The translations under genes were made by a program, and so were the position numbers. The notes below the pieces were generated by a model. That model did no database searches and was not told the DNA's origin. It was given only the letters and a program-made list of their open reading frames with translations. This document shows positions 1 to 64,000 of a stretch of 64,000 bases of DNA, one piece after another. Numbering within the stretch: the stretch's first letter is position 1; each line of letters opens with the position of its first letter. Origin of the DNA: Puniceicoccaceae bacterium (GTDB taxonomy: Bacteria > Verrucomicrobiota > Verrucomicrobiia > Opitutales > JAFGAQ01); NCBI GenBank assembly GCA_028285755.1, contig JANQOQ010000014.1, forward strand, positions 124,001-188,000, in the 5' to 3' direction.

Positions 1-249
1 CTTGAGTGATTGCTGGGCGCTTTCGCCCGACTGCTGGTGTTCTTTGACCAGGGCTTCATAGTGGGTTACTTTTTCCTGGAAAAGGGTGAGCAGGGTATTC
101 AGATCTTCAATGAGATCGTCGTAACCGACAGAGGTTACGGACTGGACGCGCTTTTTAATCGCGTCGATGAGTTGATGGATTTTTTGGGAGTCGTCGTCTT
201 TAAGCAGGATGCGGAAATCCACATCCACAGAGTTTTGTGAATTGGGCAT
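1..249 (-). CDS. Partial hypothetical protein, possible start of a tail tape-measure-like protein
   Basis: The frame opens with ATG at 249 and runs off the left window edge, giving 83 visible codons. The visible part is hydrophilic and helical: it starts MPNSQNSVDVDFRILLKDDD and continues with Ile/Leu heptads and many charged residues, as expected for a coiled coil. No signal peptide is present. It is the last visible gene of a leftward block of small genes. The opening 'VDVDFRILLKDD' followed by helices recalls phage tape-measure N-termini, but that is resemblance in style only; the rest of the gene is needed to decide. There is no clear Shine-Dalgarno sequence; CCTCCTCCTC upstream is the wrong sense. 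Confidence 0.55.
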   Translation of the reverse strand, partial: MPNSQNSVDVDFRILLKDDDSQKIHQLIDAIKKRVQSVTSVGYDDLIEDLNTLLTLFQEKVTHYEALVKEHQQSGESAQQSLK

Positions 250-288
250 AATGAGGAGGAGGTTAGGGCTGTGTAGGGAGAAAACTAA

Positions 289-858
289 CTAAAGCTTTTT
301 GAGCTCAGAATTTCGAGGGGTGTATCTTATGAAAAAATAGATTTCATCCTTGTGTTTTCCCAGCAATAAGAGGATCTGCGTGGTTGATGTGTTCCATTCG
401 GTGCGGAATTCAAGCTCACCGATTAGGAGGGCCTTCCAATGCTCATCTCGGTTGTGTGCATAAGTATTACCCATCCAATGGGGAATCGAATAAAGGGGAT
501 CTCCGTATTTTTCTGTGAGCATGGCTTCAAGCTCTTCTCGGACGGGAATGAATTTTTGAGGATTGCCAATATTTTCAAATTCAAGCCTTGATTCTTCCAG
601 TCCCGATTCGCCTAAGTCCATAAAAATGGACACCGGATAACCTAGTATCTTTTCTTTGTATATAAATCCCAACCGAGTTTCCTTCACCAGTTCAGCAGTC
701 TCTGCTGCCTTGATTTCCTCACGGGACATTCCCCAGTTCAGGTTCCGGAAATCCGGCTCAGCACCCAGTAATAAGGAGGCTGAGAAAGTGAGGAAAACGA
801 TGGAGATAAGGCATTTCACTGTATAAACAAACGTATAGTGTTTTTTGGTTTTTAGCAA
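289..858 (-). CDS. Exported protein of the F-R-x3-W-G-M family (copy A)
   Basis: A secreted protein of unknown function with a hydrophobic signal segment ending near LLLGAEP. The mature part begins DFRNLNWGMSREEI, the hallmark shared with three other genes in this window (2966, 8685, 9252). Like them it has a middle L-x3-Y-G-x-P element (TEKYGDP), then W-x-T-x-T-x2-I-x-L-L-L near the C-terminus and a final F-I-R-Y-T-P strand. The frame opens at TTG 858, but GTG at 819 would give a cleaner 22-residue signal peptide (MKCLISIVFLT...) and may be the real start. It lies inside the leftward small-gene block. Such proteins are probably periplasmic or surface located; no catalytic residues are evident. 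Confidence 0.75.
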   Translation of the reverse strand: MLKTKKHYTFVYTVKCLISIVFLTFSASLLLGAEPDFRNLNWGMSREEIKAAETAELVKETRLGFIYKEKILGYPVSIFMDLGESGLEESRLEFENIGNPQKFIPVREELEAMLTEKYGDPLYSIPHWMGNTYAHNRDEHWKALLIGELEFRTEWNTSTTQILLLLGKHKDEIYFFIRYTPRNSELKKL

Positions 859-874
859 ACCTAATTATGCAGAA

Positions 875-1120
875 TTAACGATCCAGCTCTCTGAGAGTAA
901 GTTGGAGTTTGAATATTGCCAGCATGAGACTGCGAAGACTCGTAGGTTGGCTCGAGTCATTGCTCAACAGGGATACAAAATCAGAGGTCGCCTGCAGTCC
1001 TTTGAGGGCGGGCAGAAACTTTTCGAGCCTGGAGATTTTATCGATGAGGCTATCGAGTTCCTGGGGGTTGACGAAGGTATCCAGGAATAACTGGAGATGG
1101 GGGTCTTTGGAGGAGGGCAT
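875..1120 (-). CDS. Small helical hypothetical protein
   Basis: An 81-residue soluble protein starting MPSSKDPHLQLFLDTFVNPQ, rich in Leu and predicted helical, with no signal peptide, membrane span or cysteine. Two overlapping plus-strand frames cover the same DNA. The minus frame is preferred because it is co-directional with its neighbours and its amino-acid composition is protein-like. It sits 17 bp upstream of the exported W-G-M protein and downstream of the 1176-1532 gene in the leftward block, so the genes may be co-transcribed. I do not recognise a family. A small accessory phage or tail protein would fit the block, but nothing in the sequence proves it. Confidence 0.55.
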   Translation of the reverse strand: MPSSKDPHLQLFLDTFVNPQELDSLIDKISRLEKFLPALKGLQATSDFVSLLSNDSSQPTSLRSLMLAIFKLQLTLRELDR

Positions 1121-1175
1121 AAGGGTATGAGGGGTTTATCTCCCCTCTTATGAACATAGATTAATATGGAGATTA

Positions 1176-1532
1176 CTACAATGTGTCTTCGTTAATGCCA
1201 GAATCGTTGTTTAGAATATTTGCGATGATCTCACACTGATTACAGAATATATTTAGCAATGTCATTTCGTGCCTGATTTTGCTGTTTTTCAGAACTGAAC
1301 CCTCTCGAATTTTCATCTCATAAGTTTCGATAAGTTCGTCCCATTCGGATTCTGTGTGTATCAGGCAAATATTATTTTTGGCCAATAAATAAGCCAATTT
1401 ATAACCTTTAGATTCCGGGTGTTGCTTGCTCTTCTTTCTTAGGAGAGAGTGCGTTTCTATATTTTGTAATATGCGATACAGTGTGGTGTTAGAGCTTTCG
1501 ATGTGAGGGAGTGGGGGAGGTGTTAAGTTCAT
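1176..1532 (-). CDS. Hypothetical protein, 118 aa
   Basis: A soluble 118-residue protein beginning MNLTPPPLPHIESSNTTLYR, mostly helical, with two Cys near the C-terminus (FCNQCEIIANIL). It is more AT-rich than the genes on either side, suggesting a different history. There is no signal peptide or membrane segment. It lies between the frameshifted tail-chaperone-like gene and the 81-residue gene, all leftward. No family recognised. Coding is supported by a clean frame, an ATG start, and absence of a competing frame of similar length. Confidence 0.6.
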   Translation of the reverse strand: MNLTPPPLPHIESSNTTLYRILQNIETHSLLRKKSKQHPESKGYKLAYLLAKNNICLIHTESEWDELIETYEMKIREGSVLKNSKIRHEMTLLNIFCNQCEIIANILNNDSGINEDTL

Positions 1533-1557
1533 GATCTTTTTGGTTTTATAGTAGATA

Positions 1558-1863
1558 TTATGTAGATTTCTTGATGCCGAGTAGCGAGGCGGCCCGGGTG
1601 AGGTCTTTGAGGCTGGGGATAGAGGTTTTTGAGGGAGCTTCCGGGTGGTAGATTTTTTCGAGGGAGGTCAGGTATTTATTGAGCGCGCTGAGTCCCTTTT
1701 TGCCGGTGGTAGCGGCGTGTGCATGTGCGGCGGCAGTGGTCTGGCGGTGCAGTTGCTCTGCGGTAAGGCGGTGATGGGTCTCCAGCAGGAGGATGACCTG
1801 GGGGAGGGTCAGTTGTTCGCGGTCGAGCTGGTGCGGGAGCTTTCCAAGGTGGAGAGCGAGCTC
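1558..1863 (-). other. -1 frame extension of the tail-assembly-like gene without its own start
   Basis: In the -1 frame relative to the preceding gene, an open frame runs without stop from at least 2040 down to TAA at 1558-1560. From about 1863 it reads ELALHLGKLPHQLDREQLTL, then QVILLLETHHRLTAEQLHRQ, an Ala/His-rich linker, and KGLSALNKYLTSLEKI, and ends GIKKST. I find no ATG, GTG or TTG in this frame between 1920 and 1560, so it cannot be an independent gene. A shift after VNTLL at about 1861-1866 would fuse the two into a product of about 240 residues. I do not see a textbook slippery heptamer in the required register; a frameshift mutation or sequencing error is the alternative to programmed shifting. 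Confidence 0.55.
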
Positions 1864-2279
1864 AGCAAGGTATTGACCAGGGGTTCGAGTGTGTTGAGGG
1901 GCAGGGTGCTCTGAATGAGGGGGAGGAGTTCGTTGGCGGTACTGTGGTTGTGTGCGACCCAGTACCTCAAGGTAGGGAAATTGAGCTGCCTCCCCAGCTC
2001 GAGGATGGCCTGCTGTGAGGGCAGGGTGAGGGTATCTGCCCAGGCGGCGGGCTTATCGGCGTAGAGGGCGATCTCGCGGCTGGTGTGGCCGAGACTTCGC
2101 TGGTAGGTGCCGTTGTCGAAGGTGGAGAGCGGCATCTGGCGGACGAGGAGGGTCTCGGAGGTGGGTGAGTTATCGTTACTTTCTTTTTGCGGCAGGTAGT
2201 GGACTTCGAGGTAGTCACCGCCGCGCATCGTCTGCTCATCTGAGAGTTCGGAACGGTTAGTGGGTATAGATTGGGTCAT
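1809..2279 (-). CDS. Tail-assembly-chaperone-like protein (short, unshifted product)
   Basis: A 156-residue soluble protein. After a polar N-terminus it reads ETLLVRQMPLSTFDNGTYQ, then ADKPAAWADTLTLPSQQAI, LELGRQLNFPTLRYWVAHNH and helical Leu-rich segments. The pattern 'L-V-R-x-M-P-L ... W-x-D-x-L-T ... I-L-E-x-G-x-x-L-N-F' is reminiscent of small tail assembly proteins of Mu-like and siphophages; this is a judgement of style, not a database match. The start ATG overlaps the upstream stop in ATGA, implying translational coupling. The last ~17 residues (SSLSTLESSRTSSTANN) look unlike coding sequence, whereas the -1 frame there continues with a helical domain; see the extension entry. Confidence 0.6.
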   Translation of the reverse strand: MTQSIPTNRSELSDEQTMRGGDYLEVHYLPQKESNDNSPTSETLLVRQMPLSTFDNGTYQRSLGHTSREIALYADKPAAWADTLTLPSQQAILELGRQLNFPTLRYWVAHNHSTANELLPLIQSTLPLNTLEPLVNTLLSSLSTLESSRTSSTANN

Positions 2280-2497
2280 AATTCATTGGGTTGATTAGTA
2301 ATGGGAAAGCCTGTAGATTTTAAAGTTATTCGATACCCACTAACCTCAAGGTGACAACGAAGGCTGGCTGCGGCATCTGGCAGGGGTCGAGTATTTTGTA
2401 TACACTCCCCATGCCACTGCTCTTGCAGACCATCGTTCTCACTCTCGCCCGAAAACTCAGGGGGTATTGGTTGATTTAGTAAAAGATTTCCTCGCAC
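2276..2497 (-). CDS. Small hypothetical protein coupled to the tail-assembly-like gene
   Basis: A 73-residue frame from GTG at 2497 whose TGA overlaps the next gene's ATG by the ATGA arrangement, which is the main evidence that it is translated. The C-terminal half (ASLRCHLEVSGYRITLKSTG) looks like alternating beta strands; the N-terminus is polar. There is an in-frame TAA just upstream of the GTG, so no longer start exists. No signal peptide and no recognised family. It would be the first gene of the leftward phage-like block. Confidence 0.5.
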   Translation of the reverse strand: MRGNLLLNQPIPPEFSGESENDGLQEQWHGECIQNTRPLPDAAASLRCHLEVSGYRITLKSTGFPITNQPNEL

Positions 2498-2965
2498 CCA
2501 TCTTTAGGCTACAACCGCAGTGTGTTACGGAATCGAATTTCAGTTACGCATGCTTATGCGTGCCTTTATTCTCTCCTTGCAAGCAGCGGTTCTAGCCCTA
2601 ATCCAGACCGTTCGTCACTCCAACCCACTCAAGCTGACAGGCGCAGTATGCTTTGCAGAAAACGCAGTCAGGTATTGTCATACATTCCTGCTATTTCTTC
2701 TGCGCAAGCAGCGCTTCTCACTAAGTCTTCAGATGGAGTAGCGGAAGACCAAAAGGCAAATGCAGGGATTTACGGTGCCGGCACTGTTCCAACCCTTCCC
2801 ATTTTACCCAATTAATCAGGGTAATGGGTCGAATAGATGTTTAACATGAAGGGTGCCGGAATTGAAGGAGGCGGGGACTGTATATGCAACCACCCCGGCT
2901 GCTCCTGGGCAGGCCGGGGTTAATTGGGCGGATGACTGATTAGAAAGTAAGGGTGGCTCTAACCA
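2498..2965. other. Gene-free stretch between the phage-like block and the exported protein
   Basis: 468 bases without a convincing gene. Two overlapping plus-strand frames exist (starting near 2520) but their translations are low-complexity and unlike proteins, with neither a start signal nor partner genes. The only structure I see is a GC-rich inverted repeat at 2893-2919. Confidence 0.5.
2893..2919 (-). terminator. GC-rich stem-loop after the 2966-3586 gene
   Basis: Perfect 7-bp arms CCCCGGC and GCCGGGG with a 13-nt loop, about 50 bp past the stop of the leftward exported protein. There is no T-run after it on the minus strand, so intrinsic termination is only a possibility; a transcript-stabilising hairpin is the alternative. 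Confidence 0.35.
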
Positions 2966-3586
2966 TTACCGACTCGCCAGGCGGGTGGGCTTTTCGTATT
3001 TGCTGGCGAGGCGCAGGGTGGATGAGTAATCAAAGTCCTGCGGATTGGTGTAGGTGAGCTGAAATTGGGGGTCATTCGGGTTGCTGAGATCGAGCACGAG
3101 GTTGATGAGAATCTCATCACGCTGCCAATAAGTGTTTATGGCCTTGTTGCCTGCGATGATATCAGATTCAAAGTTAGCCGGGTTGTTCGAAGCCGCGAAA
3201 GAGCGGTTCGCATACACGGTGTTGGTGGCGGCACCATACTCTTTTTCAAGCTGGCGAATGATTTCCTGATAGCTCAGGTATGCAGCCTCATTTGCACTTG
3301 CAGCTGCGGGTTGATCCGCAGTTGCAAACTTGTAGAGCGCCTTACCGAGCTGGCGGTGGCGATTAAAGTGAGTGACCAATTGGGCACGGATGCCTGAGAA
3401 ATTGCCTTCGTGGATCATTCCTGAGATGTATTGCTGCTCCGGGTTACCATGAATGGCGATGATGTCATCCTGAGTCATTCCCCAGTCTGCCTGATGAAAG
3501 TCCTGTGCGGACAGATTGATAAGGGTGGCTTGCATGATGAACAGGCCGATGGCGACGAGGCGTTTAATGATATTTGGCGTTTTCAT
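2966..3586 (-). CDS. Exported protein of the F-x-x-x-W-G-M family (copy B)
   Basis: 206 residues with a signal peptide (hydrophobic stretch RLVAIGLFIMQATLINLSAQ, cleavage probably after SAQ). The mature protein opens DFHQADWGMTQDDIIAIHG, matching copies A, C and D at W-G-M-x3-D-x-I. It keeps the central L-E-K-E-Y-G element and a W-x-R-D-E-I-L-I-N-L strand followed by F-Q-L-T-Y-T, then adds a longer basic C-terminal tail. It is separated from the downstream-oriented lipoprotein gene by 39 bp and both point leftward, so they may share a transcript. Function unknown; likely periplasmic. Confidence 0.8.
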   Translation of the reverse strand: MKTPNIIKRLVAIGLFIMQATLINLSAQDFHQADWGMTQDDIIAIHGNPEQQYISGMIHEGNFSGIRAQLVTHFNRHRQLGKALYKFATADQPAAASANEAAYLSYQEIIRQLEKEYGAATNTVYANRSFAASNNPANFESDIIAGNKAINTYWQRDEILINLVLDLSNPNDPQFQLTYTNPQDFDYSSTLRLASKYEKPTRLASR

Positions 3587-3625
3587 TGATATAAGCGTTT
3601 GGTATTATGTATAATTTAAAAGGGA

Positions 3626-4276
3626 TTAATCGAGGTAGAGCGCGTAGAGGTTGTGGCGTGCGACTCGTTCCGGCCGGATAAAGAGATCTGCCACTTTGCC
3701 GAGATGGGTTTCGCGTCCGCTCATGGGGTCATAAATATAGGCGGAGGGTCCTGTACTGTCTGCAGTGATGTAGAGGATCGCCTGGTGGAGCGCACCGCTG
3801 CGTTGTACCAGGTTTACCTTGGCTACAAGCGGGGGGAACTGATGTTCGCGTGTGGGATTGCTCAGCAGAGTCTGGCTGATGTAGAGCTTTGCGTAATCGT
3901 CACAATCGCCCCAATTGGGATTGGCGTTGAGCCGGCCATTGGAAGCCAGGCGGTTCTTGTAGGTAAAGAAATATTGGTTGAACTGACGCATCCAACGACG
4001 AGTGGGGATGCTGTACGTCGGGTCGCTCAGGGTGTAGTCAAACTCGGGGTTTTCCTTATCGAGTACTGAGTGGATAAGCATTTCCACCATAAAGGCGTTC
4101 ATGGTGAACGGCTTACCCTTGGTATTGAGGGCGGTCTCGTATGCGGGAGGGATGGTGCCTGCAGTGGTGCCGCCTGTGGTTGAGCTACAGCCTGCGTAAG
4201 TGAGTGCCAGAACTGCAAGGACTGGTAATACCAGGCCTGCGAAGAGGTGCTTTTTTAAGAATTTTACCGAGTTCAT
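3626..4276 (-). CDS. Transglutaminase-like cysteine-protease-fold lipoprotein
   Basis: A 216-residue lipoprotein: hydrophobic signal segment followed by lipobox LTYAGC with Cys30. The mature domain has G-D-C-D-D-Y-A (candidate catalytic Cys), a downstream H in ALHQAILYI and D in YIYDPMSG, in the Cys-His-Asp order of transglutaminase-like/bacterial transglutaminase-like cysteine proteinases. Members of that fold act as peptidases or transamidases; the substrate cannot be told here. The spacing C ... H of about 45 residues is right for the small DUF920-like versions. It is anchored at the membrane after processing by lipoprotein signal peptidase. It sits 39 bp upstream of the exported W-G-M copy B on the same strand. 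Confidence 0.7.
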   Translation of the reverse strand: MNSVKFLKKHLFAGLVLPVLAVLALTYAGCSSTTGGTTAGTIPPAYETALNTKGKPFTMNAFMVEMLIHSVLDKENPEFDYTLSDPTYSIPTRRWMRQFNQYFFTYKNRLASNGRLNANPNWGDCDDYAKLYISQTLLSNPTREHQFPPLVAKVNLVQRSGALHQAILYITADSTGPSAYIYDPMSGRETHLGKVADLFIRPERVARHNLYALYLD

Positions 4277-4659
4277 GATTATATAGCGTTTAGAAAGAAA
4301 TATCAGGTACTAAGGCCGCACTTCGTAAGCTGCTTCCTGCTAGATGTAGTTTCTAATAGGGTGGCTCAGCCTACAATAGCTTGGCTGATACTAATTTCGG
4401 ACGAGGCGGTTCGAAAAAAAGCAAATGAGTGCAACTTAAACGTTTTTTTTAAATACCCGATAACGCTTGAGAACCCGTGTATATTGAGCATTGGAGAATC
4501 AGCAGCCGGCTGAGTGAGGCGGTTTGCGCATCGGCTGTGAGAAGCTCAGCCGGGCTGCTGACTTACGCGGATGTATGCTGTTTTATGGGAGGTATACTGG
4601 GATGGATTGCGTGCTGTATATTGAGGGGCCCACAGCCCGGATGCGCGAAAGTGTGAAAT
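4277..4659. other. Gene-free stretch with a long stem-loop
   Basis: 383 bases without a convincing frame on either strand. The notable content is the strong inverted repeat at 4499-4561 and a T-rich tract (cgttttttttaaat) at about 4441. Confidence 0.5.
4499..4561 (-). terminator. Long imperfect stem-loop downstream of the 4660-6369 gene
   Basis: Arms TCAGCAGCCGGCTGAG (4499-4514) and CTCAGCCGGGCTGCTGA (4545-4561) pair over 16 bp with one bulged base, around a 30-nt loop. It lies about 100 bp past the stop of the leftward 569-residue gene. On the minus strand no long T-run follows directly, so it may be a terminator, a REP-like element or an mRNA 3' stabiliser. Confidence 0.5.
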
Positions 4660-6369
4660 TCAGGGGTTTGTGGTTTTATGGGTGACGATATACATACCCG
4701 GGTCAGTGGCATGCCATTCGTGTGGAAAGGAATGCTCGGCATAGTCATCTGCCAGCAGGTTAACGACGGTGCAGGCACCTGCGTGACCTTCACCCGCTTT
4801 TTCAATGAGCCGGTGCGTGGATTGGGATGAGCTGAGAGTCTTCCCGTGCTTAGCCCATTTGAGTGAATTCTTAAAATGGCGCTCCGTCCATTCCAACGCA
4901 TTGCGGTGCCAATGGGCGTGTGGGTAGGGCAGGGACCCTCTGGAGACGAGGTCGCTACCGTCCGGGTAGGGTGTATCCGGCAGAATCGCCTGGATTTGCA
5001 TAATACCCCCTGCGAATAATCCATGCATACGCATGCGGAATTGTTCCCACTCGGTGATGTTGCGATCGGGGCCGTTGCCCGGATTTTTATAAAGTTCGGT
5101 TTGCCGGTAGATATCGGTAGCACCGATGGGCTTATGGTTGCTTTGACTGCGTAGTGCAATTAACTGCTCATGCTCAGGGCGGATGAGCTCCCACTCAAGG
5201 AGACTTAGGTCCCCGGGTAACTGTGTGGGAAAGTGCAAACCATTGACGCGGTTGGCCCGCACCCCTCGCAGACTTTGCTCCCCAAAGAGGCTGCGTATAC
5301 GATCCGCCCATTTGTGGGTACCGGTATGTGCGATCGTTGGATCGTGCCACATATCCCACCCCATACGATGGATGATATTTGGCAAATCCTTGAGCTCAGA
5401 TGCGAGCCTATCATAAACTTCCGCCTCGGCTGGCGAATCGTAGCCAAACGCCTTCGCTGGATGGCCACCCCATGCCAGCTGCCCCCAGTATAGCAGATCC
5501 AGAAACATGTGGCGTTCGTTCAACGCATGGGCCAGTTCGGTTATTGCATCGAGGGCAGCTGAATTCAGTTTGTGTGGAGTTATTTTGGTAAATTGCAAAG
5601 TACCGGGAGTGAAGAATTCCGCCTGGGGGTTGATCGTCAGGCCGTTGCAGCCCTGCCCACGCACCCAATCGCAATAGGCACCGATATTGGGTGTCTCGGG
5701 AGTGCGGTGCTTAAGCTGTTGCAGATGGGCGATTTCCGGTCCTCTGAGAAGGTGCGGATGCACGGCTTTGCCCCCGAGCTGGAAGTAGGCGGGGTTTACT
5801 TGCGAGGCGGGGCTCCCGGGAGCCTGTCCTATCTCAATACGCTGGCGGGCTTCTTCACTTTCGGCCAGCTCGCGCGCAAGGGCACCGATAGTGATCTCCC
5901 CTTCAATCAGTCGCCGGGAGCGGGCCCGGATTTCATCTTCGTTTGGCTCACGTGCAAGAATGAGACGATACTTTTGCCGGATGGCGTGTTGCCCGATCGC
6001 ACTTTCAACAATCCCACGACGCAGCTCCTGGAGGTCCAGGGGTAGGGGAGCCTCTGACCCGGGAAGGAGGGCCTGGAGCTGGTCTTGCCGTGGGCTGCGT
6101 GCAACGATCGATCGGTAGATATCGGCAATGGCATTCGGGTGGAGCGTGTGTATATATTCTCTGAGGTTGGATACTTCCTGCGAATTCCCATTGCCGGCTG
6201 GAAACTCCGGGCATTTTGCTTGCAGCGCTTGCACACTTAGCTGCAGCTTGCCCAGCAACCGTGCCAATTCACCGATTGTGCTTTCAATGCTCGCTATATC
6301 CCGCTTGCAGATAGAATAGGCGGGCTTGGATTCGGAGTTGATAATGGGTTGTGGCGGCTGGGTTTCCAT
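4660..6369 (-). CDS. DUF4214-like domain plus TIM-barrel-like protein
   Basis: 569 residues, no signal peptide. Residues about 20-65 form a coiled coil (IASIESTIGELARLLGKLQL). Residues about 70-190 contain two repeats of the type Y-R-x2-L-x-R-x-P ... L-x-x-G ... S-E (IYRSIVARSPRQDQ, YRLILAREPNEDEI, ELAESEEARQ), typical of DUF4214, a domain often attached to glycosyltransferases and surface proteins. The C-terminal ~370 residues have glycosidase-barrel features (DAITELAHALNERHMFLDLL, IIHRMGWDMWHDPTIAHTG, EWELIRPEHEQL) but I cannot name catalytic residues with confidence. The combination suggests a polysaccharide-related cytosolic or non-classically exported protein. Flanked by a lipoprotein gene and a histidine kinase in the same direction. 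Confidence 0.55.
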   Translation of the reverse strand: METQPPQPIINSESKPAYSICKRDIASIESTIGELARLLGKLQLSVQALQAKCPEFPAGNGNSQEVSNLREYIHTLHPNAIADIYRSIVARSPRQDQLQALLPGSEAPLPLDLQELRRGIVESAIGQHAIRQKYRLILAREPNEDEIRARSRRLIEGEITIGALARELAESEEARQRIEIGQAPGSPASQVNPAYFQLGGKAVHPHLLRGPEIAHLQQLKHRTPETPNIGAYCDWVRGQGCNGLTINPQAEFFTPGTLQFTKITPHKLNSAALDAITELAHALNERHMFLDLLYWGQLAWGGHPAKAFGYDSPAEAEVYDRLASELKDLPNIIHRMGWDMWHDPTIAHTGTHKWADRIRSLFGEQSLRGVRANRVNGLHFPTQLPGDLSLLEWELIRPEHEQLIALRSQSNHKPIGATDIYRQTELYKNPGNGPDRNITEWEQFRMRMHGLFAGGIMQIQAILPDTPYPDGSDLVSRGSLPYPHAHWHRNALEWTERHFKNSLKWAKHGKTLSSSQSTHRLIEKAGEGHAGACTVVNLLADDYAEHSFPHEWHATDPGMYIVTHKTTNP

Positions 6370-6486
6370 ACGCCAGCGACTTTATCAAAAAACAGCGGAA
6401 ATCATTCCCCTACCATCGGCTATTATGAATGCCCTAATACTAACTACTTGATAACTAGTGGGTTACGTTTTCCACTAATTTGGAAT

Positions 6487-7719
6487 TTATTGCGCAGGTA
6501 TATTCGAGGGCAAAGATAAAGTAAAGGTAGAGCCTTTGCCTTCTTTGGATTTCACTCTCAATTTTCCCTGGTTCATTTCAGCATATTCTTTCGCGATGAG
6601 CAGCCCAAATCCAATGCCAGATTCGCTATCGGTTCCGAGGGTGTTATTGTGTATGGTCGATACAAAGAGCTCGTTGAGTTTCTTTGAAGATATGCCCACA
6701 CCGTTATCAATGACATCAATCTGGATATTTTTTTTCTTTGTGCCGATATGAATGCCTACCGTACCTCCATTATGGGTAAATTTGATGGCATTCGTCAGTA
6801 AATGACTCAGTATCGCGTGCAGCATATACCGGTCGGCATAGACTTTGAGCTCGCGATCGCCCAGTTGTTTGAGCGATATGGATTTTTTGACTGCGAGCGG
6901 ATTCAACTTTTCGAGCAGTTTATCAACGACACGATCCAACTCGATTACGATCGGTTGACAATCAATCTTCCCGTGCTGACATGCTGCCCATTCCAGGATT
7001 TCATCCAGCATATGTGTGGCCGAATTTGCAGAACGCTGGATGATTTTGGCCATCTCTGAATATTCTGCATGGGTGACATTGTCCAGCCGATCTGCGAGTA
7101 AATTCGAAAACCCGTTGATACTATTGAAGGGTGCGCGCAGATCATTCGCCACCGCATAGAAAAACTTATCCTGCTTTGCGATAGTCTCCTGCATATGCCG
7201 GGTGTATTTCTGCAATTGATTATGGGCCGCGCGCAGCTCAAACAGATTCATCACCTGCTCTGCAATCGTCTCCAGCATGTCCAGTTCTTCATCGGCAATC
7301 TCCCGGGCTTGCGTATCCATCACACACAGAGTGCCCAGCGCATGTCCATGGGGATCAACCAAGGGGATTCCTGCGTAAAATCGTACGTGAGGCTCGCCGG
7401 TTACCAGGGGATTGTCTGCAAATCGCTCGTCGAGCTGAGCATCTTCGACAACCATAGCATCCTCATGCAATATGGCATGCGCACAAAATGCGATCTCCCG
7501 CTTCGTTTCGGTCTGATTCATGCCGATACAGGATTTAAACCACTGCCGATTTTTGTCGACCAGGCTGACCAAAGATATCGGGGTGTGACATACCTTACTC
7601 GCCAAAGCCGTTAGGCGGTCATAAGCATCTTCAAATTCGGTATCCAGCAATTCATAGCTGAGTAGAGCTTCAATGCGTGCTTCTTCGTTTGCAGTCGGTG
7701 GTGCAGAGATCATAGACAA
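6487..7719 (-). CDS. GAF-domain histidine-kinase homologue with Asn at the phospho-acceptor site
   Basis: A soluble 410-residue protein. Residues about 15-165 are a GAF domain of the type found in cyanobacterial and proteobacterial sensors (RIEALLSYELLDTEFEDAYD, CAHAI, GTLCVMD). Residues 183-250 correspond to HisKA, but the H-box reads F-F-Y-A-V-A-N-D-L-R-A-P, so the usual His is Asn192 (codon AAT). The ATPase domain looks intact: N-box LLTNAIKFT (~308), D-N-G-V-G-I (~338), and G-I-G-F-G-L (~368). It therefore may bind or hydrolyse ATP but should not autophosphorylate at the standard site; a pseudokinase or a partner-activating role is possible. No response regulator gene adjoins it. Confidence 0.85.
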   Translation of the reverse strand: MSMISAPPTANEEARIEALLSYELLDTEFEDAYDRLTALASKVCHTPISLVSLVDKNRQWFKSCIGMNQTETKREIAFCAHAILHEDAMVVEDAQLDERFADNPLVTGEPHVRFYAGIPLVDPHGHALGTLCVMDTQAREIADEELDMLETIAEQVMNLFELRAAHNQLQKYTRHMQETIAKQDKFFYAVANDLRAPFNSINGFSNLLADRLDNVTHAEYSEMAKIIQRSANSATHMLDEILEWAACQHGKIDCQPIVIELDRVVDKLLEKLNPLAVKKSISLKQLGDRELKVYADRYMLHAILSHLLTNAIKFTHNGGTVGIHIGTKKKNIQIDVIDNGVGISSKKLNELFVSTIHNNTLGTDSESGIGFGLLIAKEYAEMNQGKLRVKSKEGKGSTFTLSLPSNIPAQ

Positions 7720-8015
7720 TATACTAGAAAATGACCAAGTTAAAGTGTGGTAGTCATCATCAGGATGTTAATCGGTCAGCTCTTTTGCTTACTTAAGGAG
7801 TTGTTTGCTTTATTAGACCTTCCGAAGCTTTACGTGGGTTTTACAAGATTCCCTTATAAGTGCTAAGCATTTATTAAAATTATTCACAATGGTGACGGAT
7901 TTTCGCTTTTACCTTCTCAAATAACGTTATCATCTTTATTCTTTTATAACGCAGTTAAATACATCCACGATGTATTTTGAATCTCAATGCGATTCAATTT
8001 TTGTAAAAGACCTCT

Positions 8016-8582
8016 ATGAATTCCCTACCGGAACGCACACTTGAAGTATTCCATCATATGATGCTTGTTCATCCTCTGATGATAGCGGGCGTATCCATGT
8101 TTTTGGGTGGATTGCTTGTCTACCTCGTGCTGCGGGAATCCCGCCAACATCGCAGCTATCGGGAGGATCTGGAATCGAATCTATTTAAGCTGGAAACTCT
8201 ATTACAGGATACTGCCAAACAGGCGGATCCGCGACCGCAGATAGATACGCTCTTCTACGTAAGCAGCCTGAATCAAAGGTGCCAGACACAGCTCATCGTC
8301 AAGTATTTTCAGGCATGTGCCTTTCTCTGCTGTACGGCTGTGGGCATTGCAGCTTATTATGCATACCCCGGCTATTTGTTGAGCGAATTACTGCTCGTAT
8401 CCGTCGTGGGAATATCCGCAATGGGTATGCTTTATCTCTACCAGTTTCGCATCAAACGCTTGCACGAAGAGATAACGCGATATCATAATATTCTCACCGC
8501 GCGTTACCTGCACAACCCCTTTTCCTGGGAAACCCAGACCCCTCTGGAAGTTCCCCCGGTTCGCGATATTGGCAATAATTAG
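8016..8582 (+). CDS. Integral membrane protein, unknown function
   Basis: 188 residues with one N-terminal membrane span (about 20-40, MIAGVSMFLGGLLVYLVL), a charged cytoplasmic or periplasmic stretch with helical character (about 42-95), then two more spans (about 98-118 and 122-142). It ends in a hydrophilic tail. The segment LNQRCQTQLIVKYFQACAFL sits just before the second span. Three spans plus a coiled-coil-like linker is a generic architecture; no family is recognised. The 296 bases upstream are AT-rich and hold nothing else visible. It is followed 102 bp later by the co-directional W-G-M pair. Confidence 0.65.
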   Translation: MNSLPERTLEVFHHMMLVHPLMIAGVSMFLGGLLVYLVLRESRQHRSYREDLESNLFKLETLLQDTAKQADPRPQIDTLFYVSSLNQRCQTQLIVKYFQACAFLCCTAVGIAAYYAYPGYLLSELLLVSVVGISAMGMLYLYQFRIKRLHEEITRYHNILTARYLHNPFSWETQTPLEVPPVRDIGNN

Positions 8583-8684
8583 TGAAATTCAATGCGACTT
8601 TAAGTTAACAATGACCTTCATTCCCTGTGTTTATGCGGCTTAAATGGTAAAGTTTGTTACAAATTTGCCGATTTTAACTCCATT

Positions 8685-9239
8685 ATGGGGAGAATTCCGC
8701 AAATTACCCTCTGTCTGTTACTTACAGGATCTTTCGTGTTCCCTGCATGGGGCGCACACTTTCGCCGAAGTTCCTGGGGTATGAATATGGATGCGATCAT
8801 CGAGTATGAGGGCCAGCCCAAACTATTGACGCGTACTACACTGCATTACGACGGCATCGTCGCGGGATTGAAGGCTGAGGTCGAATACCGTTTCAACCCA
8901 CAGGGCTTTTTTAAGGGCACCTATATATTGAGCGACCGCCTCCCTGAGCGCCGTCAGTACATCGATGAATTTATGCAGCTTGAGGAACTCCTCATCCTCA
9001 AATACGGAAAGCCCGTGGAACAACGTGAAATGTGGTTTAACGATGAATTTAAACAAGACCTCGGGTACCGGCTCGATGCGCTCTTACTCGGTCATGTCAG
9101 CTACTGGAGCACCTGGTTGCTCGAGAGCTCGATTGTGCAGCTCAAACTCTTTCGGTACGGCAACGGGGTAAACTTCACACTCGAGTATACGCCGAGCTCC
9201 GGGCGCAAAAATGCTGAAAATCCCCTCCTCACTTTGTAA
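8685..9239 (+). CDS. Exported protein of the F-R-x3-W-G-M family (copy C)
   Basis: 184 residues with a signal peptide ending at PAWGAH. The mature part starts FRRSSWGMNMDAIIEYEG, then has the shared central L-K-Y-G-K-P element and a W-S-T-W-L-L-E-S-S-I-V-Q-L strand pattern ending F-T-L-E-Y-T-P. It lies only 12 bp upstream of copy D, and the pair is almost certainly one transcript and a tandem duplication. Start ATG 8685 is chosen because it gives the signal peptide. Role unknown. Confidence 0.8.
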   Translation: MGRIPQITLCLLLTGSFVFPAWGAHFRRSSWGMNMDAIIEYEGQPKLLTRTTLHYDGIVAGLKAEVEYRFNPQGFFKGTYILSDRLPERRQYIDEFMQLEELLILKYGKPVEQREMWFNDEFKQDLGYRLDALLLGHVSYWSTWLLESSIVQLKLFRYGNGVNFTLEYTPSSGRKNAENPLLTL

Positions 9240-9251
9240 ATAGAGTCACAG

Positions 9252-9782
9252 ATGAAACACCTCCTCTCCAGTATCGCTTTGCTTTGCGCATTCAGCGTAT
9301 TCGCACAGGCACCCGACTTCCGGCAAATGAACTGGGGTATGACTCGCGATGCAGTCATCGCGACGGAGGCCGGGGAACCTTATGAGCACACCACTGAGAT
9401 CAGCTACCTGGGGTACATGGGGGGGCTGCCGGTGCGTATCATCTACGGCTTCAACAGCCTGGATCAGCTCAGTTCTAGCCATTGTGAGTTTTTTCTCACC
9501 GACTTGGAAGCCAGTGATCTCATCGAAAATCACAAGCGCCTCGAGCAGCAGCTCACGCGTAAATACGGGCCACCCATTGACAGTAAAATGCTCTGGTATG
9601 ATGAGCTCCTGAAGGATGAGGTGGAGCTCCTGCCTTATGCGCTCGAAAAAGGCTACGTCGGCATCCACAGTACCTGGAAGACTGCGACCACCATCATCGC
9701 ACTGCGCCTCACCGGCAGCCGCGAGACCGGCCTACGCCTCGTCCTCCTCTACGACCCCACCGACCTCACGCACATCAAGTAG
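9252..9782 (+). CDS. Exported protein of the F-R-x3-W-G-M family (copy D)
   Basis: 176 residues, signal peptide MKHLLSSIALLCAFSVFAQA, mature part DFRQMNWGMTRDAVIATEAG. The central element is TRKYGPP and the C-terminal strand pattern STWKTATTIIALRLTG then LRLVLLYDP. It is closest to copy A in the D-F-R-x2-N-W-G-M opening although copy A is on the other strand 8.5 kb away. Immediately follows copy C. No catalytic residues or metal ligands stand out; a binding or structural periplasmic role is likelier than enzymatic, as inference. Confidence 0.8.
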   Translation: MKHLLSSIALLCAFSVFAQAPDFRQMNWGMTRDAVIATEAGEPYEHTTEISYLGYMGGLPVRIIYGFNSLDQLSSSHCEFFLTDLEASDLIENHKRLEQQLTRKYGPPIDSKMLWYDELLKDEVELLPYALEKGYVGIHSTWKTATTIIALRLTGSRETGLRLVLLYDPTDLTHIK

Positions 9783-9848
9783 GCTGGGAGTTGTGGTGTT
9801 GGATTTTGAGAATTGATTATCACGTGAACTTTAGCTATTCAAAGCTCT

Positions 9849-10655
9849 ATGAATAGCGTCCGCATCCTATGCACATTCTTTTCGATTTCGGCAATCCTCT
9901 GTTTATTCACAGGCTGCATCACACAGGCGGATCTCGTGTGGCCGATGAGTGCCGAGGAAACGGTGGGCCGCCCCGTGCCGCCGACCGCACAGCTGGTCTG
10001 GATTGAGGACGCGGAGGCACAGACCCGGGTGGAGGGCTGGCTCTTCCCGGTTGATAGCGAGACTGCGGCTCCAGCCATCATTTTCTTTCACGGTAACAAC
10101 GAGGTCATCGACCACTGCCTCGAATTCCCCGAGACCTATGCCCGCCACGGTATCGCGACATTGCTCGTGGAATATCGCGGCTATGGCCGCTCCACCGGCA
10201 ACCCGGGCCGTGAGGCCATACGCGCAGACATGATCCGCTTTTACGACTGGCTGGTACAGCAGCCCGGCATCGACCCTGAGCGCATCGTCTTCCAGGGCAG
10301 ATCCATCGGCGGCGCAGTCGCAGCAGACCTCACTGAGCATCGAGCACCTGTAGCCCTCATGCTCTCATCCACCTTTACCACGATGGAGGGCATGTATTGG
10401 CGCTTCGGAGTGCCCGGCTTCATCGCAGCGGATAAATACCGCACTGCAGATGTCCTGGCGGAGGCGGACTTCCCGGTGCTCGTCATGCACGGAGAGCGGG
10501 ATAACATCATCCCCATCTCCCACGGCCGCAAGCTCGGGACCCTCGGTAATGAAACCACCTATATTGAATACGATGCCAACCACGACCTGCCCGTTCACTG
10601 GCCCACCTACGAGGCAGACCTCCTGAACTTCCTGAAGGCACACGGGATTCTCTAG
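9849..10655 (+). CDS. Alpha/beta-hydrolase lipoprotein
   Basis: 268 residues with lipobox LFTGC (Cys about 23), so probably a membrane-anchored lipoprotein. The hydrolase fold is clear: oxyanion strand IIFFHGN, Y-R-G-Y-G-R-S-T-G, nucleophile elbow G-R-S-I-G-G (Ser about 156), acid in VMHGERDNIIP, and catalytic His in YDANHDLP near the C-terminus. This is the arrangement of serine esterases/peptidases of the BAAT/YqkD/bem46-like group that hydrolyse ester or amide bonds. The substrate is unknown. It faces a GNAT gene that ends 2 bp past its stop on the other strand. Confidence 0.85.
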   Translation: MNSVRILCTFFSISAILCLFTGCITQADLVWPMSAEETVGRPVPPTAQLVWIEDAEAQTRVEGWLFPVDSETAAPAIIFFHGNNEVIDHCLEFPETYARHGIATLLVEYRGYGRSTGNPGREAIRADMIRFYDWLVQQPGIDPERIVFQGRSIGGAVAADLTEHRAPVALMLSSTFTTMEGMYWRFGVPGFIAADKYRTADVLAEADFPVLVMHGERDNIIPISHGRKLGTLGNETTYIEYDANHDLPVHWPTYEADLLNFLKAHGIL

Positions 10656-10656
10656 A

Positions 10657-11175
10657 TCACTCCGGTGATCCCTCGCGCAGAAACTTCTGGTAGTACAGTA
10701 CATCCAGCCAGCGGCCAAACTTCCACCCCATGCGCCGCAGGTGCCCGCATTTCTCAAAGCCCAGTTTCTCGTGGAAGCGGATGCTCCCCACATTCACTCC
10801 GTCAATACCGCCCAACAGCGTATAGTAACCCGCCTCATACGCATGCTCCATAATCGCGTTTACCAGAAACGTGCCCACTCCCTGCCCGCGATACCGCGCA
10901 TCCACATACACGCTGTGCTCCACCGTGTGTCGATAGCCGTCCCGCGTATTGTAAGGCCCATAATATGCATAGCCTAGAAATTGGCCCTCATCATCAACTG
11001 CACCGAAGAATGGAAAGCCCCCTTCAGTCTTCTCAGCCATCCACTGCTGCACATGCGCGGCCTCCTTCGGTCTATAGTCCCAATGGGCCGTACTATTGAG
11101 GATCGCCTCATTCATGATCCCGCGCACTGCCTCCCCATGGTCTTCAAATGTGCATTCTACCAGTCGCATTGGCAT
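10657..11175 (-). CDS. GNAT acetyltransferase, phosphinothricin-acetyltransferase-like
   Basis: 172 residues with acetyl-CoA binding motif A R-Y-R-G-Q-G-V-G-T-F-L (about 93-103), preceded by the beta4 strand RHTVEHSVYVD and followed by G-G-I-D-G-V-N-V-G-S-I-R-F-H-E-K-L-G-F, typical of the PAT/Bar subgroup of N-acetyltransferases. These enzymes transfer acetyl from acetyl-CoA to a small amine; homologues act on L-phosphinothricin or methionine sulfoximine, but most genome copies have unproven substrates. Cytosolic. The first two Met (MPM) leave a start choice of 11175 or 11169. Monocistronic and convergent to the hydrolase gene. Confidence 0.88.
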   Translation of the reverse strand: MPMRLVECTFEDHGEAVRGIMNEAILNSTAHWDYRPKEAAHVQQWMAEKTEGGFPFFGAVDDEGQFLGYAYYGPYNTRDGYRHTVEHSVYVDARYRGQGVGTFLVNAIMEHAYEAGYYTLLGGIDGVNVGSIRFHEKLGFEKCGHLRRMGWKFGRWLDVLYYQKFLREGSPE

Positions 11176-11222
11176 TCAGTTTCTGAATTCTACTGAGGGC
11201 GGCAATCCAAATTATTGCTCCT

Positions 11223-11253
11223 CAGTCTCAATAAGAAGTCATTACTGAGACTG
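11223..11253. repeat. Inverted repeat upstream of the Cys-rich gene
   Basis: CAGTCTCA (11223-11230) and TGAGACTG (11246-11253) are perfect 8-bp arms with a 15-nt spacer, in the gap between the divergently placed GNAT gene and the 11354 gene. It could be an operator or a weak hairpin; no T-run follows. Confidence 0.35.
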
Positions 11254-11353
11254 GCTATCATTTACAAGTGACTTGAAATGCCCCTTCCGGCTTTACCCAA
11301 GGGCTTCTACAGGTAGTATTCGGGTATATAAAACTTTAAACCAAGGAGCTATT

Positions 11354-11548
11354 ATGACTGATACTGCAACTGCAACCAAGACATGCGAAGCCTGCGCAAA
11401 CTGGAAACCCACCACTGATTCTCAAGGTGAGTGCCGCGCAAAAGCCCCCCAGACCATCGTTTTCCAGGTGGATGAAAACACCAAGATCGAGTCACGCTTC
11501 CCCGTAACTCAGTCAGACGACTGGTGCGGTGAGTTCGTGGCTAAGTAA
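11354..11548 (+). CDS. Small Cys-rich protein, likely metal binding
   Basis: 64 residues from ATG 11354, chosen because AAGGAG at 11343-11348 is a good ribosome-binding site, unusual in this window; a longer upstream frame is not needed. The pattern is C-E-A-C-A-N-W ... G-E-C-R-A-K-A-P ... D-D-W-C-G-E-F: four Cys with the W-C-G-E-[FW] ending. Small proteins of this shape (C-x2-C-x-[FW] ... C-R-x3-P ... W-C-G-E) are widespread in bacteria and presumably hold zinc or an iron-sulfur cluster, but their role is not established. A strong terminator follows, so it is a single-gene transcript. Confidence 0.8.
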   Translation: MTDTATATKTCEACANWKPTTDSQGECRAKAPQTIVFQVDENTKIESRFPVTQSDDWCGEFVAK

Positions 11549-11583
11549 ACTCCTCGCGCTGTTATTTACTGCTAGTAACCCAG

Positions 11584-11611
11584 GCCTTCGGTATAACCGG
11601 AGGCTTTTTTT
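11584..11611 (+). terminator. Intrinsic terminator after the Cys-rich gene
   Basis: Stem GCCTTCGG (11584-11591), loop TATAA, stem CCGGAGGC (11597-11604) with one G-T pair, followed at once by seven T. A classical rho-independent terminator. Confidence 0.9.
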
Positions 11612-11658
11612 GTATTTTTTTATTGAGATTGATTCTTATTTTCATAAAGATCGCCTTT

Positions 11659-12051
11659 ATGAAACATTCCAACACCGTTCCCAATGAAGTGCTGACTCCG
11701 CTCTGCAGGCCCTTCGCTTCTCAGGCAGACTGGCTGCTAGAGCTCTGGGAATTGACCAAACGCCCTAATCAAAAAGCCGGCAAGTGCCTGCGTTGCTACT
11801 ATACACTCCTCGAAGCCGCAGACTCCGCAAAACAACCTAAACTCGCACCCCTTAAGCAGTGGATCGAGGAGAATATGGAGATCGCCGTGCATGCTAAAAA
11901 CTGGCAGGCCAGTATGCCGGTAGAATTGGATGTTCCCACCTTCGAGTCCTTCTGCGAACAAACGATCCGGCGTATCCGGGGTAACACTCAGCTGCATCAC
12001 CCGCACATCCACCTCGAACTTCAGTATAAAACTAATACTCAGGCGGCCTAG
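11659..12051 (+). CDS. Hypothetical protein next to a Fur-like regulator
   Basis: 130 residues from ATG 11659 (MKHSNTVPNEVLTPLCRPFA); the frame opens 36 bp earlier but those residues would be a hydrophobic leader without support. The protein is helical and basic, with K-A-G-K-C-L-R-C-Y-Y-T-L-L-E-A-A in the first half and a His-rich segment (LHHPHIHLEL) near the C-terminus that could bind metal. It ends 3 bp before the Fur-like gene, so the two are an operon. No family recognised. The His cluster plus Fur-type neighbour hints at metal homeostasis, as inference. Confidence 0.65.
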   Translation: MKHSNTVPNEVLTPLCRPFASQADWLLELWELTKRPNQKAGKCLRCYYTLLEAADSAKQPKLAPLKQWIEENMEIAVHAKNWQASMPVELDVPTFESFCEQTIRRIRGNTQLHHPHIHLELQYKTNTQAA

Positions 12052-12054
12052 GTC

Positions 12055-12504
12055 ATGAGCATTGACCTGTCAGCGGACCTCAAAGAGCTAGAGCTGGAAT
12101 GCCTCGCATTCATCGAGCGCAGTGGCCTCCGCCTTACCATCCCGCGCAAAGTCATTCTGCGTGCTGTCCTCCAAATGGAGGGCCCCTTTGATGCGGAGCA
12201 GCTGCTCGCCGAAGCCCGCAATGAAGACCGCCTCATTTCACTGACCACCGTTTATCGCACCCTGCCCATCTTAATGCAGGGCGGCATCGTGCGCAAAACC
12301 CTGCACAACGAAGACGATAAGCAGACCTACGAGCTCAACAGTGACGCGCAAAAAACCATTACGCTCCAATGCGATGAAGAAGGCACCACCCTGCAAATCG
12401 CGGATGACTGCCTCTGGCTGCGCCTTCAGTTCCTGGCCAAACAGCAAGGCTATATCGCCCGCAATATCGACATCCGCATCCAGGCCGAAAAAGCCGTAGG
12501 GTAA
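12055..12504 (+). CDS. Fur-family regulator lacking the usual metal ligands
   Basis: 149 residues. The N-terminal winged helix is recognisable: ERSGLRLTIPRKVILRAVLQ, GPFDAEQLLAEAR, and the Fur signature S-L-T-T-V-Y-R-T-L-P-I-L-M-Q-G-G-I-V-R. The dimerisation half should then carry H-H-x-H-x2-C-x2-C-G, but here the matching region reads QTYELNSDAQKTITLQCDEE with no His pair and a single Cys. A structural or regulatory zinc/iron site of the normal type is therefore absent. It may sense something else or be metal independent. Operon partner of the 130-residue His-rich protein 3 bp upstream; its stop lies 1 bp from the convergent XRE gene. Confidence 0.8.
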   Translation: MSIDLSADLKELELECLAFIERSGLRLTIPRKVILRAVLQMEGPFDAEQLLAEARNEDRLISLTTVYRTLPILMQGGIVRKTLHNEDDKQTYELNSDAQKTITLQCDEEGTTLQIADDCLWLRLQFLAKQQGYIARNIDIRIQAEKAVG

Positions 12505-12505
12505 C

Positions 12506-12994
12506 TCACTCCGCCCACTTGGTGAGCGGGAATTTATCGCGGAGTTCGATGAGGGTCCAGTGTAGCCGGCTTTCATCGCCGCTCGCTGCTTCGTAGATGA
12601 AGCGATCGATATGCTCCAGGCAGTCCTTGCGCAGCTCCTCGGCTTGGGGTGATAGCTGGGTGGGCACGTTTTCAAGGTGGTCTGGCGGGTTCAGGCTTGC
12701 TGGGGGAGCCGCTTTTTTGTAGCGCATCTGCATCTGCTGCTCGTAGTTCAGGTAGGGGTAGCGCAGCCGGTCTTCCTCCACATCGAGCACCCGGGCAAGT
12801 TTCGCCAGGTTGATGCGCGCGGAGGGCAGGTCCATTTTCTCCCAGCTGTAAATCGTACTCCGGTTGACGCCCATTACTTTAGCAAACCGTACGGCTCCTT
12901 CATCCCCCTTGTAGCCACGCTGTTGTCGTAGATATCTGAATAAATCTCCAAATAATCGTCCCGTTTTTTGATTTTCCAGTTGCATAAGCCTCAA
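12506..12994 (-). CDS. XRE-type helix-turn-helix protein
   Basis: 162 residues. Residues about 15-75 form a Cro/cI helix-turn-helix: FGDLFRYLRQQRGYKG, FAKVMGVNRSTIYSWEKMD, INLAKLARVLDVEEDRL. The C-terminal half has a Gln/Met-rich stretch (YEQQMQMRYKKA) and a helical tail, probably for oligomerisation. Start may be 12994 or the Met three codons later. It is divergent from the 13113 DNA-binding protein; the 118-bp gap between them is AT-rich and the natural place for shared control. Target unknown. Confidence 0.8.
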   Translation of the reverse strand: MRLMQLENQKTGRLFGDLFRYLRQQRGYKGDEGAVRFAKVMGVNRSTIYSWEKMDLPSARINLAKLARVLDVEEDRLRYPYLNYEQQMQMRYKKAAPPASLNPPDHLENVPTQLSPQAEELRKDCLEHIDRFIYEAASGDESRLHWTLIELRDKFPLTKWAE

Positions 12995-13112
12995 AATGTT
13001 GTATTTAATTGGATTAATTCAGATTTAATCCTCTAAATCAAGATTATTCTGGGTAATTTGTTCATTAACATATCAATCAACCGCCAATCGTTTCGCAACT
13101 TCACCTCCAATC

Positions 13113-13541
13113 ATGCGATCCTTAATCCCTGCTCATTCCAATCCTGCAGCCTCGATAGACCTCGACCAGCTGCTGCCCCCGCACCAACCGCACATCCGTC
13201 TCACTCAGCTCGCACACAAGCTCGGTCTGTCTCCGGACTACATTACCAAACTCACCGATTGTGGTATCCTATACGGGCACGCGCACCACTCCAATAAGGA
13301 AGCTCTGCGCAAACGCAACCGCTCCTCGTCAAAACACCGCTACACCCGCACGATTACACGCGAAAGTGTGCTCGCCTATCTCATCGAAACCGCCGACTAC
13401 GACGAACAGATGCGGCTCGACCGCATGTGCGAACTGCTCCGGCGTTACTTTTCGCCTGAACAATTGCAGCTCCTCTCAGACTATGCAGAAAAGCTTGCCC
13501 AGCGTAACCGCAACATTAACCCCCGGGAGTTGCGCGTATGA
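13113..13541 (+). CDS. MerR/excisionase-like DNA-binding protein
   Basis: 142 residues. The central part, IRLTQLAHKLGLSPDYITKL then DCGILYGHAHH ... RYTRTITRESVLAYLIETAD, has the helix-turn-helix plus wing layout of MerR/excisionase-type domains (short HTH, then a basic hairpin). No effector-binding domain follows; instead a charged helix (MCELLRRYFSPEQLQLLSDY). It overlaps the next small gene by ATGA, so the pair is co-translated. Divergent from the XRE gene. A local regulator or DNA-bending protein is plausible. Confidence 0.65.
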   Translation: MRSLIPAHSNPAASIDLDQLLPPHQPHIRLTQLAHKLGLSPDYITKLTDCGILYGHAHHSNKEALRKRNRSSSKHRYTRTITRESVLAYLIETADYDEQMRLDRMCELLRRYFSPEQLQLLSDYAEKLAQRNRNINPRELRV

Positions 13542-13741
13542 ACCAAGCCAATCTCCATCAGCTTCTCTACGAAGCAGAGAGCCGCCTGCACATTTACGCA
13601 ACCGGTGTGAAAAACCGGAACCCAAAGCTCGAAGCGGAGTGCTTTGAGCTTATCGAGCGCATTCGCCAGCTGCGCATCGTCCACACGCCACTGCCCCTGA
13701 ATGGTGTCGAATCGAACCGTAGAAATATACAGTCTCAATGA
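13538..13741 (+). CDS. Small helical protein, paralogue of 16488-16691
   Basis: 67 residues starting with ATG in the stop of the preceding gene (ATGA overlap). It contains LHQLLYEAESRLHIYATGVK followed by KLEAECFELIERIRQL. The same pattern (L-x2-E-A-x-[ST]-R-[LM]-x-I-Y-A ... E-A-x3-[YL]-x-R) occurs in the 67-residue gene at 16488 on the far side of the glycoside hydrolase. No signal peptide. No known family recognised; the pairing with a DNA-binding protein here suggests a small regulatory partner. Confidence 0.65.
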   Translation: MNQANLHQLLYEAESRLHIYATGVKNRNPKLEAECFELIERIRQLRIVHTPLPLNGVESNRRNIQSQ

Positions 13742-13790
13742 AAGATTCCAGTAGGTGTATTCGGCGATTCGGGCGTCATCCGTTGTGATC

Positions 13791-16460
13791 GTGAAACACT
13801 ATTTCTTTTTAGCTCTGCTCACCACCACGCTCGTCCACGTGCTCCTGGCAGCCAACGAGATGATCCCCTTTGTCATTCCCTGGGATGATAACTCAGAGAA
13901 TATCACCAACCTATCCGATACCCTGCATGCGCCTGCCGGAAAATACGGCTACGTCACCGTGTCGGATGAGGGGCACTATTGGCTTAATGACAAGCGCATC
14001 CGCTTTTATGGGGTCAATATCGGGGCGGCTTCGATTTTTCCGCCCCAGGAAAAGGCTCCGGCCATTGCTGAACGGCTGGCCCGAATGGGTATGAATGTCG
14101 CCCGCCTCCATCATATGGACAACGGGTGGACGGAGTCGCTCATCGATTACTCGACCGGTGGCTCCCGTACCTTTGACGCGGATAATCTCGACCGTATGGA
14201 TAAGCTCATTGCGGAGCTCAAGCGTGTCGGTATCTACACGAATATCAACCTGCTGTGCTCCCGGATCTTTTACGGCCAGGATGGCCTGCATCCGGACGTT
14301 GAAGACATGCATTGGAAGGAGACTCACATCCTCGGCTTTTTTGACGAGGGGGCGCGCAATCTGCAGAAGGAGCTCGCCCAAAACTTGCTGGAGCATGTCA
14401 ACCCCTACACGGGCCTGAGTTATGCGGAAGATCCCGCGATTGCATTCATTGAAGTTAATAATGAGAACGGCCTCTTCCATCAATGGCACACGGGCACCAT
14501 GGAGCGCATGCCGGAGCATTATCAGATGATTATGCAAGAACAATGGAATGCCTGGCTCCAGACCCAATACGCATCCACCACTGAGCTGGAGGCCGCATGG
14601 GGAGCAGTCAACGAGCCGCTGGGAGCCCAGCTACTCACGGCGGGCAACTTCACCGGGGATATCTCCGCATGGAACCTGGAGAACCACCAGGGCGCACAGG
14701 CAAGTCTCACAACGGGAAATTTCTTCAGCGGCAATCCTGCCGCGCGCATTAATATCAATCAAAGCGGTACCGCAGCCTGGCACGTGCAGTTTAACCAGGG
14801 CGGTCTTCAGGTCAGTGACAATCAAGTCTACACCCTCAGCTTCTGGATTCGCAGCAGTCAACCACGCGATCTATCCCTCACAATCATGCAGGCCTATAAT
14901 CCCTGGCAAGGCCTTGGCTTTCAGACAAATCTGCAGACGACGGATGAGTGGCAACGCTTTGAAACCTCCCTGATGTTGACCCGTTCAGATACCAACGCGC
15001 GTCTCAATTTTGGCAATATGGGTTTGCAAACAGGGATCATTGAAATTGCCAACGTCGAGCTTAGGCCCGGCGGAAGTCTCGGGGGGATCCCGCAAGGCAC
15101 TTCTCTTGAATCCGGGAACATCCCACTGGTGAGCAGCGAGGGTAGCACCCTCGGCAAAACCCGGGAGGACTGGATGCGCTTCATGCGCGAGCTGGAATAC
15201 GATTACTGGGCGGATATGGATGCCTGGATAAAGGCTCTGGGTTACGAGGGGCTTACCTGGGGAACTACCATCATGAACAGCCCACCCTCTGCACAGGCAA
15301 TTTACACTTCTATCGATTCACATTCCTACTGGCAGCACCCTAATTTCCAGGGCAATGATTGGAATCCCGTCAACTGGACCGTCGACAACGAATCCATGGT
15401 CAATGACGATGAGGGTGGGGTGATCCCCACGCTTTCCTGGCAACGTATTGCCGGCATGCCGCACAATGTCACCGAGTATCAACACTCATCGCCCAATACT
15501 TACTCGAGCGAAGGCCCGCTCTTTGTCGCTGCTTACGCATCCCTGCAGGATTGGGATGGCATCTATCTCTTCCATTACGGTTCAGATCAGGATAACTGGG
15601 ATCGCAACTACTTTGACGGCTTCTTTGATATCGATCATCACCCGTCCAAGTTGGTCAATGCGGCCCTTGGCTCGCTGATGTTCCGTCGTTTCGATATTCA
15701 AAGTGCCCAACAATCCTACGATATTCCCTTTTCTGCGGAAACGGAACTTGAAATGCTCGTCAACGAAGGGGCACAGTGGAACGTCGGCGACGCGCGCCAT
15801 CTCGATATTTCTTACCACCTGCCGCTCACGAGCAAGGTGGGTATGGTGCTGGATAGCGAAGTTATCAACCCTGAAACCGGCGAGGCCGCACCTGCTGAGC
15901 TCCCACCATTTCCCGAAGTACCCGACGCCCCTGAAAATAGGCTAATCCGCTCCGATACGGGAGAGCTCCTCTGGGATCGTTCTCTGGATGCCGCAGGTTT
16001 TGTGCATCTCGATACCCCACAGGCAAAGGGTATCTGGGGCTTCCAATCCGGCCGCACCTGGGACTTCGGTAATCTGCAGTTCCGTGCGGATAACACGATT
16101 CAGAATTGGTGCACTTTCGTCGCAGTATTTATTGAAGGTGAAGGCTTTGGTGCCCTCAGCCAGGGGGGCAGGGGCATCATCGCAGTCACCGGAAATACGG
16201 AAAATACCGGCATGGGCTGGACAGATGCCACCCGAACATCCGTCGGTGACCAATGGGGCAGCGCGCCCGTCCTCATCGAGAATATTTCAGCGACTGCTCA
16301 ATTCGCCGTGGCTCCCGCCAACTTGCGGGTGTGGTCCCTGGATGTACGCGGCAACCGCCAATCCGAGCTGCCTGTGATCGCATCGCCACTCGGCGCATCG
16401 GTCAATCTAGGCGGCGAGACAGGTTCATTGTGGTATGAGTTTGAGATCCTGCCGCATTGA
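13791..16460 (+). CDS. Secreted clan GH-A glycoside hydrolase with a CBM4/9-like domain
   Basis: About 890 residues. Start GTG 13791 (or GTG 13785) is preferred over the more upstream 13755 because it gives a standard signal peptide, MKHYFFLALLTTTLVHVLLA. The barrel begins with the sugar-hydrolase-like V-N-I-G-A-A-S-I-F-P-P, R-M-G-M-N-V-A-R-L-H-H, and has the acid/base motif F-I-E-V-N-N-E-N-G and a candidate nucleophile Glu in N-V-T-E-Y-Q-H, about 330 residues later. Between them lies a beta-sandwich insert (NFTGDISAWNLENHQGAQAS to IIEIANVELRPGG) of CBM4/9 type. The C-terminal ~200 residues are a further beta domain. It should hydrolyse a polysaccharide outside the cytoplasm; the substrate cannot be told. 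Confidence 0.8.
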   Translation: MKHYFFLALLTTTLVHVLLAANEMIPFVIPWDDNSENITNLSDTLHAPAGKYGYVTVSDEGHYWLNDKRIRFYGVNIGAASIFPPQEKAPAIAERLARMGMNVARLHHMDNGWTESLIDYSTGGSRTFDADNLDRMDKLIAELKRVGIYTNINLLCSRIFYGQDGLHPDVEDMHWKETHILGFFDEGARNLQKELAQNLLEHVNPYTGLSYAEDPAIAFIEVNNENGLFHQWHTGTMERMPEHYQMIMQEQWNAWLQTQYASTTELEAAWGAVNEPLGAQLLTAGNFTGDISAWNLENHQGAQASLTTGNFFSGNPAARININQSGTAAWHVQFNQGGLQVSDNQVYTLSFWIRSSQPRDLSLTIMQAYNPWQGLGFQTNLQTTDEWQRFETSLMLTRSDTNARLNFGNMGLQTGIIEIANVELRPGGSLGGIPQGTSLESGNIPLVSSEGSTLGKTREDWMRFMRELEYDYWADMDAWIKALGYEGLTWGTTIMNSPPSAQAIYTSIDSHSYWQHPNFQGNDWNPVNWTVDNESMVNDDEGGVIPTLSWQRIAGMPHNVTEYQHSSPNTYSSEGPLFVAAYASLQDWDGIYLFHYGSDQDNWDRNYFDGFFDIDHHPSKLVNAALGSLMFRRFDIQSAQQSYDIPFSAETELEMLVNEGAQWNVGDARHLDISYHLPLTSKVGMVLDSEVINPETGEAAPAELPPFPEVPDAPENRLIRSDTGELLWDRSLDAAGFVHLDTPQAKGIWGFQSGRTWDFGNLQFRADNTIQNWCTFVAVFIEGEGFGALSQGGRGIIAVTGNTENTGMGWTDATRTSVGDQWGSAPVLIENISATAQFAVAPANLRVWSLDVRGNRQSELPVIASPLGASVNLGGETGSLWYEFEILPH

Positions 16461-16487
16461 CCCCTGATTTTTTAACCCACCTCCATC

Positions 16488-16691
16488 ATGAACAATATCA
16501 TTCCCTATCCAGATCGGGGGCAGTCGCCCCTGCCCGATCCTCAGCTCATCCTCGAGGCGCAGACCCGTATGCGCATTTATGCGAATCGCAACCCCTCCAC
16601 CCCACACAGCCGTGAGGCGGTCCGCATCTACGGCAGGCTTAACGCGCTCCAGCACAAGCATGAGGCGTGGGCACGCGGGCGCTCGCTTTAA
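16488..16691 (+). CDS. Small helical protein, paralogue of 13538-13741
   Basis: 67 residues, ATG 16488, 27 bp after the hydrolase stop. Contains PQLILEAQTRMRIYANRNPS and R-E-A-V-R-I-Y-G-R-L-N-A-L, aligning with LLYEAESRLHIYATGVKNRN and E-A-E-C-F-E-L-I-E-R-I-R-Q-L of the gene before the hydrolase. Same length, same overall layout, but well diverged. No signal peptide or cysteines. Role unknown. Confidence 0.6.
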   Translation: MNNIIPYPDRGQSPLPDPQLILEAQTRMRIYANRNPSTPHSREAVRIYGRLNALQHKHEAWARGRSL

Positions 16692-16731
16692 CCTTGAAGC
16701 TCACCTAAGCGATAGGCTACATTGAGGCCCC

Positions 16732-17031
16732 ATGATCATCAACCTCGGATTCATCATATTGTTCCTCATCCTGCTGACCCACAAACTACGCAAGCCGTTA
16801 CTCACGTCATTGTTTTTCAGTGTTTGTAAAACCGCCTGGCTCGTGGTCAACATCCTGCTTTTTAACCCCAGCCAGGAGTCTGCAATCATTCTAACTGTGG
16901 GCATTCTGATCAGTTTTGCACTGAGTTGGTTATTGGGTTGGGTCATTGCCTGGCTTCAGACAAACTACCGGGAAAAAGTATGGGCGCACCTGGTGACGGT
17001 ACCTATTGTGATCATACTATTGATTGTTTAG
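16732..17031 (+). CDS. Small integral membrane protein
   Basis: 99 residues with three or four membrane spans: MIINLGFIILFLILLTHKL, LLTSLFFSVCKTAWLVVNIL, IILTVGILISFALSWLLGWV and VTVPIVIILLIV. Short polar loops between spans carry basic residues (HKLRK, NYREK). No family recognised. It precedes the GT2 gene by 123 bp in the same direction and could be an accessory subunit of the envelope-glycan genes that follow. Confidence 0.6.
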   Translation: MIINLGFIILFLILLTHKLRKPLLTSLFFSVCKTAWLVVNILLFNPSQESAIILTVGILISFALSWLLGWVIAWLQTNYREKVWAHLVTVPIVIILLIV

Positions 17032-17154
17032 CGGCCTCTACTTCCCGAATAGTCTGGCAGCTAGTTTTTCTTCGCAAAATAGAGCTTGCTCGCTGCTACG
17101 CTTATTGAAACAGTGACGCTTTGTAAGAAGGAAATCGGGCTTTAGATAAAACGA

Positions 17155-17904
17155 ATGGTTGATGCGAACGAGATAAGAGCAGACTCCGGGGAGATACCGG
17201 ATCTTTCCATCGTGGTGCTCGGATACAAAGCCGGAGAGGAGCTTATCCCCTTCATCAAGCAGATCGAAGCCATATTTGATAATCAAGGCATCCGGTATGA
17301 AATCGTCATCGTTGCCAACTACTGGCCTAATACCGGAGACGCCACACCCGAAATTGCCCAAAATCTGGCTCAGTCAAACCCGCTTGTAAAAGTCGTCACC
17401 CGGGAAAAGCAGGGTTACATGGGATGGGATATGCGCACAGGCTTCGAAGCGGCGACCGGTGCGGTGATAGCCGTGATTGATGGCGATAACCAATTTCCCC
17501 CCGATACGCTCCTTCCCCTATACGAAAGGCTCATCGATGAGCAAAAGGATCTCTGCAAAACGGTCCGTATCTCGCGGGAGGACGGCGCTTACCGCATCAC
17601 GATCTCGAAGGTTTATAACCTTATCTTTAAGCTCTTTTTCCCGGGCTCCTCGTTTAAGGATGTGAACTCCAAGCCTAAGCTGCTTACACGTAGGGCCTAT
17701 GGGCAGCTCGAACTCCGCAACAATAGCTGGTTCATTGATGCTGAGATCATGATCCAGGCGCGTAGGTATGGCTTTAAAATTGCCGAGTTGCCTACGCCTT
17801 TCCGCAAAAACACCCGGGCATCTTTTGTTAAGGTGAGTGCCATTTTAGAATTCTGCTACGAGCTGGTAAAAGCCCGCATTCTTGAATTTGGTCATGGGCG
17901 CTAA
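17155..17904 (+). CDS. Family 2 glycosyltransferase, dolichol-phosphate-mannose-synthase-like
   Basis: 249 residues. GT-A fold: LSIVVLGYKAGEELIPFI, YEIVIVANYWPNTGDAT, and the metal/nucleotide motif A-V-I-D-G-D-N-Q-F-P-P-D, a variant of the D-A-D-L-Q-H-P-P of polyprenyl-phosphate glycosyltransferases. NSKPKLLTRRAYGQL and WFIDAEIMIQARRYG match the later conserved acceptor loop. Such enzymes transfer a sugar from a nucleotide to a lipid phosphate or growing glycan at the inner membrane. No C-terminal membrane spans, so it is a DPM1-like soluble type. Overlaps the next gene by 11 bp, so they are co-translated. Confidence 0.88.
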   Translation: MVDANEIRADSGEIPDLSIVVLGYKAGEELIPFIKQIEAIFDNQGIRYEIVIVANYWPNTGDATPEIAQNLAQSNPLVKVVTREKQGYMGWDMRTGFEAATGAVIAVIDGDNQFPPDTLLPLYERLIDEQKDLCKTVRISREDGAYRITISKVYNLIFKLFFPGSSFKDVNSKPKLLTRRAYGQLELRNNSWFIDAEIMIQARRYGFKIAELPTPFRKNTRASFVKVSAILEFCYELVKARILEFGHGR

Positions 17905-18793
17905 GCGCATATTAGTCACCGGAGGTTCGGGTAAGCTCGGTCAGCTTTTAGTCGATCGGCTGGTCGATCAGGGTCACAAACTCCGTCTGCTCACTCGCAA
18001 AATGGAAGCGGCTTTCGAGTATACTGCTATCGAGCTATTCCAAGGCGATTTGACGGACAAAGAAAGCCTCAAAGGGATTGCTAAAGACATAGACGTCGTT
18101 TTACACCTGGCAGCCCTTACACACAGCAACTCCGCTGAGCATTACAATGCGGTAAATGCCGTGGGCACCCGAAATTTGCTCGAGAGCTGCCGGGAAGAAC
18201 CCATCGGGCGTTTCATATTTTTCGGTTCCCGGGCAGATAATCCGCAAGCGGGTGAATACAGCCTCAGCAAGTTTAGAGCGACTCATTTGGTAGCCGAATC
18301 GGGCTTACCCTACTTAATCCTGCGTCCTGCCGAAATTTACGGGATCGCGGGTGAGGGCCTCGCCATGGTCGAAAAACTGTTGAGCGCATATCCGGTCATT
18401 CCGGTCATCTCATCTCCAGCGGCTCACGTAGCACCAGTCCATGTGGATGATATCGTCCATGCTACGATAACAGCCATTGTTTCTGAACAAGCACTGGGTC
18501 GCCGCTTTACATTGGCGGGACCTCAGGAATACACGCTGAAACAACTCAGCAATCTCGCAAAGTCCACCTACGGTATCCGCAAGCTCAACATCCCCATCCC
18601 CATAACTCTTCTGAGTCTTGTGGCCTGGCTCCAGCGAAATTCCCAATCACCCATCATTTATCGCGATCAGGTTCCCCGGCTCCTTTCGCCGAAAGACACC
18701 GACATTAGTGACGCTCAGGAGCTCCTAGACTACTCCCCACGCAGCCTCGAAGACAATCTGGACTTAGTATTCCCGTCCCTGGTTGGCCGTTAG
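17894..18793 (+). CDS. NAD-dependent epimerase/dehydratase family protein
   Basis: 299 residues from ATG 17894 (an upstream TTG at 17882 is less likely). Rossmann motif R-I-L-V-T-G-G-S-G-K-L-G-Q-L at the N-terminus, F-Q-G-D-L-T-D, V-L-H-L-A-A-L-T-H, and FFGSRADNPQAGEYSLSKFR giving Y-S-L-S-K, the extended-SDR Y-x3-K pair. These oxidoreductases modify nucleotide sugars or similar. Paired with a GT2, it probably supplies or edits the sugar the transferase uses. Its stop overlaps the stop of the convergent membrane protein by 4 bp. Confidence 0.87.
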   Translation: MGAKRILVTGGSGKLGQLLVDRLVDQGHKLRLLTRKMEAAFEYTAIELFQGDLTDKESLKGIAKDIDVVLHLAALTHSNSAEHYNAVNAVGTRNLLESCREEPIGRFIFFGSRADNPQAGEYSLSKFRATHLVAESGLPYLILRPAEIYGIAGEGLAMVEKLLSAYPVIPVISSPAAHVAPVHVDDIVHATITAIVSEQALGRRFTLAGPQEYTLKQLSNLAKSTYGIRKLNIPIPITLLSLVAWLQRNSQSPIIYRDQVPRLLSPKDTDISDAQELLDYSPRSLEDNLDLVFPSLVGR

Positions 18794-20019
18794 TTCGCTT
18801 CTTCCAGCTCCTTTTGCTCCAGATACTCTTCACGCATCTTCATCAGTTGATCCTCGACAAGCATCACGGGTAACGGGCGCACCCACCGCAGCATCCCTTC
18901 CCGGTGGGAGTGGATCACGTAATTCCCGCTTACCAGCGATATCAAGGCAACGAGCGCCAGCAGCGGCAGTTGATACGGTCTAGCCACGCACTTAGCCAGC
19001 AGGAAAAACGCGACCAAAATACTCGGAAAGATGTAAGAGAAGGTTCGTGAAATATCGAACACGGTAAATCCCATCATACAGAGCGGAATACCGGCAACGA
19101 TAACGAGCCCACCGAGCCACCGGTTGCCTTGCATGAAGAGCGCAGCGATGCCGATAATCACGATCAGCCAGCCCCCCTCAAACAAGGTGTATAACCCGAT
19201 ATGAAAATAGCGGATGTTCATGACCAGGGCATTCAGCACCGCCCCAAGGCCGACCGGTATGCTGAAATCATAGTACCAGCCCACCCATAGTCTCAGGGTG
19301 TAAGCACTTACATATGCGATCAGGATCGAGAGCACTGCAGCATCTTTAAAGCCTGCGAACACTCCCTGAAAGCTGGGTCTGCCTCCTTCAAAACGGCTCG
19401 ATGCCCACAGCAGATGCAGCCCCAGTGCTGCCATGCCCCCGGGATAGGCACGTTCATCGCACCACAGTGCTAGGAATAGCGGTAAGCCGACCAACCACGT
19501 GGCCCGAAACCGCACCATCGTCAGGAAAATCAGCAACAGCGTAAATTGATCGTAGGTCACACTTGGGTAGGAAAATGACCCATTATAGGTGCAACCAATG
19601 TATAGCATCCCCAGGAAACCCAGTTTGCGGTCTTCAAAAATCTGCCTGCAAATCAACCCAAACACCCCGATCGAGAGCACCACACTGATGATAAGCAGAT
19701 ACGTCAGCGCCTTGGGATAGTGCAGATTCAACAGATTAAAGAGTATCGGTATGCCCAAGCGAAAATTGGTATTGGCTGCCTGGGTCGCCTCCGGGATATC
19801 GGCATCTTTTACGATGTCGTAAAAAGGATTCTCAAACTTATCCAGATACTGCGGAAAAGGCGGATTAAAAATCGCAGGCGGATTCGGTGCACTTGTCAGC
19901 ACCGAGATCAACAACGCGATGAGCACCCCCTTCCACAACCAGCCTCTCTCCAGAAACTGATCCAGCCACGCCACAAATTGGGCATTCAGGGACTCCGCTT
20001 TAACAACCAGATTACTCAT
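18790..20019 (-). CDS. Polytopic membrane protein, unknown function
   Basis: 409 residues with about ten predicted membrane spans (for example KGVLIALLISVLTSA, LTYLLIISVVLSIGVFGLI, LLLIFLTMVRF, AAVLSILIAYVSAYTL, GGWLIVIIGIAALFM, PLLALVALISLVSGNYVI) and a charged C-terminal helix (MKMREEYLEQKELEEAN). The loop after the first span has F-E-N-P-F-Y-D-I-V-K-D-A-D. The layout resembles GT-C or O-antigen-polymerase-like membrane proteins, but I see no diagnostic motif. Location among glycan genes supports an envelope-polysaccharide role, as inference. Confidence 0.6.
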   Translation of the reverse strand: MSNLVVKAESLNAQFVAWLDQFLERGWLWKGVLIALLISVLTSAPNPPAIFNPPFPQYLDKFENPFYDIVKDADIPEATQAANTNFRLGIPILFNLLNLHYPKALTYLLIISVVLSIGVFGLICRQIFEDRKLGFLGMLYIGCTYNGSFSYPSVTYDQFTLLLIFLTMVRFRATWLVGLPLFLALWCDERAYPGGMAALGLHLLWASSRFEGGRPSFQGVFAGFKDAAVLSILIAYVSAYTLRLWVGWYYDFSIPVGLGAVLNALVMNIRYFHIGLYTLFEGGWLIVIIGIAALFMQGNRWLGGLVIVAGIPLCMMGFTVFDISRTFSYIFPSILVAFFLLAKCVARPYQLPLLALVALISLVSGNYVIHSHREGMLRWVRPLPVMLVEDQLMKMREEYLEQKELEEAN

Positions 20020-20141
20020 AATAGAAGCAGCCTCACACGTAAGCGAACCCCATTTTGCATAGCAAGTTTAATCTAAATGAAGCGTGAGAAGAGAGCAAAT
20101 AGGTTGAATCCACGGCGAACGATTGCCACTATTCGGTCACT

Positions 20142-20660
20142 ATGAATTTCAATACAAATATCTCCGGTCTCCAGGGGGTCACACGTGACTTGGTGAATGA
20201 GCTCATCGCCAAGGCAAAGGCTTCCGAACGCGGCCGCGTGAACTACAACTTCCACCCCACGCTCGAGGATAACCCGCACCGCTTCCTCAATGTCATGTGC
20301 CGGGGTACCTACTTCACTCCGCACCGCCACCTTAAGCCGCCCAAGGCGGAGTCATTCCTTGTGCTGCAGGGTAGGGTGGGCTTCATCACTTTCGATGACG
20401 GAGGACAAGTCCTGGAGACCCACCTGCTCAGCTCAGACGCGATCACCGCATCCGAAAATGCCACCCTCGGTATCGATATCGCTCCCGGCATCTGGCACAC
20501 TCTGTTTGTTATTTCCGACTATGCAGTCTGCTATGAGGTGAAGCCCGGCCCCTACGTCATGACCAACGACAAGGAATTCGCCCCCTGGGCTCCGCACGAA
20601 GGCCAGCCCGGTACGGCCGAATACCAGGAAAAATTGCGCTTGCTCTTCGAACCTTCCTGA
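20142..20660 (+). CDS. WbuC-family cupin protein
   Basis: 172 residues. The cupin core is clear: FTPHRHLKPPKAESFLVLQG-type H-x-H-x4-[PK]-x3-E-x4-G metal motif (His about 64 and 66, Glu about 73), then strands LETHLLSSDAITAS and IDIAPGIWHTLFVIS with a fourth ligand His. The preamble YNFHPTLEDNPHRFLNVMCRG is the WbuC signature, a family found in O-antigen and capsule clusters with an unsettled biochemical role. The neighbours GT2 and epimerase agree with that context. 15 bp upstream of tcdA, so possibly co-transcribed with it. Confidence 0.85.
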   Translation: MNFNTNISGLQGVTRDLVNELIAKAKASERGRVNYNFHPTLEDNPHRFLNVMCRGTYFTPHRHLKPPKAESFLVLQGRVGFITFDDGGQVLETHLLSSDAITASENATLGIDIAPGIWHTLFVISDYAVCYEVKPGPYVMTNDKEFAPWAPHEGQPGTAEYQEKLRLLFEPS

Positions 20661-20675
20661 GCAATCCGTTTTCCC

Positions 20676-21497
20676 ATGGATCACGCAAAACGCTTTGGCG
20701 GCACCGCCCGCCTCTACGGCCCTCAGGCCCTTGAAAAACTGCGGCGCAGCCACGTATGCATCATCGGGCTGGGCGGGGTAGGCTCCTGGGCGGCGGAATC
20801 ACTCGCCCGGGCTGGTGTAGGCACATTGACGCTCGTCGACCTCGATGACATCTGTGAGTCCAATATAAACCGCCAGCTCCACGCGCTCGACTCCACCATC
20901 GGCCAGCAAAAGATTGACGCTCTTGCAGACCGCATCGCACAGATAAACCCTGAGTGCAAAGTCCACCTGCAGCACAGTTTCCTCACCGAAAAAACGGCTT
21001 CCGGTATCTTCGCAACCCCCTACGACTACGTCTTTGACGCCATCGACTCCGTCCGCAACAAGATCATCATCATCCACGCGTGTCGGGAGCGCAAAATCCC
21101 CCTCATCATCTCAGGCGGCGCCGGAGGTGGGGAAGACCCTACCCAGATCCGCATCGATGACCTCGCCCGCTCCCGCAATGACAAGCTCCTCCAAAAACTT
21201 CGCAAAGAGCTTCGCATGAAGCACGGCTTCCCCCGCGATACCCGCCGCAAATTCGGTATCCCCTGCGTCTATTCCACCGAGCTTGCCCGCCTCCCATTCG
21301 TATCCGAAATGGAAAGCTGCGGTCCTGAAGACAAGAATCTGGATAAAAAACCTGGCTTTTCTGCTTCGCAGAATGAACCCACCGAAAACACCTCCCTTAA
21401 GCTCGACTGCGAGTCAGGCTTTGGAACCGCCGCCCACGTCACCGCCACTTACGCCCTCGCTGCCACCTCCAGGATCTTGCGTGATCTGTCTGTTTGA
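20676..21497 (+). CDS. tcdA: tRNA threonylcarbamoyladenosine dehydratase (TcdA/CsdL)
   Basis: 273 residues of the E1/MoeB/ThiF superfamily. Starts ARLYGPQALEKLRRSHVCII followed by G-L-G-G-V-G-S-W-A-A-E-S-L-A-R-A-G-V, the nucleotide-binding loop, then T-L-V-D-L-D-D-I-C-E-S-N-I-N-R-Q, and FDAIDSVRNKIIII. G-G-A-G-G-G-E-D-P-T-Q-I-R-I-D-D and the C-terminal G-F-G-T-A matches TcdA, which uses ATP to cyclise t6A to ct6A at tRNA position 37. Length is normal. Cytosolic. An Asn/Glu/Lys-rich insertion near residues 225-245 is longer than in E. coli. Confidence 0.93.
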   Translation: MDHAKRFGGTARLYGPQALEKLRRSHVCIIGLGGVGSWAAESLARAGVGTLTLVDLDDICESNINRQLHALDSTIGQQKIDALADRIAQINPECKVHLQHSFLTEKTASGIFATPYDYVFDAIDSVRNKIIIIHACRERKIPLIISGGAGGGEDPTQIRIDDLARSRNDKLLQKLRKELRMKHGFPRDTRRKFGIPCVYSTELARLPFVSEMESCGPEDKNLDKKPGFSASQNEPTENTSLKLDCESGFGTAAHVTATYALAATSRILRDLSV

Positions 21498-21558
21498 TTG
21501 CGCCTCAGCGATAACATTTGGGCTTCCCAAATCTTCCAGATTGGGTTCACTGCTACTC

Positions 21559-22008
21559 ATGAAAATTGCACTTACTCTCTTCGTAGCCTTTTGTCTGGGA
21601 GCAGCTTCCCTATTTGCGAGTACGAAACTCACCAGGAGTTACGACGACCTGCCTGAGGTTTTCCAGAAGTTTATCGATGAGGGTAACGCCATGTCGTTCC
21701 TCGTTATTGAGGCCGCGGGCACGGGAAACTTTGTCCAGTTCGCTTACCATGAAGATCTGAGCAAGGGCATCTTTATCGACCTGCCGATCCAGCAGGGAAA
21801 AAACAGCCCTGAATACAAAGAGCTGGTTGCCGAACTCGAAAGCCACGATATCGAATACCGCTCATACCCCTTTAATGAGCTTGAAATCGTCCAGGTAGAT
21901 ATAGGCACAGACATCGAAGCCGCCATCGAAATCACCGGATACATATTGCTGGATCTCTATGACAGCCGCTTATCCGCCCCCCTGAGCGTCGAATTCGGCG
22001 ATTTTTAA
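21559..22008 (+). CDS. Exported hypothetical protein with a duplicated 3' end downstream
   Basis: 149 residues from ATG 21559, chosen because it gives the signal peptide MKIALTLFVAFCLGAASLFA; the frame extends upstream but without support. The mature protein contains LPEVFQKFIDEGNAMSFLVI, VQFAYHEDLSKGIFIDLPIQ and the C-terminal YDSRLSAPLSVEFGDF. It has no cysteine and looks like a small alpha/beta domain. The last ~19 codons are repeated 1.3 kb downstream at 23307-23366, showing that this gene was once duplicated. Unknown function, probably periplasmic. Confidence 0.75.
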   Translation: MKIALTLFVAFCLGAASLFASTKLTRSYDDLPEVFQKFIDEGNAMSFLVIEAAGTGNFVQFAYHEDLSKGIFIDLPIQQGKNSPEYKELVAELESHDIEYRSYPFNELEIVQVDIGTDIEAAIEITGYILLDLYDSRLSAPLSVEFGDF

Positions 22009-22057
22009 CCCTGGTTAAAGCCAAACATCTAAGATTATACCTGCCTTAACGTTAATA

Positions 22058-23305
22058 ATGGGTGTGAGGTTGGTACTGATAACTCTCCTTTTTATTACAA
22101 ATGCTCTGAGTGCATTAACGAAGGCAGACCTTGAAGAATGGAATTATTTGCAGGATGGAATTAGTGCTCCAAGTGACTTTGAAATACAAATTAGGTATGA
22201 AGAAACCGTGGAGAGTCAGGATGAAATTACTTGGGTTTTTGGATTGCTGAATTTGCAGGTGGATCATTCCGATGAGAATCGAATTCGAATTTCTCACCAG
22301 AAAAACGAAAGGATTCGAGGGAGTCTCAAAGATCAGGTAATAGGGGTCAGCTTCACAAAAAATCAATATGTATCTAAGTCTTCCTTTGATGTGTTTCTAA
22401 ATGATTTACTGGAGCTAGGGGTACGCGACCTGCCTAATGACTGGCTCCCACCGAAACCCCTCGCCGCCAGTTCGATTCGTCTCACCCTTTCAATGTCAGA
22501 TTCTGTGACGTATTTTTATATGCCAAGCTATAATCAGGATCATGGTAAGATTCATAATCGAATTAAGGCCTTTATCTATGATAACTCACTCAATGAATTA
22601 CCTGAAAGAGTAGCGCTTAATATTTACTTCAGAGACTTTAGGTATTCTCATAAATTAGCTCTAAGTATTGATGAAATAATCGACCTTAATTGGTATCATT
22701 GGAAATCAATATTAGATTTTCAAATTACTCATGAGTCGGGGTCTCAGGATAGATATAAAATGGTTGTAGGATCGGATAATGAGAGCCGAACGATAGAGGG
22801 TAATATTTACATGCTCGAGGGAGCCGAATTCTCCGCTGAAACCATGATCGGTAGGCGCATTGATTTTATGACCTCAAATCCTGGAATTGAAATTACAGAA
22901 GGCGACCACATTGAGCCAATAGAAACCACCATTCAGGAGCTCATTGCCAATGTGGATCATTATCACGGGAAGCGCGTTCGTGTGAGTGGCAGATTTATTG
23001 ATGGATTTGAAAATCAAACCTTTAAAGACTCTGAAGGCAATCGACTATGGATGGGAATGGTGTCTACTTTCGCTGAGCCAAATACTCGACGAATTGAAGG
23101 CTGGGCTACGGTTGAAGGCGTATTTATCAAGGGCCCTTCAGGCCACTTTGGCCTATGGCCTGGTGAGATTAAGCGAATCACCAAGTTCGACTCTCATTTT
23201 AGTGAGACCCTTATGGATTTATTGAAATATTTTTCCATACTCATAGCAATTATAGCATCTGGCTTGATACTATTTCGATTATTTTACACTAAGAGAATGG
23301 GTTGA
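22058..23305 (+). CDS. AT-rich exported/membrane-anchored hypothetical protein with OB-like domain
   Basis: 415 residues with an N-terminal signal segment (VRLVLITLLFITNALSALT) and a C-terminal membrane anchor (YFSILIAIIASGLILFRLFY). Residues about 285-375 (TIQELIANVDHYHGKRVRVS, then FENQTFKDSEGNRLWMGM, IEGWATVEGVFIKGPSGHFG) form an OB-fold-like beta barrel of the kind seen in small exported nucleic-acid-binding-like proteins. The DNA is markedly more AT-rich than both neighbours and the gene sits between a gene and a copy of that gene's tail, so it was probably inserted. Function unknown. Confidence 0.75.
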   Translation: MGVRLVLITLLFITNALSALTKADLEEWNYLQDGISAPSDFEIQIRYEETVESQDEITWVFGLLNLQVDHSDENRIRISHQKNERIRGSLKDQVIGVSFTKNQYVSKSSFDVFLNDLLELGVRDLPNDWLPPKPLAASSIRLTLSMSDSVTYFYMPSYNQDHGKIHNRIKAFIYDNSLNELPERVALNIYFRDFRYSHKLALSIDEIIDLNWYHWKSILDFQITHESGSQDRYKMVVGSDNESRTIEGNIYMLEGAEFSAETMIGRRIDFMTSNPGIEITEGDHIEPIETTIQELIANVDHYHGKRVRVSGRFIDGFENQTFKDSEGNRLWMGMVSTFAEPNTRRIEGWATVEGVFIKGPSGHFGLWPGEIKRITKFDSHFSETLMDLLKYFSILIAIIASGLILFRLFYTKRMG

Positions 23306-23306
23306 G

Positions 23307-23366
23307 TTCGACCTCTATGACAGCCGCCTCTCCACCCCCTTAAGCGTCGAATTCGGTGATTTTTAG
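23307..23366 (+). pseudogene. Remnant copy of the 3' end of the 21559-22008 gene
   Basis: The frame reads F-D-L-Y-D-S-R-L-S-T-P-L-S-V-E-F-G-D-F-stop, against L-D-L-Y-D-S-R-L-S-A-P-L-S-V-E-F-G-D-F-stop at the end of the 21559 gene, and the DNA is nearly identical. It begins directly after the TGA of the AT-rich gene, so only the tail of the second copy survives. Confidence 0.85.
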
Positions 23367-23434
23367 ACAATTTTGGCACATCCATCATTTATACCATTGA
23401 GCGATGGGTGCTAATGGTTTAGGTTTCCATTCTC

Positions 23435-24001
23435 ATGAAAAAAGGTCTCCTCACTCTGCTTTCAGGTATTTTTCTGGCCATATTGTGTTTCATTTTAGGC
23501 CCGCTTTTATTCTTTGTTCCGATATTTCTAGCGCCGCATTATCAGCAGCAATTCACAGCTCCGGGTGTCGTGACCTATGAGCTCCAGGATCCCGGCCAGT
23601 ATATCATCAATTATAACTTTATCGATATTGTTGAGGGAAAGGCGATTAAGCAGGAGCATTATCTCCCCGATGGTTCTCAAATTGAGGTGAAGGATTCCAG
23701 TGGAGTAGAAATTCCCTTTAGCGGGGAATATCAGTTTAACCAGCAACAGGATAGGCCAACTACGAGTGCGAGGCTGGGTTACTTTGAAATAGATGCTCCA
23801 GAGACAGTTACGATTGAAGTCTCAGGCTTTGATGAACCGCGAAGCTTAGTGCTTGAAAAGACGGCTACTTTTGCCTGGTTAGCATTTGCACTATTGGGGG
23901 GTGGTATCCTATGGACGATTGGGATCATCGCCGCAATTTGGATCATTATCCTGGGCATTATTCGATTGAATCGGCCAACCGCACCGATCGGCTCTCAGTG
24001 A
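23435..24001 (+). CDS. Membrane protein with two terminal spans and an exposed beta domain
   Basis: 188 residues. An N-terminal span (LTLLSGIFLAILCFILGPLLFFVPIFL) and a C-terminal span (FAWLAFALLGGGILWTIGII-AAIWIIILGII) bracket about 100 residues of mainly beta-strand sequence (VVTYELQDPGQYIINYNFID, SARLGYFEIDAPETVTIEV). The exposed part is probably periplasmic. Resembles bacterial proteins of similar layout of unknown function. No motif is diagnostic. Confidence 0.65.
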   Translation: MKKGLLTLLSGIFLAILCFILGPLLFFVPIFLAPHYQQQFTAPGVVTYELQDPGQYIINYNFIDIVEGKAIKQEHYLPDGSQIEVKDSSGVEIPFSGEYQFNQQQDRPTTSARLGYFEIDAPETVTIEVSGFDEPRSLVLEKTATFAWLAFALLGGGILWTIGIIAAIWIIILGIIRLNRPTAPIGSQ

Positions 24002-24081
24002 AAATTAGTCACCCTTCTTGCATCCGGCCTGTTTCTAGCTACATCTCTTAGCACTTAATAAATTACAATCAATTTGCTGCT

Positions 24082-24399
24082 ATGCCTACCATTACTTTTA
24101 TAACACCGGACGGTGAGAAGGTCGTCGTCGAAAATGCAATTGGCACCCTCATGGAGACGGCCACCGAACATGAGGTGGACGGTATCGAGGCCGCATGTGG
24201 CGGAGTATGCGCCTGTGCCACCTGTCATGTAAAGGTCGACCCCGCTTGGGTTAAAAAGCTTCCCGAGATGCAGGATGACGAAAAAGACATGCTTGAGCTC
24301 GAGGACGATGCGGATGAAGTGCGCTCCCGCCTCAGTTGCCAGGTGGAAATCACCGATGATCTGGATGGCCTCATCGTAGAGGTCCACCCCCTGCGCTAA
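24082..24399 (+). CDS. [2Fe-2S] ferredoxin, adrenodoxin type
   Basis: 105 residues. Cluster ligands C-G-G-V-C-A-C-A-T-C-H and a fourth Cys in S-R-L-S-C-Q-V are in the adrenodoxin arrangement (C-x5-C-x2-C then C about 36 residues later), with the acidic segment MQDDEKDMLELEDDADEV before it that contacts reductases. Small electron carrier of the cytosol, used by monooxygenases and iron-sulfur cluster assembly. No partner gene adjoins; its stop is interleaved with the stop of the convergent sulfatase. Confidence 0.93.
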   Translation: MPTITFITPDGEKVVVENAIGTLMETATEHEVDGIEAACGGVCACATCHVKVDPAWVKKLPEMQDDEKDMLELEDDADEVRSRLSCQVEITDDLDGLIVEVHPLR

Positions 24400-25814
24400 T
24401 TGTCGAGATATTGGCTGAACTCAGCGTCCAGCTCCGCAAAAAGTGCCTGCATTGTGGCCATCACTTCCGGTTCTTTTTCGGCACGGTTATCGCGCTCGTA
24501 GGGATCCAGCCCCAGGTGGAAAAGCTTCGGCTCATCGCCGTCATCCTGTCGCCATGTCGGTTTGGCGCTTCCGGGTATGTATTTCCAGTGCCCCTGACGG
24601 ATCGCATTCAAGCGCCCGCTGATCATATACGCAAAATACTCCCGCTCGACAGCAGTTTCCGGCTCGGCTAGAAACCCGCTCACATCCAGGCCATCAATAG
24701 TCGTTTCTGGCATCTCTGCACCACTCAGCTCCGCAAAAGTCGGCAGTAGATCAAGGGTGCTAACCACGGTGCTGCTGTTCAATCCGGCAGGTATCACTCC
24801 CGGCCAGCGAAAGATCGCCGGCACGCGTACACCCCCTTCATAATTGCTGAACTTCCCGTCCTTCAGAGGCCCCGCACTTCCGCCGGCATCCCGGATGCCC
24901 AGCCACGGCCCATTGTCCGAAGTAAAGAGCACCAGCGTATCCTCGCTGAGCCCCTCAGCATCGAGATAATCCAGAAGCTCGCCGACATACCAGTCAATTT
25001 CCTCTACGGTGTCCCCATAGATTCCCCGTTCACTCTTCCCGAGGAACGGTTCATCCGCAAATAGTGGGATATGCGGCATCGCCGGTGTCAGAAATACAAA
25101 AAAAGGCTCTCCGTCCGCCCGTTCAATAAAATCCATCGTCCGCTCAAAATAGCGCTTCGTCAGTGTAGTCTGATCCGCCGGATACTCCACGATTTCATCA
25201 TTTTCCATCAGCGGTACTTGATCCGATAGATTGCGGTCACTCCTGTGAACTGCTCTAAAATCATCCTTTAACTCACTGACCAGCTCCATGTCTCCACGCG
25301 TCCGCGCTTCATCCCAGCCCTCTCGATATACGATATCCTGCGCCAGCTTCATATCGGGCCCAATATACATATCGTTACTGTAAGGGATTCCAAAATACTC
25401 ATCGAAGCCATGGTTGGTTGGCAAATACTTTGCAGCCTCCCCCAGGTGCCACTTTCCGATACAGGCAGTTGCGTAGCTCTCCGCCTTCAACAGCTCGGCG
25501 ATTGTGGTCTCTTCGGGGTTCAGGCCCCCATGCCCTGGAAAATAGACGCCATGGGTCCCGTTGCGTGCCGGGTAGCGCCCCGTCAGCAACGCCGCCCGCG
25601 ATGCACTGCATACTGCCGATCCCACGTAAAAACTCGTCATCCGCAGCCCCTCGTCAGCCATTTTGTCGAGCCTGGGAGTCTTAATTGTAGGTGAACCGTA
25701 GCTCCCGAGATCCCCATACCCGAGATCATCCACAAAAATCACAATGAAGTTGGGCTTCGCATGAACGAACCCGATGAAAAGGCATAAAGCAGTAATAAGC
25801 GGATAAAGTTTCAT
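24396..25814 (-). CDS. Secreted sulfatase 1 (formylglycine type)
   Basis: 472 residues, signal peptide MKLYPLITALCLFIGFVHA. Metal ligands D29-D30 in F-V-D-D-L-G-Y-G; active-site Cys69 in V-C-S-A-S-R-A-A-L-L-T-G-R, the C-x-[PA]-S-x-R type consensus with Ala in place of Pro. It also has C-I-G-K-W-H-L-G with the catalytic Lys/His and F-T-S-D-N-G-P-W. Cys is converted to formylglycine before it hydrolyses sulfate esters, here probably on algal polysaccharide. Full length for the S1 family. Transcribed in the same direction as sulfatase 2, 33 bp apart, so the pair is an operon. Confidence 0.95.
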   Translation of the reverse strand: MKLYPLITALCLFIGFVHAKPNFIVIFVDDLGYGDLGSYGSPTIKTPRLDKMADEGLRMTSFYVGSAVCSASRAALLTGRYPARNGTHGVYFPGHGGLNPEETTIAELLKAESYATACIGKWHLGEAAKYLPTNHGFDEYFGIPYSNDMYIGPDMKLAQDIVYREGWDEARTRGDMELVSELKDDFRAVHRSDRNLSDQVPLMENDEIVEYPADQTTLTKRYFERTMDFIERADGEPFFVFLTPAMPHIPLFADEPFLGKSERGIYGDTVEEIDWYVGELLDYLDAEGLSEDTLVLFTSDNGPWLGIRDAGGSAGPLKDGKFSNYEGGVRVPAIFRWPGVIPAGLNSSTVVSTLDLLPTFAELSGAEMPETTIDGLDVSGFLAEPETAVEREYFAYMISGRLNAIRQGHWKYIPGSAKPTWRQDDGDEPKLFHLGLDPYERDNRAEKEPEVMATMQALFAELDAEFSQYLDN

Positions 25815-25847
25815 AACCCGGAAGTTAGAGGATTTATTTGCGGTTGG

Positions 25848-27251
25848 CTACGGTTTTTGCGTGCGCCAGTCCGGCCCTTCCTCAAGCGCTCCGGCGAGCT
25901 GCTCTTTGAGCTTGCTGGAAAGCCCCTTGACGAGTCGCGGGTATTGCGTGGATACATCCTTGGTCTGCCCCGGGTCTTCCCGCACATTATACAGCTCAAA
26001 TAGCTCCAGCTGGCGGCTATGAATGGTCTCCATGTGCTTCGGCTCAAAGTTGTGCTCGGTGCGTTGCGAGTCCTCATCGAGCGCTACGAGCACAAAATCC
26101 CCCTTACGAATGGTGGCTACCCGTAAATGCTCCCGGTTGGGTGGGGTCGTCTGCGGATTGTAGAAATACCAGAACAGATGTTGCTCACGCTCTAGCGGTT
26201 TGCCTTTCAATACATCCACAAAGCTTACTCCATCGTAGACGATACTCTCGGGCAAATCCGTTCCCAGGAAGCTATGAAGCGTAGGAAATATATCCACAAA
26301 GCTTAAGGGTTCTTCGATCAGCCGTGGCTTTTTATAGCGTGCAGGCCAGCTCATCACCGCCGGAGTCTTGATCCCCCCGTCATAGAGCCGCCCTTTGAAA
26401 TCTCGCAGAGGACCATTGGAGGACCCTTCGCCCACTCCTCCGTTATCCGATAGGAAAAACACCAATGTATTCTCGCGCACACCCATGGCATCCAGCATTT
26501 CCAGATAGCGGCCCATCGCGTCGTCAATGTTTTGCACATTCGCATAATAGGCCGCAGCCTTGGGAGTCGCCCCCGGGTATTGGGCAATCATCTCAGGAGG
26601 TGAAGCAATGATTGTATGCGGCTCATGAAAAGCAATGTAGTGGAAAAACGGGGCATCCGTCGTATACCCGTCCAGCGTCTCAATCGCCTTATCTACAACG
26701 ATCTGGCAGGAATACCCCTCCAGCACCCCCAACGGCTCTCCATCCAGGTAAAAATTATCCGGGTTGAGATGGTTGGGTCGCGCATTGTTCGCAGTGACAA
26801 ACGCCACATCAAACCCCTGGTCCTGCGCCAACGGTTGCTCACTGCCGTTATGCACATCACTGAGATGCCACTTGCCAAACACTCCGGTCTGATATCCCTG
26901 CTCTTTCAGCGCCTCTGCAATCGTTAGCTCCGCATCCTGCAGGTGCATCACACTGCCATCGGGCCGCCAGTTATACATGCCGACTCGAGCCGGATTGCGC
27001 CCGGTCAATAGGGCCGCCCGCGAAGGCGAGCAATTCGCCATTCCTGAGTAAAAATCCGTAAACCGGATGCCGGTCTCTGCCAGTGCATCAATATGCGGTG
27101 TCTTCGGCATGCCGCCCTGGTAGCCGACACTGCCATAGCCCAGATCATCCGTCAGAAAAATAACGATATTGGGCGGGGTTTGCTTCGCGAAAAGGAGACT
27201 CCCAGTCGCTAAAAATAAGATGGGTAGAAGCTTAAGGGATAAGGGGAACAT
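25848..27251 (-). CDS. Secreted sulfatase 2 (formylglycine type)
   Basis: 467 residues with an N-terminal signal segment (LKLLPILFLATGSLLFA). Asp35-Asp36 in F-L-T-D-D-L-G-Y-G, Cys74 in N-C-S-P-S-R-A-A-L-L-T-G-R (canonical C-x-P-S-R), K-W-H in V-F-G-K-W-H-L-S, and F-L-S-D-N-G-G. Clearly homologous to the 24396 sulfatase but with separate sequence throughout, so a different S1 subfamily and substrate. First gene of the two-gene leftward operon. Likely acts on extracytoplasmic sulfated glycan. Confidence 0.95.
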   Translation of the reverse strand: MFPLSLKLLPILFLATGSLLFAKQTPPNIVIFLTDDLGYGSVGYQGGMPKTPHIDALAETGIRFTDFYSGMANCSPSRAALLTGRNPARVGMYNWRPDGSVMHLQDAELTIAEALKEQGYQTGVFGKWHLSDVHNGSEQPLAQDQGFDVAFVTANNARPNHLNPDNFYLDGEPLGVLEGYSCQIVVDKAIETLDGYTTDAPFFHYIAFHEPHTIIASPPEMIAQYPGATPKAAAYYANVQNIDDAMGRYLEMLDAMGVRENTLVFFLSDNGGVGEGSSNGPLRDFKGRLYDGGIKTPAVMSWPARYKKPRLIEEPLSFVDIFPTLHSFLGTDLPESIVYDGVSFVDVLKGKPLEREQHLFWYFYNPQTTPPNREHLRVATIRKGDFVLVALDEDSQRTEHNFEPKHMETIHSRQLELFELYNVREDPGQTKDVSTQYPRLVKGLSSKLKEQLAGALEEGPDWRTQKP

Positions 27252-27308
27252 AAGATGGCTATCATGCCGATTTACCCTGGTTTTTCAATCCCCGAGACAA
27301 TCTTATCG

Positions 27309-28082
27309 TTAGGTCTCCAGCTCCAGCATGACGGGGCAGTGATCGCTGCCCATCACATCCATGAGGATCGAAGCATCCTTAAGCTGCGCCTTGAGCTTCG
27401 ATGAGCTCAGCCAGTAATCGATTCTCCAGCCCACATTCCGCGCACGTGCATTCATGCGGAAGCTCCACCAACTGTATTGCTCCGTCGCATCGGGGTAAAA
27501 GTGGCGAAACGTATCGATGAACCCCGCGTCTACGAGCTTGTCAAAGCCGGCCCGCTCCTCATCGGTGAAGCCCGCACTCCGCCGGTTCGCATCCGGCCGG
27601 GCGATGTCTATCTCCTGGTGCGCCACATTGAGATCGCCGCACGCAAGTATGGGGCTCTCCGCATCGATCTTTTGCAAATGCTCCCGATAGGCCGGGTCCC
27701 ACTCATTCTCACGATAGGGTAACCGCAGCAGCCCGTCCTTACTATTGGGCGTATACACATTCACCACCGTAAAATCCTCAAACTGCGCATTGATCACGCG
27801 CCCCTCCGTATTGTGCTCTGGGTTCTCCATCCCGTAGGTCACCGTCTTGGGCTCGAGCTTGGAAAGGATCGCCGTGCCGCTATAGCCCTTCTTTTCCGCC
27901 GAGTTGCTGTATACGTAGGGGTAGGGGAACTCGATCTTCGCCATCGCTTCCTGATCCGCCTTGATCTCCTGCAGGCAGAGGATATCCGGGTCCATCGCCT
28001 CCACGGCCTCAAAAAAACCTTTCTTAATACACGCGCGGATGCCGTTCACATTCCACGATACCAATTTCAGGGGCTTACTCAT
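27309..28082 (-). CDS. xth: Exodeoxyribonuclease III / AP endonuclease
   Basis: 257 residues from ATG 28082 (an in-frame extension upstream to 28160 would add 26 non-conserved residues and is rejected). Catalytic pattern: L-V-S-W-N-V-N-G-I-R-A, D-I-L-C-L-Q-E-I-K-A-D (Glu), Y-S-G-T-A-I-L-S, V-V-N-V-Y-T-P-N, L-A-C-G-D-L-N-V-A-H, I-D-Y-W-L-S-S and the terminal M-G-S-D-H-C-P-V (His). This is the ExoA/XthA branch, which cuts at abasic sites and removes 3' blocking groups in base-excision repair. Lies head-to-tail with proC on the minus strand. Confidence 0.95.
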   Translation of the reverse strand: MSKPLKLVSWNVNGIRACIKKGFFEAVEAMDPDILCLQEIKADQEAMAKIEFPYPYVYSNSAEKKGYSGTAILSKLEPKTVTYGMENPEHNTEGRVINAQFEDFTVVNVYTPNSKDGLLRLPYRENEWDPAYREHLQKIDAESPILACGDLNVAHQEIDIARPDANRRSAGFTDEERAGFDKLVDAGFIDTFRHFYPDATEQYSWWSFRMNARARNVGWRIDYWLSSSKLKAQLKDASILMDVMGSDHCPVMLELET

Positions 28083-28158
28083 AACTTCTGAACTAAAACG
28101 AATTAACGCGTGTTGAAAACTCTTTTCCAGATTTTTGAAAACCAAAGGCTCCCAATTC

Positions 28159-28177
28159 ATCCGTGTGTATCTGTGGC
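28159..28177. repeat. Short dispersed repeat copy
   Basis: ATCCGTG-x3-ATCTGTGGC at 28159-28177, between proC and xth. The same unit with different central bases occurs at 42501-42519, before panB. Confidence 0.6.
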
Positions 28178-28184
28178 AAAAAAA

Positions 28185-29006
28185 CTAATCCAGTTGGCTC
28201 AATTCAATTGAGCGATCCCGCGCAGCGGTAGTGGCCTTCTTCACGAGACCGATCAAATCATCCACCTGCATGCTTTCGATTGCCGCCTGCGTTGTTCCTC
28301 CGGGGCTCGTCACCTGAAGTCGCAGCTCATCGGGCGCTTTATCCGAAGCTGCCAGCAACGCTGCTGAGCCGGTAATCGTCTTGCGCGCGAGCTTTGCAGC
28401 GTCCGCATCGTTAAAGCCGAGCGCTTTGGCACTCACGATCAGCGCCTCCGCAAAGTAAAAAAGATACGCGGGCCCGCTACCACTGATGGCCGTCACCGCA
28501 TCTATCCGTTCCTCTGCCACCTCCAGATATTCACCCAGCGCCGCCAAGAGTCCGTGCACAGGCACGATATCTGCCGCGTTTAGATGGACTTTCGGCGCAT
28601 AGGCGGAGATCCCCTCGCCGATGCTTCCCGGTGTATTCGGCATCACTCGCACCACATTCCGCGCAGTGGGAAATTTTGCGCTCAGCTTATCAATCGTCGT
28701 CCCCGCCAAAATAGAGATCAGCAATGCTCCCTCCGCATTGGCAATGACCGCCTCCGAAAGTGTTGTGAGCTGCTGCGGCTTGCACGCCAGCACCAGCACA
28801 TTCGCCTGAAAACCACCCGTAGCATCCGCATCCACAATCGCGATCCCCGTGGCCTCTTGCAGCCGCTCCGCCGTACCATCCGGCGCGCTGCAACACGCGA
28901 TCTGCCCGGCCTGATAAGTCCCTGCTTTCAGCAAGCTCTTCACCATCGCAGTCGCCATCATCCCGGCTCCCACAAACACTACCTCATACTTCGGGACACT
29001 CGACAT
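28185..29006 (-). CDS. proC: Pyrroline-5-carboxylate reductase
   Basis: 273 residues. Rossmann motif F-V-G-A-G-M-M-A-T-A-M-V-K-S-L, then V-L-A-C-K-P-Q-Q-L, V-R-V-M-P-N-T-P, the dimer/proline site G-S-G-P-A-Y-L-F-Y-F-A-E-A-L and the C-terminal V-T-S-P-G-G-T-T-Q-A-A-I. It reduces 1-pyrroline-5-carboxylate to L-proline with NAD(P)H, the last step of proline synthesis. Length is standard. No proA or proB here; neighbours are unrelated. Confidence 0.96.
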   Translation of the reverse strand: MSSVPKYEVVFVGAGMMATAMVKSLLKAGTYQAGQIACCSAPDGTAERLQEATGIAIVDADATGGFQANVLVLACKPQQLTTLSEAVIANAEGALLISILAGTTIDKLSAKFPTARNVVRVMPNTPGSIGEGISAYAPKVHLNAADIVPVHGLLAALGEYLEVAEERIDAVTAISGSGPAYLFYFAEALIVSAKALGFNDADAAKLARKTITGSAALLAASDKAPDELRLQVTSPGGTTQAAIESMQVDDLIGLVKKATTAARDRSIELSQLD

Positions 29007-29109
29007 AAAATTAGATGAACCTTCTACCCGAATTCTGTCAATGTTAACTCTGACTCATAATTTTCAAATTCCCGAGAATGTCTATGAGTCCGATATCAAC
29101 TTCCACCTG

Positions 29110-29703
29110 CTAAGTTGAACGCAGCAAAGCGTATATCATTCTGTCTATTTGGGTTAAGGTCTCTTGCTTTAGTCTATTGGGGGTATCTTTTTCGGCAAAA
29201 AGAAAAGCGGCTTCATTGAGTGCCCCTGAAATCAGATGAGCAACCGAATCGACTTGATCAGATTCAATATATCCTGCTTCTACACAAGCCCTGAGCCCCG
29301 CCTTCAGACTGCCAAGTCCATGCCTTGCATCGATTTCTCTCCATCGCTTCCAACCCAAAATAGAAGGAGCATCCTCAAGAAAGATCTTTCGAATATCCGG
29401 TTGTAGGCAAACTTCCACAAATTCATGACTCCCCGAAATAATGGCCTCAATGGGATCAGCAGCTTTCTCTGCACTCCGGTCTATCTTTTGGCTAATCTCC
29501 TCAGCGATGGTTTCAACAACAGCTTCGAATAAGTCACGCTTGTTTGAAAAGTGATGATACAGAGCTCCTCGAGTCACTCCTGAGCTTTGGGCAACCTCAG
29601 GAGTACTGATACTCTCATAGCCATGGACGAATAGTTTTCGCGCCGTCTCGATAAGCGATTTTTTTGTTTTTTCGCCGAGAAGAATCTTTTTGTTATTTGA
29701 CAT
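29110..29703 (-). CDS. TetR-family regulator
   Basis: 197 residues. The N-terminal HTH reads KKSLIETARKLFVHGYESIS, T-P-E-V-A-Q-S-S-G-V-T-R-G-A-L-Y-H-H-F-S-N-K-R-D-L-F-E-A-V, a textbook TetR DNA-binding domain; the rest is the helical ligand-binding domain. A perfect inverted repeat overlaps its start codon (29700-29720), so it probably represses itself and the divergent TfoX-C-type gene 74 bp away. Ligand unknown. Confidence 0.92.
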   Translation of the reverse strand: MSNNKKILLGEKTKKSLIETARKLFVHGYESISTPEVAQSSGVTRGALYHHFSNKRDLFEAVVETIAEEISQKIDRSAEKAADPIEAIISGSHEFVEVCLQPDIRKIFLEDAPSILGWKRWREIDARHGLGSLKAGLRACVEAGYIESDQVDSVAHLISGALNEAAFLFAEKDTPNRLKQETLTQIDRMIYALLRST

Positions 29704-29720
29704 ACATTCAGCCTGTATGT
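29700..29720. promoter_or_regulatory. Candidate TetR operator overlapping the tetR start
   Basis: Arms ACATACA (29700-29706) and TGTATGT (29714-29720) are perfect inverted copies with a 7-nt spacer. They cover the start codon of the TetR gene and lie in the short divergent gap to the 29777 gene, which is the usual site for an autoregulating TetR protein. Confidence 0.7.
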
Positions 29721-29776
29721 TAAATAATATTCTCTAAAATTGTCAATTTTAAAAATATCCTTGGAAAACGTTTGCC

Positions 29777-30067
29777 ATGACAACTGACAATAAAAACTTG
29801 GAAGACCTAACCAACATTGGGCCAACATTGGCTAAAAAATTATATGCGATTGGAATACGTTCGTTGAGTGACTTAGGTAAACAAGGTCCGGTTGCGACCT
29901 ATATCAAGCTCTGCCAGTCAGAACGTAAACGATTGCCAGTTTGTTATTATCTCTACAGCCTTCAGGGAGCGATTCAAGGTCGAGACTGGAGATCACTGAC
30001 TCAGTCTGAAAAAAATACACTCCTGGCTGAAGTCGATAATTCAAACACACACAAACAGTTTATCTGA
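29777..30067 (+). CDS. TfoX C-terminal-domain protein
   Basis: 96 residues: L-E-D-L-T-N-I-G-P-T-L-A-K-K-L-Y-A-I-G-I-R-S-L-S-D-L and later VCYYLYSLQGAIQGRDWRSL. This helix-hairpin-helix-like domain is TfoX_C, found alone in many bacteria or joined to the TfoX N-terminal domain in the competence regulator. The N-terminal domain is absent. Divergent from the TetR gene and probably under its control. Function of stand-alone copies is not established. Confidence 0.85.
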   Translation: MTTDNKNLEDLTNIGPTLAKKLYAIGIRSLSDLGKQGPVATYIKLCQSERKRLPVCYYLYSLQGAIQGRDWRSLTQSEKNTLLAEVDNSNTHKQFI

Positions 30068-30157
30068 TCCGGCTTTGTTCATATACCCACTCACGAGTGT
30101 TTTTGAATTTACCCATTGAGACTAAGCAAATAGCTATTCAATGTATTATTGATACCT

Positions 30158-30862
30158 ATGTGTGGCCGCTACGTCCTGAAATTTACCCCTGAGCAACTCG
30201 AAGACCTCATTGAGCTCAGTCAGCTTGAAGCGGCCATGGCTCAGATGGTTAAAGACCTGGTAAAGAAGCCCCGCTACAACATCGCACCCTCCCAGCAGGC
30301 AGTCGTCGCCCGTCAAGGTGCCATCAGCACCATGGAGTGGGGCCTCATCCCCTCCTGGTCAAAGGGACGCAACGCAAAATTCTCCACCATCAACGCCCGA
30401 TCAGAGTCCATTGCCACCAGTCCCGCCTATAAAGCCTCCTTCCAGCGCCGCCGCTGCATCGTACCCGCCACCGGCTATTACGAGTGGGATACTCGCACCC
30501 AGCCCAAGACCCCGTACTACCTACACCGGCAAGACGATCGCCCGCTCTACTTCGCCGGTGTGTGGGACGACTGGGAGTCCCCCACCGAGGTCGTGCAGTC
30601 CTTCTCCATTGTCACCACTGACTCAACCCCCGAGATCGGTAACATCCACCACCGCATGCCCGTATTCCTCGAGTCGGCAGACATACCCCTTTGGCTTAGC
30701 AACGTGCTCGGCAAAGAGGTCGCCCACCTCATGCGACCGAACAACACTCCCTTAAAATACCACCCCGTCTCCACTGCCGTAAACTCCCCGCGCAACGACA
30801 CCCCCGAGCTCATCCAGCCCTACCAAGAACCCACCACCGGCGAACTCGATCTGGGGATTTAG
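30158..30862 (+). CDS. SRAP domain protein (YedK/HMCES), abasic-site DNA crosslinker
   Basis: 234 residues from ATG 30158, chosen so that the catalytic Cys is residue 2 (M-C-G-R-Y-V); the frame opens at TTG 30149 but that would bury Cys2. Conserved: P-R-Y-N-I-A-P-S-Q, M-E-W-G-L-I-P-S-W, N-A-R-S-E-S, R-R-C-I-V-P-A-T-G-Y-Y-E-W, and the His in I-H-H-R-M-P-V. After Met removal Cys2 forms a thiazolidine link to abasic sites in single-stranded DNA, protecting them. Length is normal. Confidence 0.94.
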   Translation: MCGRYVLKFTPEQLEDLIELSQLEAAMAQMVKDLVKKPRYNIAPSQQAVVARQGAISTMEWGLIPSWSKGRNAKFSTINARSESIATSPAYKASFQRRRCIVPATGYYEWDTRTQPKTPYYLHRQDDRPLYFAGVWDDWESPTEVVQSFSIVTTDSTPEIGNIHHRMPVFLESADIPLWLSNVLGKEVAHLMRPNNTPLKYHPVSTAVNSPRNDTPELIQPYQEPTTGELDLGI

Positions 30863-31520
30863 TTATCTTTCTTCCATTCTCTCGGTATAGTTACAAATTT
30901 TCCACTAGGTAAACGCACTTTATCTGAAAACTGATGTTTGGCATACATTTCTTTGCTCAAACTAAACGAATTTTCACAGAGTTGCTTAAGCTCGTTTGAT
31001 TTTCTTCCAAAAGGAAAAGCAAACATAAGTTGTTTATGAGGAAATTGCTTAACAAAGGTTTTGAATAATGGAGCAAAATCGGAATCGCCCGTTACTAAAA
31101 CTGCAATATCCAGTTTATTAGACAACGCCTGCGCCAAAACTTCACACGCAATCGCTACATCGGTTTCTTTTTCTTCATAAGCATCAATCCAAGCTTCTTG
31201 CTTGTGACTTCATATTTGTTTAGGATAAAATTTGCTAATGTGTGCTATGACTTTGTTGGCAGTAAGTGCTCTTCCAAAAGCCTTATGTCTCTCAATTTTA
31301 TCGGGAGCCTTTTCTTTAAGTTGATAGGCATAAGCTGTAAAATAGTGAATTTAGCTACTTCATCTGCTTTAACAATTGATAGTAGTGACCTACATAATGT
31401 AGGTATATTTAGCCATTTCAATTGTTCTTCGGGTAAAAATCTTTCCGCTTTTTTAACCGAGTGATACAAATTAAATCCGTCGACAAAGAATGACACTCTT
31501 CTGGTTGAGGATTTTGGCAT
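30859..31520 (-). pseudogene. NYN-domain (LabA/DUF88) gene broken by a frameshift and a stop
   Basis: The N-terminal part (MPKSSTRRVSFFVDGFNLYH, with the NYN Asp) is open to about 31350. There the frame must shift by one base to continue I-H-Y-F-T-A-Y-A-Y-Q-L-K, E-R-H-K-A-F-G-R-A-L-T-A-N-K, then hits an in-frame TGA at 31210-31212. The same frame goes on S-H-K-Q-E-A-W-I-D-A-Y-E-E-K-E-T-D-V-A-I-A and LDIAVLVTGDSDFAPL, both classic NYN ribonuclease motifs, to the end. NYN proteins are PIN-like nucleases, often in defence or RNA turnover. The gene is AT-rich against its neighbours, suggesting acquisition. Sequencing error could fake either lesion. Confidence 0.8.
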
Positions 31521-31534
31521 TTGTAAAAAAGAAT

Positions 31535-31556
31535 CCCGCAGGTCGCAACCTGCGGG
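31535..31556 (-). terminator. Stem-loop just upstream of the NYN pseudogene
   Basis: Perfect 9-bp arms CCCGCAGGT and ACCTGCGGG with loop CGCA. Read leftward it is followed by GATTCTTTTTT and then the ATG of the NYN gene at 31520. The shape is an intrinsic terminator, but no leftward gene lies upstream, so it may be an attenuator, a leftover of the donor DNA, or a REP-like element. Confidence 0.6.
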
Positions 31557-31763
31557 GGGCTATGATGCTTATGAGTTAACATAAGACCTTCATAGGGATA
31601 ATAAATTACTATTTATCATTAAGTGTTTTACGTCAAGCAGATCTGAAATGGTTTGTTCTTATAATATTCCTTCCTCTGTAAGTTTCCACACCCTCCCGCG
31701 TTCTATCCATTAGTATTACTTAAGCAATTGATAAGCACGCTTTAACTCAAACCCACTGCTGCC

Positions 31764-32174
31764 ATGGATATTCTGCTCATCCTTTTTCAAATCATTCTTT
31801 TCGCCACCATGCTGGATGTGTGGCTTATTCGTTATAATACCCCCGGTGCCTTCCGCGGAGGCGATGCCAAGACGATGAAGGAAGAGTTCGAGGTCTACGG
31901 CCTGCCCGCCTGGTTTCGCCGAATTATTCGTGTGCTTAAGCTCTCATCGGGTGCCATGATCTTCGCTGGTATTTGGGTGCCCATCCTGGCGCTCTTAGGC
32001 AGCGTCTTGCTCGTCGGTCTCATGCTGGGGGCTTTTGTTATGCACTTCAAGGTGCGTGACCCAGTATACAAAGCGTTGCCGGCACTCACCTTTATGCTCA
32101 TGGCCGCAGCCGTCGCCATCCTTACCTTTACCGGCTCAAACAGTGAAGCCATCAATACGCTCGCTGCAAATTAA
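31764..32174 (+). CDS. DoxX-like membrane protein
   Basis: 136 residues with four predicted membrane spans: ILLILFQIILFATMLDVWLI, SSGAMIFAGIWVPILALLGS, VLLVGLMLGAFVMHFKV, LPALTFMLMAAAVAILTF. The layout, including a small soluble loop with R-R-I-I-R-V-L-K before span two and the H-F-K-V-R-D-P segment, fits the DoxX-like family of small inner-membrane proteins. DoxX itself is a terminal quinol oxidase subunit in archaea, but bacterial members are poorly understood. Stand-alone gene with its own terminator. Confidence 0.75.
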   Translation: MDILLILFQIILFATMLDVWLIRYNTPGAFRGGDAKTMKEEFEVYGLPAWFRRIIRVLKLSSGAMIFAGIWVPILALLGSVLLVGLMLGAFVMHFKVRDPVYKALPALTFMLMAAAVAILTFTGSNSEAINTLAAN

Positions 32175-32194
32175 GCAAAAGATATTTAGCCAAC

Positions 32195-32228
32195 AAAAAA
32201 AGCCAGGTGAATGATACCTGGCTTTTTT
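32195..32228. terminator. Bidirectional intrinsic terminator
   Basis: AGCCAGGT (32201-32208) and ACCTGGCT (32216-32223) pair perfectly around GAATGAT, with six or more A before and T after. It serves the rightward DoxX-like gene and the leftward 32248 gene. Confidence 0.9.
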
Positions 32229-32247
32229 ATTTGGAATTTAGCAGTTA

Positions 32248-33000
32248 TTATCGATCAATATTATAACCGTAGATTCGTCCTTTTATGGTGGAAGTTTCAG
32301 CAAGCGAATAATAATCGATATCTCGGGTGCCCTCTTTCCTGAATTCCATCCAGCCGATCAGTGAGCTGCGACCCAGGCCAATGGTGTGTAATTGACCATA
32401 AGTGTCCCCATTTTCTCGATACACAATTTGTGCATACTTATCGATATCCGCGAGTACATAGCCATACATAAGAGCCCCTATTGCGTTTACTGGGAAATGT
32501 GCAGTTGTATCCACAGAAGTCCAACCCGTTACCGTGGGATCAACGTCAACGATGATTCTAACATCACCCCCGACGTAAACGACTTTGGTCCCAAATCCTG
32601 TAAACTCCAGGATAGACCCGGATTCAATATACACCGCCCCGATGCATCGATCCTCGGCGTTATACCAGCCCTGTAGATCATCTTGCCAGGTGGGTTCCGT
32701 GGTGGAGTTCGTGAATGTGGGGGTTGAGCCCGTTGACGCACTGATATCAATGTATATGTATACGAAATCCGTTCCTGCAGGAATACTCACAAGATCATAA
32801 TTCGTATCTGCGGTGAGTTCGTAATACTCTTTATACGCATCACAATATCCACTCGTTATCGTGATACTATCACTGTCGAGATACTGGATATACATATTCT
32901 TGATAGTGCCGGAAGGCAGCGGATTCATGTAGGCCGCTGAAGCTGTCATTTGAGACAGCGCGAGGAATAATACTGTGAGAAGTACACGAGTATATTTCAT
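32248..33000 (-). CDS. Secreted hypothetical protein
   Basis: 250 residues from ATG 33000, preferred because it gives the signal peptide MKYTRVLLTVLFLALSQMTA followed by SAAY; the frame extends upstream with no supporting signal. The mature part is rich in Tyr, Thr, Asp and beta strands (IQYLDSDSITITSGYCDAYK, FVYIYIDISASTGSTP, TKVVYVGGDVRIIVDVDPTV). Two Cys could form a disulfide. No recognised family; resembles secreted or surface beta-rich proteins. A monocistronic unit before the response-regulator kinase gene. Confidence 0.7.
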   Translation of the reverse strand: MKYTRVLLTVLFLALSQMTASAAYMNPLPSGTIKNMYIQYLDSDSITITSGYCDAYKEYYELTADTNYDLVSIPAGTDFVYIYIDISASTGSTPTFTNSTTEPTWQDDLQGWYNAEDRCIGAVYIESGSILEFTGFGTKVVYVGGDVRIIVDVDPTVTGWTSVDTTAHFPVNAIGALMYGYVLADIDKYAQIVYRENGDTYGQLHTIGLGRSSLIGWMEFRKEGTRDIDYYSLAETSTIKGRIYGYNIDR

Positions 33001-33180
33001 TGGTTGATTTTTAGAGGTTAATAATGACCAGCAAAAATTGCTGATCGAAGGAGTTATCTTAGACTCCATTTGCGTCTTTTCCACTCACGCGGATTCGACT
33101 GCAAAAACCAGTTTTACAATTTCTTTACGTCTTAAAGCGCTATGTAAAAAATATGTAAACAGAGCTTACTGTCTAACCGC

Positions 33181-34290
33181 CTAATAACGCACCTTGATGC
33201 GTGCCATCACGCCACCTTCCTGGCGTTCGTTGATGTTTAGGTCGCAGTTCATATTACGCAGGGAATGCCGGGCGACTGTCAGTCCCATCCCGCGTCCCAC
33301 GGATGTTTTGCTTGTGATAAACGGCTCGAAGAAGTTTTCCTGCACCTCCTCGGGAATCCCCGGGCCCTCATCCAGCACATCTACGTAGATGAAATTCTTA
33401 TCTGTCCCCGGCTCAGTTCCGTTGGGGGGTGAAGCACTCAGAATAACCGGTTTTTTATCGGCCTCCGAATCATAGGCCTCATAGGCGTTTATCAGGAGCT
33501 TGCCCAGCGCCGTCTCAAAAATCTCACTGTTCGTTTCCAGCATAAAACCGTTTGGCAGACTATTCTCGATAGTCACCGGGGCATCCACATTATACTCCTC
33601 ATGGAAGCGCTCAATGGTCTTTGCAAAGAGGGCATCAATCGAGATCGGGTGCTTCATGATATCCTCATTGGCCGCCATAGAGCTCAATTGGCTTACAATC
33701 GTCACCATCCTTTGGATTGCACTGTCCATCGAGCCGATGCTGCGCTCAATCAGCTCGGGCTTATCCTTACCGATCTTCATAAGATCCAGATAACCCACTA
33801 CAACGCCCAGCAGATTATTAAGATTGTGGGCGATGCCCTGGGTGATCGCACCCACGGTTGAAATGCGGCGCATTTCCGCAAGGCGCTCATTCAGGTCGAT
33901 ATTCTCACGGTGTGTGGCCTGCAACTTTAGCTGGGTGCGGATACGTGCAAGCGTTTCATCCAGTTCGAGAGGTTTGGTGATGTAATCTACTGCGCCAATA
34001 TCCAGCCCGGTGAGTACATCCTCCTTGGCGGACTTCGCAGTAATGAAAATAATGGGTATATCCCGGTTTACTGAGTCTGCCTGTAGCCGCTTACAAGTCT
34101 CGATGCCGTCCATCTCCGGCATCATCACGTCCAACAGTATTATATCCGGTTTCACCTCAGCCACAATATCCAGGCACTCTTGCCCATTATGGGCTACCAG
34201 CACATCCATGCCGGCCTTTTCGATCTTTCGTTGGATGATCTTTATATTAATCGGCTGATCATCAACGATTAGGATTTTCGGAGCATTCAT
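33181..34290 (-). CDS. Response-regulator/histidine-kinase hybrid (REC-HisKA-HATPase)
   Basis: 369 residues, soluble. The N-terminal receiver domain has Asp10-Asp11 in L-I-V-D-D-Q and the phospho-acceptor Asp54 in I-I-L-L-D-V-M-M-P-E-M, with K-P in Y-I-T-K-P-L-E. Then V-G-A-I-T-Q-G-I-A-H-N-L-N-N-L-L gives His155, an H-box of the type seen in soluble hybrid kinases (HNLNN instead of HELRTP). The ATPase has L-L-I-N-A-Y-E-A-Y, D-E-G-P-G-I-P and G-R-G-M-G-L-T-V-A. It could both receive and donate phosphate. 3 bp upstream of the RDD gene, so they are an operon with folD downstream. Confidence 0.9.
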   Translation of the reverse strand: MNAPKILIVDDQPINIKIIQRKIEKAGMDVLVAHNGQECLDIVAEVKPDIILLDVMMPEMDGIETCKRLQADSVNRDIPIIFITAKSAKEDVLTGLDIGAVDYITKPLELDETLARIRTQLKLQATHRENIDLNERLAEMRRISTVGAITQGIAHNLNNLLGVVVGYLDLMKIGKDKPELIERSIGSMDSAIQRMVTIVSQLSSMAANEDIMKHPISIDALFAKTIERFHEEYNVDAPVTIENSLPNGFMLETNSEIFETALGKLLINAYEAYDSEADKKPVILSASPPNGTEPGTDKNFIYVDVLDEGPGIPEEVQENFFEPFITSKTSVGRGMGLTVARHSLRNMNCDLNINERQEGGVMARIKVRY

Positions 34291-34293
34291 AGA

Positions 34294-34893
34294 CTAGTTC
34301 TCGGGTAGCAAATCACTCTCTTTTTTCAAGATTAAATCGAAATCGCGAACGACTTGGGTCTTCGATAGCATATCGTGCCCCGCTTGTCGCCTCCGGTTAA
34401 ACAAAGGCAGCAGGAAGCTCAAAGACAGCAACGGAAATACAATAGGCGTGGTCATCGTTTTTACGAAATTACGAATGAAAATCGCTCTCGGCTTCGGTTT
34501 TTGCAGTGTTAAAGTGTCAATAACTTGTAGTTTTAAGATTTTTTTACCAAATGTAGCTCCCTCCAGCAACCCTTCATTGAGCGCAAAGTAGAGCCATATC
34601 ATCATGATGAGCACAAACTGTACCGTAAATAACGCCTCATCGTGCTTCATTTGAAATGCAGCGTGCAGCTGAAATAATTCTTCGTAGTCCCCATTCGCAA
34701 TCAGCGCCTCCTGAGCCTTCGCAAGTTCCATAAAATCATACGTGAAACCGGGATACAGCCAGGCAAGGATGATGTTTACGATAATTAACCACGCCAGACT
34801 GGCGAGCAAAGTACAATCCAGCAAATACGCCAGCGAGCGGCTCCACAAACTGGCAGGTTGAGGCCTGGGTAGGGTTTCGGGGTTTGGGTTCAA
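34294..34893 (-). CDS. RDD-family membrane protein
   Basis: 199 residues with R-S-L-A-Y-L-L-D-C-T-L-L near the N-terminus (RDD-type start Arg-Asp) and three membrane spans (LASLAWLIIVNIILAWLYPG, VQFVLIMMIWLYFALNEGLL, TPIVFPLLSLSFLLPLF). RDD proteins have diverse proposed roles (transport, membrane insertion, Na+/H+ antiport). Located between a sensor kinase and folD with 3- and 1-bp gaps, all leftward. Confidence 0.85.
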   Translation of the reverse strand: MNPNPETLPRPQPASLWSRSLAYLLDCTLLASLAWLIIVNIILAWLYPGFTYDFMELAKAQEALIANGDYEELFQLHAAFQMKHDEALFTVQFVLIMMIWLYFALNEGLLEGATFGKKILKLQVIDTLTLQKPKPRAIFIRNFVKTMTTPIVFPLLSLSFLLPLFNRRRQAGHDMLSKTQVVRDFDLILKKESDLLPEN

Positions 34894-34894
34894 T

Positions 34895-35782
34895 TTACTG
34901 GGAAATCCTTGCCTGGTAGGCTTTCACGGTATTACGCATGAGCATGGCGACCGTCATGGGGCCGACTCCGCCCGGCACTGGGGTTATCTTACTGGCAATC
35001 GGTGCTACCGCATCAAAATCCACATCTCCGACGATCCGGTAGCCTTTATTCTTCGTGCTGTCCTCGTAGCGGTTTATCCCTACATCGATCACCACAGCTC
35101 CCGGCTTCACCATCTCCTTTTTCACAAAAAGGGGCATCCCCATCGCAGCAATTAAAATATCCGCCTTTCGGGTGATCTCTGCTAGATTTTGCGTACGGGA
35201 GTGACAGAGCGTCACCGTAGCATTACCCATCTCATGCTTCCGCGCCAGTAGTATAGCCAGCGGCCTGCCTACGATGAGGCTGCGCCCCATTACTACGACA
35301 TGCGCCCCTTGGGTTTTCACACCGGCATGCTGCAGCATGTGGATCACTCCTTGTGGGGTGCACGAAACAAACCCCTTGGCATCCCCCAGGAAAAGTTTGC
35401 CGCAGTTTATCTCATTAAACCCATCGACATCCTTTCGGGGGTCCACCGCATTAAAGATGACCTGCTCATAAATATGCTTCGGTAAGGGTGCCTGCACCAA
35501 AATCCCATCTGTATCCAGTTCCTCATTATGCAACCTGACTTCCGCAATCAGTTCCTCCTGGGTGATTGTCTCGGGCAGTACGATCACACGGCTGACTATC
35601 CCAAGAGACTCGGCGACCTTTTGCTTTTTCGAAACATAAAACCGCGATGCCGGATCTTCGCCGACGCGGATAAAGACCACGCGGGGCTTCCGGCCATCGA
35701 TTTTCGAGACGACCTGTTTCAACTGCTCGTAGATACCGTCAGCAATCGCATTGCCGTCGATTAATTCGGGTGTATTGTCCAT
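34895..35782 (-). CDS. folD: Methylenetetrahydrofolate dehydrogenase/cyclohydrolase
   Basis: 295 residues. Conserved blocks: A-S-R-F-Y-V-S-K-K-Q-K-V-A, D-G-I-L-V-Q-A-P-L-P-K-H, K-D-V-D-G-F-N-E-I-N-C-G-K, C-T-P-Q-G-V, V-M-G-R-S-L-I-V-G-R-P-L-A, and T-P-V-P-G-G-V-G-P-M-T. This bifunctional enzyme converts 5,10-methylene-THF to 10-formyl-THF with NADP. Cytosolic, standard length. Last of four tightly packed leftward genes before the 35792 gene. Confidence 0.95.
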   Translation of the reverse strand: MDNTPELIDGNAIADGIYEQLKQVVSKIDGRKPRVVFIRVGEDPASRFYVSKKQKVAESLGIVSRVIVLPETITQEELIAEVRLHNEELDTDGILVQAPLPKHIYEQVIFNAVDPRKDVDGFNEINCGKLFLGDAKGFVSCTPQGVIHMLQHAGVKTQGAHVVVMGRSLIVGRPLAILLARKHEMGNATVTLCHSRTQNLAEITRKADILIAAMGMPLFVKKEMVKPGAVVIDVGINRYEDSTKNKGYRIVGDVDFDAVAPIASKITPVPGGVGPMTVAMLMRNTVKAYQARISQ

Positions 35783-35791
35783 AGGGTAAGG

Positions 35792-36826
35792 TTATTCAGA
35801 ATCCGTGAACAAACGCATCGTCGTTGCACCGATGTAGAGCGCGTCACCATCCTCAGTTTCATTGAGCGTGCCTTTTATACTCACACGTTCCTTCAATAGT
35901 GAGTCAAAGCGCTCCTGCACAAGCTTGCTAATATCCAGATAGGCGATGCGCTTGCCGGATTTGGTTTGAAGTTCATAGGGGTAAAGCTCCTGGGTAGCCG
36001 CTTCACGATTCATGTGAAAATACCCGGTAAAATCCTGCGTTAGCGCAATCAAGGGGGGCGATAACGCTGCCAGCTTTTGCTCGGGGATGCGCGGCATCTC
36101 CTCCAGTAGCGGATCTACCTCATCCAGATCCTCGGCGCGTATGGTAGGTACCTCCACAGGCACTCCTTCCACCTCTTCGCTGGTTTCTTCCAGATCCGCT
36201 ATGATCTTAGGCGCGTCCACACCCGGGTCTTCAGGGAGCGTGTATTCCTCGGCAACAGGCTCAGGCTCTACTTCATGTTCAGGTGTCGGTTCTTGCACCG
36301 TTACATTGGATAAATAGGGCGGGGTGGCATCACTCGCAGCAGGGGGTTGTGGAGTATCTTCCACAGGCTTAAACCGCAGCTCAGTCTGCCCATCCACGGG
36401 TAGTTTGAAATACACAGGTATCTCCTTGCGAATCGACACCCTCGCGATCGAAAGCCGCGAGCGCACCCGGGCATCATCCCCGGGTTCATAGCGGGTAAGT
36501 ACCCAGCTATTGTAAGTAGGATTTACCCGTATGAGCGTACCTTCGATGATACGCCCCTGGTCATCCAACTCACGGTTACTCACATAACCACTCAGATCGC
36601 CCTCATACGTTACCCAATACCACGGTTCCTGCAGTACCGGGTCGAGCACCCGGGAGTATTCGCTCACATTCTCAGGGAATACCTCAATCTGCGTGATCAC
36701 GGTTGAGCTCGAGTCTGGGAAAATATGCGCATTTACAATGACACCCCGTACTTCCAACGAGGTCATGCACAGCAGCAAAACTGAGGTATATGGAAAAAAT
36801 GGTTTAAAATGATTGAGCACACCCAT
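35792..36826 (-). CDS. Hypothetical protein with a signal segment and Pro/Glu-rich linker
   Basis: 344 residues if started at ATG 36826 (MGVLNHFKPFFPYTSVLLLC), 17 bp after the preceding stop; the longer frame to 36892 would overlap the pseudouridine-synthase gene. The N-terminal hydrophobic stretch YTSVLLLCMTSLEVRG looks like a signal peptide. Two beta domains (about 30-130 and 245-340, the latter with G-Y-F-H-M-N-R-E-A-A and L-V-Q-E-R-F-D-S-L) are joined by an acidic Pro-rich linker (TPEHEVEPEPVAEEYTLPED). The C-terminal domain (VSIKGTLNETEDGDALYIGA) could be an OB-fold. Not recognised. Close packing with folD suggests an operon. Confidence 0.65.
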   Translation of the reverse strand: MGVLNHFKPFFPYTSVLLLCMTSLEVRGVIVNAHIFPDSSSTVITQIEVFPENVSEYSRVLDPVLQEPWYWVTYEGDLSGYVSNRELDDQGRIIEGTLIRVNPTYNSWVLTRYEPGDDARVRSRLSIARVSIRKEIPVYFKLPVDGQTELRFKPVEDTPQPPAASDATPPYLSNVTVQEPTPEHEVEPEPVAEEYTLPEDPGVDAPKIIADLEETSEEVEGVPVEVPTIRAEDLDEVDPLLEEMPRIPEQKLAALSPPLIALTQDFTGYFHMNREAATQELYPYELQTKSGKRIAYLDISKLVQERFDSLLKERVSIKGTLNETEDGDALYIGATTMRLFTDSE

Positions 36827-36842
36827 CTTAATATCGGTCTTT

Positions 36843-37583
36843 CTAAGACTTATAGACGCTTCCTGCAAGCAGCGATTCAATTTCACGCTCACTTAATACA
36901 CGATGCCCGCCCGGGGGTATCCTCTGCATACGATAATTCCCTATTGATTTGCGCTGCAACTTCTTAACCTCCCTGCCCGAATGTTCAAATAATCGCCGTA
37001 TCTCCCGTTTTTTTCCATGATTGAGTACCACATCCAATTGAGTAAACGGTCCGGGGGCATTTACCTTAGGCGTTAAAATGCGCTCAAACTTCAAAAACTC
37101 ACCATCTACGCGCTGACCATCGGTGAAAAATCGAAAGTCCTTTCGCTCCAGCTGAGGAGTGAACACCACCGAATAGCGCTTATCCACATTGCGCGAAGGG
37201 TGGGTGAGCTGATAACCCAGATCCCCGTCATTCGTGATAATCGTGAGCCCGGACGAATCTTTATCCAGCCGCCCGGCGACAAAAAGTTTCATCTTCAGGA
37301 AATGTTTCGGCAATAGCTCAAACACCAGCTTCTCCGCATAGGGGTCCTGATTACTACAGGTGTAGCCTACCGGCTTATTCACGGCGATGACTGTCCGCGC
37401 CATCTGCAGGCGGTTGATGCTCTTGCCATTTACGACCACATCCTGTTTCTCCAGATCCACTTTTTGGCCGACATGGGCCACCTGCCCATCGACTTTCACA
37501 CGACCGTCCTCGATCCAGCGCTCCGCTTCCCGGCGTGAGCAAATTCCCTTCTGGGACAGTATTTTTTGTAATCGCTCCTCCAT
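36843..37583 (-). CDS. RsuA/RluB-family rRNA pseudouridine synthase
   Basis: 246 residues from ATG 37583 (MEERLQKILSQKGICSRREA); the frame opens 42 bp earlier without conservation. N-terminal S4 RNA-binding domain (E-A-E-R-W-I-E-D-G-R-V-K-V-D-G), then A-V-N-K-P-V-G-Y-T-C-S, and the catalytic Asp in A-G-R-L-D-K-D-S-S-G-L-T-I-I-T-N-D-G-D-L. It isomerises uridine in rRNA; members target 23S (RluB) or 16S (RsuA), which cannot be told from this sequence alone. Confidence 0.9.
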   Translation of the reverse strand: MEERLQKILSQKGICSRREAERWIEDGRVKVDGQVAHVGQKVDLEKQDVVVNGKSINRLQMARTVIAVNKPVGYTCSNQDPYAEKLVFELLPKHFLKMKLFVAGRLDKDSSGLTIITNDGDLGYQLTHPSRNVDKRYSVVFTPQLERKDFRFFTDGQRVDGEFLKFERILTPKVNAPGPFTQLDVVLNHGKKREIRRLFEHSGREVKKLQRKSIGNYRMQRIPPGGHRVLSEREIESLLAGSVYKS

Positions 37584-37683
37584 CTTTAGGGTTCCATAGC
37601 ATTCTATACCGGTAGTAACTGTCAAGCTGCCAGCGTGCTAACCATTGACAACCCCCCTAAAAATCCCTGAATTACCCAATTCT

Positions 37684-38430
37684 ATGAGCGAAAATCCAGA
37701 AAAGAAAACCGCCCTCGTCACCGGAGCCAGCCGGGGCATCGGTAAGTCGATCGCCCTCGCCCTCGCAGAGCAAGGGCATCGCGTATTGTGCATCAGCCGC
37801 AGCCTTGAAAGTTCCGCACCCGTGGTGGAGGCGATCCAGGCCGCAGGGGGTGAGGCCAAAGGCTACGCGGTGGACGTTGCAGACTCCGCTCAGATCAAGG
37901 AGGCCTGCACCGCCATCCTCGGCGAATTCGGCACGGTGGACATCCTCGTGAACAACGCGGGCATCACCAAAGACGGCCTCATGGTGCGCATGTCGGATGA
38001 CGATTGGAACGACGTCATCACCACGAACCTTTCCAGCTGCTTCTTTTTCACCCGTGAGCTCATCCGCCCCATGACCAAGAAGCGTTGGGGCCGCGTCATC
38101 AATATTTCATCCGTAATCGGGCAGATGGGCAACGCCGGTCAGTCCAACTACGCTGCCGCCAAAGCAGGTATCATGGGCCTTACCAAGTCCACCGCGAAGG
38201 AATTCGCAGGCCGTAACATCACCGCAAACGTCGTCGCTCCCGGCTTCATTACCACCGATATGACTGACAAGCTCAGCGATGAACAAAAGGACGCCATCGC
38301 CAAGTTTATTCCCCTCAAGCGTATAGGCACTCCAACGGATATTTCAGCCACAGTTGCCTTTCTGGCTTCCGAATCTGCAGATTACATTACCGGTCAGGTT
38401 TTTACCATTGACGGGGGTATGGTAATGTGA
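37684..38430 (+). CDS. fabG: 3-oxoacyl-ACP reductase
   Basis: 248 residues from ATG 37684; an upstream start at 37645 has no support. Classical SDR: T-G-A-S-R-G-I-G-K, N-N-A-G, catalytic S-S-V-I-G, Y-A-A-A-K, and P-G-F-I-T-T. It reduces 3-oxoacyl-ACP with NADPH in fatty acid synthesis. Head of a fabG-acpP-fabF operon with a 37-bp gap to acpP. Confidence 0.95.
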   Translation: MSENPEKKTALVTGASRGIGKSIALALAEQGHRVLCISRSLESSAPVVEAIQAAGGEAKGYAVDVADSAQIKEACTAILGEFGTVDILVNNAGITKDGLMVRMSDDDWNDVITTNLSSCFFFTRELIRPMTKKRWGRVINISSVIGQMGNAGQSNYAAAKAGIMGLTKSTAKEFAGRNITANVVAPGFITTDMTDKLSDEQKDAIAKFIPLKRIGTPTDISATVAFLASESADYITGQVFTIDGGMVM

Positions 38431-38467
38431 TCTTAAATGGGGGCTTCAATAGATACTGAGCATAATT

Positions 38468-38725
38468 ATGAGCGATAAATCCATTCAAGAACGAGTAAAC
38501 GAGATCATTGTAAGTCAGCTGAATGTAAGCGAAGATCAGCTTAAGCCCGAAGCGTCTTTCATCGATGATCTGGGTGCCGATTCACTCGACACGGTTGAGC
38601 TGATCATGGCATTTGAGGAAGAGTTTAAGGACGAACTCAATGACGAGATTCCTGAGTCTGAAGCTGAGCAGCTCAAGACCGTTGGGGACGTCACCAAATA
38701 TATCGAAGAAAAGGCCAACGCCTAG
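38468..38725 (+). CDS. acpP: Acyl carrier protein
   Basis: 85 residues, acidic, with the phosphopantetheine attachment motif [10 protein letters not shown] (Ser about 39). It carries the growing acyl chain. Placed between fabG and fabF as in many bacteria; length is normal with a short extension. Confidence 0.97.
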
Positions 38726-38806
38726 TCTTTGATTTCCGCCAATTTCTTGTATATTTTATAAAAACAGGTTTTCTATTACAGGAAATCTGTTTTTACTGTT
38801 GGGATC

Positions 38807-40057
38807 ATGAGTTATCAATCGAGAGAGCGAGTTGTGGTTACGGGTATGGGAGTCATCTCATCACTCGGGGAAGACATTGACACTTTCTGGGGCAATATTT
38901 CGAACGGGGTATCCGGTATCAGTGCGGTAGACTCATTTGATACAGAGGGTTTCACCAGCAAGGTCGGGGGTCAGGCACGTGATTTTGACGCCACCCAGTA
39001 TATGGACCCTAAGGAAGCCAAGCGCAACGACCGCTACACCCATCTTGCGGTCGCTGCTGCTAAAAACGCAGTGACCCACAGTGGACTCGATTTTGATAAG
39101 GAAAATGTGGACCGCGTGGGCGTACTGGTCGGTTCAGGCATCGGGGGTATGGATACCATCGAAAAGCAGTCGCGCAACCTCATCGAAAAAGGTCCGCGCC
39201 GCGTATCTCCCTTTATGATACCTGCGCTCATCTCTAACATCGCTTCGGGGGTGATCGCTATCGAATACGGCCTCAAGGGCCCCAACTTTGCAGTGGTTAG
39301 CGCTTGCACCACCGGCTCCCACGCACTCGGTGAGGCCAAGCGCATTCTCCAGTATGGCGATGCGGATGTCATGATCGCAGGCGGCAGTGAGGCCGCAATC
39401 ACCGCGCTCGGTTACGCGGGTTTCTGCTCGATGAAGGCCATGAGCACCGGCTTTAACGATGACCCACAGCGCTCCAGCCGCCCGTTCGATATTGATCGCG
39501 ATGGTTTTGTGATGGGTGAGGGTGCAGCCGTTCTCGTTTTAGAGACGGAGACTCACGCCAAGGCACGCGGAGCGACCATCTACGCGGAGCTCGCGGGGTA
39601 TTCGGCTACGGACGACGCTTTTCACATCACTGCTCCGGCTGAGGATGGCTACGGCCTCTCACTCGGCATGCGTAATAGCCTCAACGATGCAGGTGCGACC
39701 ATCGAAGACGTGGGCTATATCAATGCACACGGTACATCCACGAAGTATAACGACGCGACCGAGACCCGCTGCGTGAAAACCGTTTTTGGCGACCTCGCCT
39801 ACAAAGTGCCTATGAGCTCCACCAAGTCCATGACCGGTCACTTGCTCGGTGCCGCAGGCTCCATTGAGGCCATCGTGGCTTGCCAGGTATTGCAGACAGG
39901 GGTGATCCCGCCGACCATCAACTACGAGAATCCGGACCCGGATTGTGACCTCGACTACGTGCCCAACGAAGCGCGCGAGTCAGACGTCAACCTCGTGATG
40001 ACCAATAACCTGGGCTTCGGCGGGCATAATACATCGCTTGTCTTCAAAAAGGCCTAG
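38807..40057 (+). CDS. fabF: 3-oxoacyl-ACP synthase II
   Basis: 416 residues. Catalytic triad in place: Cys in V-S-A-C-T-T-G-S-H-A-L-G, His in N-A-H-G-T-S-T-K, His in S-M-T-G-H-L-L-G-A-A-G, plus the terminal N-N-L-G-F-G-G-H-N. Elongates acyl-ACP with malonyl-ACP. Third gene of the fabG-acpP-fabF operon; fabD and fabH are not in the window. Confidence 0.96.
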   Translation: MSYQSRERVVVTGMGVISSLGEDIDTFWGNISNGVSGISAVDSFDTEGFTSKVGGQARDFDATQYMDPKEAKRNDRYTHLAVAAAKNAVTHSGLDFDKENVDRVGVLVGSGIGGMDTIEKQSRNLIEKGPRRVSPFMIPALISNIASGVIAIEYGLKGPNFAVVSACTTGSHALGEAKRILQYGDADVMIAGGSEAAITALGYAGFCSMKAMSTGFNDDPQRSSRPFDIDRDGFVMGEGAAVLVLETETHAKARGATIYAELAGYSATDDAFHITAPAEDGYGLSLGMRNSLNDAGATIEDVGYINAHGTSTKYNDATETRCVKTVFGDLAYKVPMSSTKSMTGHLLGAAGSIEAIVACQVLQTGVIPPTINYENPDPDCDLDYVPNEARESDVNLVMTNNLGFGGHNTSLVFKKA

Positions 40058-40141
40058 ATCGATTTTGCTAGTTGCAGCTTTAACAAACAACAATCGAATG
40101 GGTTGGCAGAATTAGAAAATATATCAGGCATTACTTTTTTA

Positions 40142-40162
40142 ATCCTGTATATCCTGTCTAAA
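40142..40162. repeat. Direct repeat, left copy flanking the GH16 island
   Basis: 21-nt unit, core ATCCTGTATATCCTGTC followed by TAAA, found between fabF and the 40171 gene. The identical 21 nt recur at 42457-42477, bracketing an AT-rich stretch that holds a GH16 gene. Confidence 0.9.
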
Positions 40163-40170
40163 TAGTAAAT

Positions 40171-40458
40171 TCACCACTCCACCAGTCGTAGCGACTGTAC
40201 GATCTGGTAGAGCACCCAGCCACACGACAGTGCCATAACCGCATAGATAATATACCAGCGCCGCTTTGTCTGCACTTCGGTTACATTTTGATACTGGTTG
40301 CGTTTGATCTCCTTCTGTCTGCGAATCCGGGTACGCTTCGCTTTGGGAAAGGTCCGCTTATGCGGTTTTGGCTTGCGGGTAGTGCGCACTGTTGACCTGC
40401 GTGGCGATTTTTGCCACGTCTGCCACTCCAGAAACTTTTTAAAGATTGAACCCCGCAC
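40171..40458 (-). CDS. Small basic protein with a C-terminal membrane span
   Basis: 95 residues: a very basic N-terminal ~60 residues (TRKPKPHKRTFPKAKRTRIR) and one membrane span near the C-terminus (YIIYAVMALSCGWVLYQIV), ending L-R-L-V-E-W. The start is a GTG at 40458. A positively charged cytoplasmic tail with a single span could bind nucleic acid or the membrane; no known family. Located next to the left copy of the direct repeat. Confidence 0.5.
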   Translation of the reverse strand: MRGSIFKKFLEWQTWQKSPRRSTVRTTRKPKPHKRTFPKAKRTRIRRQKEIKRNQYQNVTEVQTKRRWYIIYAVMALSCGWVLYQIVQSLRLVEW

Positions 40459-40923
40459 CTTGAAAGAAACTTTAATTTTTTCCAGATTTTAGAACAATCC
40501 CAAATTAGTCCATTAGGCTGATTTTTAATTCCTACTTTCTGGATATTGGCATGGCACTTATCTCGGAGAGCAAAAAACAATTTTAATCACTTCCACTTTA
40601 CAAAAGAAGGTTGCCTGCCTGTAGGGATTGCGAAGTGCGCTTGTTCCCAGTACGTTAGCCGGACTAATTGATAGAATTTTCGTTGTTTATTATTGTATTT
40701 GTTGATGGTTACTTAGACACAGTCTGGATTTAAGTATTTGCAAATCGGCTTCTTAGAAAGCTAAAGTCATTATAATTAAGAAGAACCCATGGGGTAATTA
40801 TAAATACAAATATGAAAATATCTTATATGAAAGCTAAAGCGATACCTGAGTTGCTATGCTTCATATTTGCAGTTACTAAGTACAATGATCTCCTCTACAA
40901 CCACAATTCCTGATTATAAGTAA
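40459..40923. other. AT-rich gene-free stretch upstream of the GH16 gene
   Basis: 465 bases of markedly higher AT content than the fab operon or panB, with no convincing frame on either strand and no strong hairpin. Probably contains the promoter of the GH16 gene. Confidence 0.5.
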
Positions 40924-42162
40924 ATGAATATCATTAACTTAGGACTTAGATTATCCGCTTGTCTCTATTTGTCTATAAATCTGTATTCAAATCTAACCGA
41001 AGACTATAAGTTAGTTTTTGTGGATGATTTCGAGGGAACTTCATTGGACGAATCGAAGTGGTTTTATCGCGAAACCGATTTATATGCAGGAGGCTATAAC
41101 CTCAAAGAAAATGTAAGTGTCTCCGATGGAGTGCTTTCCCTGAAATTTGAAAAAAAAGATGTCAATCAGGATGGTATCCCTGACTACACCGGGGCGGGAG
41201 TAATCACGCGATCCAACTTCGGGTATGGATACTACGAAACCAAGGCCAGATTATTCGGGAAAGGCACAGGCCTTCATTCCTCATTTTGGACCATGGGGCT
41301 TAACTATGATAATACCATAAAGAGCGTTCGACCACTTATCGATAATAAGCTACTACCCTATCACAACAAAATTATAGAGATCGATGGGTTCGAACAGGAT
41401 TCAAACCTGCCGGAGTTTTTTAAAACAAATGCTCATATTCACACGCCTGTGCATGAACGAAAGGGATCCATGAGCCATTTTATCGATACCCGGGAATGGT
41501 TTGTTGCAGGCTTTGACTATTCACCGGGGCTTATTCGTTATTATTTAAATGGTAAATTAGTAAGAACCCTCCCATTTGAAACAAAATTTGCACAACAACT
41601 CTTGTGGTTAACTGCACTGGCTAATAACAGACTTTCCGGAGAATTGTCTGAAGTTCCCGAAGGCGCAAAGTCACAGTATGATTACTTCAAATTCTATGCA
41701 AAGTCATTACCCGGAGTAAATCGAGTATCCAATGCGGGATTTGACTACAATCGTGAAGCTTATGACAACGATCATCCCATGGCTTGGATTGAAACCGAGG
41801 ATGAGACAGCTTCAAAAGTTACCAGGGTACAGGCTGTAACAGGAAACTATTATCTCAAGCACGAATCTCCAAACGGTGACTACACGGTAACTACCAAACA
41901 GATTATAGAAAACATACCGAACAGCATCTATCAATTTTCCGTAAGAACTAAAAGCTCAGGAGGGCAGGAGCTAGCTTGTATTACATTCGTGGGAACCCAA
42001 TTAAATAAACAGATCTTAATACCAGCATCATCCGAATGGAATCAGATCACTTTGGAGAATATCCCGGTAACAGATCATAAGATAATTATCGAAATAACAT
42101 CGGTTGCCCAGAAGAATCAATGGCTTCATGTCGACGATGTTTTTTTTGCAGAAATGCCTTAG
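40924..42162 (+). CDS. GH16-family glycoside hydrolase with C-terminal carbohydrate-binding-like domain
   Basis: 412 residues. N-terminal hydrophobic segment (LGLRLSACLYLSINLYS) is probably a signal peptide. The catalytic E-x-D-x2-E motif is I-I-E-I-D-G-F-E-Q at about residue 150, in a beta jelly-roll preceded by F-V-D-D-F-E-G-T-S-L-D-E-S-K-W and Y-Y-E-T-K-A-R-L-F-G-K. Clan members cut beta-1,3/1,4-glucans, agarose, carrageenan or porphyran by a retaining mechanism; which one cannot be said. Residues about 265-412 are a beta-sandwich of CBM type. AT-rich island gene, no operon partner. Confidence 0.88.
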   Translation: MNIINLGLRLSACLYLSINLYSNLTEDYKLVFVDDFEGTSLDESKWFYRETDLYAGGYNLKENVSVSDGVLSLKFEKKDVNQDGIPDYTGAGVITRSNFGYGYYETKARLFGKGTGLHSSFWTMGLNYDNTIKSVRPLIDNKLLPYHNKIIEIDGFEQDSNLPEFFKTNAHIHTPVHERKGSMSHFIDTREWFVAGFDYSPGLIRYYLNGKLVRTLPFETKFAQQLLWLTALANNRLSGELSEVPEGAKSQYDYFKFYAKSLPGVNRVSNAGFDYNREAYDNDHPMAWIETEDETASKVTRVQAVTGNYYLKHESPNGDYTVTTKQIIENIPNSIYQFSVRTKSSGGQELACITFVGTQLNKQILIPASSEWNQITLENIPVTDHKIIIEITSVAQKNQWLHVDDVFFAEMP

Positions 42163-42176
42163 TTGAACGAGTCATG

Positions 42177-42293
42177 ATAAAACCTGACAGCTGCATGATT
42201 GACCATGGAAGGTCAGTCTGGAATGCGGACAAACAAAGGTTATTTATTCGATATCATACAAACCCGGTTCAACTTCTCGCAAAATACGGATGA
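42177..42293 (+). pseudogene. Possible remnant of a phytanoyl-CoA-dioxygenase-like (PhyH) C-terminus
   Basis: The frame reads I-K-P-D-S-C-M-I-D-H-G-R-S-V-W-N-A-D-K-Q-R-L-F-I-R-Y-H-T-N-P, which resembles the K-P-G-x-x-x-x-x-x-H-x-x-x-x-N-x-S-x-x-x-R-x-x-x-x-x-R-Y stretch of PhyH dioxygenases, then stops at 42293. No start codon, no upstream remainder. A following frame (NTDDPSFLDSFSVTGEVY) may be a further scrap. Weak. Confidence 0.35.
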
Positions 42294-42456
42294 TCCGTCT
42301 TTCCTGGACTCATTTTCAGTGACCGGTGAAGTGTATTGATATCAATGGAACGCAGAGATTATTGGCAAAGCTGAAAAAGATTGTATACTGGCTACTAAAG
42401 AAATGGGTAGTGATATCTATCTTCCGGGAGTAACATCACGCTAATTTATCTTGTTG

Positions 42457-42477
42457 ATCCTGTATATCCTGTCTAAA
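42457..42477. repeat. Direct repeat, right copy flanking the GH16 island
   Basis: Identical 21-nt unit to 40142-40162, 2.3 kb away, in the same orientation. Confidence 0.9.
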
Positions 42478-42500
42478 AATAATCTCTTTTAGCATATAAA

Positions 42501-42549
42501 ATCCGTGCCAATCTGTGGCTAAATAAATAAACCTGTGGCTAATCAATCC
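42501..42549. repeat. CTGTGGCTAA-type repeat covering the panB start
   Basis: ATCCGTGCCAATCTGTGGC at 42501-42519 then, after AAATAAATAA, a second partial unit CCTGTGGCTAATCAATCC. The GTG used as the predicted start of panB lies inside this second unit. Confidence 0.6.
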
Positions 42550-43338
42550 AGTACAAGCCGTGAAAAAACCACGGTGAAAACCATCAAGGCGCTCAAGGGT
42601 GAGCGCCCCATTGTCGCCATCACCGCCTACGACGCTTTGATGACCCGCCTCATCGACGATGCGGTGGACCTCATCCTCGTGGGAGACTCCATGGGTAATA
42701 CCGCACTCGGCTACGAAAACACTGTTAACGTCACGCTGGATACCATCATCCATCACGCCGCTGCAGTCAACCGTGCTCAGCCCAAGGCCCTCGTCATTGC
42801 AGATATTCCCTTTGGCGATGCTTACCTGAGTAGCGATTCCCTGTTGCTGGCGTCCCGCCGCCTCATGCAGGAGGCCGGGGTTCAGGCGGTAAAGATTGAG
42901 GTCGGCAGCGAGTCCCTTTTCCCGAAAATTGAAAACCTCATTAACGCCGGTATCCCCGTTATGGGGCACATCGGCCTGCTCCCGCAGACCATTAACGCGC
43001 TCGGTAGCTATCGTAGCTATGGCAACCGCGAGGCCGGAAGAATGCGTTTGATTAACTGGGCACAGCAACTCGAAAGCATAGGCTGCTTCAGTGTCCTTGG
43101 TGAAATGATTAAACCAGAAGCTGCAGGTGAAATTACAAAACGAATTGATGTTCCCTTCATCGGTATCGGCTGCGGAGTGGACTGCGACGGGCAGATCCTC
43201 GTCCTCTCGGACGTGCTCGGCCTCAGCCCGGATTCCCCTTTCTTCGCCAAACAATACGTAGACCTCTCCGCCGCGATCAAAGACGCTGTTGCTAACTACG
43301 CCAGCGAGGTCACCCAAAAACAATTTCCCCAAAAGTGA
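42535..43338 (+). CDS. panB: 3-methyl-2-oxobutanoate hydroxymethyltransferase
   Basis: 267 residues. G-E-R-P-I-V-A-I-T-A-Y-D-A-L, L-V-G-D-S-M-G-N, D-I-P-F-G-D, A-V-K-I-E-V-G, P-V-M-G-H-I-G-L-L-P-Q, and D-G-Q-I-L-V-L-S-D match PanB, which adds a hydroxymethyl group to 3-methyl-2-oxobutanoate for pantothenate synthesis. The GTG start at 42535 falls in a repeat; GTG at 42574 (V-K-T-I-K-A-L-K) is an alternative. 17 bp from gpsA, so co-transcribed. Confidence 0.95.
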   Translation: MANQSSTSREKTTVKTIKALKGERPIVAITAYDALMTRLIDDAVDLILVGDSMGNTALGYENTVNVTLDTIIHHAAAVNRAQPKALVIADIPFGDAYLSSDSLLLASRRLMQEAGVQAVKIEVGSESLFPKIENLINAGIPVMGHIGLLPQTINALGSYRSYGNREAGRMRLINWAQQLESIGCFSVLGEMIKPEAAGEITKRIDVPFIGIGCGVDCDGQILVLSDVLGLSPDSPFFAKQYVDLSAAIKDAVANYASEVTQKQFPQK

Positions 43339-43355
43339 TACGGGTTAAATAAAGA

Positions 43356-44360
43356 ATGAATATTTCGATTTTAGGAGCCGGTGCCTGGGGCACCGCCATG
43401 GCCGTACTGCTCGATCAGGCAGGCCACCGCATCACATTGGTTCCCCGACGCATTGAGCACGCGTTCGATCTCGCCGAAAAGCGTGAAAATATCGACTACC
43501 TGCCCGGCATCCCATTCTCCGATAGCCTGCAGATCGGCTTTGAGATCGCCCCTACACTCTTTGAGGCGCAGGCGATCATCCTCGCCTGTCCGGCCAAGGG
43601 TCTGGAAACCCTCGTGAAGCAGGTCTCTCAATCCCTTGAGGGCGCACACGAGCTGAAGTGGGCCGTCACCCTTTGCAAAGGCCTGGTGGATGAGGGCCTC
43701 AAGCTTCCCACCGACTACGTGAAAGAGGCGCTCCCGCAGCTCAACTGCGCGATGCTCACCGGCCCCACCTACGCGCGCGAAGTCGCCGAAGGCAAACCCA
43801 CGGCAATGGTGCTCGCCAGCGAGCAGAGCGGGGAATCCTTGGAACAGCTCCAGGCTGCCCTCTGCACCCCCTCCCTGCGCATTTACTCCAGCAACGACCT
43901 TAAAGGCGTCGAGCTCGGCGCTGCCCTGAAAAACGTTTACGCCATAGCCCTGGGCGTCTGCGCAGGCCTCGGGCTCGGGGATAACTCTTCTGCGGCCCTA
44001 ATCACCCGCAGCCTCAATGAAATGGTGCAGGTAGGCACCACGCTCGGGGGTCAGCGGCACACGTTTTATGGCCTCAGCGGCATTGGCGACCTTGTCGCTA
44101 CCTGCTCTGGTGAATGGTCGCGCAACCGCAGCTTCGGCTACGCGCTCGGCCAGGGCAAGACCGTCCCCCAGCTCATGGAAGGCCGACGCACCGTTGTCGA
44201 AGGCTACCGCGCCTCAGCGGCCCTCCAGAAACTCTGCAACCAGGTCGGCATCGAAGCCCCCATCCTCAACGAAGTCGTCGACGTCCTCTACCACCATAAA
44301 CCCCCCGTCGACGCCCTCAAATCCCTCATGTCCCGCACCCTCAAAAGCGAAATCGGGTAA
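43356..44360 (+). CDS. gpsA: Glycerol-3-phosphate dehydrogenase [NAD(P)+]
   Basis: 334 residues. N-terminal G-A-G-A-W-G-T-A-M-A-V-L nucleotide loop, G-P-T-Y-A-R-E-V, the conserved Lys in A-L-K-N-V-Y-A-I-A, and G-D-L-V-A-T-C-S-G-E-W-S-R-N-R-S-F-G. It makes sn-glycerol-3-phosphate from dihydroxyacetone phosphate for phospholipid synthesis. Full length. Forms an operon with panB upstream. Confidence 0.96.
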   Translation: MNISILGAGAWGTAMAVLLDQAGHRITLVPRRIEHAFDLAEKRENIDYLPGIPFSDSLQIGFEIAPTLFEAQAIILACPAKGLETLVKQVSQSLEGAHELKWAVTLCKGLVDEGLKLPTDYVKEALPQLNCAMLTGPTYAREVAEGKPTAMVLASEQSGESLEQLQAALCTPSLRIYSSNDLKGVELGAALKNVYAIALGVCAGLGLGDNSSAALITRSLNEMVQVGTTLGGQRHTFYGLSGIGDLVATCSGEWSRNRSFGYALGQGKTVPQLMEGRRTVVEGYRASAALQKLCNQVGIEAPILNEVVDVLYHHKPPVDALKSLMSRTLKSEIG

Positions 44361-44364
44361 ACCG

Positions 44365-44622
44365 ATGCCAACGATTCTCCTAATATTCGGCTGGAGACTT
44401 CATTTCTTTGCGAATGAGGGAAACGAACCTATTCATATCCATTGTACTAAAGGAGATATGGAATGTAAATACTGGCTCATTCCAGAGGAGTTTGACATTA
44501 TTGAAGCTTACTCCTATAATTTAAGTCTTAAAGAAAGAAGATTAATCCGTAAGATAATTCTGGAAAATTTTGAATATATCGAAGAAAAGTGGCTCGAATT
44601 CCAAAAGAGAAAAAATCCATGA
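44365..44622 (+). CDS. DUF4160 protein
   Basis: 85 residues starting M-P-T-I-L-L-I-F-G-W-R-L-H-F-F-A-N-E-G-N-E-P-I-H-I-H, the DUF4160 signature (N-E-G-x-E-P-x-H-x-H), with a C-terminal E-K-W-L-E-F-Q-K. Its stop overlaps the start of the DUF2442 gene (ATGA). The two-gene pair is common and mobile-looking in bacteria and has been suspected to be toxin-antitoxin-like; no activity is proven. AT-rich against gpsA just upstream. Confidence 0.9.
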   Translation: MPTILLIFGWRLHFFANEGNEPIHIHCTKGDMECKYWLIPEEFDIIEAYSYNLSLKERRLIRKIILENFEYIEEKWLEFQKRKNP

Positions 44623-44873
44623 AAAAGCACCATGAAGTCGTATCCATTCACTTTTCAGATACTCACATGATTCTCGATGTGGATGGGGCTCAGCATGAAT
44701 TTGTAATCGCTGAGATATCTCCATTATTGGAAAAGGCGACTAGTCAGGAACGCAATACTTTCCAAATCTCTCCTTCCGGATACGGAATCCATTGGCCCAT
44801 GCTTGACGAGGACCTCTCAATCGATGGCCTCTTGGGTATCAAACATATGCCTCCTCAGGCAATTGCAAAGTAG
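44619..44873 (+). CDS. DUF2442 protein
   Basis: 84 residues from ATG 44619 inside the DUF4160 stop, chosen over the in-frame upstream start at 44589. Contains I-H-F-S-D-T-H-M-I-L-D-V-D-G, S-P-L-L-E-K-A-T and the C-terminal G-Y-G-I-H-W-P-M-L-D-E-D-L-S-I-D-G-L, the DUF2442 signature. Partner of the DUF4160 protein, translationally coupled to it. Convergent to the oxidoreductase gene, 3 bp away. Confidence 0.9.
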   Translation: MKKHHEVVSIHFSDTHMILDVDGAQHEFVIAEISPLLEKATSQERNTFQISPSGYGIHWPMLDEDLSIDGLLGIKHMPPQAIAK

Positions 44874-44876
44874 GTT

Positions 44877-45854
44877 TTACACCACATCCACGACCACGTT
44901 GCCGCGCTTACGTCCGGTGTCCACGTGGCGGTGAGCTTCTACGATTTCCGCAAAGGGGTAGTGCCGGTCAACCACAGGCTTGATCGCGCTTTTTTCCAGA
45001 AGCTCTACGAAAAACGCCAAGTCCTCAATATTCTCATCCGCAACGGCACACACCACACGTTTACTATTGCCGATTGCTGCCACGATTTCCCCAAAGCCAA
45101 ACACCGCTGCCAGGTATTTCCCCTCGGGCTTCAACACCGCCTTAGCAGTCTTATAAGTCGAGGCCCCGATTGTCTCAAAGATAAGGTCATACTGCTTATC
45201 ACCCTGCGTGAAATCCTCCGTTTTGTAGTCGATCACGTGATCCGCCCCGAGGGACTTCACCAGCTTCGTATTGCCCGCACTGCACACGCCTGTGACTTCC
45301 GCCCCGTAGTATTTCGCCAGCTGCACCGATGCCGTGCCGACGGCTCCCGACGCTCCATTGATCAATACCTGCTGCCCCGCCTGAATATCGCCTTTATGCT
45401 TCAAAAAACACATTGCTGTAAACATACCAAAGGGAATGCTCGCCGCCTCGCCAAAACTCAGGCTTTCCGGCTTCTTTACAATCGGCGTATCCTCAGGAAC
45501 GCACTTATATTCCGCATGCGCCCCCATGCCGTTCTTTGAACCGATCCCGCCAAACACCGCATCGCCCACCTGAAAGCGCGTCACCTCACTGCCCACCGCT
45601 TCTACGACCCCTGCAACCTCGTTGCCCAATACATAGCGCGGCTTGAATATCCCGAGCATCAGCCGCCCCGGCAACCAGAACAGCGGAGGAAAATTCGAGG
45701 CCCGCACTCGTGCTTCGCCGGACGATACCGTCGTCGCATGCACTTTAATCAGCACTTCATTCGCCTTCGGCTCCGGTTTATCCACCTCGATGATCTGGAC
45801 GACCTCCGGTGGCCCATACTTCGGATAATGTGCACTCTTCATCTTATTACTCAT
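44877..45854 (-). CDS. Zinc-free quinone-oxidoreductase-like NAD(P)-dependent dehydrogenase
   Basis: 325 residues of the medium-chain dehydrogenase superfamily. L-G-N-E-V-A-G-V-V-E-A-V-G-S, L-I-N-G-A-S-G-A-V-G-T-A-S-V-Q-L-A-K-Y (NADPH loop), D-H-V-I-D-Y, and a C-terminal catalytic half. The zinc-ligand Cys/His set of alcohol dehydrogenases is absent, so it belongs with the QOR/NADPH:quinone reductase branch. Substrate unknown. Separate from the Gfo/Idh/MocA genes upstream by 42 bp. Confidence 0.9.
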   Translation of the reverse strand: MSNKMKSAHYPKYGPPEVVQIIEVDKPEPKANEVLIKVHATTVSSGEARVRASNFPPLFWLPGRLMLGIFKPRYVLGNEVAGVVEAVGSEVTRFQVGDAVFGGIGSKNGMGAHAEYKCVPEDTPIVKKPESLSFGEAASIPFGMFTAMCFLKHKGDIQAGQQVLINGASGAVGTASVQLAKYYGAEVTGVCSAGNTKLVKSLGADHVIDYKTEDFTQGDKQYDLIFETIGASTYKTAKAVLKPEGKYLAAVFGFGEIVAAIGNSKRVVCAVADENIEDLAFFVELLEKSAIKPVVDRHYPFAEIVEAHRHVDTGRKRGNVVVDVV

Positions 45855-45896
45855 GAAGAGTAAACCGTGTGGCAGCGATATTATTCAGCGGGACGC

Positions 45897-47261
45897 TCAA
45901 ACACTCCCCAGCTTCCAACCTTCACGTGGAGTTTCGCGCACCAGGGCATCCGCCCCGGCATGGTTGGTGATCTGCATGTTCTCCGCATCCCATTCGAGCC
46001 GTTGATTTGGCACCTGCGTGCTCAGCGCACCCAGTAGCACGATCTCAGTGATCGGGCCGCCCACTACGAAGTTTCCTGCAGGCTGATAGTTCTCCTGACA
46101 CGCCCGCACCCATGCCGTCTCATGGTTACCCTTCACGCGGGGGAGATACGGCTCCGGCCGTTCTGGCATATAGGCTTTGCGCAAACTCTCAGGGTAAATG
46201 CGTGGCGAACTCGCCCCATGCGAACCATGAATGATAAAGCCCTCCTCGCCCACGATTAGTGCACCGATTCTGGGCAGCTTTGCATCATTGGGCAGCCCTT
46301 TCGGTCGCATGGGCTTGAAGCCCCCATCATACCAGTGGAAAGTCACCGCCGGGTTCACTTTACTTGCTGCAAATTCCATCCGCACTTGCGAAGCTCGCGG
46401 AAAACGTTCGATCTCCACATCCTCGGTATTCCAGTGCGAAGTGATCGCCTCAACCGCAGTCGGTGCTCCCAACTCCAGCGCATACCAGGCCGGGTCAAAG
46501 ATGTGGATACCCATATCCCCGAGCGGCCCTGTGCCAAAATCGTGAAACACCCGCCAAAAAGCCGGATGATAATACGGGTGATACGGGCGGTACGGCGCGG
46601 GCCCCAGCCACAGATCCCAGTCCAGCTCATCGGGCACGGGCGGAGTCTCGGGCGGTCGCCCCGCCTCCTGCACATACTTATGCATGGTCGGTGTCGCGGG
46701 GTGCGTGGTCCACCCATGCACTTCCTTCACATTGCCGATCACCCCGTCATTCAGCCATTCTTTAAGCACTTGTGTGCTTTCAAACGATCGACCCTGGTGC
46801 CCCATCTGGTGAATGAGGCCCGATTTTCCGGCCTGCTCCGTCAAATAACGCGTATCTGCGATATTATGCGCGAGCGGTTTCTGCGTATACACATGCAGCC
46901 CGCGACGCAGGGCATCCATAGTGATTTGGGCATGCGAATGATCCGGCGTGGCAATGATCACCCCGTCCAGATCCGTTTCCGCAGCAAACATCTCACGATA
47001 ATCCTGATACTTGTGCGCCTCCGGGAATACTTGACCCCGGTCATAGAGCTTCGTGGTATCCACATCCGCGACCGCGATGACATTGGCCCCCTGGGCATTG
47101 CGTAAATTATGCAGCCCGATATTCTTCAGGCCGATCCCTGCAATATTCAGCTTATTGCTCGGTGCCGATTCCCCCTTGAGCGGAAATTGCAAAAACTGGA
47201 AAGCGGCCGCACTGGCAGCTCCCGCTTTTAAGAAATCTCTGCGTGGGATGGTCTTATCCAT
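45897..47261 (-). CDS. Tat-exported Gfo/Idh/MocA oxidoreductase 1
   Basis: 454 residues. Twin-arginine signal P-R-R-D-F-L-K-A-G-A-A-S-A-A-A-F-Q-F directs folded export. After it, I-A-G-I-G-L-K-N-I-G-L, V-I-A-V-A-D-V-D and the conserved E-K-P equivalent (Y-T-Q-K-P-L-A-H-N) with Lys for NAD(P) and catalysis. H-Q-G-R-S-F-E-S-T and D-M-G-I-H-I-F-D-P-A-W follow. Planctomycete/Verrucomicrobia-type exported oxidoreductases of sugars or inositols are large families without assigned substrates. Paralogue of the gene 14 bp upstream. Confidence 0.92.
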   Translation of the reverse strand: MDKTIPRRDFLKAGAASAAAFQFLQFPLKGESAPSNKLNIAGIGLKNIGLHNLRNAQGANVIAVADVDTTKLYDRGQVFPEAHKYQDYREMFAAETDLDGVIIATPDHSHAQITMDALRRGLHVYTQKPLAHNIADTRYLTEQAGKSGLIHQMGHQGRSFESTQVLKEWLNDGVIGNVKEVHGWTTHPATPTMHKYVQEAGRPPETPPVPDELDWDLWLGPAPYRPYHPYYHPAFWRVFHDFGTGPLGDMGIHIFDPAWYALELGAPTAVEAITSHWNTEDVEIERFPRASQVRMEFAASKVNPAVTFHWYDGGFKPMRPKGLPNDAKLPRIGALIVGEEGFIIHGSHGASSPRIYPESLRKAYMPERPEPYLPRVKGNHETAWVRACQENYQPAGNFVVGGPITEIVLLGALSTQVPNQRLEWDAENMQITNHAGADALVRETPREGWKLGSV

Positions 47262-47275
47262 TCAGCCAACAGTCC

Positions 47276-48646
47276 TTAAACGGTACCCATATCCCAGCCC
47301 TCACGATAGGGTGGATTGATGAGCTTATTCGCTTCTTCATGATTCGGGATACTCAGTGTCTCCGGATCCCATTCCAGGCGCTGATTACGCATGCGGATGG
47401 AGAGCACTCCCAGTAAGATAAATTCCGTTAAAGGTCCTCCGTAGCTGAAGCTACCGGAGGGCTGGTAACCTTCCTTGATACCATTCAGCCAATCCGTCTC
47501 ATGATTGCCCTTCACGCGCGGGATGTAAGGCTCCGGGCGGTTAGGCATATAAGCCTTGCGCAGACTATCTGGATAGATACGCACACCACCGGCTCCATGC
47601 GAACCATGCACGATCACCCCTTCATCTCCCACAAAGATTGCACCGCTCTTGGGCAGCTCCACATCATTGCTCAATCCTTTCGGGCGGAAGGGCACGAGTC
47701 GGCCATCTGTCCAATTGATGGTAACGGGCGGCTTATCCCCCCGCGCGGCAAACTCATAGCGTACCATCGAGGCGCGAGGATACGTCTCGGCTTCCACATC
47801 TTCCTGCCAGTGCGAAGACGCGCCCTCGACAGCAGTCGGCGCTCCCAGATCCAGCGCATAGAAAGCCGGGTCCAAAATATGACAACCCATATCTCCGAGT
47901 GCTCCGGTACCAAATGCATAAAATCCGCGCCAACTCTGCGGATGATAAATCGGGTGATACGGCCGATATTCAGCGGGCCCCAGCCATTCATCCCAGTTCA
48001 GGGTATCGGGGATTGCCGGCTCATTCATGGGTCTGCCCACGATGGGGAAGGTGCTCCAGGGGTTGCCGCCCACCGGACGGTCCGTCCAGGCATGCACCTC
48101 CGTTATATTACCGATTGCTCCATCATCGACCCACTCTTTGAGCACACGGATCGTTTCCGCCGAGCGTCCCTGGTTACCCATCTGGTGAATCACGCCGGAC
48201 TTTTCCGCAGCCTCGGTCAGCACACGCGATTCATAAATACTGTGCGTCAGCGGTTTCTGTGTATACACATGCAACCCGCGACGCAGTGCCTCCATCGTGA
48301 TGACCGCATGGGTATGATCCGGTGTTCCCACGACAAGCCCGTCGAGATCATCCTCCGCATCCAGCATCTCCATGTAGGTGCTGTAAAGGCGCGCTTGTGG
48401 AAAAGTTTCCGCCGCATTGCTCAAAATACTAGAGTCCACGTCCGCCATCGCGACAACGTCTGCACCCATCAGGTTCTTTAAATTGCTGAATCCCATACGG
48501 AGGCCGACCCCCGCAATCTTCAACTGGTTGCTGGGCGCATCCTGCCCGAAAAGCGGGAATTGAGCGAATTGAAAGGCCGCCGCACCGGCAGCGGCCGTTT
48601 TAATGAAATCGCGGCGATTAACAGAAAGGGGATTTGAATCAGTCAT
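47276..48646 (-). CDS. Tat-exported Gfo/Idh/MocA oxidoreductase 2
   Basis: 456 residues with Tat signal N-R-R-D-F-I-K-T-A-A-A-G-A-A-A-F-Q-F. V-G-L-R-M-G-F-S-N-L, M-A-D-V-D, Y-T-Q-K-P-L-T-H-S (catalytic Lys), H-Q-M-G-N-Q-G-R-S-A, and D-M-G-C-H-I-L-D-P. Aligns end to end with the following gene, so a tandem duplication. Both keep long identical stretches such as A-L-R-R-G-L-H-V-Y-T-Q-K-P. Transcribed away from the ECF sigma gene. Confidence 0.92.
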   Translation of the reverse strand: MTDSNPLSVNRRDFIKTAAAGAAAFQFAQFPLFGQDAPSNQLKIAGVGLRMGFSNLKNLMGADVVAMADVDSSILSNAAETFPQARLYSTYMEMLDAEDDLDGLVVGTPDHTHAVITMEALRRGLHVYTQKPLTHSIYESRVLTEAAEKSGVIHQMGNQGRSAETIRVLKEWVDDGAIGNITEVHAWTDRPVGGNPWSTFPIVGRPMNEPAIPDTLNWDEWLGPAEYRPYHPIYHPQSWRGFYAFGTGALGDMGCHILDPAFYALDLGAPTAVEGASSHWQEDVEAETYPRASMVRYEFAARGDKPPVTINWTDGRLVPFRPKGLSNDVELPKSGAIFVGDEGVIVHGSHGAGGVRIYPDSLRKAYMPNRPEPYIPRVKGNHETDWLNGIKEGYQPSGSFSYGGPLTEFILLGVLSIRMRNQRLEWDPETLSIPNHEEANKLINPPYREGWDMGTV

Positions 48647-48931
48647 AAAGCCTGTAGTAATTCTAGATACTCAAATATTCAAGGATTTCTCAACATATAA
48701 TTTCTGTGAAGACGTGTCATTACTCCATATTCACTAATCAGAGTTACAAAGACTTCAAAAAAGGTTACACTGCTTAATCTCCGGGCTCATTTGTTGTATC
48801 TGCTGCACATTCACCATTCCCTTTTTAAGATCGCGCTGCAAAGCGATGGAAAAATGCTTAAGGGTTGGCATCTGTGAATACGTTATTCTATAATAGAACA
48901 GTAATCTACGCCCATTTCCAGAATTTGCCCG

Positions 48932-49471
48932 ATGCATAGTAATAACCCCGTAGAGCGTAAATGGTTTGAAGCGGAGATAGCCCCGCATGAAACCGCTTTA
49001 AGGGTTTGGCTGCAGCAACGATTTCCCGCAATCGATCATCTGGATGATATCATACAGGATGCTTACATACGAGTCGTCAGTCGCCATAGAATTAAGCCTA
49101 TAGATTATCCCAAAGCGTTCCTTTTTGCGACGAGTCGTAATCTGGTCATTGATTTCTTAAGAAAAAAGAAAATTGTATCGTTTGAGAACTTAAGGGAGAT
49201 CGATCTTGAAACCGTTTTAAGGTCGGACGAGGATGAAATCCAAAAACAAATCCATCGTCTGGAGCAGGAGGTCATCATTTGGGAAGCGATTAACCATCTC
49301 CCCAAAAAGTGTCGTAGGATATTTATATTGAGAAAAATAAATGGTTTATCGCTGTTGGAGATATCCCGGGAACTTGGACTGTCTGTCAAAACAGTAGAAG
49401 TTCAAATCTCGATAGGTATTAAAAAGTGCAAGAAGTTTTTTGAGAGTTATGAAGAGGGGGATGTAAGATGA
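48932..49471 (+). CDS. ECF sigma factor (FecI-like)
   Basis: 179 residues. Region 2: I-D-H-L-D-D-I-I-Q-D-A-Y-I-R-V; region 4: I-W-E-A-I-N-H-L-P-K-K-C-R-R-I-F-I-L-R-K-I-N-G-L-S-L-L-E-I-S-R-E-L-G-L-S-V-K-T-V-E. It directs RNA polymerase to a few target promoters and is held by the FecR protein encoded next (ATGA overlap). The trio sigma-FecR-TonB receptor is the FecIRA layout, here for a saccharide. Confidence 0.93.
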   Translation: MHSNNPVERKWFEAEIAPHETALRVWLQQRFPAIDHLDDIIQDAYIRVVSRHRIKPIDYPKAFLFATSRNLVIDFLRKKKIVSFENLREIDLETVLRSDEDEIQKQIHRLEQEVIIWEAINHLPKKCRRIFILRKINGLSLLEISRELGLSVKTVEVQISIGIKKCKKFFESYEEGDVR

Positions 49472-50508
49472 TATCGTGGATAAGAGAATTCTGGATTATG
49501 CATCTGGGCTCGAAGGAATCACAGGCAGGGTTATGGCTCGCAAAACAGGAGCGAGGTCTGAGTCAGCGGGAGCGAGTGCTTTTTGAGCTTTGGTTAAAGA
49601 AAGACCCGCTCCATGAAGCAACACTCTTTGAGTGTCAGGTAGTATGGCAAGGAATGGACCTGCTCAGCAATAGGGCTAAGGCACGAGTTGGATCATCTAA
49701 GCCTACTAATGCAAGAACCACATTTAGAAATAAAAGTATCTGGGTTTTGGGCACTGCTGCACTTTTGATTATTGCGATCAGCTTATTTTTTACCTCACCA
49801 AAAGATTCTTCAACGGATGAAAACCCGACTTTTGTTTATGAAACTGATGGCTACAAGCGCCATGTCTTGCCGGATGAAAGCGTTCTCGAACTTAAGCCTG
49901 GTACTCGTATCCAAGTGGAATATACGGTACGCCGCAGAACCGTATACTTAGAGAGAGGTGAAGTATTTTTTGATGTGCAGGGGAATTCAGGCAGGCCATT
50001 TGTTGTTGAGTCGGAGCTGGGTTTGGTGACAGCGCTGGGTACAGAATTTACCGTAAAGCAGGGGGAGCAACTCCTGGAAGTCTGGGTAGTGGAAGGTAAG
50101 GTGAAAGTATCCAAAAAGGAGGATTCGTCGGCGAGCGTTGAAAAAGGAACTAAGCCGGTTAATGAATTGAGTGCCGGCCAGATGATTATTCAGGAAGTCA
50201 GTGCTGACAGCTTCCAGACGAAGATAGTTGACGTAAGTGAGCAGGAACTGAAAGTGCAACTCGAATGGAAAGATCAGATTCTCGATTTTGTGTCTGCCCC
50301 ACTATATGAAATTATTGCAGAGTTTAATCGTCTCAACGACATAAAAATCATTATTACCGACGATGAACTAAAGACACAGCGTTTAACCGTAACGATGAAA
50401 CCCAACAACTATAGAGACTTTATTGATCTATTAATACTAACCCTTGGGGTAGAAGCAGAATACACGAACAATTTGATATTCCTGTCGAAAGCACAGGAGA
50501 TTCAGTAA
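49468..50508 (+). CDS. FecR-family anti-sigma factor
   Basis: 346 residues. N-terminal cytoplasmic part (about 1-90, with A-G-L-W-L-A-K-Q-E-R-G-L-S-Q-R-E-R-V-L-F-E-L-W) is DUF4880-like and binds the sigma factor. One span (VLGTAALLIIAISLFFTS), then the FecR domain with L-P-D-E-S-V-L-E-L-K-P-G-T-R and G-E-V-F-F-D-V and V-T-A-L-G-T-E-F-T-V, and a C-terminal STN-like domain (P-L-Y-E-I-I-A-E-F-N-R-L-N). It relays the receptor signal across the inner membrane. Start overlaps the sigma stop. Confidence 0.93.
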   Translation: MISWIREFWIMHLGSKESQAGLWLAKQERGLSQRERVLFELWLKKDPLHEATLFECQVVWQGMDLLSNRAKARVGSSKPTNARTTFRNKSIWVLGTAALLIIAISLFFTSPKDSSTDENPTFVYETDGYKRHVLPDESVLELKPGTRIQVEYTVRRRTVYLERGEVFFDVQGNSGRPFVVESELGLVTALGTEFTVKQGEQLLEVWVVEGKVKVSKKEDSSASVEKGTKPVNELSAGQMIIQEVSADSFQTKIVDVSEQELKVQLEWKDQILDFVSAPLYEIIAEFNRLNDIKIIITDDELKTQRLTVTMKPNNYRDFIDLLILTLGVEAEYTNNLIFLSKAQEIQ

Positions 50509-50614
50509 ATAAATCACTTTTAAATGGATACTGTATACAAAATTCAACTATTTTTAAGGGCTGGCTAATTGTAGCTACGTTATAGGGTGACGAAAGTTGC
50601 TCTGATGAGAATTA

Positions 50615-53600
50615 ATGACCCCAAAAGAAATTCTTACACGGATGTGTTGGAAGCCCCGCATGTATATTTATGTGTTCGGGGTATGCTTCTTTTTGGCTTT
50701 GAGTTGGCCTGTTTGGCCCGAATCCCAGAGACTCGTGAGCTTCGAGATTCCTGCAGGCAATGCAATCGATACACTTCGACTGACATCGCTGCAGGGCGAA
50801 GTGGAGCTTCTGTTTTCGGACTCTGTGGTTGCCGGAGTGAAAACTCCTGCACTAACGGGCGAGTATACCCCAAAGAATGCATTAATCTCACTATTGAAAA
50901 ATACCAGCCTGGAAGTGGTTCAAGCGAAGGAGAATGGAGCATACGCCATCCTTCGAAGGCGGCCCAATCAGACTGTTCAGGGTAACGATCATGAAAAAAT
51001 CCAAACTAATAACCCTGAACAAAATATGAATAAAATTCCAAGTGAACCCCCGACGTTCATGAAAACGGTTCTATCAGCGCTTATGGCACTGGGAACCATT
51101 AATGTCACTGCCCAGGATGCCATGGAAGAGGATGAAAACATCTTCATTATGTCACCGTTTGAAGTCAATACCACTGCAGATTCCGGCTATTTGGCTACGA
51201 ATACCCTGGCAGGCACACGTATTAATACGTCTTTAAGGACCACGCCTTCATCTATTTCGGTTTTCAACATGGATTTCATCGATGATATTGGTGCGAATTC
51301 CATCAGAGAGGCGATCGATTATTCGATGACCTTCCATATTGATGATGGCTCCACCAATGGTAATCACGAACAATTCGGTAACGGAGGTATCCAGGCCCGG
51401 GGGTTTGCCCGTGTTGAGGGAACCGCTGTGGATTTTTTCAATTCTGAGAACTCCACAGACGCTTACAATTTTGAACGTATCTCCTTTGCACGAGGACCCA
51501 ATGCCATCCTTTTTGGCATTGGTAATCCGGGGGGCATCATAAATACTGTAACGAAACGTGCCCGATTCAGCGAAGCTTATGTTTTTGAAATAGAATTTGA
51601 TAACTGGGGGAGTACCCGGGTAAGTACGGATCTTAACACCGTATTAATAGAAGATATGCTGGCGGTTCGTTTGAATCTTCTGCGTAATGAACGTGAAACG
51701 CATCGTGAGAATGACTGGAACGATGCAGATCGAGGGCACATTACCCTCACCTTTAAACCTTTCGATAAAACTACCATACGTTTTTTCTATGATCAATCGG
51801 ATATCAAGCGTTCCAATCAACGGCGTTGGATCGTCCGGGATGGGGTCACTGACTGGATTGCGGAAGGCTCCCGTTATGTTGACTATAACGACTTCGCCCC
51901 TGGGGGTGTCATCGATTTTGGGGCGGTTCGCACAGAGGTGAACGGCCTGGGGGGCAATTTCAGTAATGGAGACCGCCCCACGATTCTCTACACCTCAAAT
52001 GGACTTGTCGGTACCAATTTTAAATACTCATCAAGAACGACAGGGACAGGGGATCAGTTTGTGAATTTTGAAAAATTCGGTTGGAACCGCAAAGACGGTC
52101 TGGGTGGGCCGGTGAACACCACTGACACGGATGAAGAGTCTTATATGTTGATCGCCGAACAACAAATTGGAGATAATTTTTTCATCGAAGGCGCTTGGCG
52201 TAAGGAGGAGTTTAATCGGGCACTTCAGGATAATGTAAATCATGGTGATATTGAACCTTATATCGATATAGCCTTAAGGTTACCCGATGGATCCCCCAAT
52301 CCGAATTTTGGAAGCTACTTTCTCGAGACAAGGCCCCAGCGAAATAATATCTTTAAAGATTTTGAAACCACACGTTTGACGGCATCCTACGATTGGGACA
52401 GCGGTATCAAATGGTTGGGTAGACATCAGGTTGCCGCTCTCGTGCAAAATGAAGAACGTTTTACCCGCTTTAGCAGAGCTCGCCTGGCAAACCGTACCCC
52501 CCTTAACCCGAATCGTAACAGAGTCGGTCAGAACCGGCTTTATACGCGCACCTATATTAATTCCGTACGCAATGATGGACCCAATGGTATGGCTGTAGAT
52601 CTAATTGCAAACCCGATTGCACCTTTCACACTGACGGATCCCGTCACCGGCGATGCCATTGGTACGATAACACCCGAATATATTTGGGACCGTAACCGCC
52701 CAACCAAGGCAGAAACCACCAGTTGGATGTTTGGAGGTCAAAGCAATTTTTGGGAAGAAATGGTTGTGGTAACCTGGGGTTTTCGCAGTGACGAGCTCGA
52801 TCAGTTTAACTTTGTAGAGACCCGTGGTCAGCCCGGTCAACTGCCTGATGAGGTAACTTTGGGCGAATTACAGGATGAGGCAGATTCGTTTTCCGGAGAT
52901 ACGCGGACAGTCGGGGTCGCGATCACACCTTTCGAATGGTTGACGCTGACCGCCAATCAATCCGACAATTTCCAACCACAGACTCGCTTTAATGTGTTTA
53001 ATGAAAACATTGGAAACAAATCTGCCGAGGGTGAGGACTATTCCGTAAGGTTTAATTTGTTTGAGGGTAGAATTTATGCTTCATTGAATTTCTATGAAAC
53101 GGTTGTCGACAATGACACGAACAACGCCTTCTGGTTCTGGACACGGGTAAATCCCATCTGGGAAACCCTTGAGGCTGCCAACTTGGTATCCAATCCTCCT
53201 CTGATTATTGAGAATGGAGTCACTTCTACCAGTTTCACGGGTGAAGGAACGGAGTTTGAGCTTATTGCTAATCCCACCAACAATATTACGCTACGTTTTA
53301 ATTATGCGAATCGTGATATATTTATCAGCGATGTAAATCCGTATGCGTCCGAATACCTGAATATCCACCTGGCAACCTGGCAACAGCATGCCAGCTTGCC
53401 GGTATTGGATGACGAAACAAAAACCATCGGAGATCTTATCGATGAAGTAACCAACGAAAACGACAATCGCCGTAGTCAGATCGGAGGACGTGAGAATAAT
53501 ACTATCGAAACTCGTATGAACTTCTTTGGAAAATATACCTTCGACTCAGACAGCAAGTTTGCGGGCTTTGACGTTGGATTGGGAGCCCGCCACAACGGGG

Positions 53601-53866
53601 AGCGTTTCCTGGGTGTGCAGGACGGGCAGGATATCATGTTTGAATCTTACACCGAATGGGATTTGAAGATCGGTTATGAGCGTGAAATCAATCTGTTTGG
53701 TCACGATATGGATATGAAGCTGGCGCTTAATATACGTAACTTGCTTGATGAAGATCTTGTGATCGTCACAAACTGGGGCAGCCATACGATTGGAGGCGAC
53801 GTAGCTCGCAATGTTACCACACTCAACGCGCGCACAGCCACCTTGCGTGCCACATTTGGATTTTAG
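50615..53866 (+). CDS. TonB-dependent receptor with N-terminal STN domain
   Basis: 1083 residues. Signal peptide near residues 16-36 (MYIYVFGVCFFLALSWPVWP), then an STN signalling domain (F-E-I-P-A-G-N-A-I-D-T-L-R-L to A-Y-A-I-L-R-R-R, about 40-115). Residues 149-167 (M-K-T-V-L-S-A-L-M-A-L-G-T-I-N-V-T-A-Q) look like a second, internal signal peptide, then F-I-M-S-P-F-E-V starts the plug, with G-A-N-S-I-R-E-A-I-D-Y and F-A-R-G-P-N-A-I-L-F-G-I-G-N-P-G-G-I-I-N. The barrel ends R-A-T-F-G-F. An outer-membrane importer that signals to FecR. The ligand is not in the sequence; neighbours suggest a glycan fragment. Confidence 0.93.
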   Translation: MTPKEILTRMCWKPRMYIYVFGVCFFLALSWPVWPESQRLVSFEIPAGNAIDTLRLTSLQGEVELLFSDSVVAGVKTPALTGEYTPKNALISLLKNTSLEVVQAKENGAYAILRRRPNQTVQGNDHEKIQTNNPEQNMNKIPSEPPTFMKTVLSALMALGTINVTAQDAMEEDENIFIMSPFEVNTTADSGYLATNTLAGTRINTSLRTTPSSISVFNMDFIDDIGANSIREAIDYSMTFHIDDGSTNGNHEQFGNGGIQARGFARVEGTAVDFFNSENSTDAYNFERISFARGPNAILFGIGNPGGIINTVTKRARFSEAYVFEIEFDNWGSTRVSTDLNTVLIEDMLAVRLNLLRNERETHRENDWNDADRGHITLTFKPFDKTTIRFFYDQSDIKRSNQRRWIVRDGVTDWIAEGSRYVDYNDFAPGGVIDFGAVRTEVNGLGGNFSNGDRPTILYTSNGLVGTNFKYSSRTTGTGDQFVNFEKFGWNRKDGLGGPVNTTDTDEESYMLIAEQQIGDNFFIEGAWRKEEFNRALQDNVNHGDIEPYIDIALRLPDGSPNPNFGSYFLETRPQRNNIFKDFETTRLTASYDWDSGIKWLGRHQVAALVQNEERFTRFSRARLANRTPLNPNRNRVGQNRLYTRTYINSVRNDGPNGMAVDLIANPIAPFTLTDPVTGDAIGTITPEYIWDRNRPTKAETTSWMFGGQSNFWEEMVVVTWGFRSDELDQFNFVETRGQPGQLPDEVTLGELQDEADSFSGDTRTVGVAITPFEWLTLTANQSDNFQPQTRFNVFNENIGNKSAEGEDYSVRFNLFEGRIYASLNFYETVVDNDTNNAFWFWTRVNPIWETLEAANLVSNPPLIIENGVTSTSFTGEGTEFELIANPTNNITLRFNYANRDIFISDVNPYASEYLNIHLATWQQHASLPVLDDETKTIGDLIDEVTNENDNRRSQIGGRENNTIETRMNFFGKYTFDSDSKFAGFDVGLGARHNGERFLGVQDGQDIMFESYTEWDLKIGYEREINLFGHDMDMKLALNIRNLLDEDLVIVTNWGSHTIGGDVARNVTTLNARTATLRATFGF

Positions 53867-53894
53867 CGCGCTAATAATACGCTTATATTACTAG

Positions 53895-53924
53895 CAGGGT
53901 CGATCGTTTGGGTGATCGGCCCTG
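53895..53924. terminator. Stem-loop between the TonB receptor and the next leftward gene
   Basis: CAGGGTCGATC (53895-53905) and GATCGGCCCTG (53914-53924), 11 bp with one G-T pair and an 8-nt loop, followed by TCTATTTC. Lies between convergent genes and probably ends the receptor transcript. Confidence 0.7.
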
Positions 53925-53950
53925 TCTATTTCAGGAGACTATTTTTTAAA

Positions 53951-55198
53951 TTACGCTTTTAGTCCTTCGGTATCCAGCTCTAGGACTTCCTTTGAGTTTA
54001 CGATATCCTCCCAGGTTACGGTTTTTCCATTGGCATAAGCAGCTTCACGCCCCAGTAACGCCAGGTAATGGCTCTCGATACTCGGTGCAACCGTTTCCTG
54101 AGCGAAATTCTCGTTGATCACATCATTGTAGAATGTGTTCAGATTCACCTGGATGCCCCGGTCATAGATGCCGCGGATTTTTTCCTTCATAAAGCGATCT
54201 CCATTGAAACTCTTTTCACCACGTATATAGACCTCGCCTTCATAGTCCCCATACAACCCACCGTTCAGTCCAAACAGCGTCACATGGTTACTCCAGAGCT
54301 CTGGCATCTCGTTTTGGTCAAAACGTTTGCCCCGGAAATGCATTTTAAACCCATTTCCGTAATCGTACTCGACGATCCAGAGGTCCTGCACATCGCCAGG
54401 CACCGGTTCGCTCAAACCATCCAGAAAGTTTCGCCCTGTTTGCCCGGTTGCAGAAACCGGAGGCCGCCCGATAAACAGGCTCGCCACATCGATTGCGTGC
54501 ACGCTGTACTCTACGATCGATTCGCCGCAAAGTGCCTTCCATTGCAGCCAGTTTTTCAGATTATTCTCTTTGCTGGTATGCGGTGCACGTAATTTAAATC
54601 CGGCGCAACTTGCTTCGATCTCACCATATCGCAGCTCGCCGATATCGCCGGCGGCCACACGGCGTGCCGCTTCATGAAAGTGAGCAAATGCACGGGTCTG
54701 GAAATCGATGAAGAAGCATTTGTTCTGCTTTGCGGACTTCGCAGCCAGTTTTTCAATACGCTTCACGCCCGGGGTATCTACAGCAATTGGCTTCGCCAGC
54801 CAGATGTGTAGCCCTGCATCAACACCCGCCTCCACCTGATCGGGATGAAAATAAGGAGGTGAAAGCACTGCCAGCACATCGATATTACCTGCATCGATCA
54901 GCTTCTCGTGACACTTCAGTCCGGTAAAGCGCATCTTCTCGGGCACTCCATATTTTTCGCCCTGCCGGTCTACCTGGTCCTGAAAGTAGTCCGCCAGCGA
55001 TACGATTTCGTAGCGGCCGTCTGCCAGCGCATTATCGATCACATTGTTGGATCTTCCCCCGCAGCCTACGATCCCGAGGCGTAGCTTCTTTTTGCTTTCT
55101 GTTTGGGACTTTAAGATGGCGGGCATGCTTACTGCCGTTGCTGCAGCGATTCCGCTGGTTTTGATGAATTCACGTCGATCGTATAGTGGGCTCTTCAT
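53951..55198 (-). CDS. Tat-exported Gfo/Idh/MocA oxidoreductase 3
   Basis: 415 residues with Tat signal D-R-R-E-F-I-K-T-S-G-I-A-A-A-T-A. V-G-C-G-G-R-S-N-N nucleotide loop, A-D-Y-F-Q-D-Q-V, W-L-A-K-P-I-A-V-D-T-P (catalytic Lys), and F-I-D-F-Q-T-R-A-F-A-H-F. Only distantly like the pair at 45897-48646 (different signal, A-K-P instead of T-Q-K-P). Leftward, 34 bp downstream of the rhamnosidase gene, so in its operon and probably processing its product in the periplasm. Confidence 0.92.
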   Translation of the reverse strand: MKSPLYDRREFIKTSGIAAATAVSMPAILKSQTESKKKLRLGIVGCGGRSNNVIDNALADGRYEIVSLADYFQDQVDRQGEKYGVPEKMRFTGLKCHEKLIDAGNIDVLAVLSPPYFHPDQVEAGVDAGLHIWLAKPIAVDTPGVKRIEKLAAKSAKQNKCFFIDFQTRAFAHFHEAARRVAAGDIGELRYGEIEASCAGFKLRAPHTSKENNLKNWLQWKALCGESIVEYSVHAIDVASLFIGRPPVSATGQTGRNFLDGLSEPVPGDVQDLWIVEYDYGNGFKMHFRGKRFDQNEMPELWSNHVTLFGLNGGLYGDYEGEVYIRGEKSFNGDRFMKEKIRGIYDRGIQVNLNTFYNDVINENFAQETVAPSIESHYLALLGREAAYANGKTVTWEDIVNSKEVLELDTEGLKA

Positions 55199-55232
55199 AA
55201 TAATGTTAGTTGGGTATTTCTAAAATATAAGT

Positions 55233-57869
55233 TCAAATTTCTACTGCAAAAGAGTGGTTGCCACTGCCTTTCTCGAACTCCTGCCCGTCTGGCAACTGAA
55301 TCACAGCGGTGGTATTCGGTGGTATCTCCACGGATAGTTCAAAAGTGCTGCCATTTAAATTCCAATCGGTAGCAATCATCCCGTAGGGGCTCTTCAGGCT
55401 CGTTTTTGCCCAGGTAATATCGCCACCCGGCTGCGGCCGTATCAGGATTTTCTTATACCCGGGTTCTAAGGTGTCGATGCCACCAATCACCGAATACATC
55501 CATTCACCCACCGCTCCGTAGGCGTAGTGATTAAACGAGTTCATCCCCGCATCCCCAAAACCATCCGTATGGCTATAACTGTTCCATCGCTCCCACATGG
55601 TAGTTGCGCCCTGCTTGATAGAGTAGAGCCATCCCGGGTAGCTTTCCTGCAGGAGAATGCGATACGCGACATCATTGCGATCCATGCGAGAGAGCACAGG
55701 CATAAGTAGTCCGGTACCGACAAATCCGGTCGAGAGATGCCAGCCGCGCGATTGGATGTCTGCGACAAGCGCATCGGTTGCTGTTTTACGCATCTTTTCA
55801 GGCAGTATATCAAATCCCAGTGCCAGGCAGTATCCGGTCTGGGTCTCTTTCTTGAGCCGTCCGTCCTCATTTACAAATTCGCGCACAAAGGCCTCCTTTG
55901 CTTTCTTGGAGGTTTCTGAGTAATATTTTGCTTTCTCAGTTTTTCCCAGGATCTCAGCAGCCTTTGCCAGTAATTTTGCGACCTGGGCAAAATATGCGGT
56001 GCCGATTTGGATCTTAGGTGTGGGTGCTTCTCCCGGTGTGGGTGCGTCAATCGCCAGCCAATCCCCAAAACCCTGCCAGCTGCCGTGCTTTTCGCCAGGC
56101 CATATATAGTCATCGCTGGTATCAATCTGGTAGTCCACCCAGCGCCGCATCAGCTCAAAGTTGTCCGCCAAAATGCGCTCATTGCCGTAGCGCTCGTAGA
56201 TCACCCAGGGGCAGATCACCGCTGCATCACTCCAGGCAGGGGAAGCGCCATCATTGTTTAGCCGGGGAATAATTACGGGCACAATACCATTTTCGAGCTG
56301 CGCATCCCGCATGTCTGCCATCCATTTTTCAAAGAAAGCGTCAATATCCATATTGAAAGTAGCGGTGCGCACAAACACCTGGGCGTCTCCGGTCCAGCCC
56401 AGCCGTTCATCCCGCTGAGGGCAATCGGTCGGTACTTCCAGAAAATTGCCCTTTTGTCCCCACAGGATATTGCTCTGCAACTGATTGAGCAGGGGGTTCG
56501 AGCACTCAAAACTCCCGGTTACGGATATATCATTGTGTAATACGACGGCCTCTACCGAATCCAGATCAAACGGGTAGCGTATACCGCTTAAGCCCGCATA
56601 GCGAAATCCATGGAATGTAAAACGCGGCTCCCACTCCATCGGCTCTTCATCCTTAAAAGAGTAGCGGTTGGTCGCTTCGGCATTGCGCAAATTCTCAAGA
56701 TACAGCGAGCCATCCGCATTCAGCATCTCCGCAAACTGCATGGTGAGCGTGCTGCGACGGTCGGCCTGCGCCTTTACCCGTATCCAGCCGACCACATTTT
56801 GCCCAAAATCATATACCCAGACTCCGTTGGGGTCACGTTTTACAGAGATGGGTTTGATTACTTCCTGCCTGCGCACGGGTTCTACGATTTTCGCTACCAT
56901 CTTGCCCGTGGGTTCTTTTTCGATACGCGGCTGCAGCCAACCTTCTACTTCATACTCAACCGTGCTCCAGCCATCAATCTCAGCCCGGGCGTCATACTTC
57001 TCCCCATTGTAAAAGTCAGACTCGATGATCGGTCCGGTTGCGGCCAGCCAGCTGTCGTTAGTTTTCACCCAATGGATTTTGCCATTCACATCCTCAATCA
57101 TCAGTTGAGCAATCACTGAAGTATCCTGCCCATACCAGTTCTTGGCATTTCGCCACATCAGGAAACCATTGTGCCACCCATCCGCGAGTAGGATGCCCAT
57201 CGCATTATCTCCAGTTTGCAGGTGCTTGGTGACATCGTAGGTCAGGTATTGATTACGCGATGCATAGTCTGTCCAGCCCGGTGCAAATACGTTGTTCCCA
57301 ATCTTCTCACCATTAAACTCAACCTCGTAAATGCCGCGTGCAGAAATGTAGAGCCGTGCACGCTTCACGGCATCGTCGATTCCGAACACCTTACGCAAAT
57401 ACACCGGAGGCACACTCCGGGTGGTCATACGCGGGGGGTGTCCGATCCACTTGGCCTTCCAGGCATCCTGCCCGAGCAGCCCCATTTCAAACCAGGCAGG
57501 CGTGCTCCATTCGGAGGGCTCCTCCTCATCATCCACCCAGGTTCGCACCTTCCAGGTATATCGGGTGCTCGCCTTCAGTTTCGGGCCTCCATATTCAATG
57601 TAGGTCGACTGCGCACTGCTTACCTTTTCAGTGTTCCAGGTAAGTTGCCCCGCTTCATCCATGACAACGATCTGATAAGCGCTCTGGACTACATTCGCTT
57701 CATCACTTTGCACCCACCAGGAAAAGCGTGGCTGGGCATCATCGATCCCCAGGGGATTCGTCCGCCCTTCGCAGAGCAACCGCGTGGGGGCTGAAGCATT
57801 CAAATTCACAATTGAGCTAAGAAAACACAGGAGTACTGTTATTATAAGGGGTAAGTGGATAACGTTCAT
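55233..57869 (-). CDS. GH78 alpha-L-rhamnosidase
   Basis: 878 residues, signal peptide (IHLPLIITVLLCFLSSIVNL). N-terminal beta domain with T-N-P-L-G-I-D-D-A-Q-P-R-F-S-W, then a second beta domain, and the (alpha/alpha)6 barrel with T-D-C-P-Q-R-D-E-R-L-G-W-T-G-D-A at residues 481-495, where the Glu of R-D-E-R is the general acid. C-terminal beta domain ends N-H-S-F-A-V-E-I. Removes terminal alpha-L-rhamnose from polysaccharide or glycoside outside the cytoplasm. Full length. A palindrome CCTAAACGTTAGG at 57932 lies upstream and may be a LacI-type operator. Confidence 0.95.
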   Translation of the reverse strand: MNVIHLPLIITVLLCFLSSIVNLNASAPTRLLCEGRTNPLGIDDAQPRFSWWVQSDEANVVQSAYQIVVMDEAGQLTWNTEKVSSAQSTYIEYGGPKLKASTRYTWKVRTWVDDEEEPSEWSTPAWFEMGLLGQDAWKAKWIGHPPRMTTRSVPPVYLRKVFGIDDAVKRARLYISARGIYEVEFNGEKIGNNVFAPGWTDYASRNQYLTYDVTKHLQTGDNAMGILLADGWHNGFLMWRNAKNWYGQDTSVIAQLMIEDVNGKIHWVKTNDSWLAATGPIIESDFYNGEKYDARAEIDGWSTVEYEVEGWLQPRIEKEPTGKMVAKIVEPVRRQEVIKPISVKRDPNGVWVYDFGQNVVGWIRVKAQADRRSTLTMQFAEMLNADGSLYLENLRNAEATNRYSFKDEEPMEWEPRFTFHGFRYAGLSGIRYPFDLDSVEAVVLHNDISVTGSFECSNPLLNQLQSNILWGQKGNFLEVPTDCPQRDERLGWTGDAQVFVRTATFNMDIDAFFEKWMADMRDAQLENGIVPVIIPRLNNDGASPAWSDAAVICPWVIYERYGNERILADNFELMRRWVDYQIDTSDDYIWPGEKHGSWQGFGDWLAIDAPTPGEAPTPKIQIGTAYFAQVAKLLAKAAEILGKTEKAKYYSETSKKAKEAFVREFVNEDGRLKKETQTGYCLALGFDILPEKMRKTATDALVADIQSRGWHLSTGFVGTGLLMPVLSRMDRNDVAYRILLQESYPGWLYSIKQGATTMWERWNSYSHTDGFGDAGMNSFNHYAYGAVGEWMYSVIGGIDTLEPGYKKILIRPQPGGDITWAKTSLKSPYGMIATDWNLNGSTFELSVEIPPNTTAVIQLPDGQEFEKGSGNHSFAVEI

Positions 57870-57931
57870 TGTAATAATCTACCTATCAAGACGGCAACTC
57901 CTCAGTCAACCCCCAAAGCTTCAATAATAGG

Positions 57932-57944
57932 CCTAAACGTTAGG
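57932..57944. promoter_or_regulatory. Palindrome upstream of the rhamnosidase gene
   Basis: CCTAAACGTTAGG, a near-perfect 13-nt palindrome with the A-A-C-G-T-T core, 63 bp before the leftward GH78 start. It shares the AAACGTTA core with the sites between lacI and the transporter, so the same LacI-type regulator could act here. Confidence 0.5.
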
Positions 57945-57964
57945 GTATTAGCTCCCTTAAATGT

Positions 57965-58966
57965 CTAAGAATCTCTCACTTCAATAACTGAGACTCTCTC
58001 CAGAATCTCCGCCTTCAGCACGGCTTTGTGTTTTTGTTTCCCATTGAACAATAACTCCACGGCTTCATGCGCAATTTCCGCCACGGGCTGGGCGATGGTC
58101 GTTATCGGAGGGTTGATAAAGGGGGACCAGGGTTGATCATCAAATGCAACCACTGAGATGTCCTCTGGTATCTGCAACTGGTATTCTCTCGCCACGCGTA
58201 AAAGTGCCAGGATGCCTTGACCATTCAGGGTAATCACGGCAGTAGGTTTTACGTCCGCTTTTAAAATGCTTTGAGAGCCTTCGATTCCGGCTTCCAGACT
58301 ATAACCATTGCCTGCAATATGGCTCGCTTCCAGGCTTAATCCTGCTTTCTTCATTTCATTGCGAATACCCTCAAAACGCTCTCTGTCTGCAAGCGTTTGG
58401 GTGTCGCCGCGTAATACGCCGATTTTGCGATGCCCCTTATCAATCAAATGGCGAACCGCCTGTTTGCCGCTGTCACGATTATCGAGGGATACGGAGTTCA
58501 CATTGAGTTCGGGAATCAACCGATCCACCAGTACCACCGGATTTTGTTCCTGCGTGGCCGCTTTCGTGAGCTCATCGGAGTTTATACCCACGGATGCGAT
58601 TATAAAGCCATCCAGCCGGCGCGATGTCATATCTCGCAGGAGATTACGTTCCAGCCCAGCATCCTCCCCCGAATCAAAGAGCAGGATGGTTTTTTCGAGT
58701 TTGCGAAGTTCGCGATCGATTTCCCGGGCGAGCTCCGCAAAAAAGGGGTTGGTAATATCCGGCACTAGCAAGCCGATCATCCCTGTTTGGCCTTTGCGTA
58801 AATTCGAGCCCAAAGGATTCGGTGCAGCATTGTATTTTTCAGCTGCTTCCAGTACCCGCTTGCTGGTGGCTTCGCTGATCCGATACTTCTCCGGTGAGCC
58901 CGCTAAAACTCTGGAAACTGTCGTTACGGATAGATCGAGATGCGCTGCCAATTCGCTGAGATTCAT
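57965..58966 (-). CDS. LacI/GalR-family transcriptional regulator
   Basis: 333 residues. HTH M-N-L-S-E-L-A-A-H-L-D-L-S-V-T-T-V-S-R-V-L-A-G, hinge A-P-N-P-L-G-S-N-L-R-K-G-Q-T, then the periplasmic-binding-like domain with I-G-L-L-V-P-D-I-T-N-P-F-F-A-E-L, F-D-D-Q-P-W-S-P-F-I-N-P-P-I-T-T-I-A-Q-P and A-V-E-L-L-F-N. Divergent from the transporter-ribokinase-nucleoside-hydrolase genes. Two CGCAAACGTT-type palindromes lie in the gap, one at its own start. Likely represses until ribose or a related sugar binds. Confidence 0.94.
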   Translation of the reverse strand: MNLSELAAHLDLSVTTVSRVLAGSPEKYRISEATSKRVLEAAEKYNAAPNPLGSNLRKGQTGMIGLLVPDITNPFFAELAREIDRELRKLEKTILLFDSGEDAGLERNLLRDMTSRRLDGFIIASVGINSDELTKAATQEQNPVVLVDRLIPELNVNSVSLDNRDSGKQAVRHLIDKGHRKIGVLRGDTQTLADRERFEGIRNEMKKAGLSLEASHIAGNGYSLEAGIEGSQSILKADVKPTAVITLNGQGILALLRVAREYQLQIPEDISVVAFDDQPWSPFINPPITTIAQPVAEIAHEAVELLFNGKQKHKAVLKAEILERVSVIEVRDS

Positions 58967-58977
58967 TGCTTATTGAA

Positions 58978-58996
58978 TGCGCAAAACGTTTGCGCA
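58978..58996. promoter_or_regulatory. LacI operator candidate, proximal
   Basis: TGCGCAAAACGTTTGCGCA, a 19-nt near-perfect palindrome with the CGCAAA/CGTTTGCG halves of LacI-family operators, 12 bp upstream of the lacI start codon. Confidence 0.8.
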
Positions 58997-59056
58997 AACC
59001 CGAATCTGCGCAATTCCATCGTCTACTGCAAGGGGGAAATTCATTACTTTTTTGAG

Positions 59057-59073
59057 TTGCGCAAACGTTAATT
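59057..59073. promoter_or_regulatory. LacI operator candidate, distal
   Basis: TTGCGCAAACGTTAATT shares TGCGCAAACGTT with the proximal site; the right half is degenerate. It lies about 50 bp before the transporter start, suited to repressing that promoter. Confidence 0.65.
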
Positions 59074-59122
59074 CAAGCCTAAACTCCAATTTCTCTCTTA
59101 TTTTCTAACCCATTTTATACCT

Positions 59123-60127
59123 ATGCAAATTATCGAATCTTACCCCGTTGCCGTTGTAATGTGCATCGTCACCATGATCTGTTGGGGATCGTGGGCAAAT
59201 ACGCAAAAACTCGCCTCGAAGGAATGGAGGTTCCAGCTCTACTACTGGGATTACAGCCTTGGTATCATTATCATCTCACTCTTACTGGGCCTGACTATGG
59301 GCAGTACAGGCTCCGAAGGTCGTGGCTTCTTTGCAGATCTCAGTCAGGCGGAAATGCAGGCCATCCGTTCCGCATTGATCGGTGGCATCGTCTTTAATCT
59401 GGCAAATATTTTGATCGTTGCTGCCATTGATATCGCCGGCATGGCGGTTGCATTTCCGGTGGGCATTGGCCTTGCACTGGTGATCGGTGTGATTACCAAT
59501 TACGTGGCCAATCCGGTGGGGGATCCACTCATGTTGGGTATCGGTGTTCTGCTGGTGGCTCTCGCAATCATTCTCGATGCGATTATATACCGCCGCCTCC
59601 CGGCTTCGGGTAACACCCAGTTTGTTAAGGGTTTGGTGCTATCCATTATTGGGGGTGTGCTGATGGGCTTCTTTTACCGCTTTGTCGCGGCTTCCATGGC
59701 GCTCGATTTTGCAAACCCGGAACCCGGAAAACTCACTCCCTATACTGCCGTGTTTATTTTCTCCATCGGTTTGTTCCTGTCGAATTTCATCTGGAACACC
59801 TGGGTCATGTATAAGCCATTCAGCGGAGAAAAAGTGAAATACTTGGACTACTTTAAGCAGGGGAACGCCAAGCTCCATTTCATCGGCATTCTCGGAGGGC
59901 TCATCTGGGGCGTGGGTATGTCATTCAGTATCATTGCCTCCGGGGCTGCGGGCTTTGCAATTTCCTACGGGCTCGGGCAGGGGGCTACCATGGTGGCCGC
60001 ATTCTGGGGAGTCTTTATCTGGAAGGAGTTTAAGGATGCGCCGGCAGGCACGGGTAAATTCATAGCACTCATGTTTACGCTCTTTATCATTGGGCTCGCG
60101 CTCATCGTAGCGGCGCGATTGGTTTAA
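59123..60127 (+). CDS. GRP-type (glucose/ribose porter) sugar transporter
   Basis: 334 residues with ten membrane spans, starting Y-P-V-A-V-V-M-C-I-V-T-M-I-C-W-G-S-W-A-N-T-Q-K-L (the M-x2-W-G-S-W signature of the GRP/RhaT-like branch of the DMT superfamily, which includes RbsU and RhaT). G-M-A-V-A-F-P-V-G-I-G-L-A-L-V-I-G and G-A-A-G-F-A-I-S-Y-G-L-G-Q-G are the repeated motif halves. Ribokinase follows 22 bp later, so ribose is the likeliest substrate; L-rhamnose is the alternative given the nearby rhamnosidase. First gene of a five-gene rightward operon. Confidence 0.85.
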   Translation: MQIIESYPVAVVMCIVTMICWGSWANTQKLASKEWRFQLYYWDYSLGIIIISLLLGLTMGSTGSEGRGFFADLSQAEMQAIRSALIGGIVFNLANILIVAAIDIAGMAVAFPVGIGLALVIGVITNYVANPVGDPLMLGIGVLLVALAIILDAIIYRRLPASGNTQFVKGLVLSIIGGVLMGFFYRFVAASMALDFANPEPGKLTPYTAVFIFSIGLFLSNFIWNTWVMYKPFSGEKVKYLDYFKQGNAKLHFIGILGGLIWGVGMSFSIIASGAAGFAISYGLGQGATMVAAFWGVFIWKEFKDAPAGTGKFIALMFTLFIIGLALIVAARLV

Positions 60128-60149
60128 ACCTATTTTGCACTTTGTAATT

Positions 60150-61064
60150 ATGATCGTTGTAATCGGTAGTTCCAATACAGACATGATCGTCAAGGTGCCG
60201 GATATTCCGGCGCCTGGAGAAACCATCCTCGGTGGTGAATTCACCACCGCCTCAGGTGGCAAGGGGGCAAACCAGGCGGTTGCAGCTGCGCGTTGCGGCG
60301 GGCAGGTAAAATTTGTTGCCAACGTCGGCAGGGACTCCTTCGGTAAACAGGCCATCGAAAATTTTCAGGCAGATGGTATAGATACGACGCATGTCTTCGA
60401 AGATGCGGACGCGCCGTCCGGTATTGCCTTGATTATGGTCAGCGAAGCCGGTGAAAACAGCATCGCAGTTGCCCTGGGTGCAAATGACCACCTGAATCCT
60501 GCGGCGATCAATCAACTTGAAGCCACAATCAGCCAGGCCACGATCCTGCTGATCCAGCTGGAAATCCCTCTGGCAACCGTTGAGAAAGCCGTAGATATCG
60601 CACATAAACACGGCGTAAAAGTCATCCTCAACCCCGCGCCCGCGCAGGCATTGTCTGACGAGCTCCTATCGAAAGTATCGATCATCACGCCCAACGAAAG
60701 CGAGGCCATGCTCTTGACGGGCATCGAAGTCATCGGTGGGGATTCAGCGATCGAGTCAGGCAGGGCACTCATCCAACGTGGGGTGGATACGGCAATAATA
60801 ACGCTGGGTTCCGAGGGAGCAATGATCGTTACAGCGGATTCGCAACAAAAAGTTCCGACTTACCCCGTCAAAGCCGTAGACACGACCGCCGCGGGTGACA
60901 CCTTTAACGGAGCGCTCGCCGTCGCCTTGTCTGAAGGGATGGCCCTGCCGGACGCGGTTCAATTCGCCAACGCTGCAGCGGCTCTTTCAGTCACCCGAAT
61001 GGGTGCACAACCTTCAGTACCTCAACGCCGGGAAGTCGAAACGCTACTAAACAATCAATCCTAA
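60150..61064 (+). CDS. rbsK: Ribokinase
   Basis: 304 residues from ATG 60150 (MIVVIGSSNTDMIVKVPDIP). PfkB/ribokinase motifs: G-G-K-G-A-N-Q-A-V-A-A-A-R near residue 40, N-P-A-P-A-Q-A-L, P-N-E-S-E-A, T-L-G-S-E-G-A, and the C-terminal D-T-T-A-A-G-D-T-F-N-G-A with the catalytic Asp. Converts D-ribose to ribose-5-phosphate with ATP. Standard length. Operon with the GRP transporter and the nucleoside hydrolases. Confidence 0.95.
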   Translation: MIVVIGSSNTDMIVKVPDIPAPGETILGGEFTTASGGKGANQAVAAARCGGQVKFVANVGRDSFGKQAIENFQADGIDTTHVFEDADAPSGIALIMVSEAGENSIAVALGANDHLNPAAINQLEATISQATILLIQLEIPLATVEKAVDIAHKHGVKVILNPAPAQALSDELLSKVSIITPNESEAMLLTGIEVIGGDSAIESGRALIQRGVDTAIITLGSEGAMIVTADSQQKVPTYPVKAVDTTAAGDTFNGALAVALSEGMALPDAVQFANAAAALSVTRMGAQPSVPQRREVETLLNNQS

Positions 61065-61084
61065 TCCCTCTTCACGATCGCTTT

Positions 61085-62098
61085 ATGAAAAGGCACATAT
61101 GTTTAGTTTTTGCGCTATTTTTTGCATCCGTCATCCTTAGAGCAGACGAACCGGTCGCCATTGTATACGATACCGACATTGGGAATGACGTCGACGACGT
61201 AATGGCGCTCGCCATGATTCACGCACTGAAGTCCCGCGGCCACCTTGAGCTCCTTGCCGTTACGGTTACCAAAGATCATCCCTTGGCTGCAGCGTTCACT
61301 GATGCCGTAAATACTTTCTACGGCGAGCCGGATATCCCAATCGCAGTGGTCCGGGGGGGTGCAGCACAGCACAAAGGACGCTTCAATGGCCTTGCTGAAG
61401 AGACTAAGCCAGACGGATCACTCCGCTACCCGCATGACCTGCGAAGCGGCGAACATGCCCCGGAAGCAACCGCATTTCTCCGGAAGCTGCTGACAAATCG
61501 TCCCGATCAATCCGTCGTGCTCGTCCAGGTTGGTTTCTTCACGAATTTTCGCCGCTTGCTGGAATCCGGGCCGGACGAAATTTCACCGCTGACAGGCAAG
61601 GAATTGATCAAAAGCAAAGTAAAGCTGCTCTCCATCATGGCTGGCTCTTTCCAGACAATTCGCGATAACAACCGCTACCTCGAATACAACGTACGGCTTG
61701 ATATTCCATCTGCACAAGTACTCGCTGAGCAATGGCCGACTGAGATCATCTGGAGCGGCTTTGAGATCGGTATTGCAGCGACCTATCCGGCGACCAGCAT
61801 CGAAAGGGATTACGAGTATGTGGAGCATCACCCGCTGAAAGAGGCTTACTACCTTTACAATCCGCCTCCACATAATCGTCCCACATGGGACCTCACGAGT
61901 GTGCTCTACCCTATATGGCCGGATCGGGATTACTTCGATTTATCCACTCCCGGCAAAGTAACCGTGGAAGACGATGGTTTCACCCGCTTTACTCCCACTG
62001 AGGAAGGAAAGCATCGCTTCCTGATCGTAGATGATATCCAGATCGCTCGCCTCCGCGAAGCATTCGTTCAACTCTGCAGCCAGCCCCCGGCAAAATGA
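61085..62098 (+). CDS. Exported nucleoside hydrolase 1
   Basis: 337 residues with a signal peptide (HICLVFALFFASVILRADEP). The Ca2+-binding Asp cluster is Y-D-T-D-I-G-N-D-V-D-D-V-M-A-L, the variant D-T-D-x-G-N-D-V-D-D of secreted IUNH-family enzymes. V-L-V-Q-V-G-F-F-T-N and I-I-W-S-G-F-E-I-G follow. Cuts the N-glycosidic bond of nucleosides to base and ribose. Normal length. The stop overlaps the start of the second copy (ATGA). Confidence 0.9.
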   Translation: MKRHICLVFALFFASVILRADEPVAIVYDTDIGNDVDDVMALAMIHALKSRGHLELLAVTVTKDHPLAAAFTDAVNTFYGEPDIPIAVVRGGAAQHKGRFNGLAEETKPDGSLRYPHDLRSGEHAPEATAFLRKLLTNRPDQSVVLVQVGFFTNFRRLLESGPDEISPLTGKELIKSKVKLLSIMAGSFQTIRDNNRYLEYNVRLDIPSAQVLAEQWPTEIIWSGFEIGIAATYPATSIERDYEYVEHHPLKEAYYLYNPPPHNRPTWDLTSVLYPIWPDRDYFDLSTPGKVTVEDDGFTRFTPTEEGKHRFLIVDDIQIARLREAFVQLCSQPPAK

Positions 62099-63087
62099 AG
62101 CCACTCTGCCTCCAGTTAGTTTGGTTCATCATAGCAGGTTTAGCCTGCGCTAGGCCTGCATCCATTATTCTGGATACGGATATGGCCGGTGATTGCGATG
62201 ACGCGGGCGCCCTCGCTGTATTACACGCCCTCGCGGATCTAGGCGAAGCCGGAATTTTGGCAATCGTAACCAATCGCCGCGATCGGAGTAACGCATCCGC
62301 CGCTGCATGTTCGGCGATCAACCACTACTACGGCAGGCCGGATATCCCGATCGGCACTGACAAAGACGGGGCGAAGACAGGTAGAGGTAGACCCAGCCCC
62401 TATGCCCCGGCCCTACGGGATGAATTTCCGCACTCCGCGCTCCCCGACGATGAAATGCCGGACGCATTGACTATTTATCGCAAAACGCTCGCTGCCCAGC
62501 CGGATAACAGTGTGGTTATTTGCAGCATAGGTCTGCTCAGCAATTTGGAAGACCTCATACGCTCACAACCCGATGAATTCAGCTCGCTCAATGGTTTGGA
62601 ATTAATCCGCAAAAAAGTAAAATCTACTGTGATCATGGGCGGCGGATTCCCGCGTACCCGTTTACCGGAGACGAATCTCCGTCTCGACCCCGCAGCAGTC
62701 GTTACAGTCGTAAATGAATGGCCCGGCCCGATTCTCTGGAGTGGATTCGAAATTGGCGCGGCGCTTTTTTGCGGTGAACCCCTGAAACAGCTAAGCAGCG
62801 ATAATCCCGTTCGCCGTTCCTTCGAGTTGCGCCCTTATCGTGACGGCTTTGCGATTGATAAAGGCAAACCCGCCCACGATCAGGCGGCCGTACTCCTGGC
62901 AGTGCGGGGTGCACAACCCGAATACTGGGAGCTTATTTCAGACGGTCGTGTGGTGGCAGATTCGGATGGGCACACCGTTTGGAAAAATGACCGCAATAGG
63001 GCCCACAGCTACGTCAAAATCAAACAGAGCCCTGACCCCATCGCAACGCTCATTGATGATCTTATGATCGCACCGCCCAAACGCTAA
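62095..63087 (+). CDS. Exported nucleoside hydrolase 2
   Basis: 330 residues, signal peptide (LCLQLVWFIIAGLACARPAS). I-L-D-T-D-M-A-G-D-C-D-D-A-G-A-L as the Asp cluster and I-L-W-S-G-F-E-I-G-A-A-L downstream. Homologous to the preceding gene over its full length but well diverged, so likely a different base or sugar preference. Translationally coupled to it. Confidence 0.88.
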   Translation: MKPLCLQLVWFIIAGLACARPASIILDTDMAGDCDDAGALAVLHALADLGEAGILAIVTNRRDRSNASAAACSAINHYYGRPDIPIGTDKDGAKTGRGRPSPYAPALRDEFPHSALPDDEMPDALTIYRKTLAAQPDNSVVICSIGLLSNLEDLIRSQPDEFSSLNGLELIRKKVKSTVIMGGGFPRTRLPETNLRLDPAAVVTVVNEWPGPILWSGFEIGAALFCGEPLKQLSSDNPVRRSFELRPYRDGFAIDKGKPAHDQAAVLLAVRGAQPEYWELISDGRVVADSDGHTVWKNDRNRAHSYVKIKQSPDPIATLIDDLMIAPPKR

Positions 63088-63093
63088 CTTGTC

Positions 63094-64000
63094 ATGAAAC
63101 TATCTCTAGCGCTCGCTTTACTCTTACTTACTCAAAACGTTTTCGGAACCTCCCGACCCAATATCATCATCGTGGTGACGGACGACCAGGGCTACGGTGA
63201 ATTCTCGATAAACGGGAATCCAATCGCCGATACCCCGCATATTGATAGGCTGGCCAGTCAGGGCATCCGCTTCACGGATTTTCACGTCGCGCCCATGTGC
63301 ACCCCCACACGCGGCCAGCTTTTAACAGGGCTCGACGCTTTTAGGAACGGGGCCATCAATGTTAGCAGCGGGCGCACTTTACTTCGCCCGGAGCTACCCA
63401 CCATCGCGGATATCTTTGCCGCAGCCGATTACCGCACAGGCTTATTCGGCAAATGGCACATGGGTGATAATTTCCCCTTCCGCCCGGAAGACAGGGGTTT
63501 TGAAGAGGCTATCTGGTTTCCCTCATCGCACATCAACAGCACGCCTGATTATTGGGATAACGATTACTTCGACGATATCTACATCCACAATACCCAAAGG
63601 CGACAATTCCACGGTTATTGCACTGATGTCTTCTTTGATGAAGCTATGGATTGGATGCAAAAACAAGCCGAGGTGGGTGATAATTTCTTCACTTTTATCG
63701 CATTGAATTCCGCCCACTGGCCGTGGTTTGTGCCCGATGAATATCGACAACCCATTCGCGATGCCATGACTGAAAACCCGGAGTCCGTCACCGGGCTCAG
63801 CGACAAAAGACGGGAAGACTTGGTGAGCTTTTTGGCAATGGGCGCCAATATCGATTACAACATGGGCAGGCTGCAGCAATTCCTCACAGACTCCGGTTTG
63901 GAGGAAAATACAATTGTCATCTTCACCACAGATAATGGCAGCACCTTTGGCCCCGAATACTACAACGCAGGCATGCAGGGTAAAAAAACAACCCTCTGGG
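63094..64000 (+). CDS. Sulfatase, truncated by the window end
   Basis: 302 codons from ATG 63094 to the window edge. Signal peptide MKLSLALALLLLTQNVFGTS, then V-V-T-D-D-Q-G-Y-G-E (metal Asp pair at 30-31), Cys69 in M-C-T-P-T-R-G-Q-L-L-T-G (formylglycine site with Thr as the small residue), G-L-F-G-K-W-H-M-G, and F-T-T-D-N-G-S. S1 family, distinct from the two leftward sulfatases. Starts 6 bp after the nucleoside hydrolase stop, so it is in the ribose operon. Confidence 0.92.
   Translation, partial: MKLSLALALLLLTQNVFGTSRPNIIIVVTDDQGYGEFSINGNPIADTPHIDRLASQGIRFTDFHVAPMCTPTRGQLLTGLDAFRNGAINVSSGRTLLRPELPTIADIFAAADYRTGLFGKWHMGDNFPFRPEDRGFEEAIWFPSSHINSTPDYWDNDYFDDIYIHNTQRRQFHGYCTDVFFDEAMDWMQKQAEVGDNFFTFIALNSAHWPWFVPDEYRQPIRDAMTENPESVTGLSDKRREDLVSFLAMGANIDYNMGRLQQFLTDSGLEENTIVIFTTDNGSTFGPEYYNAGMQGKKTTLW

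Follow-up and report, generated by a model that had tools for sequence, protein, structure and literature searches.

A gene on the minus strand of the window, the 64,000-nucleotide stretch of DNA that was analysed, encodes a soluble GAF-domain protein with the architecture of a histidine kinase in which Asn occupies the phospho-acceptor position and His occupies the first position of the N box. The protein is best explained as a pseudo-histidine kinase in which canonical autophosphorylation has very probably been lost, and the whole account, in which it acts by protein contact in the manner of DivL, is favoured with modest confidence. The contact model is preferred because the acceptor His, the first N-box Asn and the Thr or Asn at the phosphatase position (+4 from the acceptor) are all absent while the fold and the sensor are kept. 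Counting against it are the occurrence of the protein in one genome, a neighbourhood that indicates no partner, and the observation that His at position 306 need not inactivate a kinase.

The reading frame is open and without internal stop, and all three domains score above the Pfam cut-off (Table 1). Residue numbering counts from the upstream TTG, and the ATG six nucleotides further in is the more likely start codon. An AlphaFold model of the 408 residues from this ATG, built with 37 sequences in the alignment, has a mean pLDDT of 92.1 and forms the dimerization and histidine phosphotransfer (DHp) domain from helices 141-208 and 215-246 in the 408-residue numbering. Among solved structures, the GAF part is closest in fold to the diguanylate cyclase DcsBis (4zmu, Z 28.3). 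Structural matches to the kinase core include HK853 (Z 25), DivL (Z 24.4) and HK853-RR468 complexes.

Table 1. Coordinates in the window of the pseudo-histidine kinase gene, the domains of its product and the catalytic positions
Feature	Position	Strand	Basis or remark
GAF-HisKA-HATPase_c protein, pseudo-histidine kinase	6487..7719	-	410 aa (TTG 7719) or 408 aa (ATG 7713)
GAF domain, residues 29-157	7249..7635	-	Pfam PF01590, E 5e-18
HisKA / DHp domain, residues 183-245	6985..7173	-	Pfam PF00512, E 2.9e-8
Asn192 (AAT), phospho-acceptor position	7144..7146	-	His in 96/96 homologues
Asp193, acidic residue after acceptor, kept	7141..7143	-	alignment
Ala196, +4 phosphatase position	7132..7134	-	alignment; rule from PMC3510030
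HATPase_c / CA domain, residues 296-405	6505..6834	-	Pfam PF02518, E 4.2e-22
His306 (CAT), first N-box position	6802..6804	-	Asn in 95/96 homologues
Asn310, second N-box Asn, kept	6790..6792	-	alignment

The H-box reads FFYAVANDLRAP, and the AAT codon that the preliminary description had placed at residue 192 is confirmed. Its statement that known kinases carry His there holds throughout an alignment of 96 kinase cores drawn from a GTDB contig scan, genome searches and the same genome. The acceptor His is absent and the acidic residue that follows it is present. An apparent Ala at the acceptor position in L039#0 belongs to a misaligned non-kinase stretch, which was excluded, and Asn541 of WalK (PMC11371814), which could not be assigned to an alignment column, was left out of the comparison. 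In the source genome, where the kinase census comprises the best 30 loci, all 30 of the other kinase domains covering the acceptor position have His. The closest homologues found, L113 (42% identity) and L105 and L106 (37%), have H-boxes reading AHDLRSP or SHDLRSP. A search of the DHp domain for a nearby alternative acceptor, which had been raised beforehand as a way in which the reading could fail, found no other His that is conserved among the aligned homologues.

An Asn-bearing relative was sought in genomes of relatives and of the family, order, class and phylum as well as in the GTDB contig scan, and only His-bearing homologues were found. At the DNA level, the Asn version of the H-box pattern gives 17 matches in 16 of 343 genomes of the order, a count similar to that of a reversed-pattern control, and the match in the window gene is the only one that can be recognised as the H-box of a kinase. 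Two of them (L115, L116) lie downstream of a normal H-box within ordinary kinases, a second match in the source genome (L131, FLRNISNEIRHP) lies in a 29-codon frame and was treated as chance, and three others (L128, L129, L130) have H-box-like letters in frames of only 113-145 codons. Two of these short frames, L129 (145 codons, genome G175) and L130 (138 codons, genome G106), come from small genomes of the order and contain the Asn string FIxVxANDVRSP. The His version of the pattern gives about 235 matches in 87 genomes, whereas its reversed control yields only a handful. With about 235 His matches set against a single recognisable H-box with Asn, these pattern counts suggest that, among H-boxes of such shape in the order, Asn would be present in no more than roughly one of several hundred.

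The ATP-binding site is less complete than first described. The preliminary description had found the N, G1 and G2 boxes intact, and this is correct for G1 (D338, G340, G342), for the G2 glycines (G370, G372) and for Asn310, but not for the N box as a whole, which has one Asn of two, with His306 at the other position. Of the 17 kinase-core columns conserved to at least 90%, the protein differs at exactly two, 192 and 306. In CpxA, Glu249 bridges His248 and Asn356 by hydrogen bonds and activates the His, and the N356Y variant is kinase-deficient (PMC3904827). The equivalent triad of His, acid and Asn becomes Asn192-Asp193-His306 here, an exact exchange of the outer residues around a retained acid. 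A His in the first position of the N box is uncommon, with seven matches versus about 646 for Asn in 87 genomes of the order (about 1% of N-boxes of this shape; these counts and that of the His H-boxes are sums over result tables). Four of the seven (L162, L163, L165, L168) belong to the HisKA type and have a normal acceptor His, and two are of the LytS type; in the source genome, L156 (C2:639239-639667) likewise combines His at this position with a normal acceptor. As HisKA kinases with the equivalent of His306 keep their acceptor His, the N306H change need not inactivate a kinase. Its presence in the one acceptor-less kinase is notable and, if the two changes were independent, would amount to a coincidence of roughly 1% on these counts. 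Among other kinase matches of the same genome, L143 has Glu at the first N-box position, like the GHKL ATPases, and L149 (C2:438258) and L152 (C2:765111) each have one TAA inside the frame.

The exchanged triad bears on two further explanations that assign an enzymatic activity to the protein. It could be a half-kinase, still able to bind ATP, that dimerises with a different kinase and, as the catalytic subunit, phosphorylates in trans the His of that partner. Kinases that lack an acceptor are able to trans-phosphorylate a partner subunit, and the protein keeps the catalytic Asp193 as well as Asn310, G1 and G2. Heterodimer formation with HrrS by the ChrS pseudokinase, which is CA-inactivated and not acceptor-less, offers a further parallel (PMC9491836). 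Such a role is nevertheless considered improbable, since His306 stands in place of the acid-positioning Asn, whose substitution (N356Y in CpxA, N343K in EnvZ) abolishes kinase activity (PMC3904827, PMC8971529), and since the genome contains no close paralogue, the best other match reaching 33% identity over the kinase region only. A second explanation is a rearranged active site in which His306 either accepts the phosphate or acts as the general base in ATP hydrolysis and Asn192 takes over the role formerly held at position 306, yielding a GAF-controlled enzyme with a reversed triad. The exact exchange of the outer residues with retention of the acid fits this arrangement, as does the Glu that acts as general base at the equivalent of residue 306 in GHKL ATPases (PMC3904827). 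It is given very little weight, as equivalents of His306 are found in kinases with a normal acceptor and it is not obvious how a phosphate carried by the ATP-binding domain would reach a receiver. We know of no precedent for a triad rearranged in this way; activity of His306 would represent a new way of running the histidine kinase fold.

Acceptor-His mutants of HisKA kinases often retain phosphatase activity, and the protein could in principle function solely to dephosphorylate a response regulator. Phosphatase-competent HisKA kinases require Thr or Asn at +4 from the acceptor (PMC3510030), a requirement that the protein fails with Ala196, and a phosphatase-only function is accordingly regarded as highly unlikely. 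The +4 residue of the 96 homologues is Thr in 60, Ser in 20, Asn in six, Met in five, Gly in three and Ala in two. As Ala and Ser also occur in His-bearing homologues, Ala at this position is not specific to the pseudokinase, and the absence of Thr or Asn is not rare in its homologues.

Outside these positions the gene is well kept, in agreement with the earlier view that it is not obviously decaying and that its GAF domain is intact. The GAF domain retains all 28 listed positions that are conserved to at least 90% across 84 homologues, and one further column, 90% Leu, is Ile in the pseudokinase. Cys79 (window 7483-7485) and Cys132 (7324-7326) are invariant or nearly so in this GAF subfamily (84 and 83 of 84), as are R74 and Y115. 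The ratio of CA to GAF divergence is 0.66, within the range of 0.53-0.94 for the relatives, and the terminal branch is not unusually fast, at 0.92 changes per site where the median is 0.74. GAF conservation, divergence ratio and branch length all argue against long neutral decay.

A more recent loss is a different matter. The gene may be a recently inactivated kinase, or the assembly may contain a base-call error, such that the protein was until recently, or still is, an ordinary GAF kinase with no new function. A single base separates each altered codon from one for the usual residue (AAT from CAT and CAT from AAT), the relatives all have His, and no Asn relative emerged from the H-box pattern in the 343 genomes. 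His-bearing relatives had been named beforehand as a sign of recent mutation, and they are what is found; with identities of at most 42%, however, they are too distant to show a recent change. As Asn192 and His306 are known from one genome, the changes sit on a singleton branch and may reflect a recent inactivation. On the other side stand two separate catalytic changes together with Ala at +4, in a gene with an open frame, 15 of 17 conserved kinase columns, an intact sensor and no acceleration of its branch. One base error would be insufficient for both changes, and errors at two catalytic codons together are unlikely. Recent inactivation or error is overall rated as unlikely, although it carries appreciable weight.

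The genomic surroundings point to no partner. Directly downstream on the same strand lies a gene for an uncharacterised His-rich protein of 569 residues (4660-6369), which has no Pfam or NCBIfam family above the cut-off and no match in a plasmid collection. Upstream and divergent are uncharacterised small proteins. Three related small proteins flank the kinase gene on both sides (2966-3586 on the minus strand, 8685-9239 and 9252-9782 on the plus strand) and share 22-28% mutual identity (E down to 3e-18) and a start resembling FRxxxWGMxxDAI, without a match in Pfam. The neighbours scanned on either side are uncharacterised or are of types such as hydrolase and acetyltransferase, with no response regulator or second kinase recognised among them, and no neighbour recurs beside the fetched homologues. 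With no partner gene recognised among the scanned neighbours, the pseudokinase is classed as an orphan. No RNA families were found in the region, and scans for promoters and terminators yielded no signal that exceeded shuffled sequences.

In the contact model, the pseudokinase would neither autophosphorylate at residue 192, as suggested by its sequence and the cited work on related kinases, nor dephosphorylate a response regulator, given Ala196 (PMC3510030). The missing first N-box Asn is the residue that pairs with the catalytic acid across the interface of the DHp and CA domains. The domain for dimerisation and receiver docking, the ATP-binding fold and the sensor are retained, and a signal perceived by the GAF domain would presumably change the shape of the DHp dimer. 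As output, the protein may bind and sequester a response regulator encoded elsewhere, or read its phosphorylation state, as DivL does with DivK~P; alternatively, its partner may be another kinase, of which the cell has roughly 30. Action by binding of a receiver or a kinase is inferred by analogy with DivL and with a catalytically dead EnvZ, and the earlier proposal of signalling through protein contact is plausible in light of DivL. Few natural pseudo-histidine kinases have been characterised, and annotation pipelines label them as kinases. With changes at three of the positions that are mutated in the laboratory to silence kinase and phosphatase activity, two of them an exact exchange within the triad, the protein offers a simple test of the role left to a histidine kinase fold that has lost its chemistry.

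Among known systems, CpxA and the canonical HisKA kinases share the domains, fold and motif layout of the pseudokinase and differ in the triad, which is His248-Glu249-Asn356 in CpxA and Asn-Asp-His here. The GAF-HisKA kinases of the same order, the phylum and the Bacteroidota (L113, L105, L079, L012 and others) have the same architecture and length and mostly 35-42% identity to the pseudokinase, and unlike it all carry the acceptor His and the N-box Asn. The ChrS pseudokinase of laboratory-evolved Corynebacterium glutamicum is an inactivated kinase that acts through its paralogue HrrS, with which it forms heterodimers (PMC9491836); it differs in that it arose in the laboratory through a frameshift in the CA domain. 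The engineered EnvZ variant H243A/D244A/T247A/N343K, from which all activity was removed, still lowered OmpR output, maybe by sequestration according to its authors (PMC8971529). Three of its four altered positions (acceptor, +4 and first N-box residue) are also altered in the pseudokinase, whereas the EnvZ variant is a laboratory construct with other substitutions and lacks the acidic residue that the pseudokinase keeps. The Caulobacter pseudo-histidine kinase DivL has neither kinase nor phosphatase activity and works by binding DivK~P (PMC4211667). Like the pseudokinase it has a HisKA-HATPase_c core with a residue other than His at the acceptor position in an otherwise preserved fold; its acceptor residue is a Tyr conserved in DivL orthologues, whereas the Asn is known from one genome, and it has PAS sensors and an N box described as retained in place of the GAF sensor, the N-box His and the lack of an indicated partner seen here. 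No description of a soluble GAF protein combining an Asn acceptor with a His N box was found in the open-licence literature; pseudo-histidine kinases are a known kind of protein, of which the present one is a variant.
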